Shown here one piece after another: positions 1 to 36,716 of a stretch of DNA of 36,716 nucleotides. Source of the stretch: Candidatus Thermoplasmatota archaeon (lineage in GTDB: Archaea; Thermoplasmatota; Thermoplasmata; UBA10834); the NCBI GenBank assembly GCA_018814355.1, contig JAHIZT010000129.1, forward strand, positions 1 through 36,716, in the 5' to 3' direction. Position numbers and translations under genes: made by a program. Below the pieces are notes generated by a model that searched no databases, was not told the DNA's origin, and was given only the letters and a program-made list of their open reading frames with translations. How positions within the stretch are numbered: position 1 is the stretch's first letter; every line of letters starts with the position of its first letter.

Positions 1-162
1 CTCAATGCCGACCTCAACGCGGCAAGGAACATCGCCAGCCTCGGCAACGCCTTGGTTGGCAGGCCCACCGTCAACGGGCCGATCGTAGCGACCAGTGACA
101 CGGAGCATCGAACCTCCGTCGAGGTCAGTTACAAGCCACCCATTTCAACGGGTGGTAGTTGA
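1..162 (+). pseudogene. tnpB: 3' end of an IS200/IS605-family tnpB (OrfB), cut by the window edge
   Basis: The frame is open from base 1 and encodes 53 residues before TGA at 160-162. It begins with the C-terminal RuvC signature of TnpB (NADLNAARNIA). TnpB is the RNA-guided nuclease of IS200/IS605 and IS1341-type elements. The stop codon lies inside the element's right-end hairpin, as is common for tnpB, whose 3' end doubles as the omega (re)RNA. Only the last RuvC piece is visible, so whether the gene is intact upstream cannot be told. A second, decayed copy of the same C-terminus lies on the other strand at 31360-31464, with 20 of the last 34 residues identical. Family assignment is firm; activity is unknown. 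Confidence 0.85.
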
Positions 163-163
163 C
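127..163 (+). repeat. Right terminus of IS200/IS605-type element with hairpin
   Basis: This 37-bp segment holds the inverted repeat CCACCC (136-141) / GGGTGG (150-155) and ends in GTTGAC. It matches the reverse complement of 31359-31395 at 34 of 37 positions, all three differences being C/T. Similarity stops just after GTTGAC in both copies, which marks the likely element boundary at about 163. In TnpB systems the guide is the host sequence immediately beyond this end, so 164-183 would be the guide carried by this copy (inference). Confidence 0.7.
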
Positions 164-190
164 CTGTCCATCAGCCCACCATTAGTGAGG

Positions 191-2293
191 CTATGGTCGA
201 ACGTCTTTTGCCGCTGGAAGGACCACGCAGAACTTCGACCCCAACTCGCTCTTGCCGTGCACGCGGTCCTCTACCCATATCCTTCCGCCGAACTTGTCCG
301 TCAGGGCCCTGCATATCGATAGGCCTAGCCCTGTACCCGGGGTGTTTGGGTCAGGCTTCAATCGCACATACTTCTGGAACAGAATCGGCTTCTTGTCGTC
401 TGTTATGCCATTGCCGTGGTCGCATATGCAGACCTTCCAGAATGCCCTGTTGTCCTCCACTACCTTGCCGCAGTCGAGGTCTATCTCTACCTCCTCTTGA
501 GGGTCGTACTTGACAGAGTTCGAAAGCAGGTTCACAAACAGCTCCTCGACCAGCTTGTTCGCCAGAACGAAGGATGATTCCGGGACATTCATCTTGACGC
601 TTATGGCCTTCCCAGGGAACGAGTTCTCAAGTCCTGATACGATCTTCCTAAGTACGAGAGAAAGGTCAATCGGTACGAAGTCCTCTGAGTTCATGATGCC
701 GATCTTCGTCAGTTTCTTGACATTCTCGATGAGCTCAGCCGTCTGTCTTATGAGACGGAGCGATTTCTCAAGGTACACCCTGTGCTCCGGCGGGATCTCC
801 TTCAACCCTGCGATCGCCTGGATGTAGTTCAGAGTTGCGAAGTTGAAGTTATTGATGTCGTGGAACATGAGGTCGTTCAGCAGCTCGATCTCCTTGTTTG
901 CCTCCTGAAGCTTGGAGACCAGGTTGGCGTTCGAGAGCGCCACAGACGCCTGTTGCGCGAACAGTTTTCCAGCTTCCAGATCACTGTTGGTGAACACATG
1001 TCCCTTCGGTCTGTACAGCTCCAAGACTCCCATCACGCCGTCAGGATTGACCAATGGGACGGCCAGCATTGAGTTGTGTTCCAGCGGTTCGCCGGGGATA
1101 CCCACTGACCGTGGATCAGAATCAACATCGTCCATGAACTCCGCGTTCCCTGTCCTCGCAACCACTCCCACTACTCCTTCGTCCACGGTCCCTGGAGAAG
1201 CCATCACTTCGTCCGCGTAGTTGCCCACTGCATAGACCGGGTAGATCATCCTCTTGGACCAATCGACCAAGTACATGGAGAGATCCGTGTAGGCTATGAC
1301 CTCTCTCAGATTGGATGCGATGGCCGCGTATATCTGCTGGGTGTTGATGGCCTTCTGAAGCTCCACCCCAGATCTCACTAGGGTTTCCTGGAGCTTGACC
1401 TTCTTCTCGAGGTGGGACATCAGGGCCATGTTGTCCACGAGTCCTGCGATCTGGTCCGCGACCGTCTGCAGTATGTCCGCGGTCTCCAAGTTGTATTCAT
1501 TCTGCTTGGAGTAATAGATGTTGAGAGAACCGATGGTCTGCCCTCTGCTGGTCAACGACACGCAGAGCATTGACATGTATCTGCTGGCATCCATGATCCC
1601 CAGTTCGGTGTACGGCTTTCTCCCTGCGTCCTTGCCAACTACGATTGCGGTCCTGCCGAACTTGAGTTTTTCAACAATACTGCCTTCGAAGGGGACCGTG
1701 CCGAGAGAATTAGTGGTATTGGGCTTCTCTGGATCAGGCAATATGACATCGACATGCCTGCCGTTCTGCTCCGTGATCCCCACTGTGATCATGTCGAAGT
1801 TCATCAGTTTCTTGAGCTCGAAGCTGATGTTCGCCAGTGCGTGTCCTCTGACATCCGGGTCCGCCGCCGAGACCCTGGCGATCTTGTTCATCACATCGAT
1901 CCTGAACGCCTTGTCCCTGAGCTCATGTTCAAGGCTCTTCCGAGTTGTGATATCCCGCAGCACGATGGCAATACCGATCAGCGTGCCGGTCGCATCTCTC
2001 AGCAATGAGGATGATATCGACGCGCAGACTGTGCCGCCATCCGTCTTCTTGAACTTGATTTCGTAGTCCTCGACAAGACCGCCCTGCTCGAGCAGTGAGA
2101 CCATGGCTTTCCACTCGATGTTCCTCTCCACAAGGTCCTTCGCAAGGTTCTTCGTCTTGATATCGTCGGGGCTCTGTCCCAAGATCCGTGCAAAAGCGGG
2201 GTTGGAATAGACTATGTCGCCCTCTTTTGTGCAGACCACAATCCCATCTGATAGCTCTGTAAGCAACTCATCTTTGTCAATCATCGAAGCCAT
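191..2293 (-). CDS. PAS-GAF-GAF sensor histidine kinase
   Basis: A soluble multi-sensor histidine kinase; no membrane segment is visible. From the chosen ATG the order is: PAS domain (about 5-125), GAF domain (about 145-300), second GAF (about 315-470), a dimerisation/phosphoacceptor helix with FHDINNFN as H-box, and an HATPase domain with N-box (NLLSNSVKYD), G1 (DHGNGI) and G2 (GTGLGLS). No response regulator lies nearby, so it is an orphan here. A longer start, GTG at 2362, is open, but a TATA-like CTTAAAAG at 2378-2385 would put the transcript start near 2355, after that GTG. ATG 2293, or ATG 2284 three codons on, is therefore preferred. Its 3' end lies 27 nt from the IS terminus. Confidence 0.85.
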   Translation of the reverse strand: MASMIDKDELLTELSDGIVVCTKEGDIVYSNPAFARILGQSPDDIKTKNLAKDLVERNIEWKAMVSLLEQGGLVEDYEIKFKKTDGGTVCASISSSLLRDATGTLIGIAIVLRDITTRKSLEHELRDKAFRIDVMNKIARVSAADPDVRGHALANISFELKKLMNFDMITVGITEQNGRHVDVILPDPEKPNTTNSLGTVPFEGSIVEKLKFGRTAIVVGKDAGRKPYTELGIMDASRYMSMLCVSLTSRGQTIGSLNIYYSKQNEYNLETADILQTVADQIAGLVDNMALMSHLEKKVKLQETLVRSGVELQKAINTQQIYAAIASNLREVIAYTDLSMYLVDWSKRMIYPVYAVGNYADEVMASPGTVDEGVVGVVARTGNAEFMDDVDSDPRSVGIPGEPLEHNSMLAVPLVNPDGVMGVLELYRPKGHVFTNSDLEAGKLFAQQASVALSNANLVSKLQEANKEIELLNDLMFHDINNFNFATLNYIQAIAGLKEIPPEHRVYLEKSLRLIRQTAELIENVKKLTKIGIMNSEDFVPIDLSLVLRKIVSGLENSFPGKAISVKMNVPESSFVLANKLVEELFVNLLSNSVKYDPQEEVEIDLDCGKVVEDNRAFWKVCICDHGNGITDDKKPILFQKYVRLKPDPNTPGTGLGLSICRALTDKFGGRIWVEDRVHGKSELGSKFCVVLPAAKDVRP

Positions 2294-2499
2294 CTGGATT
2301 CTAACTCCCAACACGGAGCCAGCTGGACTCTGGCTAGCTCTGTTTTCGATGCCCGCGACCACTTAGCATTATCCAGTCTTAAAAGCTTTCGCTGTCTGAA
2401 TCCGGGGACGACAATCGGTGTCTCCGCCAGAAGGCTCAGCCTCGTCCACTCTCAATCCTGAGAGGTCGAAACGAAGGTCACATCCTTCTAGCAGACGAA

Positions 2500-2527
2500 G
2501 GTTAATGTAGAGGTCAGCAAATTAACC
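2500..2527. promoter_or_regulatory. Inverted repeat before the corrinoid/methyltransferase operon
   Basis: GGTTAAT (2500-2506) and ATTAACC (2521-2527) form a perfect 7-bp inverted repeat with a 14-nt spacer. It lies 55-82 nt before the corrinoid-protein start, in the divergent gap between the histidine kinase and the methyltransferase operon. The left arm may overlap an AT-rich promoter element. An operator role is an inference; the rest of the 2294-2581 gap shows no gene. Confidence 0.35.
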
Positions 2528-2581
2528 GAGAGTCCCGTGCCCTCGACAAGACACGGCCCGGTGGCTCGGCAAGGTGGGGTA

Positions 2582-3229
2582 ATGAGCAGCGACAAGATTC
2601 TGAAAGACCTACAGAAGTCAGTTTTGGGATATGATTCGGCGGCAGCAGTGAGCGCAGCAAGGGCGGTCATCGCGACTAAGATGGACCCCCTGTTGGCTAT
2701 CGAGAAGGGCCTCGTGCCAGCTATCGAAGAAGTGGGCGAGAAGTTCGAGAAGATGGAGCTATACCTTCCAGAACTGATGCTCGCGGGCGATGCCATGCGA
2801 TCCGCATTGGCATTGTTGCTGCCGCTGCTTCCAAAGGGATCGAGAGGCTACAAAGCGACTGCGGTGATTGGCACCGTCCAGGGAGACGTGCACGAGATCG
2901 GCAAGAATATCGTCGCCAGCCTCATGTTGGCAGGTGGATACAACGTCATAGACCTGGGCGTCGATGTGAAGACCATCGCATTCGTGGAAGAGGCCAGAAA
3001 GGCAGGAGCCAGGATTATTGGCGCATCAGCCCTGATGTCCAGTACCATCGGTTCACAGAAGGACATCGTGGACTACTTGGTCTCTTCTGGAGACAGGAAG
3101 AAGTTCGCAGTACTCGTGGGCGGCGGTCCCACTACAAAGGAATGGGCGAAGGAGATCGGGGCCGACGGTTGCGGCATGACCGCCGTAGAGGCCGTGAAGC
3201 TGGCCGACAAGTTCGTCAAGGGCAGGTGA
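2582..3229 (+). CDS. Corrinoid (B12-binding) protein of methylamine methyltransferase type (MtmC/MtbC/MttC family)
   Basis: This 215-residue methyl carrier would shuttle a methyl group on a cobamide between a substrate-specific methyltransferase and an acceptor enzyme. The N-terminal helical cap (about 1-90) carries the usual PELMLAGDAM-type segment. The Rossmann-like B12 domain has the lower-ligand motif D-V-H-E-I-G (GDVHEIGKNIV), then GASALMSST and GGGPTT. ATG 2582 is chosen over the upstream in-frame ATG 2537 because AGGTGGGG stands just before it and family members start at this point. It stops 4 nt before the MtmB homolog, so the two are clearly co-transcribed. Which corrinoid subfamily it belongs to cannot be settled by eye. 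Confidence 0.9.
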   Translation: MSSDKILKDLQKSVLGYDSAAAVSAARAVIATKMDPLLAIEKGLVPAIEEVGEKFEKMELYLPELMLAGDAMRSALALLLPLLPKGSRGYKATAVIGTVQGDVHEIGKNIVASLMLAGGYNVIDLGVDVKTIAFVEEARKAGARIIGASALMSSTIGSQKDIVDYLVSSGDRKKFAVLVGGGPTTKEWAKEIGADGCGMTAVEAVKLADKFVKGR

Positions 3230-3233
3230 GTCC

Positions 3234-4616
3234 GTGGTACAGATCCTAGACGTTATGGAGAAGGCCCTTAACGGCAAGCCAATGAGCGAAACCGATTACC
3301 AGCTAAGGGTTTTCGCGCCCAAGGTTCAGGAGAAGGTCAGAGAGCACAAGATCAAGTTCGACCCGAGCAACCCCATCCCGAACGACAACTCGCTGGCAGA
3401 CGATATCTTTGAGGCCGGGATGGAGCTCCTAGTCGATGTCGGCGCATACTGCACGACCAGCGGACGGGTCATCTCTTACACCGAGGCGGAAATAAAGAAC
3501 GCCCTTAGGACCGCCCCGTCGAAGGTGCACTTCGGCGAGGGAAGGGACAGAAAAGCCCTCGTCAACAGGAAGGTCGGGGACAAGACACCTCCTTGGTGCC
3601 TCCTGGGCGCTGGAGGGGGTGCATGCTCCAGTGACAGATCGTTCCTTACGCTGGTGGAAGGCTACGCGGAGATACCCGAGACAAATGGGATCACCACCCC
3701 GGCCATAACGCGTGTCGGGGGTATGAGGGTCAGGCCAGCCTCGCCCCTGGAGGTCATGGCAGCCCAGAGGAATGCGGTGCTCGCCAGAGAGGCGTGCAAT
3801 AGGGCGGGACGCCAGGGAATACCCATAATGAACTCCCTCGCGACTGCAGAATCCGATATCGCACTGGCTGCGGCCATGCACCCGAAGTTCGGGATGCGCC
3901 CATCCGATGGCTACATGATATGCTGCATGGACCCGATGAAGGTCGACTTCGCAAGGTTGAACAAGGTCGCAGTCGCACTGTCGTTGGGCGGTCCGATTGG
4001 AATGTGTTTCGGACCTCTTCTGGGAGGATACTCCGGCGGACCCGAAGGGACTGCGGTGTCGAATGTCGCGCACCACATGATGGGAATCCTGACCTACCAG
4101 TCGTCATGGCTGCTGCCGTTCACGATTCATCTGAAGTATGTTGCCAGCAGCCCCAGGGACATGCTCTGGGTCATCAGCACGATGGGTCAGGCGGTCTCAA
4201 GGAACACTCATCTCCTGAGCCTGAATCTGAACTACACGACAGCTGGACCATGCACTCCGATGTGCCTGTTTGAGACATCGGCGTCAGTGACTGCAGCGGT
4301 CACTGCTGGACTCTCTATAGAGTCGCTCGGCGTAGCGACGAACAAGCACGAGGACAGGACGACTCCAGTTGAGCCGAGGATTTCTGCCGAGGTGGGCCAC
4401 GCAGTGGCTGGCATGAAGCTCTCGGACGCGAACGAACTGGTGAAGAAGCTCCTGGGGAAGTACGAATCGAAGCTGAAAGCGCCTCCGCTGGGCAAGAGCT
4501 TGTACGAGTGCTGGGATCCTGAGACTCGCAGGCCGAGCAAGGAGTACAAAGGCGTGATCAAGGCCTACAAGAAGAGCATGTCCGCCCTCGGGCTTGAGCT
4601 CAGGCCAGAGGAATAG
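3234..4616 (+). CDS. MtmB-family (monomethylamine methyltransferase) homolog lacking pyrrolysine
   Basis: The 460-residue product is collinear with monomethylamine:corrinoid methyltransferase MtmB (about 458 residues). Shared landmarks include GAYCTTSGRVISYTE (near 70-84), VGDK (114-117), SPLEVMAAQ (170-178), AGRQG (191-195), GGYSGG, AGPCTPMCL and the C-terminal GKS-YECWDPET stretch. MtmB carries UAG-encoded pyrrolysine at about residue 202, after GRPGMGV. The equivalent here, GRQGIPI, is followed by Met199 (ATG at 3828-3830), and no in-frame TAG occurs. The barrel fold and corrinoid partner are kept, but the Pyl-dependent chemistry is not, so monomethylamine is doubtful as substrate. The GTG start at 3234 follows GGTGAG; ATG 3255 is a shorter alternative. 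The stop codon is TAG. The MtmB comparison is from memory. Confidence 0.85.
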   Translation: MVQILDVMEKALNGKPMSETDYQLRVFAPKVQEKVREHKIKFDPSNPIPNDNSLADDIFEAGMELLVDVGAYCTTSGRVISYTEAEIKNALRTAPSKVHFGEGRDRKALVNRKVGDKTPPWCLLGAGGGACSSDRSFLTLVEGYAEIPETNGITTPAITRVGGMRVRPASPLEVMAAQRNAVLAREACNRAGRQGIPIMNSLATAESDIALAAAMHPKFGMRPSDGYMICCMDPMKVDFARLNKVAVALSLGGPIGMCFGPLLGGYSGGPEGTAVSNVAHHMMGILTYQSSWLLPFTIHLKYVASSPRDMLWVISTMGQAVSRNTHLLSLNLNYTTAGPCTPMCLFETSASVTAAVTAGLSIESLGVATNKHEDRTTPVEPRISAEVGHAVAGMKLSDANELVKKLLGKYESKLKAPPLGKSLYECWDPETRRPSKEYKGVIKAYKKSMSALGLELRPEE

Positions 4617-4704
4617 ACGCGACCTGGACCGGGCCATCCCCACTTCCTCTCGTCTGTCGAAGCAAACGATATCAGAGAGGTCGTACATTGAGGTCAAGCA
4701 GGCT

Positions 4705-4968
4705 ATGACGCAGAAGATGCACAAGCTGTTCCTGACTACGTGCGACCTCGGAGAAGCAAGGTCTGTCAATGCCAGCGAGTGCGAGAGTTGCCCGCAAGGG
4801 AGCGTGGTTGATGGCAAGTCGCGGGTCATCTGTGGTGGCGTCACGAAGTTCTTCGTAGCCCCTTGCTACTATGAAATGCGGTCTGCAGCCACGATTTTCG
4901 ACTGCGCGAAGTGCAGGTTCGGCGAAGTGGGCCAGGACAGGATAAGGGTCTTCTGCTCCCGTATGTGA
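4705..4968 (+). CDS. Small protein of two tandem four-cysteine modules
   Basis: I do not recognise this 87-residue protein. It contains eight cysteines, at 13, 26, 29, 43 and at 54, 67, 70, 84. The two sets share exactly the same spacing (C-x12-C-x2-C-x13-C), with a period of 41 residues and no gap. This points to an internal duplication of a four-Cys metal-binding unit, zinc or iron-sulfur. Around the cysteines, ECESCPQG/DCAKCRFG and SRVIC/IRVFC also match. There is no membrane segment. It lies 88 nt after the MtmB homolog on the same strand and may belong to that operon. The frame is open from 4594, but the upstream part looks non-coding; ATG 4705 or 4717 is the likely start. Confidence 0.7.
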   Translation: MTQKMHKLFLTTCDLGEARSVNASECESCPQGSVVDGKSRVICGGVTKFFVAPCYYEMRSAATIFDCAKCRFGEVGQDRIRVFCSRM

Positions 4969-5033
4969 TTGTATCTCGCGGTCCTGTATTTGCGAGCTGT
5001 CTGTGTCATCTCCGCGAAGCCTGGACAACAGTA

Positions 5034-5043
5034 TTATATAAAT
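5034..5043 (+). promoter_or_regulatory. TATA box of the DUF835 gene
   Basis: TTATATAAAT is a near-ideal archaeal TATA box. It predicts a transcript start near 5065-5068, about 14 nt before the GTG start at 5081. Confidence 0.6.
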
Positions 5044-5080
5044 CGACTAAACATATACTAAACTCGGATGGGATGCAGTA

Positions 5081-5659
5081 GTGACTTCAGCTGGTAGCTC
5101 AGCTTATGTCATTGGTTCTGAGCCTAAGCCAGGCAACGTCTACCTCGTCGAGGAGAGGCGACCCAAGGTAAGCTTCGAGCTTTTCGACCAACAGCTGTCC
5201 GCAGGATACAACGGGCTGATCGTCACACGAGATTTCCCGAAGAAGCTCCTGTCCGAGTATGGAATCGGCGATTGCAGAATGCTCTGGCTTACCAACCTTG
5301 TTGGCGACGGAAGGATCAACCCGACGGCGATTGGCATCCTGATGAGCCAGGTCAGGAATTTCGTCGAAGGCGCAAAGAATACAGTTGTGGTGTTAGACGG
5401 CCTTGATTATCTTATCACGTTGAATACATACGACCGCATGCTCCAGTTCATGCACCAGTTGAGGGACACAGTTGTGACGAACGACTGCATCCTCATTGTC
5501 CCAATGGACCCGAGAACCGTCGGCCAGAGGGAGCTAGCGCTGCTCGAGAGGTGCATGGAACCGATTGTACCTCGCTCAGAGGGAGACGTTCAGGAGGAGT
5601 CGGTCATCGGCTCGGGCGAAGCGGGTGTTCTGAGGCTCTTGGACGCGCACCCGAGATAG
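5081..5659 (+). CDS. DUF835 family protein
   Basis: A 192-residue soluble protein that is almost entirely one DUF835 domain. Landmarks are YLVEE near 21, GLIVTR, LWLTN, NPTAIGIL, the Walker-B-like VVVLDGLDYL, and PMDPRTV followed by LALLER. DUF835 proteins are widespread in Euryarchaeota, often attached to sensor domains, and have no established biochemical role; the fold resembles a RecA/P-loop-like core without an evident Walker A. A second DUF835 domain closes the membrane protein at 9485-10759. The only suitable start is GTG 5081, since nearby ATGs are out of frame. The gene ends in TAG. Confidence 0.8.
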   Translation: MTSAGSSAYVIGSEPKPGNVYLVEERRPKVSFELFDQQLSAGYNGLIVTRDFPKKLLSEYGIGDCRMLWLTNLVGDGRINPTAIGILMSQVRNFVEGAKNTVVVLDGLDYLITLNTYDRMLQFMHQLRDTVVTNDCILIVPMDPRTVGQRELALLERCMEPIVPRSEGDVQEESVIGSGEAGVLRLLDAHPR

Positions 5660-5715
5660 GGTGCTTAATTTATCCACTATCATCAAACGATACGATTGTA
5701 GATTCCTTTTATCGT

Positions 5716-6423
5716 TCAATCGCCTAGTAGCTTCTCAAACCAGCTTATCATGTGCTTGACATCGGGGAAGATCTCGACGCTCCCAGCGTCCCTGAGGTCC
5801 TCCTCGGGAACATCCCCTGTCCGCACTGCCATGAACGGGACTCCTGCATTCGCAGCGCACTGGGCATCAATCGGATGATCACCGACGAAGATTGTCTCCT
5901 CCTTCGGCACGCCTAGGATCCTCACAAGGTTCAGGTACGAATCTGGGTCCGGCTTCGCTTTCGTGTTCGAGTTCCTGCATTCGACCTTGTCCACAAGGGT
6001 CTGCATCCCGGTGATTTTCAACGCGGTCAGCGCATACTCCTCGCAACCTCTTGTCAGTATCCCGATTCTTATTCCCTTCTTCCTCAGATAGCCCAACAGC
6101 TCGACGGCGCCATTTATCGCCGTGGTCTCCGAGACCCGCTCCAGTTCAACCCCATCCATGATCATGTCCAGATCGGCAAGCATGGTCCGCATCTCATCCT
6201 CATTGATGCCCCTGTTTCGCATCCTGTCCTCGAAACGGGCGATTATCTTGACGATGGTCTCATTTGGGCTGTAGAGTGAACCGTCGTCCCCGTAATTCGC
6301 TATCCTCTGGATGACCAGTCTCTTGAACTTCGCAAAGTCCACGGTCGATTCGACAAGCGTGTCGTCGAGATCGAAAACGACGGCCCGGATTCTCCTTGGC
6401 AGGCTTACGGGAACTTGCGGCAT
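5716..6423 (-). CDS. HAD-superfamily hydrolase (phosphoglycolate phosphatase-like)
   Basis: A cytoplasmic HAD phosphatase. Visible motifs are I (VVFDLDDTLVE, with the nucleophile Asp and the acid two residues on), II (ILTRG), III (the Lys in AKPDPDS) and IV (VGDHPID). A helical cap lies between motifs I and II, as in the phosphoglycolate phosphatase/GmhB-like group. The substrate cannot be deduced. The frame is open to 6543, but ATG 6423 is preferred: an ATTTAATG box at 6463-6470 would start transcription near 6440, and the family normally starts shortly before motif I. It is separated from its neighbours, so no operon is implied. Confidence 0.85.
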   Translation of the reverse strand: MPQVPVSLPRRIRAVVFDLDDTLVESTVDFAKFKRLVIQRIANYGDDGSLYSPNETIVKIIARFEDRMRNRGINEDEMRTMLADLDMIMDGVELERVSETTAINGAVELLGYLRKKGIRIGILTRGCEEYALTALKITGMQTLVDKVECRNSNTKAKPDPDSYLNLVRILGVPKEETIFVGDHPIDAQCAANAGVPFMAVRTGDVPEEDLRDAGSVEIFPDVKHMISWFEKLLGD

Positions 6424-6746
6424 TGGACCAACTGCCTTATGTGTCCAGTAATCCCGTTTCCTCATTAAATGCTTGTACCTTGGCGGCGTCCATACGTTGT
6501 TATCACGGTTGATTTCGAGGACAACACCTATATGAAGGGTCAAGAGCGTTCTGTGAGCTGAGAGATTGAGAGAGGGAAAGAAGTTTTTCCTTCTGGACCA
6601 AGGAGTCAGCCACTCTCCTCCCCCTTTCCCCCCAACTGACCTGGTCCCTGCTCTCTTTCAATCTCCCTTTTCCATTTTTCGATGGCTTGTGCACTGAAAG
6701 CTGGCCGAGGGATTTCGACCGAGAATCTGATCTGTTGAGGGTCAAC
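6424..6746. other. Intergenic stretch between mttB-like gene and HAD gene
   Basis: There is no convincing gene in these 323 bases. They hold the HAD promoter (near 6463-6470) and a strongly pyrimidine-rich tract on the + strand (about 6610-6680). A weak inverted repeat AGAAG/CTTCT near 6580-6595 could help end the mttB-like transcript. Confidence 0.4.
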
Positions 6747-8210
6747 CTACTTCAGTTCCTTCTCGCTCTTCCTGACGATGTCCTGGAGCTCCTTTGCAAC
6801 GTCGTCTTCCGGAGGCACCGATCTTGCACCCTTCAAGAGCTCCCTCGCCTTCGCGTTGGCCCTTCTGACCGGGTCGATTGAGCCGTGCTTCACCCAGTCC
6901 TCGTAGGTTCCGTATTCGAATACCATGGGGGACCATGCGTCCCTGAGGTGTTTGAGCGTGTGCCTCTTTGCCAGGAATGTTCCTCCGATGCCCACTTCTC
7001 TGATGAGGTCGCCAGCGATGGTTTCATCGTTCACATCTATCCCCTTGGCAATGTGCAGTAACTCCGTGACGATATCGTAGTCAAGCATGAGCTGCTCGAA
7101 CGATAGCACCGTCGATGCCTCAAGCAAGCCGAAACCGTTGACCATGTCCGCACCAGCGTTGACTGCGAGAAGAGTCCCCAGACAGTGCTCCGTGGCTGCC
7201 TGGCTACCAGGAACAAGCGCGTTGGTTCCGAAGGTCCCTGCCTGGGCGGGGAGTTTGTAGTGCTTAGCCAGGTCCACGATCGCGGCGCATAACAGCGCGG
7301 CCTCTGGAGAGCCCGACACATATGCTCCTGTCCTCGGTTCCATCATGGACAGGGTAGAACCGTAGATCGCTTTCGCGCCCTTCCTAGCGCACTGTGTGAG
7401 CGTCAGGATCGCCATGATCTCTGCGTTGCTGACCACAAGTGTCCCAGCCATGGTGACGGGCCCTGAGACGCCGGCCTCAACCATGCTCATCATCATGACC
7501 GGAACCCCTGCCTTCGCGAACTCTATCGTCGCCTCGCTGCCTCCTCCGTCCAGGTTCAACGGAGGAACAGCGCAAATGATTCCTGCGAGATTCGGCTTCT
7601 GCAGCAGCTTATCCCTACCGCCGGCCACTGCGGCTGCCATGTCAATCTGGAGCCTCGCCTCCGCTCCCGTCGTCGTGGACTCAGACATCACGAACTTGTC
7701 GGTGTTGGAGTAGGCTGCGTGGATCTGGTGCAACACATGTGCATGCAATGGCACGTCTTGGGGCGCTACTGAAGGTGTGAAGTACCCGACCCCGGGCAGG
7801 ACGTTCGCCAGGCGCGCGCAGTCGACTATGTCCTGCTTCCTGGCCGGTCTTCTCTTGCCGGAATCGATATCGATTGTCTGCACCCCGCACCCATCAAAAG
7901 TGAAGTAGACATGTGAGTTGTCCAGCTCGACGTCGAAATCGGGGTTACGCGCGCCAAGCTTGTACTCCTTCGGGGTGCTCCTGATGGACTTCTCGACCAG
8001 GTCTTTGGGTATCCTCGCGATCTGCTTCTCATTGTTCACATCTGCACCATGCTGGCGCAAGAGGTCGAGGGCGATGCCACTATAAATCCTGACCCCCACT
8101 CTCTCTAGTACGTCGAGGGATTCGTCATGGATGCGCTGGAAGGCGTCCCTATCGATCAGCTGCGTGGAGTTCTTTCTCATGCTCAGTTTCCTGAAGTCTC
8201 CCGAGGTCAT
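6747..8210 (-). CDS. MttB-family corrinoid methyltransferase lacking pyrrolysine
   Basis: The 487-residue product belongs to the trimethylamine methyltransferase (MttB) superfamily, TIM-barrel enzymes that move a methyl group from a quaternary or tertiary amine to a corrinoid protein. Landmarks include RIHDESLDVLERVGV near the N-terminus, PLNLDGGGSE, GPVTMAGTL, GAYVSGSPEAALL and LEASTVLSFEQL. Around the Pyl site of true MttB (about 334) this protein reads AGTFGTNALVPG, so the position aligns with Gly328 and no UAG is present. Pyl-less members such as MtgB demethylate glycine betaine, so a quaternary amine is a plausible substrate (inference). ATG 8210 follows GGTGGG; the GTG at 8219 overlaps that site. 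An ATTTAAAG box lies at 8245-8252. The stop is TAG. Confidence 0.88.
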   Translation of the reverse strand: MTSGDFRKLSMRKNSTQLIDRDAFQRIHDESLDVLERVGVRIYSGIALDLLRQHGADVNNEKQIARIPKDLVEKSIRSTPKEYKLGARNPDFDVELDNSHVYFTFDGCGVQTIDIDSGKRRPARKQDIVDCARLANVLPGVGYFTPSVAPQDVPLHAHVLHQIHAAYSNTDKFVMSESTTTGAEARLQIDMAAAVAGGRDKLLQKPNLAGIICAVPPLNLDGGGSEATIEFAKAGVPVMMMSMVEAGVSGPVTMAGTLVVSNAEIMAILTLTQCARKGAKAIYGSTLSMMEPRTGAYVSGSPEAALLCAAIVDLAKHYKLPAQAGTFGTNALVPGSQAATEHCLGTLLAVNAGADMVNGFGLLEASTVLSFEQLMLDYDIVTELLHIAKGIDVNDETIAGDLIREVGIGGTFLAKRHTLKHLRDAWSPMVFEYGTYEDWVKHGSIDPVRRANAKARELLKGARSVPPEDDVAKELQDIVRKSEKELK

Positions 8211-8324
8211 GTGTCCCACCTTCGTCCTGTGGGTATCCGCTCAGATTTAAAGAAGTTATTGAGAATATGACATCAAGGTGAATCTGGATTGGACGAGCGA
8301 CGGACCGATGTCGAACAGAAGTAC

Positions 8325-8399
8325 CTAAATATCAACATCCCAATCCGTTTTTCCCAGCAGCTAGGAGGACTCAGACGATTCAGCTGAATCTGTCCTCCT
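8325..8399 (+). promoter_or_regulatory. Promoter and hairpin leader of the beta-lactamase-fold gene
   Basis: A TATA-like CTAAATATC (8325-8333) predicts a transcript start near 8356. The leader would then begin with a strong stem-loop. The outer arms are AGGAGGA (8363-8369) and TCCTCCT (8393-8399), enclosing the perfect palindrome GATTCAGCTGAATC (8377-8390). The gene's ATG is about 75 nt from the predicted start, a long leader for this window. Confidence 0.45.
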
Positions 8400-8429
8400 C
8401 TCTCTGAGGGTATTGAGGGGCGGTCGTCT

Positions 8430-9470
8430 ATGACAATAGAGAAGAGGAGACAGTCATCATCGAACATCGAGCTAGCCAAGCTCCGCTCCGAGATACAGAA
8501 GACCACAAGGGACGTGAAGGGTCAATTGGGCCTTTACATGAAACATGTCGAATCTGGCAGAGAGATTGCGATTGATGCCGACAAGATATTCCCCCTGGGT
8601 AGCGTCTTCAAGATTCCCATCATGGTCGAGGCATACAGGCAGGTGAACGAGGGTCTGCTCTCGATGGACGAGAAGATAAAGCTCGAGAACAGGAACTACT
8701 GTATCGGATCTGGAATACTCCAGTATCTCTCTCCCGGTCTTGAGCTCACAATCCGCGACCTCATCACCCTCATGATCGTCGCCACGGACAACACCGCCTC
8801 GGAGATGCTCTGGAAGAGGATTGGAATTCAGAGGGTCAACATGCTGATCCGCGAGCTGGGGCTCGCGAAGACTTCGATCTACCTTCCATGGAGAGAGGGC
8901 TTCCTTCTGACGATGGGGAAGGGGCCGTTCAAGGACATGCTCGTGCAGGATGCCGGGCGAAAATGGAAGGGCTTCTCCGACCTTGGCAGGATGAAGATAT
9001 TGAACGAGATTGACACCGAGTTCGCAAACCTATCCATCGAGGATTTCCGAAGGGAGTATGAGAACCTCTACGGGATGAAGGAGGAGAAGAAGTTCAGAAC
9101 CCAACGCGAATACGACCAGGTCTTCGATAACATCGGGACCCCGCGTGAGATAGGCATCCTGCTCGAAAAGACGCTCAAAGGCGAAGTGGTGTCCAGGGAG
9201 GCTAGCATGGAGATGCTCGGCATGATGATGAGGAACCTGGGCTCCTCCTCCGTTCCTCACTACCTCTCCGACGACGTAGTCGTTGCCTCGAGATCCGGAG
9301 TGACCGCTGGATCCGTGAACAATGCCGGCATAATCTACGTGAACTCGAACTCGCACATCATCCTTTGCGTCTTCTTCAAGAGGCTCGGAGAGAAGAACCC
9401 TGAGAAGGCCCAGATTGCGGAGGCCAAGATCGCGAGGCTGGTATACGACTATTTCTCTCGTGTCAAGTGA
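8430..9470 (+). CDS. Class A beta-lactamase-fold serine hydrolase
   Basis: A 346-residue protein with the active-site set of the serine beta-lactamase/DD-peptidase fold. It has SxxK (S58-V-F-K61), a TDN triad in place of SDN (ATDNTAS), and RSG-TAG in place of KTG near the C-terminus. The spacing fits class A (Beta-lactamase2 family), with an insertion of about 70 residues between the second and third motifs. There is no signal peptide or membrane segment, so it should act in the cytoplasm, and no classical omega-loop ExxLN was found. Archaea lack murein, so hydrolysis of a peptide, ester or amide other than beta-lactams is more likely than resistance. The ATG 8430 start follows GGGGCGGT. Confidence 0.8.
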   Translation: MTIEKRRQSSSNIELAKLRSEIQKTTRDVKGQLGLYMKHVESGREIAIDADKIFPLGSVFKIPIMVEAYRQVNEGLLSMDEKIKLENRNYCIGSGILQYLSPGLELTIRDLITLMIVATDNTASEMLWKRIGIQRVNMLIRELGLAKTSIYLPWREGFLLTMGKGPFKDMLVQDAGRKWKGFSDLGRMKILNEIDTEFANLSIEDFRREYENLYGMKEEKKFRTQREYDQVFDNIGTPREIGILLEKTLKGEVVSREASMEMLGMMMRNLGSSSVPHYLSDDVVVASRSGVTAGSVNNAGIIYVNSNSHIILCVFFKRLGEKNPEKAQIAEAKIARLVYDYFSRVK

Positions 9471-9484
9471 CACTCCGATTCGCG

Positions 9485-10759
9485 TCAGCCCTGGATGAGT
9501 ACTGCTCTCTTCTCTATGAGCGCGGCTTCTCTTTCGGTCAGCGTGCGCTTGTCGACAGTTACAATCAGCCGGGAATTATGGGCGACAATCAGGTCCTTCA
9601 AGTGGTCAAGCGTTGTAAGGGCCTTCTTGAAATCGGCATACGTCACTATCGACTCGAAACCGTCCACCAGTATGATTGAGTTCTTGCCCTTTTCCAGGAA
9701 TCTGACGATAGTACCGGTCAGGATACCTGTGTTCGCCGGGTGAATCGCTTCGCTACCAGGGGAGGTCGAAAGCCAGATCATGGCAGTCTTCTTGAGGCCG
9801 TAGGTAGGCTTGATCATGCTGGGAGGCTTCCGCGTGATGATCAGTCCCTCAAGACCTTGGCTGAGGCCTTGCACGATCAATTCATAGCCCCTTCTGGAGT
9901 CCGTGCTCCAGATGACATAGGTGTTCCTTGGAGCGAGCTCTCTCATGGCCTCTTTTGAGCCATAGGTCTCTGGGGCTGGCTCCACTGAAGGGAACCTCGC
10001 ACTGGAGAGGAGGAGCATGCCGAATCCAAGGCTGAGCATGGCGTACGACCCTATGTAGAAGACATCTGGCATCGATCCCACTGAGTATGCACCCGAGGCC
10101 TCGTAAATTGTGTAAAGCGAATCGCCCACTGTATAGAAGGCAATTGAGACTCCGACGATGATCCAGCAGTCTTCGAGGAGGCCCTTCCGGAACGACCATA
10201 TGAGCATGATGACGAGGCTAAGTATGACTGCGTCTAGGGGAGTGTACAGGTTCCAGGTGACTTTCTCCAGGGTGGACATGTCCGTCGAACCATATGATTC
10301 GCGGACCACGTATATCAGGAGCGGAGAAACTGCCAGCCAGAACGCAGCCTGGACCGCAATGATCTGGCGAGAGATCTTGACCTTTGCGTCACGGATGACC
10401 TTGAACAGCAAGGCTATCAAGGCGACATAGCCGCTTAGCCAGAAGAGGTCAGCGAGAGAAACAGTGACCTCTTCGTCGATCACCTCCGCGTAGATGCTCC
10501 AGGTCAGCTCTCCCAATGCCAATAGGGTGAACGCGACCACCAACCCGAGGTTGATCTCGGGCGACGGGCTCTTCCTAGTGAACCAGTAGAGCGCGAAAGC
10601 GAGGATTGCAGCAGCCAGGGCGAAAACCGGATTGGTTGCATTGCCCATGAGTACTCCATCGTCCTCGTTCAGCAACGAGAACACTATGTAGACGACAATC
10701 ACGATGAATGGAGTCGCTGTCAGAAACAATCCGAGATTCGTCCTTGGTATGATGGCCAT
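9485..10759 (-). CDS. Multi-pass membrane protein with C-terminal DUF835 domain
   Basis: The 424-residue product has about eight hydrophobic segments in its first 270 residues, then a cytoplasmic DUF835 domain (about 295-420). That domain shows TYVIWS, GLIITRKPP, MIWLST, HPANTGIL and IILVDGFESI. The architecture of a membrane sensor plus DUF835 suggests signal input, but the signal is unknown. Its DUF835 part aligns end to end with the free-standing protein at 5081-5659. ATG 10759 is preferred over the TTG at 10813, because a TTGATATACTC box at about 10804-10812 would start transcription near 10781. It converges on the serine hydrolase gene, with 14 nt between the stops. Confidence 0.8.
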   Translation of the reverse strand: MAIIPRTNLGLFLTATPFIVIVVYIVFSLLNEDDGVLMGNATNPVFALAAAILAFALYWFTRKSPSPEINLGLVVAFTLLALGELTWSIYAEVIDEEVTVSLADLFWLSGYVALIALLFKVIRDAKVKISRQIIAVQAAFWLAVSPLLIYVVRESYGSTDMSTLEKVTWNLYTPLDAVILSLVIMLIWSFRKGLLEDCWIIVGVSIAFYTVGDSLYTIYEASGAYSVGSMPDVFYIGSYAMLSLGFGMLLLSSARFPSVEPAPETYGSKEAMRELAPRNTYVIWSTDSRRGYELIVQGLSQGLEGLIITRKPPSMIKPTYGLKKTAMIWLSTSPGSEAIHPANTGILTGTIVRFLEKGKNSIILVDGFESIVTYADFKKALTTLDHLKDLIVAHNSRLIVTVDKRTLTEREAALIEKRAVLIQG

Positions 10760-10867
10760 ATCAACCGCAGACTTTCTTTCGCATGGTCTATTTTGGTTCA
10801 GAGAGTATATCAATGCCGTGGTCGACCTACCAAATCTGATAATCGCATAGTCCTGACGACATCTGGC

Positions 10868-11455
10868 TCAGCGCTTCCAGATGCTCTCCTTGTCCCTTAG
10901 CTCAGCTGCAAGCCCACCCTTTCTTGTCATCTCCTTCTGGGCTATGCACAACGGGACTATTGCCACATTCGTCTCTTCCTTCACGAGAGCTGCAAGCGAG
11001 GTCGCAATCTCCTTCGCCTGGCCTTCCGTTACCGAGCTGTCGTCATAGACGACAGCGACATCTACCTCTTCTCCCGGGGCGTGCTCCCCGCGACCGATAC
11101 TCCCGAAGAGCCTGCATTCCAGTATCCACGGCTGCTCTCCGAGACGACTGGCATATGCCCTGGCTGCCGTCCTCTGTGGGTCCGTGTCAGGAATCATCCG
11201 AAGGACTTTCAGTCTCTCCCTGTCTTCCGTCAGGGTCACGCCAATCGCGTTTCCGATCTTCCGAGTCCTCACGAGACCTGTCTTCTTCAACTCCTTCACA
11301 GCCCTCCAGGTGGTCATCGTCGGGACTTTTGCCGTCCTCGAAAGCTCGTTGATAGTGAAATCACGGTCGGGATATGACTTGAGTGCGCGAATTATCTCAA
11401 CGCGTCCCTTCCGAGCCAGTATTGTCAAAGACTCACGCGAGAGCATCCTAATCAT
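10868..11455 (-). CDS. Winged-helix/nucleotidyltransferase fusion (MNT-like)
   Basis: A 195-residue protein with an N-terminal winged helix-turn-helix (about 5-80, ArsR/MarR-like: FTINELSRTAKVPTMTTWRAV) and a C-terminal minimal nucleotidyltransferase domain. The catalytic pattern is FGSIGRGE followed by DVAVV (GSxGRGE...DxD-like). Related minimal nucleotidyltransferases are antitoxins of the HEPN-MNT type, or regulators that modify a partner, but no HEPN gene lies nearby. The HTH part suggests DNA binding and possibly autoregulation through the repeats at 11462-11490. Transcription appears nearly leaderless, from a TATA-like site at about 11470-11480. It is divergent from PolX. Confidence 0.8.
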   Translation of the reverse strand: MIRMLSRESLTILARKGRVEIIRALKSYPDRDFTINELSRTAKVPTMTTWRAVKELKKTGLVRTRKIGNAIGVTLTEDRERLKVLRMIPDTDPQRTAARAYASRLGEQPWILECRLFGSIGRGEHAPGEEVDVAVVYDDSSVTEGQAKEIATSLAALVKEETNVAIVPLCIAQKEMTRKGGLAAELRDKESIWKR

Positions 11456-11461
11456 ATCTCC

Positions 11462-11490
11462 GATGGTATAGTTATATCAGATGTGGTATA
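11462..11490. promoter_or_regulatory. Direct repeats in the HTH-nucleotidyltransferase promoter
   Basis: GATGGTATA (11462-11470) and GATGTGGTATA (11480-11490) place two GGTATA units 20 bp apart, about two helical turns, across the minus-strand TATA region. This is a reasonable operator for the HTH protein encoded immediately downstream. Confidence 0.35.
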
Positions 11491-11617
11491 ATAGAATGAC
11501 GCTTAAGTCCAGCCAGTATCTGTCGCCGAATGATGCATAAGTAGATGGGAATGCGCACGGTCTATGGAAACGTATATTCGAAGCATCGTGGATTTGGATT
11601 GGAACCTGGTATGTCTC

Positions 11618-15345
<3,728 letters not shown>

Positions 15346-15631
15346 ACCTCGCTCAGGCCCAATCTGAACGTCGTATGGCCTGGTTTGCATCTGGTGATAC
15401 TGGTAGAGCATGATTATTATAGCCTGGACTGCCAGACTCTACGTGCACACAAACGCTGTCGGAGTGAGAACTAGCTTGCCCTACTCATCTGCTCCTCGGA
15501 AGAGCCAAACGCAGAACGAACTCCCGGATGCTCAGGCGGACCGGTACCACAAGAAACTCCAGAGGATTCTGCGTCCAGCTGACACCGTTCCCGGGGAGCT
15601 CTCAGGAGGGTCGGGCACAGTGGAGCGTCGC

Positions 15632-16360
15632 ATGAGTGAGAAGATGAAGGAGGCGACGCTCTCTCCCAGACTGGTCAATCCTGTGTCCGTGCCCCAGGAC
15701 GACAGCCCGCTGTTCCAATGCACGGAGTGCGACATGATCGTCAAGGAGTCGGACCCATACTGTCCGTTCTGCGGTGCGATTTTCGCGGATGGAATACTGG
15801 CGGAACAGGCGGAATCGGAGTCTGAACCCCAGAAGCCCCCCGCTGGGGATTCAGCGGTCGAGAAGCCCGCACGAAGAGAGCCCATGGTAAGGCCAGACAA
15901 ATTCGACCTGTTCAGCCTGCTCGGCACTAGGTCGAGGTCAAAGGAGCTGCTCTATAGAGAGGCTCTCAGAGGTTTCCCGGGGTCTGCCAGGCTTCTCGAG
16001 GAAATAGAGCACCTGATCTCTGACATAAGCTCCCTCGGGACAGACACGACCAAGGCGCGGAGGCTGATGGGGAGCGCATGGGAGGCCGCGAGAGATGGCG
16101 ATTGGAATCTGGTCACGGCGCTAGCTCATCAGACAGAGGAGATGGTAGCGCCTAGCATACCGGATCTTGTGAGGTCTGAGATCGCAAGAGCTCGGACACA
16201 TCTAGCAGAGGCGAAGGCGTTGGGCGTCGACATATCACAATACGTTCTTCAGATCAAGAGCGCCGTTCAAGCTCTCCACGCCAACGACCCAGATGAGGCA
16301 TTGAGGGTCACCAAGGAGCTCATGGATTCAATGAGAGAGGATTCGATCTCCTGGAAGTAG
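15632..16360 (+). CDS. Zinc-ribbon protein with helical C-terminus
   Basis: I do not recognise this 242-residue protein. Near residues 29-47 it has a CxxC...CxxC zinc ribbon (CTECDM...CPFCG), then a charged, Pro/Glu-rich linker. The helical C-terminal half (about 95-240) contains the pattern A-x-L-G-V-D-I followed by amphipathic helices, like the tandem helical repeats seen in other Thermoplasmata proteins. There is no membrane segment. The frame is open from 15410, but ATG 15632 has GGAG six bases before it and the upstream translation is low-complexity and unlikely. The 15346-15631 gap shows no other gene. A regulatory or scaffold role is only a guess. It ends in TAG. Confidence 0.65.
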   Translation: MSEKMKEATLSPRLVNPVSVPQDDSPLFQCTECDMIVKESDPYCPFCGAIFADGILAEQAESESEPQKPPAGDSAVEKPARREPMVRPDKFDLFSLLGTRSRSKELLYREALRGFPGSARLLEEIEHLISDISSLGTDTTKARRLMGSAWEAARDGDWNLVTALAHQTEEMVAPSIPDLVRSEIARARTHLAEAKALGVDISQYVLQIKSAVQALHANDPDEALRVTKELMDSMREDSISWK

Positions 16361-16420
16361 GCCGGACACAATCAAGCACTTCTGCTTCTGGACGGTTCAC
16401 CTGATTCTTTGACCAGAGCC

Positions 16421-16429
16421 TTTTTATTT
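16421..16429 (+). promoter_or_regulatory. TATA-like box of the kinase-fold gene
   Basis: TTTTTATTT stands 24-32 nt before ATG 16453, so the transcript would be almost leaderless. Confidence 0.45.
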
Positions 16430-16452
16430 CAGGAACAGCGTTTTTCCATCGC

Positions 16453-17184
16453 ATGCTTAGTGATTTGACCATGCTCGATGCCTTCGGATGGGAGGCAATC
16501 AAGAAGGCTCTGAACCAGAGAGTCGTGTTGGGCACGGTCAGGTTGGTGCCCAGCAGAAGGAACCGGGTGTGGGCCGTAGAGACGGACGTCAGACCCGTCG
16601 TAGTCAAGAAGTCGCTCTCGGGCAGATGCGGGAACGAGTTCGAGGTAATCATTCAGGCCAAGGGCGCAGGCCTGAATGTCCCATACCCCCTTTTCATGGA
16701 AGGAGACTACCTTGTGTCCGAGTACGTCCAGGGGGAGACATGCGACACGCTCATCAACCACATGTTCAGCAACCGGGCAGCAGAGGGCATGGGTGAATGG
16801 CTCGCGAGCTTCCACGGTCTCCTAGGACATGGCCCGACCACCAAGGTGATGAAAGACGCTGTGCTCTCGAACTTCATACTGTCAGATGAAAAGATATTTG
16901 GCGTCGACCTCGAAGACGCCGGTCCCGGCGATCCGCTGGATGACGTTGGGCAGCTTTGCGCTGCGATCCTTGGAAGTGAACCATTCTTCACCCCAATAAA
17001 GTTCGATCTGTGTCTGCGCATGGTCCAAAGCTATGAGAGGACCTCAAGCATGGACGTCATCGACGTGGTCCGGCCGTATGTGTCCAAGCACCTAATGTTG
17101 GATTCGAAGAACAAGCCGCTCTTCAGACGCACCATTGTCTCTGCTGCTCGCAGCATCGAGAAGGGATGGCCCGCACTCGCGTGA
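16453..17184 (+). CDS. Atypical protein-kinase-fold protein
   Basis: A 243-residue protein resembling the small archaeal kinases of the Rio/Bud32/aminoglycoside-phosphotransferase fold. Visible elements are the ATP-lysine strand (VVVKKSL), a hinge-like YLVSEYVQGE, the helix GEWLASFHG, a catalytic-loop equivalent KDAVLSNFIL (Asp and Asn kept, but the HxD/HGD His absent) and a metal-loop equivalent GVDLEDAG. A glycine-rich loop is not obvious. It may be a small-molecule or protein kinase, or a degenerate one. It converges on the coiled-coil gene with 26 nt between stops. ATG 16471 is a possible shorter start. Confidence 0.65.
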   Translation: MLSDLTMLDAFGWEAIKKALNQRVVLGTVRLVPSRRNRVWAVETDVRPVVVKKSLSGRCGNEFEVIIQAKGAGLNVPYPLFMEGDYLVSEYVQGETCDTLINHMFSNRAAEGMGEWLASFHGLLGHGPTTKVMKDAVLSNFILSDEKIFGVDLEDAGPGDPLDDVGQLCAAILGSEPFFTPIKFDLCLRMVQSYERTSSMDVIDVVRPYVSKHLMLDSKNKPLFRRTIVSAARSIEKGWPALA

Positions 17185-17210
17185 GCGCAAATGTAACGGG
17201 CGAACGGAGG

Positions 17211-19442
17211 CTACTGGTTCGGGGGCTCCTGCGCCGTCGTCTGCGCCTGAACCTCCTCCGTCCTGCGCTTCGACCTCGCCCTAAGCTCCTCCAGCTTCTT
17301 CGTGATCTCAGAGATGCTGTCGACCTGCTCTCCTATTACCTGCTTGCGCTTGTCCAGGTGCTCTTTCATCTTCTCGACCCTGGACCTCTCCTGAGCAAGC
17401 TTATCCATCTCCGAGGACAGGCCCTCCCGGCGTCTGTTCATCTCTTCGACCTTCTCATTGAAAGCCAGCTCTCGTGCGTCGACGTCCTTCTTGGCCTTGT
17501 CAAGATCCTCTCCTTTCGCCGCAAGCGCCTTCTCCGTCGTCTCCAGCTCGGCGAACCTTCCGGCCACGTGCTTCCGCTCCGTGTCCAGACGCTGCATCTC
17601 TTCCTCGATCTTCGTCTTGGATTTGAGCGTCTCTCCCTCGAGGGCCTTCTCCCTCTCGGAGAGGGCTTTCACACGCGAGTCCAGGCCCTCCTCTGAGGAT
17701 TTCAGGCCCTCTTGTCTCCTACGCAGATTCTCGAGCTCTTCATGGACTTTGTCCTCGCGCTCGTTGGTTGCGCGGGTCTCGTCCGCTAGGACCGCCTCCC
17801 TTCGGCTCACTTCGGATCTGATCGCTTCGAGGTCCTTCTTCATCTGGGCGATCTCTTGCTCCTGAGCCTCACCCTTCACCCTAGACTCGGCGATTGCTCC
17901 TTCCTTTGCCAGCAGCGCTCTCTCCCTCTCGGCCATTGCTGCCTCTCTCTCCGCGATTGTCTGGACAGTGATCTGCTGTGCCTCCAAAGCGTCCTTGACT
18001 GTGTTCTCGCGCTTCTCAAGGTCCTTAGCTTTCTTGTCGAGGTCTCGCAGCAGTGCCTCAACCCTCTCCTCTGAGCCCGCAGTCTTGGATTCCCTCTCCC
18101 TCAGGGTGAGCTCTTTCGATTCGAGAGCAGCCGTGCGCTCCCTAAGGTCCTCGTTCTCCTTTCCTATCTTGACCAGGAGGCTAGATAGATCCTTCTGCCT
18201 CGCCTCGGCGTTCTTCTCGATTTCGTCCCGGCGCTTCTCGAGGTCCGCTCGATCCGTCTCAAGCGAGCGCTCCCGATTTTCGAGCTGAGTGACGCGGTCG
18301 GCGAACTCCTTTCCTTGGGATGTGAGCAGCTCCTGACGGGGTTTCAGCTCCGTGAGAGCCTTCTCGTATTCCAGTTTTCTTGCGTTCGCATCGTCCTCGG
18401 ATTGCGTCAACTTGCGCTGGCGGTCGTCCAGGGACACTTGCAGCTCGTCCATCTCGCCTTTCGCCGTCTCGCTCTCTACGACGAATGCCTTCTTCTCGTT
18501 CTCGAGCTGCGCGACCTCGGTCTGCAGGTCTTCCTTGCGCGCATCGAGACTGTTCTTGAACTCGTTCAGGTTCTTCTCCTTGGTCTCCAGCTGCGTCCCT
18601 GTGGCCGCAAGTGCCTCTCTGTCCCTGTCCAAGCTCTGGATTCGGACCTTCGCCTCCTCGACTTCCTTCTCCCATTGGGCCTTCCGAGCTAGGTGGTCAC
18701 TATGTGCAGCCTTGTACTCGCTCTCCCTCGCCAAGAGCTCCGCCTTCTCCGTTGAAATCTTGGCCAATCCTGCTTCGAAGTTGGCCATCGAATCTGCGAC
18801 ATTCTCCTGCATCTTCCTTATGAGCGCTCTTTTTGCCTCTGAAGCCACCTCGAACGCCTGTTGGCTCCGCACGAGCGCCTGCTCCCTTTCGAGGAGTAGC
18901 GTGACCCTGTCGTTGATTTGCGCATGCCGTTCGTTGACCTGCATCTCGAACTCTCTGAGCTCCTCCTGCCATTTCACAGTCTCCTGTCTCAGATGGTCCA
19001 GCTCGTCCCTGAGCTTCCCGAGTTCGGCTTCCTCCTGGACGGAATCCGTTCGGTCGTTTTCCAGTTCTGATTGGGCCTGCTTCGCCGACCCCTGTTCTTG
19101 CTTCGCGTGCTGCTCGGCCTCCTGTGCGGCCTTGATGCGTGCGTCGATCGTCGCGTCGAAAGACCTCTCGACTGAGTTCAGCATCTCCTTGAAGAACCCG
19201 ATGTCGCCTTCGTCGGCTACGCCCTTCCCGACGGCTATGAAACTCAGCTTGTCGCCTTTGACCACAGTGGCTGTGAACTTCCCCAACTCGAAGGCTCCTA
19301 TCATGCCGATGTCCCCTCTTCCCTGGATGACGGCAAGTAGTTGCTCATAGGTAACGTCCACCTTGGAGCTGAAAATAAACTCCTTCACTAGCCCGCCATT
19401 TGTACCTACAAGAAATCCTTTCGAGAGCTTCTTATCAAACAC
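17211..19442 (-). CDS. Large coiled-coil protein with small N-terminal domain
   Basis: The 743-residue product has a compact N-terminal domain (about 1-100) with alternating strands and helices, including KLSFIAVGKGV and GFFKEMLNSVERSF, reminiscent of a roadblock/longin-like fold. About 620 residues of nearly unbroken heptad-rich, Glu/Lys/Arg/Leu/Ala coiled coil follow, ending in a basic stretch (RARSKRR) and a Gln/Pro/Thr-rich tail. There is no Walker A, signal peptide or membrane segment, so it is not SMC or Rad50. A structural, cytoskeletal or chromosome-organising role is possible but unproven. The start is GTG 19442. A long antisense open frame (18352-19350) is a shadow of its codon bias. 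Confidence 0.75.
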   Translation of the reverse strand: MFDKKLSKGFLVGTNGGLVKEFIFSSKVDVTYEQLLAVIQGRGDIGMIGAFELGKFTATVVKGDKLSFIAVGKGVADEGDIGFFKEMLNSVERSFDATIDARIKAAQEAEQHAKQEQGSAKQAQSELENDRTDSVQEEAELGKLRDELDHLRQETVKWQEELREFEMQVNERHAQINDRVTLLLEREQALVRSQQAFEVASEAKRALIRKMQENVADSMANFEAGLAKISTEKAELLARESEYKAAHSDHLARKAQWEKEVEEAKVRIQSLDRDREALAATGTQLETKEKNLNEFKNSLDARKEDLQTEVAQLENEKKAFVVESETAKGEMDELQVSLDDRQRKLTQSEDDANARKLEYEKALTELKPRQELLTSQGKEFADRVTQLENRERSLETDRADLEKRRDEIEKNAEARQKDLSSLLVKIGKENEDLRERTAALESKELTLRERESKTAGSEERVEALLRDLDKKAKDLEKRENTVKDALEAQQITVQTIAEREAAMAERERALLAKEGAIAESRVKGEAQEQEIAQMKKDLEAIRSEVSRREAVLADETRATNEREDKVHEELENLRRRQEGLKSSEEGLDSRVKALSEREKALEGETLKSKTKIEEEMQRLDTERKHVAGRFAELETTEKALAAKGEDLDKAKKDVDARELAFNEKVEEMNRRREGLSSEMDKLAQERSRVEKMKEHLDKRKQVIGEQVDSISEITKKLEELRARSKRRTEEVQAQTTAQEPPNQ

Positions 19443-19657
19443 GAGATCACATCCGACTGGGGGGAGTACCGCTCAGGGGGCCCTGGGGGGTGGTGGGCAG
19501 TGGCATTCATGGTCGCTTGACAATTGGCCCACAATCCTGCGGACTCTTGTGTTGTTATCAGTTAGGGCCGAGATAACCTTTTCTACCTACTTCATGAGGA
19601 TTACCGGTTCCTCTGAATTGGTTCACTGGCATGTTGACCTCGGATTTCTAATCTCTC
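19443..19657. other. Intergenic stretch with C-rich/G-rich tract
   Basis: These 215 bases between copA and the coiled-coil gene hold no gene. Next to the coiled-coil start lies a run of G tracts on the + strand (about 19456-19500), including the palindromic core GGGGGCCC and GGGGGG. No clear TATA box for the coiled-coil gene was found. Confidence 0.4.
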
Positions 19658-22105
19658 TCAGGGCCTGAAGCTCCTGAGGAGAGAGGCGTTGGTGACCACG
19701 GACACTGAGCTAAAGGCCATCGCACCTGCAGCAATCATTGGACTGAGGAGCCAGTTTGTGAGTGGGAAGAGCAGCCCCGCGGCTATTGGTATGGCTGCTA
19801 TGTTGTAGAACAACGCCCAGAACAGATTCTGTCTGATCTTTGCGAATGTGCGCCTGCTCAGCTTGATGGCGGTGACGACTCCTTTGAGATCCTCGCCGAT
19901 GAGGACGATGTTTCCGGATTCGAGCGCGATGTCCGTACCCGTTCCCAGGGCGATCCCGATGTCCGCCTGAGCTAGTGCGGGGGCATCGTTGATGCCGTCC
20001 CCCACCATGGCGACGACCTCGCCTCTTTCCTGAAAGGCTTTGACTACTCCGGCTTTGTCTGCCGGGAGCACCTGCGCTCTGAATTCGTCAATGCCTGCCT
20101 GCTTTGCAATCGCCCGAGCGGTCCTTTCGTTGTCACCGGTGAGCATGACGATTCTCAGCCCTAGCCCCTTCAGCCCTGACAGCGCCTCACTGGCTGCCGG
20201 TTTCAGAGTGTCTGCAACACCTATTAATCCGAGCACTGCGCCTTCCGAGACGCACGCCATCACTGTCATCCCTTCGTTTTCCATGGACTCCATCTTGGCG
20301 TTGAGCAGGCCGAGGTCCGCTCCTAGTCGTTCAATCATGCGTCTGTTGCCTACCAAGACGTCATGGCCGTTCACCTTGGCCGTGACTCCTTCTCCGGCAA
20401 CCACGCTGGAAACATCCGGTGTCTCTAGAGTGACTCCAGCACCTTCCGCTGCCGCGATCACGGCTCTTGAGAGGACGTGTTCCGAGCCCTTCTCTGCGCT
20501 CCCGGCAAGAAGAAGGAGCTCTTTCTCGTCCTTGGCGGAACCGAGCTCCGTCTTGACAACCCTAGGCTCCCCTCTTGTCAGAGTGCCAGTCTTGTCGAAG
20601 ATAACCGTCGTCAGTCTGTGTGCTGTCTCGAGGGCGGTGGCATCCTTTATGAGTACCCCCATCTGCGCGCCGCGCCCAGTCCCGACCACGATCGCGGTGG
20701 GAGTGGCCAGGCCCAAAGCGCACGGACATGCGATCACGAGCACGGCCACGAAAGCGGTGAGCGCGAAAGTCAGTCTGTCGCCGACATCCCATTGACCGGA
20801 CCCGATGAAGTACCAGAACAGGAATGTGAAGATGGCCACCGTCATCACGATCGGCACGAAATATCCAGCCACTGTGTCAGCGACCCTTTCGATTGGCGCC
20901 TTGGTGCTCTGGGCGTCCTCGACCAATTTGACTATCTGGGCCAAGGTGGTGTTCCTTCCCACCCTCGTAGCCTTGATCTTCAGCACTCCTCCCAGGTTCA
21001 CCGTCCCTCCAGTGACCTGTGACCCGACCGACTTCTCACTCGGAATCGATTCGCCAGTGACGAGAGATTCGTCTATTGCGGACTCGCCTACGACTACGAC
21101 TCCGTCTACCGGGACCCTCTCCCCGGGCTTGACGAGGACCACGTCTCCCTCGACGAGATCCTCGACTCCAATCTCGACCTCTGCGCCATCCTTGATTGCC
21201 ACGGCCATCGGGGGTTGAAGGTTCATCAGCTTGACGATGGATTCGGACGTGGCTCCTCTCGATTTGAGCTCAAGATACTTGCCGGCAAGGACCAGCGTGA
21301 TAATGACTGCGGAAGTGTCAAAATAGACGTTTGAGGAGCTGACTTGGCCAGGGAACAGTGTAACGACCATGCTATAAACCCACGCCGCTGTTGTGCCCAT
21401 GACGACCAGCGTGTCCATGTTTGCTCTTCGGTTTCTGAAAGCCCAGTAGGTTCCCCTATAGTACCTAAGGCCGGCATAGAACTGGACAGGTGTTGCAAGG
21501 ACTAACAGGACGATGTTCCTCAGGGTCTCGTCTATCAGCCCTTTGGGCCAAACGTCATAGGTCATCGACATTGCGGCAACGGGTACGCTCAACACTGCTG
21601 CGAACACCAAGGTGTTCCAGATCTCCTTGAGCTCCTCCGCACGTGCAGCCTGCTCGGCCATGACGCCTTGTACCTCGAGGACCTTGTAGCCAGATTCCTC
21701 CACTGCCTTCTTCATATCCGATTCGGAGGCCATTGACGAGTCGTAGTCGACTGTCGCCTTTCCGAGCGCGAAGTTCACTCTGGCATCCCTGACGCCCGGT
21801 AACTCTTTCAGAGCATCTTGGACAGAAATAGCGCATGTCGCGCAGTGCATGCCCCCAATAGTGAGGGTGATCTCATCCCTCGCCAAATCGTATCCGGATT
21901 CCTTGATGGTCTTCTCCACATCGTCCATGGAAACGGCCTTGGGGTCGTAGACGAATGTCGCCTTCTCTGTCACGAGGTTCACTCTAACTTCCTCGACGCC
22001 CTCTAGCGACATCAGGGCCTCCTTGACCGTGTCAGCGCAAGTGGCACAGTGCATTCCTTTGATTCTGACTGTAGCCTCCTGCTTGGATTTCTGGGGTCTT
22101 GCCAA
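19658..22105 (-). CDS. copA: Copper-exporting P1B-type ATPase
   Basis: The 815-residue product is a CopA-type Cu(I) efflux pump of the cell membrane. Two heavy-metal-associated domains open it, each with MHCATC (Cys20/Cys23 and Cys88/Cys91). Transmembrane helices follow, then the actuator TGES (350-353), the metal-channel CPC (460-462), phosphorylation site DKTGT (Asp504), the HP-type nucleotide-binding region, GDGINDAP, and the final helices. The CPC motif and paired HMA domains indicate Cu+/Ag+ rather than Zn2+. The start is TTG 22105 after GAGGGA; no ATG precedes the first HMA domain. No copper chaperone or copper regulator gene is adjacent. Confidence 0.95.
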   Translation of the reverse strand: MARPQKSKQEATVRIKGMHCATCADTVKEALMSLEGVEEVRVNLVTEKATFVYDPKAVSMDDVEKTIKESGYDLARDEITLTIGGMHCATCAISVQDALKELPGVRDARVNFALGKATVDYDSSMASESDMKKAVEESGYKVLEVQGVMAEQAARAEELKEIWNTLVFAAVLSVPVAAMSMTYDVWPKGLIDETLRNIVLLVLATPVQFYAGLRYYRGTYWAFRNRRANMDTLVVMGTTAAWVYSMVVTLFPGQVSSSNVYFDTSAVIITLVLAGKYLELKSRGATSESIVKLMNLQPPMAVAIKDGAEVEIGVEDLVEGDVVLVKPGERVPVDGVVVVGESAIDESLVTGESIPSEKSVGSQVTGGTVNLGGVLKIKATRVGRNTTLAQIVKLVEDAQSTKAPIERVADTVAGYFVPIVMTVAIFTFLFWYFIGSGQWDVGDRLTFALTAFVAVLVIACPCALGLATPTAIVVGTGRGAQMGVLIKDATALETAHRLTTVIFDKTGTLTRGEPRVVKTELGSAKDEKELLLLAGSAEKGSEHVLSRAVIAAAEGAGVTLETPDVSSVVAGEGVTAKVNGHDVLVGNRRMIERLGADLGLLNAKMESMENEGMTVMACVSEGAVLGLIGVADTLKPAASEALSGLKGLGLRIVMLTGDNERTARAIAKQAGIDEFRAQVLPADKAGVVKAFQERGEVVAMVGDGINDAPALAQADIGIALGTGTDIALESGNIVLIGEDLKGVVTAIKLSRRTFAKIRQNLFWALFYNIAAIPIAAGLLFPLTNWLLSPMIAAGAMAFSSVSVVTNASLLRSFRP

Positions 22106-22597
22106 TACTTGTCCCTCTCCGGCTTCAATGCTCTCTAACGACGTGGGGTCTTGATATCAGTTGCCCCAACCATTCGGACAGGCGGGTTAGGTTGTAGCTT
22201 GACCCAACTATCCACCGCCCCTCGAAGGACACTGTTGTGTGATTAATAAGAAGCAAATTTAGATTTGTAGGTGTTGTAGTTTGTCGAAATAAAACGCAAG
22301 GCCTTGAATCACTGCAAGCCCTGCGCCATCTCAAATGACGGACTGTCTGCGCTGCGACAGATACAATGCGCTATCCGTCGCCGCGGCCTGCGACGGATTC
22401 CTGCGCGGGATGCCCTTCCTCGCTTTCCTCATCTTGCGCCCTCCTTGTGTTACGGACTATGTCTGGGCAAAGAGGATGTCATGGCAAAGAGGATGTCATC
22501 GTCGGCCACCAGTGACCACATGCCGGCCACCTCTTCCATCAGCGGCCTTGAACTGGCATCATTTAATACAGAGCTAGGCGCTCAACTGATTGAAATC
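22106..22597. other. Long divergent intergenic region between copA and the MoaD-like gene
   Basis: These 492 bases contain no convincing gene. On the minus strand there is a TATA-like CTAAATTTG near 22256-22264, over 140 nt before the copA start. A 17-bp exact tandem repeat lies at 22466-22499. On the + strand ATTTAATA (22561-22568) is the likely TATA box of the MoaD-like gene, about 30 nt before its ATG. No riboswitch or RNA gene was recognised. Confidence 0.4.
22466..22499. repeat. 17-bp exact tandem duplication
   Basis: GGCAAAGAGGATGTCAT occurs twice back to back (22466-22482 and 22483-22499) in the non-coding copA/MoaD gap. Confidence 0.7.
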
Positions 22598-22873
22598 ATG
22601 GCGAGAATCTCGGTCAAGATGTTCGCAACAGTCCGCGAGGCTGCAGGGACATCGGAATGCGCGCTTGAGGCGGACGACCTCACTGACATGGTCTCGAAGC
22701 TGAGGAGGAGCCTCGGGCCTGCCCTGTCCAAGATCTTCGATCAATTGGATTCCGACCCCGAGGGGCTCGTGATCCTTGTTAACGGCTTCAATGTCGATCG
22801 GAGAAACCTGACGACCGTGAAATTCCGTGATGGAGATGATGTGGCGATCTTCCCACCAGTGTCAGGCGGCTGA
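22598..22873 (+). CDS. MoaD/ThiS-family ubiquitin-like sulfur carrier
   Basis: A 91-residue beta-grasp protein ending in the diagnostic Gly-Gly (FPPVSGG), to which an E1-like enzyme would attach AMP and then sulfur or a target lysine. Conserved features are the N-terminal VKMFATVREAAG strand-turn, VILVNG near 60, and DGDDVAIFPPVSGG. It could be the small subunit of molybdopterin synthase or a SAMP-type protein modifier; no MoaE, MoeB or tungsten/molybdenum gene is nearby to decide. ATG 22598 is chosen over the longer frame from 22304 because the domain begins there and a TATA-like box sits at 22561-22568. Confidence 0.85.
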   Translation: MARISVKMFATVREAAGTSECALEADDLTDMVSKLRRSLGPALSKIFDQLDSDPEGLVILVNGFNVDRRNLTTVKFRDGDDVAIFPPVSGG

Positions 22874-22916
22874 GGCTCGCTATGCTTCCTGGCTCACCGT
22901 TTTGATCTGCGACAAG

Positions 22917-22925
22917 CTTTATATT
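22917..22925 (+). promoter_or_regulatory. TATA box of the FKBP gene
   Basis: CTTTATATT predicts transcription from about 22948. A GGAG at 22950-22953 then precedes ATG 22960, supporting that start over the one at 22924. Confidence 0.5.
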
Positions 22926-22959
22926 GACTCACTCTATAACCGCGCCCCAGGAGTTCATA

Positions 22960-23913
22960 ATGGAGAGCGCGCATCCGGCCAAGAAAAAGAGAGACCCGAA
23001 GAAGATGCTGTTGGCCCTCATCATCGCAGGGATTCTCCTGTCAGTCGTTGCCATCGGCTATGTCCTAGTAACAGGAAGGGGGACATCCAGCGTAGCCACC
23101 ACGGGCGGGATTGCGAATGGCGACAGTGTCACAATGAACTACATAGGCCGACTTCCCGACGGGAGTGTCTTCGACACCAGCCTGCTCGACGTCGCTCAGG
23201 ATAACGGACGCTATCCGAAATCGCTCACATTCACACTGAGGTCAAACGACAGCTACACGCCGTTCACGATGACCGCAGGGAACTACGGTTCCGGCGGCAC
23301 TATCAAAGGGTTCGCCTTGGGAGTGATTGGGATGCATGTGAACGAGACGAAGCTCATCGAGGTCATTCCGGGTGAAGGCTATTCAGTTGATCCTGACATG
23401 ATCAGGACCATAGACATCGTCCAGCAGGTCCCGGCGACCGAGGTGATGACCGTCCAGGAGTTCAAGGACGCCTTCCGGACGAATCCAATACTCATGCAGA
23501 CCTTGCCGCACTTCTTCTGGGGATGGAACGTGGTGGTCGCGTTCAATGATAGCGGAATTGTGACAATCAAGCACGAGCCAATCGTTGGACAGACTGTCTA
23601 TCCGTTCGGGAACCCGAGCGGCTCAACAACCCCCTTGGGATGGCCGGTTGTTGTCGAGTCGTACGACCCGAATGGACTCAACGGCAATGGAATGACGACA
23701 GTGAGGCACATCATCTCCCCCTCTGATGTGTACAATGTGAAAGGCACGGACTCCGATGGGAAGAGCTTCGTTCTCTCGGCGTACAACGCGACTGCGGGGA
23801 CATTCCAGATGCATAGGAGCAACTCTGAAACCGGTTACAACGGCGAGCTCGCAGGTAGGACGCTGTTCTTCGAGGTTACAATCGTATCTATCAAGGCTTC
23901 TTCGACTCAGTGA
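22960..23913 (+). CDS. Membrane-anchored FKBP-type peptidyl-prolyl isomerase
   Basis: The 317-residue product has a Lys-rich N-terminus, one membrane helix (about 16-37: LLALIIAGILLSVVAIGYVL) and an FKBP domain facing outward. FKBP motifs are VTMNYIGRLPDGSVFDTS, GFALGVIGMHVNETK and IEVIPGEGY; the long segment after them matches the insert-in-flap layout of archaeal SlyD-like FKBPs. A C-terminal domain of about 120 residues has no family I can name. A role in folding of exported proteins is likely. The gene overlaps the convergent PAP2 gene by 23 nt. Confidence 0.88.
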   Translation: MESAHPAKKKRDPKKMLLALIIAGILLSVVAIGYVLVTGRGTSSVATTGGIANGDSVTMNYIGRLPDGSVFDTSLLDVAQDNGRYPKSLTFTLRSNDSYTPFTMTAGNYGSGGTIKGFALGVIGMHVNETKLIEVIPGEGYSVDPDMIRTIDIVQQVPATEVMTVQEFKDAFRTNPILMQTLPHFFWGWNVVVAFNDSGIVTIKHEPIVGQTVYPFGNPSGSTTPLGWPVVVESYDPNGLNGNGMTTVRHIISPSDVYNVKGTDSDGKSFVLSAYNATAGTFQMHRSNSETGYNGELAGRTLFFEVTIVSIKASSTQ

Positions 23914-24775
23914 CCTGTCTTTCAGGCCGCCTGAAGAGCTTCAAGGAAATAATCCTGACATATCTATCTATCGTCATCTGGACCTTCTCCGTGTTTGCTG
24001 CCACTGTCGCCCCGACCGCGAGGATGAAGCCCGCGAAAACGTCCGCCGGCCAGTGAATTCCCAGGTAGAGTACGGAGAACACGATGGCGACGGTTGCGCC
24101 TCCCAAGAAGTACGTGAACCTCCTGTAACCCACCCCCGCATAGGCGAACACGAGGAATGCAGTCACGGAGAGGCTCACATGCCCGCTGGGGAAGTCGTTG
24201 TCGAGCGGATCGACGCTCGTGACCATCTTGCCCCAGTTAGTGCTCACGTACAGCTGGGGGGTCATTCCGGACTCCGGATGGGAGCCGCTGACCGCGACGG
24301 GGAACAGAAAGTAGAACGGTGTGAGGACGACGTAGTTGATCATTATGGCCACCGCGAATTTCCTGAGAGTCAATCTGTCGTCCTTGACTAGCAGGAGGAT
24401 GGGGACGAAGTACGTGAGATATGCGAAGACCCAGGCATATGCGATTATGAAGAAGTCCGTCAGGAGTCTGTAGTCCAGTCTGTCCTGCAATATCCTAATG
24501 GCGCCTCCAGAGAGGCTGAAAATCCAGTTCGTGTACACGATCTCTTTCGAAGTGTGTCCCGGGTCCGACATCCCGCGCTCCACGACGTCCTGGAGTTGCA
24601 CGAACAGGGGGAAGGCTGCGAGGATAACTATGTAGACAAGGTTGTACTTGAGAGACAGGAGCGTCTTCCTGATGAACATGTCCTTCCATCCAACAAGTAT
24701 GAGCAGTCCTGCGAAGGTCGCGACGACAAGACTGATCGCATAAATGGCGAAGAAGACTGGGTAAGAGAGTGCCAT
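23891..24775 (-). CDS. PAP2-family integral membrane phosphatase
   Basis: The 294-residue product has about six to seven membrane helices and the C-terminal PAP2 motifs PSGHVS (C2) and the H-W-P-A-D part of C3 (YLGIHWPADVFAG). The first PAP2 motif (KxxxxxxRP) is not evident, as in the inositol-phosphoceramide-synthase-like branch. Substrates are lipid phosphates or polyprenyl/archaeal lipid diphosphates. The adjacent glycosyltransferase on the same strand suggests a part in lipid or glycolipid metabolism (inference). The start is ATG 24775. The 81-nt gap to the glycosyltransferase stop allows one transcript. Confidence 0.85.
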   Translation of the reverse strand: MALSYPVFFAIYAISLVVATFAGLLILVGWKDMFIRKTLLSLKYNLVYIVILAAFPLFVQLQDVVERGMSDPGHTSKEIVYTNWIFSLSGGAIRILQDRLDYRLLTDFFIIAYAWVFAYLTYFVPILLLVKDDRLTLRKFAVAIMINYVVLTPFYFLFPVAVSGSHPESGMTPQLYVSTNWGKMVTSVDPLDNDFPSGHVSLSVTAFLVFAYAGVGYRRFTYFLGGATVAIVFSVLYLGIHWPADVFAGFILAVGATVAANTEKVQMTIDRYVRIISLKLFRRPERQVTESKKP

Positions 24776-24856
24776 CCTTTCCGGTCAGTCAAATCAGCGC
24801 ACACGATAGAAATACTTTGCCGAATACGGCTCAGAACAGAGTTCAAAGGTCCTTGA

Positions 24857-26005
24857 TCATCCCATGCTCTTGAGGATCTCGACGGCGTGATCGTACGCCT
24901 TCTCGAGCCTCGCCGTGCAAGCTTCCACAGAATACTCACGAGCTGATGCAACTGCATCCAACATCATCGATTCGGACCGGCGGAGGCATCTACGAATGGC
25001 ATCAGCGCATGTGTCCAGTTCGAAGAGACAACCGTTCTTCCCTTCGCGGACGAACTCCGGGATGGCCCTGTACCTGATTCCAGCAACTGGCGTGCCAGAG
25101 GCGAGAGCTTCCAGCACCACAAGACCCTGAGTTTCAAACGTTGACGCTATCACAAGCGCTTCGCAGCTGGCGTAAGCTACTGGGAGCTCATCATCGGGAA
25201 GAAAACCGGCAAAGACCACCTTGTCCTTGATACCCAGGTCTTTGGCCATCCGTTTGTATTCATCTGCCGAGGGCCCCTTTCCAACTACCAGCAGCCTGAG
25301 CTCCGGCTCCCTCTGTCCGAGCTCCGCAACCGCTTTCAGGACGATATCGAACCGCTTCTCAGGCGACAGCCGGCCGACATGTAGAAGGACCCGCATGCCC
25401 GCCAGGCCATATTTGCCGAGGAATCCCTTGTCGTACCTCTCCGGGGTGAACCTCGTGCAGTCGACGCCCGTGGGAACTACCTCGCACGACTTCATCCGGA
25501 CGCCGTTCATCTCCAACTCCTCCTTTATCGGGGCTGAGGGTGCGATTACGATCTCCGGCCTCTTCAGCAGGTTCCTAAGATATATCCAGACCATCTTCTG
25601 CATGATCTCCGAGTTGATGCCTATCGGTGAATAGTACTTCATGGCCTCATTCGCCATTGTGTGGAACGTGAGGACGTGGGGCAGTTTCAAGGCCCTTGCG
25701 GCCGTGAGGCTCAGGATTGCCATCGATGCGATTCCGTGCGAATGGATGATGTCCACGCGTTCTCTCCTGAGGTGCTCGAGCATGTCGGAGGGGGAGATGA
25801 CGACCCTGTACCCGGGGTAGGACTTGAATTCTATCGAAGGGAGATAGTGGACGGGTCTCGTCGTAACCGGTATCGGATTCACCTCTGGTGCAAGTACTAT
25901 GACCTCGTGCCCTCTTTTCTCAAGGCCACCCGCTGCGATCTCCATCGCAACGACAGCTCCGTCCACTGTGGGGTGGAAGGAGTCGACAAACATCGCGATC
26001 TTCAC
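24857..26005 (-). CDS. GT4-family glycosyltransferase
   Basis: A 382-residue GT-B glycosyltransferase of family 4. The N-terminal domain begins MKIAMFVDSFHPTVDG, with the loop typical of diacylglycerol/PimB-like enzymes; HSHG and FHT lie mid-domain. The C-terminal nucleotide-sugar domain has VGRLSPEKRFD and the E-x7-E pattern in FETQGLVVLEALASGTPV. Such enzymes transfer a sugar with retention to a lipid acceptor at the inner membrane face. The start is ATG 26005, only 4 nt after the ThiDN stop, so it is probably co-transcribed with thiDN even though the functions differ. Confidence 0.88.
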   Translation of the reverse strand: MKIAMFVDSFHPTVDGAVVAMEIAAGGLEKRGHEVIVLAPEVNPIPVTTRPVHYLPSIEFKSYPGYRVVISPSDMLEHLRRERVDIIHSHGIASMAILSLTAARALKLPHVLTFHTMANEAMKYYSPIGINSEIMQKMVWIYLRNLLKRPEIVIAPSAPIKEELEMNGVRMKSCEVVPTGVDCTRFTPERYDKGFLGKYGLAGMRVLLHVGRLSPEKRFDIVLKAVAELGQREPELRLLVVGKGPSADEYKRMAKDLGIKDKVVFAGFLPDDELPVAYASCEALVIASTFETQGLVVLEALASGTPVAGIRYRAIPEFVREGKNGCLFELDTCADAIRRCLRRSESMMLDAVASAREYSVEACTARLEKAYDHAVEILKSMG

Positions 26006-26009
26006 AGGT

Positions 26010-27335
26010 TCACCTAGGGAATCGCTTCTGCTTCATTCGCTTCAGCTTTGCTAGCACGTCCTCCGGAGACGTGCCCAGCACTCTGATCATGGGTTCCTTG
26101 CCGACGCCGCCCTTGTCGAAAATGATGTCTGGAACTGACCCGAAATCTTCGATTGCCTCGTGCATCCCCCAAGTCATCGAGGAGACCCCTTTTGGTTCGA
26201 ACTCTCGGTCGAAAGATGCGACCGCGAGTCTCGCCTTCCTGCACGCCGATATGTTGTCTTCGGAGTATTTGATGTTCAAAGCACAGCGCTTCTCCGGCTC
26301 GTGCGAAGATGCGGCTATTACGATCCTCGCGACGTGCTTTGACGCTCCGAACCTCGCACAACCGACCTTCCGAGCCTCCGTTCCCACCCTCACGATACGG
26401 CCGTTGAAGGCGGCGACCTCATCCAAATCAAGCGCCCCGAGCACGGCGTAACCCATGTTCGATCCCACCTCGGGCACCAGGTCCGCGTTCATGAGGCTCT
26501 CCAGCTCTTTCCCAGCCAGCTCTAGCGCTTCGAGCATAGCCGGCTTCTCAGCCTCGATCCTCAGGACTGCGAGCGGGTTGGCACAAGGGACGCCTGCCCC
26601 GACGATCTCCCTCGCAAGGATAGCCTTGTAGATCATCCCTTTGGATTTGCGGACCGCTTGCTCCAATTCGAGCCCTGTCGCAAGGTTGGCGGCTATTAGT
26701 GACGCAAGAGCGCATCCGGTGCCGTGCACCTCGGCCTTCGCCCTTGGCGATACGATTCTCTCTACGCCTTCTTTCGTGACCAGGAAGTCTGCCGCCTCGG
26801 ATCCTCGCAGATGTCCTCCCTTGAGGAGGACCGCCTTCGGCCCCAGCTCCAGTATCTCGTAGGCGGCGGATATTGCCGATTTCTGGTTCTTGACGTCGAT
26901 TCCAGATAGGCTGGACGCCTCTCTTATGTTCGGTGTGACGAGAGTCGCTACTGGGATTAGTTTGGCAATCAACGCGTCCACAAACCCTTCTCTGTGCAAG
27001 CTGCTCCCAGTCGTCGCCGCCATCACAGGGTCCACGACGATTGGAGTCCTGACACCTTTGATCATGCCGGCGATGGTAAGAACGATTTCGGAACTGTACA
27101 GCATCCCAGTCTTGATGGCATCCAGGTGAACGTCCTCGAGGACCGATTCAAGCTGGGAAGCTACCACGGAGGTGGGCAGCGGGAATATCTCGGATACGCG
27201 TTTCGTGTTTTGCGATGTGACACAAGTTATGACGGAGCAGCCATGGACTCCCACCGCCTCGAACGACTTGAGGTCGGCCTGGAGCCCTGCCCCACCGACA
27301 GAATCGGAGCCAGCGATGGTCAGAGCGTTAGGCAT
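26010..27335 (-). CDS. thiDN: ThiD-ThiN fusion: HMP-P kinase / thiamine-phosphate synthase
   Basis: The 441-residue product is a bifunctional thiamine biosynthesis enzyme. The ThiD part (about 1-255) has the ribokinase-like signatures [32 protein letters not shown] and HGTGCALAS, and phosphorylates hydroxymethylpyrimidine. The ThiN part (about 270-440) has [33 protein letters not shown] and [15 protein letters not shown], and condenses HMP-PP with the thiazole phosphate in archaea lacking ThiE. The ATG 27335 start stands about 23 nt from a TATA box (27358-27365), so the message is probably leaderless, leaving no room for a TPP riboswitch. Confidence 0.93.
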
Positions 27336-27357
27336 CTGCCGCTCATCTACTACTGTC

Positions 27358-27365
27358 GATAAATC
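27358..27365. promoter_or_regulatory. Possible shared TATA element of divergent genes
   Basis: GATAAATC reads as a TATA-like box on both strands (GATTTATC in reverse). It is 23 nt from the thiDN start on one side and 18-25 nt from the ATG 27383 start on the other; the whole divergent gap is 47 nt. Confidence 0.4.
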
Positions 27366-27382
27366 ACTTGTGCCACGATGGA

Positions 27383-27832
27383 ATGGCCGAGGCAGCTGGC
27401 ATCATGGTTATATACGGGGTAGCCAATCCGACCGGTTGCATGAAAGCTGAGACCGGCCACATCATTTTCAAGGACAAGTTCAAGTACAAAGATGTGCAGA
27501 AATGCTTCGTGGAGCTGATGAAGGCCTTCCTCGACGAGACTGATCAGATGCCGGACGAGGACGAGATCCTCCAGATGTTCCTCAAGATCAACATGATGGA
27601 CATCGAGAAGAACCGGAAGCCCGAAGGGTACAACAGGCGGGGCAGGATGAGGATGGTCTTCCCGCTCACCAGGGGTAAGAAGCAGTTCTACATACGCGCG
27701 GATTCAAAGACGGCAGAGACCGTCAGGATCACCGAGCGTCTGAGCAAGATCCTGAAGAAGGCGGGCGTTGCGCACACCATCGAATATGACAAGCTCCTGA
27801 CGCTCCAGCCGCTCCAGCCGCTCCAGCCGTAG
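27383..27832 (+). CDS. Conserved-looking protein of unknown function
   Basis: I do not recognise this 149-residue protein. It is soluble and charged, with a helical stretch (about 32-65) and a basic strand-rich part ([23 protein letters not shown]) followed by a helix. It ends in three exact LQP repeats coded by the 9-bp unit GCTCCAGCC (27802-27828), an odd tail probably produced by replication slippage. It lies 37 nt before the LUD/CCG gene on the same strand and may be co-transcribed with it. ATG 27383 would be leaderless; ATG 27404 and TTG 27368 are alternatives. It ends in TAG. Confidence 0.65.
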
Positions 27833-27869
27833 TGGCATCGCTGCCGCCCACCTCTGCGGATGAAGTACA

Positions 27870-29909
27870 ATGAGTGAATCTGAAAACAGGACAAGGGTCA
27901 AGGGTGCGGTCGAGAACAGGTCATCGCTGGATGGCATGAGGAGATCCTTCAATACAATCGTTGATAGGCAGAAGGAGAACTCCTGCAGGATTCCTGACCT
28001 CGAGTCCAGGAAGGAAAGGCTCAGGAAGATCAAGGAGTCCTCGGTCGGGAACGAAGAGCTCTTTGTGCAGGCCGTCTCCATCCTCCGCGAAAACGGATTC
28101 AGGGTCATACTGGCGAAGACCGCTGAGGCAGCCATCAGAAAAGTGAAGGATGAGCTCAAAGGATACGACCTGGTCGTCAAGTCGAAGTCGAACATAACGA
28201 AGGAGCTCCACCTCGCGGATGCGCTAGAATCGGACGGCGTGAAGGTCGTTGAGACCGACCTAGGCGACAGGATAATCCAGTTGGCTGGATGTCCAGCAAC
28301 TCATCCTACAGGTCCCGCGTGCCACATGACCCGAGGGGAAATATCGACCCTCTTCTCGAAGCACTTCGGAAAGAAGGTTTCCGAGGACCCGATGGAGCTC
28401 ACGAAGGTAATGCGCGAGGAAATCGCCTCATACATGTCAAAGGCGAAGGTCGGCATCACGGGTGCGAACGCGGTGTCAGCGGCCGAGGGCGCGGTCGTCA
28501 TAGTCCACAACGAGGGCAACGCGGCGAAGTGCGCGATGCTCCCCGACAAGCACATCGTGATCACGACTCCGGACAAGATAGTTCCCACGCTCGACGATGC
28601 GGTCAACATCACAAAATTACAGACCTACCTATCGACCGGCAAAATCATCAGCTCATACATCAACGTGGTGACTGGCCCTAGCTACACAGCCGATATTGAG
28701 AAGAAGATCTACAAAGGGATGCACGGACCGAAGGAGGTCATCATACTCTTCGTCGATGACGGCCGGCTAGAGGCCCCCGACAAGGAGCCTCAGTACTGCA
28801 TCGGATGCGGCATGTGCCTCCTGCACTGTCCCACGTACAATGTCGTTGGTCCCATCTTCGGTCCTCCCGGACACATGGGCGGGCAGGGCACCTATTTGGC
28901 GGGATCGCGCGGGAAGATAGACGAGTCCGTGGAATCCGGACTGTACCTCTGCACCTCGTGCGGAGCTTGCACTGAGGTCTGTCCGGCCAAGATTGACACT
29001 AAAAAGGGAATCTCGAATGTGAGGGGGGACGCAAGAAAGGCTAAAAAAGGAAACCTCCCAGAGCACTCCGCGGTCATCGCCAGCGTGAAGAACTACGACA
29101 ATCCGTGGCAGGTTCCTAGGCGACGGAAGCCGAAGTGGTCCGAGGGGCTGAGTCTCAAGAGCAATGGGGAGGTTCTCTACTTTGCCGGATGCTCGACATC
29201 CCTTCTGTTCCCCGAGTCCGCCAAGCGGGTCGTGCGGCTGATGAGGGGCTGTGGCGTCGAACCAGCATACCTGGGTCAGAACGAGAAGTGTTGCGGATCC
29301 ACCATTCGAAAGCTCGGCGACGAAGAGCTGTCAAGGGAGAAGACTGAAGCCAGCTTCGAGGATTTCAAGAAAGCAGGCGCGAAGCTCGTGATCACATCCT
29401 GTCCCGGGTGCTCCTCGGCGCTCAACCATTTCAGGGAGCTGCCCGCGAGAAACGGCGTGAAGGTCCAGCATCTGTCGCAATTCCTGGCCGAGCGGCTTGA
29501 CATGGCCTCGATGACGGCCCTGAACGACATCGGGCCGGTCACATTCCACGACCCCTGCGATCTCGGCAGAGCGCAGGGAATCTACGACGAGCCCAGGAAG
29601 CTCCTTTCATCTGCGCTTTCGTCTCCAGTCGTCGAGATGGCTCGCTCCCGAAACAACAGTGCTTGCTGCGGCTCGGGTTCAGGGGTGATGAGCGCCTACT
29701 CCGACCTTGCGAAGGCAATCGCTCTGGACAGGATAGGGATGGCCAAGGCCGCCGGCGCAAAGGTCATTGTCACATCGTGCCCGTGGTGTGAGCAGGGTCT
29801 GAAGGAGTGTCAGGGAGCGAATACAGAAGTCCAGGTCGTCGATCTTGCTGAGATCGTCGAGAGGTCGCAGGGCAGCCGTCCGAAGAAGAGCTCCAGGCGC
29901 TCAGGCTGA
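27870..29909 (+). CDS. LutB-LutA-like fusion: LUD domain, 2[4Fe-4S], two CCG domains
   Basis: The 679-residue product joins what are usually two lactate-utilisation subunits. The LUD/DUF162 domain (about 60-300) shows VVKSKSNITKEL, GITGANAVSAAEGA and TTPDKIVPTLDDA. Two 4Fe-4S motifs follow (CIGCGMCLLHCP, CTSCGACTEVCP), then two CCG (heterodisulfide-reductase-type) units with NEKCCGS/CPGC and NSACCGSGSG/CPWC. The fusion should oxidise a 2-hydroxyacid, or pass electrons, in the cytoplasm; lactate is the family's known substrate, but no lactate permease or flavin dehydrogenase gene is nearby. ATG 27870 is the first start. Its 3' end overlaps thpR on the other strand by 9 nt. Confidence 0.9.
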   Translation: MSESENRTRVKGAVENRSSLDGMRRSFNTIVDRQKENSCRIPDLESRKERLRKIKESSVGNEELFVQAVSILRENGFRVILAKTAEAAIRKVKDELKGYDLVVKSKSNITKELHLADALESDGVKVVETDLGDRIIQLAGCPATHPTGPACHMTRGEISTLFSKHFGKKVSEDPMELTKVMREEIASYMSKAKVGITGANAVSAAEGAVVIVHNEGNAAKCAMLPDKHIVITTPDKIVPTLDDAVNITKLQTYLSTGKIISSYINVVTGPSYTADIEKKIYKGMHGPKEVIILFVDDGRLEAPDKEPQYCIGCGMCLLHCPTYNVVGPIFGPPGHMGGQGTYLAGSRGKIDESVESGLYLCTSCGACTEVCPAKIDTKKGISNVRGDARKAKKGNLPEHSAVIASVKNYDNPWQVPRRRKPKWSEGLSLKSNGEVLYFAGCSTSLLFPESAKRVVRLMRGCGVEPAYLGQNEKCCGSTIRKLGDEELSREKTEASFEDFKKAGAKLVITSCPGCSSALNHFRELPARNGVKVQHLSQFLAERLDMASMTALNDIGPVTFHDPCDLGRAQGIYDEPRKLLSSALSSPVVEMARSRNNSACCGSGSGVMSAYSDLAKAIALDRIGMAKAAGAKVIVTSCPWCEQGLKECQGANTEVQVVDLAEIVERSQGSRPKKSSRRSG

Positions 29910-30473
29910 GTTTTGGCTATTGCCGAGCTGATGCTCTCTGACTGTGGAGTATGTCGGTCCTTGTGGACTGAGCACGCTCTTCTTGAGCATGATCCTGTCG
30001 ATCAGATATTCTCCGTAGTCGGAGGCCGCCTTGGTCCTCAGTATCTCCTGCACATTGGCTATGTTCCTTCCGCTTCGAGTCCGCGCGAGGGTGAGATGCG
30101 GCACGAACCCCTTCCTGTCCCTGTCGAACCCCATGTCATTCATTGAAGCATCCAGCTTGGCAGCTATGTCCTGGAGGGGCTTGCCGTCCTCGATTCCTAC
30201 CCAGACGATCCTGATGTTCGACATCGAGGGGAAGGCTCCCACCCCACGCAGGCGGATCCTGAACGGCCCGACCCCTTCGGTCGCATGCGAAATCCGGACT
30301 AGGACCCCGTCTACCAGACTCTCGTCCGTGTCCCCGAGGAACTTAAGCGTGATGTGCATGAGCTCCGGTCTTACAATCTTGAGGTCAGCTCTGGACCGGG
30401 CCAGCTCGTCGATGACTCCGACGAGGGCGTCGCTCGGCTCGACATCTGCGGAGATGAACGCCCTGAACTTCAC
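29901..30473 (-). CDS. thpR: RNA 2',3'-cyclic phosphodiesterase ThpR (LigT-like)
   Basis: A 190-residue 2H-phosphoesterase that opens 2',3'-cyclic phosphate ends on RNA. It has both H-x-T-x motifs (HITLKFLG near 40 and HLTLAR near 126), the N-terminal FRAFISADVE and the typical GVGAFPS turn, and the length is standard. The start is GTG 30473 (VKFRAF). It is followed, on the same strand and going downstream, only by the convergent LUD/CCG gene. Confidence 0.92.
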   Translation of the reverse strand: MKFRAFISADVEPSDALVGVIDELARSRADLKIVRPELMHITLKFLGDTDESLVDGVLVRISHATEGVGPFRIRLRGVGAFPSMSNIRIVWVGIEDGKPLQDIAAKLDASMNDMGFDRDRKGFVPHLTLARTRSGRNIANVQEILRTKAASDYGEYLIDRIMLKKSVLSPQGPTYSTVREHQLGNSQNSA

Positions 30474-30525
30474 AGTATCCGGATTGACCGTGGAGGTTCA
30501 TATGCTTTTCACGTGAGAGACCGAG

Positions 30526-31272
30526 TCAACGTCTTCCTGCTTGACCTCTCCATTGACTGTCCAGGGATCTTATCTTCGACCGGACCATCGATATCCCGAC
30601 GATCGCTATGATGAACGCTGCTGCGAGACCGATGAGGTAAGCTGTAGGCCCGATATCCTTCTCATAGATCGACCCGAATGATGCGGCAAGGTTGAAGACT
30701 CCGTGCATGGTCACCGCTCCCAAATAGTACAAGAGCCAGCTCCTGCGTTGGAGCGCGCTTCTCGCGATACCAAGTCCGAAGACAGATGACGCGCTCGCGT
30801 GCAGCAGAGCAGAGGAGAGGCTCCTGATGACTGCGATCGTGATGAACGCCCCGGCCCCGTCGGCGAAGTACGTGTTGCTCTCGTACAGCAGGTTCTCGGT
30901 CGCGGCGAACCCGAGGCCTGCAGCCGCCCCGAAAATAATCCCGTCCTCGATCTCTGACATGAACCTTCTGGCCTTGAACACTCCAAGCCCCTTTGCCATC
31001 TCTTCGACCAGGGGGGCCACAATGCAGGCCAGAATGAGATTGCCCAGGTTAGGATCCTGACCGAATATCTCGTAGACTCTGTTGATGTTCTGATCGACCA
31101 GAACCATCAGCAGGATCTCGAAGACAACCGCGATGGCAACAGAGACAACCGCACCGAATGCGAAGATCCTTAGAAGCCTTCCGTATGGTTTTCGGCCGTA
31201 TCTCTCAGCGTTCCTGATCCAGACCAGGTAGATCAATGAGGGGACGAATGCGACCGTGAGAAGGATGATCAT
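30526..31272 (-). CDS. prsW: PrsW-family intramembrane metalloprotease
   Basis: The 248-residue product has about seven membrane helices and the PrsW signatures: PLVEEMAKGL (the EExxK metal motif), DGIIFGAAAGLGFAATEN, LHASASSVFGLG and MHGVFN, giving the Glu and His ligands of this CAAX-protease-like fold. The family includes site-1 protease PrsW of Bacillus, which cuts an anti-sigma factor; no such target exists in archaea, so the substrate is unknown. ATG 31272 is preferred to the TTG two codons earlier. It lies 52 nt before thpR on the same strand and may share its transcript. Confidence 0.88.
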   Translation of the reverse strand: MIILLTVAFVPSLIYLVWIRNAERYGRKPYGRLLRIFAFGAVVSVAIAVVFEILLMVLVDQNINRVYEIFGQDPNLGNLILACIVAPLVEEMAKGLGVFKARRFMSEIEDGIIFGAAAGLGFAATENLLYESNTYFADGAGAFITIAVIRSLSSALLHASASSVFGLGIARSALQRRSWLLYYLGAVTMHGVFNLAASFGSIYEKDIGPTAYLIGLAAAFIIAIVGISMVRSKIRSLDSQWRGQAGRR

Positions 31273-31358
31273 GTCCAAGATTATTTGGTCCAGTGATTCA
31301 CCGTAGAAGTGAGGCGCAAATCAGTATTTCAAACTTGGTGGGGACGGCTCGAGCTGGC

Positions 31359-31395
31359 GTCAACTACCACCCATTGAAATGGATGACTTGTAACT
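31359..31395 (-). repeat. Right terminus of IS200/IS605-type element, inverted copy
   Basis: The reverse complement matches 127-163 at 34 of 37 positions, including the hairpin and the terminal GTTGAC. It lies opposite in orientation to the copy at the window start, 31 kb away. Confidence 0.75.
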
Positions 31396-31464
31396 ATGCT
31401 CCATCAAGTTTCGAGGCTCGACATCATGGCAGGCTACGATTGGCTGGTTGACTTTGGGGATGCC
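31360..31464 (-). pseudogene. Decayed tnpB C-terminus
   Basis: Read on the minus strand, 34 codons and a TGA align without gaps to the C-terminus of the tnpB fragment at 1-162 (GIPKVNQPIVA... against GRPTVNGPIVA..., 20 of 34 identical, both ending ISxGGS). Going further upstream (higher coordinates) the frame soon meets a stop, and no RuvC DLNAARN motif is found, so this is a relic. Bases 31465-31700 look like non-coding debris of the same or another element. Confidence 0.7.
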
Positions 31465-31697
31465 GCCCCTCAGATACCGTCACGGTATCAGCAGCCTACT
31501 CCCACAGGAAGGCTTCACAGACATCTTATCCGCCCCGTCATTGCTGACGACTTGCCCGCAGGAGCAAGTATTGGTAGTGTGAGCCCTTCAACCGTCTTTC
31601 TCCCATTGGGAGTGTCTTGCCAACCGAGATTGGCGGCTCACGCAATGCCGAAAATACATAGGCTGTGGCGGAATATGTACTTGATGCTCCAATTCCT

Positions 31698-31717
31698 CCT
31701 CCCATTGAAATGGGAGG
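31698..31717. repeat. Perfect 9-bp palindrome, probable IS end hairpin
   Basis: CCTCCCATT and AATGGGAGG flank a 2-nt centre. The core CCCATTTCAATGGG (minus strand) is the same as in the IS terminus at 31359-31395, which suggests a second related element end in this debris. Confidence 0.45.
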
Positions 31718-31813
31718 TCTCCTTGGAGGGAGTTACATGAATAATCAGAACGCTGGACCCTTTCGAGGGCCTAGGGAAACGAAATACGACTCGAGGATAA
31801 CTGCGATGAGATT

Positions 31814-31993
31814 TTACTTCCCCTCTTCGACGGTGATCGAGTTGTTGGGGCACTCGTCCACGCAGGCCCCACAGTCAAGACACTTCTTGACATCTACGAC
31901 TGCGACATCATTGACGGTTATGGCACCTTCAGGGCAAACGTCCACACAAGCACCGCAAGCAACGCATTCATCCTTGTTAATCTTAGCCGGCAT
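31814..31993 (-). CDS. 2[4Fe-4S] ferredoxin
   Basis: A 59-residue electron carrier with two classical motifs, [12 protein letters not shown] and [12 protein letters not shown], arranged as in clostridial-type ferredoxins. ATG 31993 follows an excellent GGAGGT six bases upstream, so the longer frame to 32038 is rejected. A TATA box (CATTTATAAG on the minus strand, 32037-32046) predicts a transcript start near 32012. It is divergent from the amidohydrolase operon. It could supply electrons to any of the iron-sulfur enzymes nearby; no partner is indicated. Confidence 0.93.
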
Positions 31994-32121
31994 CAGGATA
32001 CCTCCGACGTTTCTTGGAATTCCCGAACTCCTCCCCACTTATAAATGTTCGTCACCAAATCGAAAATCAACAAATTTCAATTGGCATTGTCAAATTCAAA
32101 TCTGGACCCCTGGGAAATCCC

Positions 32122-32144
32122 TATAAAAAAGGAACGGTTCCTTT
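32122..32144 (+). promoter_or_regulatory. TATA box abutted by a 17-bp palindrome
   Basis: TATAAAAAA (32122-32130) overlaps a perfect inverted repeat, AAAGGAAC-G-GTTCCTTT (32128-32144), that covers the space between TATA box and predicted transcript start (near 32148). Such a position suits a repressor operator. A second AT-rich element (AAATTATTAG, 32164-32173) lies closer to the ATG at 32187. Confidence 0.55.
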
Positions 32145-32186
32145 CGATTTTCGGGTGCTCGGCAAATTATTAGAAACCAGTTCTCC

Positions 32187-33296
32187 ATGGCGACGCTGAG
32201 AAGGATGAAGGAGGAGTTGATTGGTCGGTGGATCCTCACCGACGAAGGGGTTGTCAAGGGCTACCTCAGGGTGCTTGATGAGACCGTCGAAGAGGTGTGC
32301 CTAGGGAACCCTCCGAGCGGATCATCCAAGGTCTGCATCATCCCAGGTTTTGTGAACGCACACACTCACATAGGCGACTCGGTAGCTTATCCCGCCCCCA
32401 GAGGCTCCGTCGAGGAACTCGTGGGACCCCCTGATGGTTTCAAACACAGGGTGCTCAAGGAGCGGTCGATGGAGGAGAAGTCGGTAGCCGTGAGATCTGC
32501 TTCGGATCTTATGGCTCGCAGCGGGACTTCCTGTTTCGTGGACTTCCGCGAGGAGGGCCTGGAAGGAGTTCGGATGCTGTCTGAGTCTCTGGGTCCTCGT
32601 GCACCTCGGTCCGTTGTTCTGGGTAGACCGCTAGACATCAACTCCGCCAAGAGTGAGATCGACGCTCTCCTGGGCTCATGTGACGGGCTCGGCCTGAGCG
32701 CGCTGAAAGACTGGCCTCTCGACATACTTACTAAGCTCTCCGCAAGGGCCAAGTCTGCGGGCAAGCTGTTTTCCATCCACGCGAGCGAGACCGTGAGGGA
32801 GGACATTGACGAGGTTCTGAGTCTCAAACCTGATTTCGTCGTTCACATGGTCAAAGCGACCGATGAAGACATCGCGGCGTGTGTGGACTCGGGAGTGCCT
32901 ATCGTCGTCTGTCCGCGGTCCAACGAGTTCTTCGGGCTTGAACTCGACATCCCAAGGCTGTTGAGAGCGGGCGCTACGGTCGGTTTGGGGACGGATAATG
33001 GCATGATTTCTAGGCCCGTGATGCTGGAGGAGCTGCAGACCGCTTATCAGATTGGCGCACGTAAGGGCGGTATCAGCCCCCTACAGACCGTTAGTCTGGC
33101 GACTTTCGGAGGGCGCAAAGTCTTAAATGCGAAGGGGAATATAACTACGGAAACCGGTGTGGGAGACGACCTTGCAGCCATCAGAGTCAAGGGCGAGGAT
33201 CCCTTGCTCGAACTGGTGACCTCAGCAAGGCCAGATGATGTGCTAGCAGTGATACGCGGAGGTAAGTTGTGGAGGTCTGAGAGTTGGACGAAATAA
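32187..33296 (+). CDS. Amidohydrolase-superfamily metal-dependent hydrolase
   Basis: A 369-residue TIM-barrel hydrolase of the ATZ/TRZ/cytosine-deaminase branch. Metal and catalytic residues are visible: H-x-H in NAHTHIGD (about 58-65), SIHASE, VVHMVKA, and the Asp in GLGTDNGM. Members deaminate or hydrolyse heterocycles such as cytosine, S-adenosylhomocysteine or guanine; the substrate here is not clear, and the protein is shorter than typical SAH deaminases (about 430). The start is ATG 32187, or ATG 32205. It heads a dense + strand run, overlapping the stress-protein start by 13 nt. Confidence 0.82.
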   Translation: MATLRRMKEELIGRWILTDEGVVKGYLRVLDETVEEVCLGNPPSGSSKVCIIPGFVNAHTHIGDSVAYPAPRGSVEELVGPPDGFKHRVLKERSMEEKSVAVRSASDLMARSGTSCFVDFREEGLEGVRMLSESLGPRAPRSVVLGRPLDINSAKSEIDALLGSCDGLGLSALKDWPLDILTKLSARAKSAGKLFSIHASETVREDIDEVLSLKPDFVVHMVKATDEDIAACVDSGVPIVVCPRSNEFFGLELDIPRLLRAGATVGLGTDNGMISRPVMLEELQTAYQIGARKGGISPLQTVSLATFGGRKVLNAKGNITTETGVGDDLAAIRVKGEDPLLELVTSARPDDVLAVIRGGKLWRSESWTK

Positions 33297-33721
33297 GGAA
33301 GATACTCGTCGCGACCGACGGTTCCGAATACACGAAGGAAGCGGTATCTGCTGGACTTCATCTTGCCAAGATTCTCGGGGCCGAGGTCACGGCCCTTTAT
33401 GTCATAGACCAGACATCTTTTGTGAGTTTTCCAATCGATTCATCAATCGTCAGCGTCTACTCACTGCTAGAGAACGAGGGCAAGCGCGCCGTGGAAGAGG
33501 TCAAGAAGGAGGGGGAGCAGACGGGGGTTAAGGTCAGCACGGTCGTGGTCGAGGGCTCTCCCACACGCAAGATAGTGGAGATGGCCGCTGACTTCGACCT
33601 TGTGGTTATCGGAACCTTGGGACGGTCGGCTCTGTCCAAGCTGTTCATGGGGAGTGTGGCGGAGAGGGTGACCAGATATGCGCCGTGCCCAGTCCTGGTA
33701 GTACGGAGCAAAAAGAGGTGA
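33284..33721 (+). CDS. Universal stress protein (UspA family), ATP-binding type
   Basis: A 145-residue single-domain Usp. It begins with the KILVATDGSEYTKEA strand-loop and has the nucleotide motif G-x2-G-x9-G-S (GTLGRSALSKLFMGS), then PVLVVRS at the end, so ATP binding is expected. The TTG start at 33284 is accepted because GGAGGT stands a few bases before it, inside the amidohydrolase gene, and the protein would otherwise lose its first strand. Seven nt separate it from the CBS gene, suggesting joint expression and an energy- or stress-sensing pair. Confidence 0.9.
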   Translation: MDEIRKILVATDGSEYTKEAVSAGLHLAKILGAEVTALYVIDQTSFVSFPIDSSIVSVYSLLENEGKRAVEEVKKEGEQTGVKVSTVVVEGSPTRKIVEMAADFDLVVIGTLGRSALSKLFMGSVAERVTRYAPCPVLVVRSKKR

Positions 33722-33728
33722 TCCTCGG

Positions 33729-34571
33729 ATGAAGGTCAAAGAGGTAATGACTGAGAATCCGATCGTAGCCGAGCTCCCTGGGACTCGGACCGAGGTTCTC
33801 AAGAAGCTCGTCAAGAACAACGTCACGGGCCTTCCCGTCGTCAGGGGTGAGGATGGCACGCTCGCGGGCTTCGTCACGAGGCAGGATATCTTCGCCAAGC
33901 CGGACGAGGAGCAGCTCGCCCTCGTCATGAGGCGTGACGCGCCGACGATAGGCCCCAATGCCAGCGTCAAGGATGCTGCTCGGATCATGGTAGATAACTC
34001 TATCAGCCACCTGCCAGTTGTCGAGAAAAACAAACTGGTGGGGATTCTTACTCCAACCGACCTGTTGATAGTGGTCGAGAAGGACAATCCACAGATCGCA
34101 GTCGAAGAGATCGTCAGGTCTCCGTGCATTCCGATATATCTCGCAGCGCCTCTCTCAGTCGCGCTCGCGACCTTCAGAGCGGCCAGGGTCACCGCTCTCC
34201 CGGTCTTGGACGACGACGCGAAGCTAGTCGGCATCCTAACGGACAGGGACATGTTCAACCAGACCATCGTGGATAGCTCCGTTGTCATGAGCGATCTGGG
34301 CATAAGCGACGATGAGGACAACTGGACATGGGAAGGACTCAGGAACGTCATGAAGCTCTGGTACGAGGTCTCAAGAGTCGACCTCCCGAAGCTAACGGTC
34401 AAGGACATCATGATAAAGAATCCTATGACTGTCTTCCGAAAGACGCTGGTCGGGGACGCTGCGAGGATAATGCGCAAGCACGATTTCGGGCAGTTGCCCG
34501 TCAGAGACTCAAAGGACAACCTCGTGGCGATGATTTATGACATAGACGTGGTATCCACGCTCACAAAGTGA
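33729..34571 (+). CDS. Four-CBS-domain protein
   Basis: A 280-residue protein made of four CBS motifs (about 1-55, 65-120, 125-180 and 220-278), that is two Bateman modules, with a linker rich in Asp/Trp before the last. Typical patterns are KVKEVMTENPIV, SHLPVVEKNKLVGILTPTDL, TALPVLDDDAKLVGILTDRDM and GQLPVRDSKDNLVAMI. Bateman modules bind adenosine nucleotides or SAM as regulators; no catalytic domain is attached. Its TGA overlaps the GlyRS start, so the two are coupled. Confidence 0.9.
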   Translation: MKVKEVMTENPIVAELPGTRTEVLKKLVKNNVTGLPVVRGEDGTLAGFVTRQDIFAKPDEEQLALVMRRDAPTIGPNASVKDAARIMVDNSISHLPVVEKNKLVGILTPTDLLIVVEKDNPQIAVEEIVRSPCIPIYLAAPLSVALATFRAARVTALPVLDDDAKLVGILTDRDMFNQTIVDSSVVMSDLGISDDEDNWTWEGLRNVMKLWYEVSRVDLPKLTVKDIMIKNPMTVFRKTLVGDAARIMRKHDFGQLPVRDSKDNLVAMIYDIDVVSTLTK

Positions 34572-36274
34572 TGCAAATGGATCCGCAGGAGCTGCTCTCC
34601 CTCTGCAAGCGGAGGGGTTTCCTATGGCCGGCGTACGACATCTATGGGGCCGTAGCCGGACTCTATGACTACGGTCCTTTGGGCGCCGCGCTCAAGACGA
34701 ACATCGAGAACCACTGGAGAAAGCTGTACGTCCTGGGCGAGGGCTTCCAAGAGATTTCCTGCCCGATCGTGGCTCCCGAACCGGTCTTCAAGGCTTCTGG
34801 TCACCTGGATGCGTTCTCGGACATGTATGTCGAGTGCCTCAAATGCGGGGAGACCTACAGGGCGGACCATGTTGCTGCTGGCATGCACGAAAACGCCGCT
34901 TCCTTGAACGAGGAGCAGCTGAGCAAGTTGCTCAAGGATAAGAATGCCAGGTGCCTCGAATGCAAGGGCGAGCTGACCTCCCCTAGGCGATTCAACCTCA
35001 TGTTCAAGACATCTATCGGAGCTGGCAAGGGCAAGACAGCCTACCTCAGGCCCGAGACCGCTCAGGGGATGTTCGTCAACTTCTCGCAGGTGTATAGATA
35101 CGGCCGTGAGAAGCTCCCTGTGGGCGTCGTCCAGGTGGGCAGGGCTTTCCGGAACGAGATATCGCCCAGGCAGGGAGTCATCAGACTGAGGGAGTTCTCG
35201 CAGATGGAGGCCGAACTGTTCGTACACCCCGATGACAAGCATTGGCCCAGATTCAAGAATGTCAAGGACCGGGAGATCCCACTGGTCCCGAACGATGGTG
35301 CGGCTAGGACGATGACTCTCGACGAGGCGGTAAAGACCAAGGTCATAGCCAATCAGGTGCTCGCGTACTTCATGTGGCTCACGTACAAGTTCGCACTTGA
35401 CGTCGGCCTGGACCCTGCGAGAGTGAGGTTCAGACAGCATCTGAAGACAGAGATGGCTCACTACGCTTCGGACTGCTGGGACCTGGAGGCGGACATAGGT
35501 TATGGGTGGACCGAACTCGTAGGCGTCGCTGACAGGGGGAGCTACGACGTCCAGGCACACATAAACCATTCGGGAGCCGACCTAACGGCATTCGAGAGGT
35601 TCGATGAGCCCAAGGAGATTGAGGAGGAGGTCGTCAAGCCCAACTTCGGCGCGCTTGGCCCAGCATTCAAGGGAAAGGCGAAACAGGTGGCCGAGGCTCT
35701 TACGAAGCTCCCAGTTGCCTCAGTGAAAGGAAAAGACAAGGTGGTCGTCGAAGTGAGCGGAGAGAAGGTGACCGTGCCTGGATCATGCTATGAGATCTCC
35801 TTGAGAAAGGAGAAGGTTTCCGGGAGGAAGCTCATCCCTCATGTCATCGAACCCTCATACGGAGTCGACAGGATACTGTTCGCAGTCCTCGATCATTCAT
35901 ACGCCATCAAGGACGACTATGTCACCCTCAGGCTCAGAGGCCTCGTCGCCCCTATCAAGGCGGGAGTGTTTCCGCTGATGCCGAGGGATGACCTCGACAC
36001 CATCGCGCTCGAGATTCACGAGTCTTTGGCAAAAGCTGGGTATCCATCCTACTACGACGATTCGGGATCGATAGGCAGGAGATACGCCCGCATGGACGAG
36101 GTGGGCACGCCGTGCTGCATAACGGTGGACTACGACACCAAGACCGACGGCTGTGTTACGATCAGGGAGAGAGATACCGCGAACCAGATCAGGGTCAGGA
36201 AGGAGGAAGTCCCGAAGGCGGTCGAGATGATCGTCGGCGGCACCTCGCTGGAGTCCTTGACTAAGAAGAAATGA
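34571..36274 (+). CDS. glyS: Glycyl-tRNA synthetase (class II, archaeal/eukaryotic type)
   Basis: The 567-residue product charges tRNA-Gly. It is the single-chain alpha2 form: RGFLWPAYDIYGAVAGLYDYGPLG at the N-terminus holds the usual start of the catalytic core, followed by zinc-ligand-like CLKCGE and CLECKG, the RPETAQGMF motif, RNEISPRQG, EMAHYASDCWD, motif 3 SYGVDRI, and a C-terminal anticodon-binding domain (GVFPLMPRDD, GSIGRRYARMDEVGTP). Starts GTG 34568, ATG 34571 and ATG 34577 are all possible; ATG 34571 overlaps the CBS stop as TGATG. Its own TGA overlaps the next ATG. Confidence 0.95.
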   Translation: MQMDPQELLSLCKRRGFLWPAYDIYGAVAGLYDYGPLGAALKTNIENHWRKLYVLGEGFQEISCPIVAPEPVFKASGHLDAFSDMYVECLKCGETYRADHVAAGMHENAASLNEEQLSKLLKDKNARCLECKGELTSPRRFNLMFKTSIGAGKGKTAYLRPETAQGMFVNFSQVYRYGREKLPVGVVQVGRAFRNEISPRQGVIRLREFSQMEAELFVHPDDKHWPRFKNVKDREIPLVPNDGAARTMTLDEAVKTKVIANQVLAYFMWLTYKFALDVGLDPARVRFRQHLKTEMAHYASDCWDLEADIGYGWTELVGVADRGSYDVQAHINHSGADLTAFERFDEPKEIEEEVVKPNFGALGPAFKGKAKQVAEALTKLPVASVKGKDKVVVEVSGEKVTVPGSCYEISLRKEKVSGRKLIPHVIEPSYGVDRILFAVLDHSYAIKDDYVTLRLRGLVAPIKAGVFPLMPRDDLDTIALEIHESLAKAGYPSYYDDSGSIGRRYARMDEVGTPCCITVDYDTKTDGCVTIRERDTANQIRVRKEEVPKAVEMIVGGTSLESLTKKK

Positions 36275-36716
36275 GGAGAACCCGAACATACATGCCCTCA
36301 TCTCCTCCAAAGCACAACTCCGAAGGGGGAGCGTTCCCGCAGGCTCGTGACCTGTCAGGTGAATTCAGGAAGCACATCGGCAGGAAGGTCAGCTACGCAA
36401 CCCACGGGATCCACAGATATCCTGCGAAGTTCATACCGCAGATACCCCGGTTCTGCCTGGAGTCGTACTCGGAGGTGGGCGACGATGTCTTGGATCCGTT
36501 CATGGGCTCTGGCACGACCCTCCTGGAATCATACATTACCGGCCGGGATAGCTATGGGATCGACATCCACCCGTTGGCGAGACTCATCGCGAAGGTGAAG
36601 ACCACACCGGTCGACCCTCGGTCCCTGGGCGCCTCCGCTGAGAATCTCCTATCGAGCATCAGGAGCGACGGTGATGACAACAGCGCATGGGTCCCCGAGA
36701 TACCGAACAGGGAGCA
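36271..36716 (+). CDS. DNA methyltransferase (N4/N6 type), 5' part only
   Basis: The frame is open to the window end, giving about 148 residues of a SAM-dependent DNA methylase. The signature HGIHRYPAKFIPQIPRF is typical of N4-cytosine/N6-adenine methylases, and the SAM motif DPFMGSGTTLLES follows, then GIDIHPLARLIAKVK. The catalytic DPPY-type motif must lie beyond the window. ATG 36271 overlaps the glyS stop (ATGA); ATG 36292, seven codons on, is the alternative. No restriction endonuclease is visible, so an orphan or regulatory methylase cannot be separated from an R-M system. Confidence 0.85.
   Translation, partial: MRRTRTYMPSSPPKHNSEGGAFPQARDLSGEFRKHIGRKVSYATHGIHRYPAKFIPQIPRFCLESYSEVGDDVLDPFMGSGTTLLESYITGRDSYGIDIHPLARLIAKVKTTPVDPRSLGASAENLLSSIRSDGDDNSAWVPEIPNRE

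Follow-up and report, generated by a model that had tools for sequence, protein, structure and literature searches.

The gene at positions 3234-4616 of the window (the whole 36,716-nucleotide stretch of archaeal DNA that was analysed) encodes a member of the monomethylamine methyltransferase (MtmB) family that has methionine where MtmB has pyrrolysine (Pyl). Together with the corrinoid protein encoded directly upstream, it probably removes methyl groups from a quaternary-ammonium-like compound in a corrinoid-dependent manner, and would pass them to tetrahydrofolate and not to coenzyme M. The two genes are:

2582-3229, + strand: MtxC-type corrinoid partner, 215 aa when read from the ATG at 2582 (PF02607 and PF02310)
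3234-4616, + strand: methyltransferase of the MtmB family without Pyl, 460 aa, initiated at GTG (PF05369, matches to MtmB crystal structures, structural model)

The methyltransferase ORF comprises 460 codons from the GTG at 3234 to the stop that ends at 4616 and contains no in-frame TAG. In Pfam its product matched positions 1-450 of the 450 in PF05369 (E = 3.7e-94) and no other family; PF06253, which describes the non-Pyl MttB proteins of the MtgB type, was not matched, and a search of NCBIfam returned no family. The only PDB matches were to M. barkeri MtmB (458 aa, E about 1e-66), with 31% identity to 1l2q and 1nth. An AlphaFold2 model based on a 51-sequence alignment (pLDDT 94.6) was compared with known structures using Foldseek; a structure-based alignment to MtmB had been suggested in the initial annotation. 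It has an MtmB-type barrel (1l2q, TM 0.95, 1.4 A), and the next-best matches were MttB-family structures (TM 0.52-0.55). Membership of the MtmB family is thus established by both sequence and fold, in line with the whole-length alignment (460 against about 458 residues) reported at the outset, and the PF05369 and Foldseek matches rule out a different barrel family. It is not, however, one of the Pyl-dependent monomethylamine methyltransferases; that assignment is refuted. Comparison with four close orthologues gave dN/dS values of 0.06-0.10; the gene is under strong purifying selection. Its 3' end is overlapped by a small cysteine-rich ORF (4594-4968), which has no match in Pfam or NCBIfam and has a homologue in one other neighbourhood of our set.

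Alignment with MtmB identified the codons at the Pyl site and at three further positions of the pocket:

3828-3830, + strand: ATG codon of Met199, Pyl202 column of MtmB (alignment, conservation in homologues)
3915-3917, + strand: codon of Met228, MtmB Glu229 column (alignment)
4005-4007, + strand: codon of Cys258, MtmB Glu259 column (alignment); the type II paralogue has Asp here, type I has Cys
4227-4229, + strand: codon of Leu332, MtmB Gln333 column (alignment)

Met199 and Pyl202 are aligned behind a gap-free run (AGRQGIPI-M and AGRPGMGV-Pyl, respectively), and relative to the Pyl MtmBs there is a one-residue insertion at residue 202. Alignment and codon therefore agree with the initial annotation, which had placed Met199, encoded by ATG at 3828-3830, at the Pyl site. 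It had also proposed inspecting residue 199 in a predicted structure; in our model residues 199, 228, 258 and 332 are all found on predicted barrel strands. A missed pyrrolysine, whether from a TAG miscalled as ATG or from misassembly, was named there as an outcome that would overturn the reading, and its probability is now negligible. Met occupies the Pyl column in all 35 distinct homologues from the order, and the same holds for the proteins of its clade that come from Bathyarchaeota and Thorarchaeota. Internal TAG codons are absent from the PF05369 genes of the order (21 genomes sampled); the mtmBs of two genomes of the same class (G036 and G046) contain TAG. PylS was not detected above the cut-off in any of the 21 order genomes, in a search that was positive for the methanogen-like G036 and one control genome. 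Matches of the kind found below the cut-off also occur in 13 of 14 control genomes, which suggests that they are other class II synthetases. Finally, the remainder of the pocket has changed as well: among the 35 proteins Glu229 is replaced by Met or Leu, Glu259 by Cys or Asp and Gln333 by Leu or Ile. In the MtmB crystal structures these three residues are partners of Pyl in its cleft; as their columns have changed too, the pocket has been rebuilt. A miscalled TAG or misassembly at codon 199 is refuted.

Phylogenetic analysis (IQ-TREE, unrooted) was carried out with 61 of the 146 proteins collected. The Pyl MtmBs form a single clade (100/100), and one change between Pyl and non-Pyl suffices to explain the tree. 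The window protein lies apart from them, in a non-Pyl clade of 20 rows (100/99) from its own order, Bathyarchaeota and Thorarchaeota; this tree of Pyl and non-Pyl members, too, had been suggested in the initial annotation. A P-x-M-N motif runs through all 20 rows, with Ser for Pro in one row from Bathyarchaeota. The other non-Pyl subgroups, unlike this clade, have His (Heimdallarchaeota, Spirochaetota and Desulfobacterota groups), Lys, Gln or Ile (other archaeal groups) or Val at the Pyl column. A Methanosarcinaceae group does have Met, in a different motif (LMGP). Since two changes are needed to account for both, Met was either acquired or retained twice independently, and the LMGP group (L182-L185, L189-L191, L135, L137, L157) is a separate Met-bearing lineage. 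Some of its members are divergent from Pyl mtmB genes and are found without a corrinoid gene. With a single change between the two states in the 61-protein tree, the family is well suited to asking if a quaternary-amine enzyme gained Pyl or lost it.

Pyl-less relatives of MtmB were described as uncharacterised in the initial annotation, which is now outdated. MtqB from Methanococcoides methylutens Q3c, a non-Pyl MtmB homologue, transfers methyl groups to cob(I)alamin, with tetramethylammonium (37 nmol/min/mg), choline (42 nmol/min/mg) and, weakly, monomethylamine (11 nmol/min/mg) as donors; the same study also presented a phylogeny of 1,061 MtmBs with and without Pyl (Kashyap et al. 2026, PMC13044021). 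Non-Pyl MtmB homologues, including those of Sifarchaeia (PMC9723677), are thus a recognised group already; the window protein belongs to it in the broad sense and represents a separate, widespread branch, whose Thorarchaeota and Bathyarchaeota members share the PxMN motif. Judged by family group, gene order and pocket, the Methanosarcinaceae proteins L172-L174, encoded directly downstream of an MtbC-like gene, are candidates for MtqB. They have Cys at columns 230 and 258 in common with the window protein, but identity is 31% and most pocket residues differ. A tree uniting them with the window clade was rejected (p-AU 6e-39, for a grouping named after the tree had been seen). With that caveat, and with L172-L174 taken as putative MtqBs, the tree and AU test rule out a simple MtqB orthologue. 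What the window gene shares with mtqB is a corrinoid gene directly upstream of a non-Pyl MtmB homologue; MtqB and MtqC differ in belonging to another clade and to a methanogen host that uses coenzyme M.

These comparisons bear on the substrate. The sole characterised non-Pyl MtmB cited here, MtqB, uses quaternary amines (PMC13044021); this and the two Cys residues shared with L172-L174 favour a quaternary-ammonium substrate, whereas the different clade and the differences in the pocket count against it. MtmB itself (1l2q, 1nth) resembles the window protein in its full-length family match, its fold and its upstream corrinoid gene, but possesses Pyl, E229, E259 and Q333 and works with MtbA; the window protein has Met, Met, Cys and Leu, and its genome lacks PylS and MtbA. 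A Pyl-independent mono- or dimethylamine methyltransferase, in which the MtmB substrate class is retained and Met/Cys chemistry stands in for the Pyl adduct, would be in keeping with the common fold and family and with the weak monomethylamine activity of MtqB (PMC13044021). We consider it decidedly improbable, given that the residues lining the anionic cleft in which the Pyl of MtmB lies (PMC2933860) are now Met, Cys and Leu, and that there is no MtbA. Without Pyl, the acidic cleft residues and PylS, monomethylamine should not be assumed to be the substrate. This matters because an mtmB annotation is often the basis on which uncultured archaea are taken to use methylamine. The order of the window genome is probably Ca. 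Gimiplasmatales, in whose MAGs mtmB has been annotated (PMC11264602), and for this order the mtmB label is probably wrong.

PF05369 genes, at least one per genome, are found in 20 of the 21 sampled order genomes, the exception being 55% complete. Two paralogues occur per genome, and in the window's own genome (G000) they are the window gene, of type I (Cys258), and a type II copy (Asp258) whose product shares 72% identity with that of the window gene. A corrinoid gene lies directly upstream in 15 of 18 type I loci (15 of 17 where there is enough upstream sequence). The loci come largely from metagenome-assembled genomes, and where contigs end affects such counts of neighbours. The loci lacking one are L017 (130 nt upstream), L049 (526 nt) and L041 (a third copy in its genome). 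Elsewhere in the clade, the same arrangement is found in every protein from Thorarchaeota and in several from Bathyarchaeota. Type II loci have no corrinoid gene; the exception is a single genome of the second family (L005, L051). In 8 of 17 type II loci (L032, L033, L035, L038, L040, L043, L050, L011) the gene directly follows a dimethylargininase-like gene, the best NCBIfam matches of which are dimethylargininases, below their cut-offs; the apparent Glu-His-Cys residues are kept. This neighbour is a possible clue to the type II substrate; a literature search for a link between corrinoid proteins and dimethylarginine in archaea gave no match. The dimethylargininase reaction would release di- or monomethylamine, which speaks for a Pyl-independent methylamine methyltransferase, but the link belongs to the paralogue and not to the window gene, and even in type II just Asp258 is restored. 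It is quite unlikely that the Met-type archaeal clade forms a distinct functional class acting on a substrate new to MtmB relatives; types I and II could then, for example, carry out different steps in the breakdown of methylated amino acids, and type II might demethylate methylamines in a Pyl-independent way.

The corrinoid gene of the window ends at 3229, leaving a gap of 4 nt to the methyltransferase start at 3234, as had been noted before. Its ORF is also open from a GTG at 2537, and a G-rich stretch precedes the ATG at 2582. The protein combines the B12-binding cap and B12-binding domains that define MtxC, and the DxHxxG cobalt-ligand motif can be read in its sequence (GDVHEIGK). Its best NCBIfam matches, to MtgC, pyl_corrinoid and MtbC, all fall below the cut-off. 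We uphold as probable the earlier proposal that the two proteins form a functional methyl-transfer pair. The type II genes and the LMGP group of Methanosarcinaceae, which are without a neighbouring corrinoid gene, might raise the suspicion that the protein is an MtmB remnant with no catalytic activity or with a regulatory function, or that it works in the methylating direction. For the window gene the likelihood is slim indeed, since it is coupled to a corrinoid gene, evolves under strong purifying selection and retains all elements of the fold.

One further methyltransferase gene is encoded in the window:

6747-8219, - strand: MttB-family (COG5598-type) homologue, no internal stop (PF06253, E = 5.5e-100)

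Its product scores 446 bits against TIGR02369 (cut-off 525) and may also use the corrinoid protein encoded at 2582-3229. In the operon of a sister genus the order is EamA transporter, MttB, MttB, mtxC, mtmB-like, from which we conclude that three methyltransferases may share one corrinoid protein. No transporter or enzyme that would name the substrate was found in the window. DUF835-type proteins flank the region (5081-5659, PF05763, and 9485-10813, related by BLASTP clustering). The sulfur-rich, non-polar pocket and the wide phylogenetic distribution of the clade would suit a methyltransferase for a non-amine donor, such as a sulfonium, thioether or methoxy compound. The known substrates of the MtmB family, however, are nitrogen compounds, and the operon-mates in the sister genus are of the MttB family, whose characterised members use amines; a non-amine donor is unlikely.

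We favour the quaternary-ammonium reading, by analogy with MtqB and with MtgB and the other non-Pyl MttB demethylases; the window protein most likely works like MtqB or MtgB. The MtgB-type enzymes follow the same logic, in that a Pyl-less relative demethylates a quaternary amine through a corrinoid protein and, in acetogens, the methyl group then passes to folate via a pterin-binding partner. They are a different protein family with just the limited fold likeness given above. In our model, the TIM-barrel protein would bind the methylated substrate in a pocket in which Met199, Met228, Cys230, Cys258 and Leu332 replace Pyl and its acidic partners, and would present the methyl group to the Co(I) of the neighbouring corrinoid protein. 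With no pyrrolysine to activate the substrate, the methyl group most likely comes pre-activated, from a quaternary ammonium compound of the betaine or choline type, as with MtqB and MtgB. The methyl group would be moved on to tetrahydrofolate by a pterin-binding methyltransferase whose gene is located in another part of the genome, and a RACo/RamA-type protein would keep the corrinoid reduced.

The gene content of the order is consistent with this route. Genes for the URO-D family (MtbA/MtaA), MtrH and MCR were found in none of 14 order genomes, with positive controls, and coenzyme M or MtrH as acceptor was therefore rejected. All 14 encode RACo and pterin-binding proteins (PF00809). In the window's own genome one PF00809 gene (contig C37) has two MttB genes and an MtgC-like corrinoid gene as neighbours; its product matches a methyltetrahydrofolate:corrinoid methyltransferase model just below the cut-off. 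Another (contig C73) adjoins a RACo/AcsV-like gene in what looks like an acetyl-CoA synthase cluster; its counterpart in G011 exceeds the cut-off for methyltetrahydrofolate:corrinoid methyltransferase and lies near the gene for the acetyl-CoA decarbonylase/synthase gamma subunit. A route from substrate via corrinoid protein to tetrahydrofolate thus appears likely. The second methyltransferase was reported missing in Ca. Gimiplasmatales (PMC11264602); assuming that the order is the same, the two PF00809 genes are candidates for it.

The same genome (2.06 Mb) has about 25 MttB-family (PF06253) genes, about five of them in a run on contig C95, fitting a specialist in methylated amines that invests heavily in Pyl-less demethylases. 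One MttB gene (L218, contig C77, 20810-22231) has a single in-frame TAG, at residue 256. The Pyl site of MttB corresponds to Pyl334 of the M. barkeri protein (PMC9842639). A Pyl codon was rejected, because the TAG falls well before this site at a position that is Glu in homologues, and a nonsense change or sequencing error is more likely.
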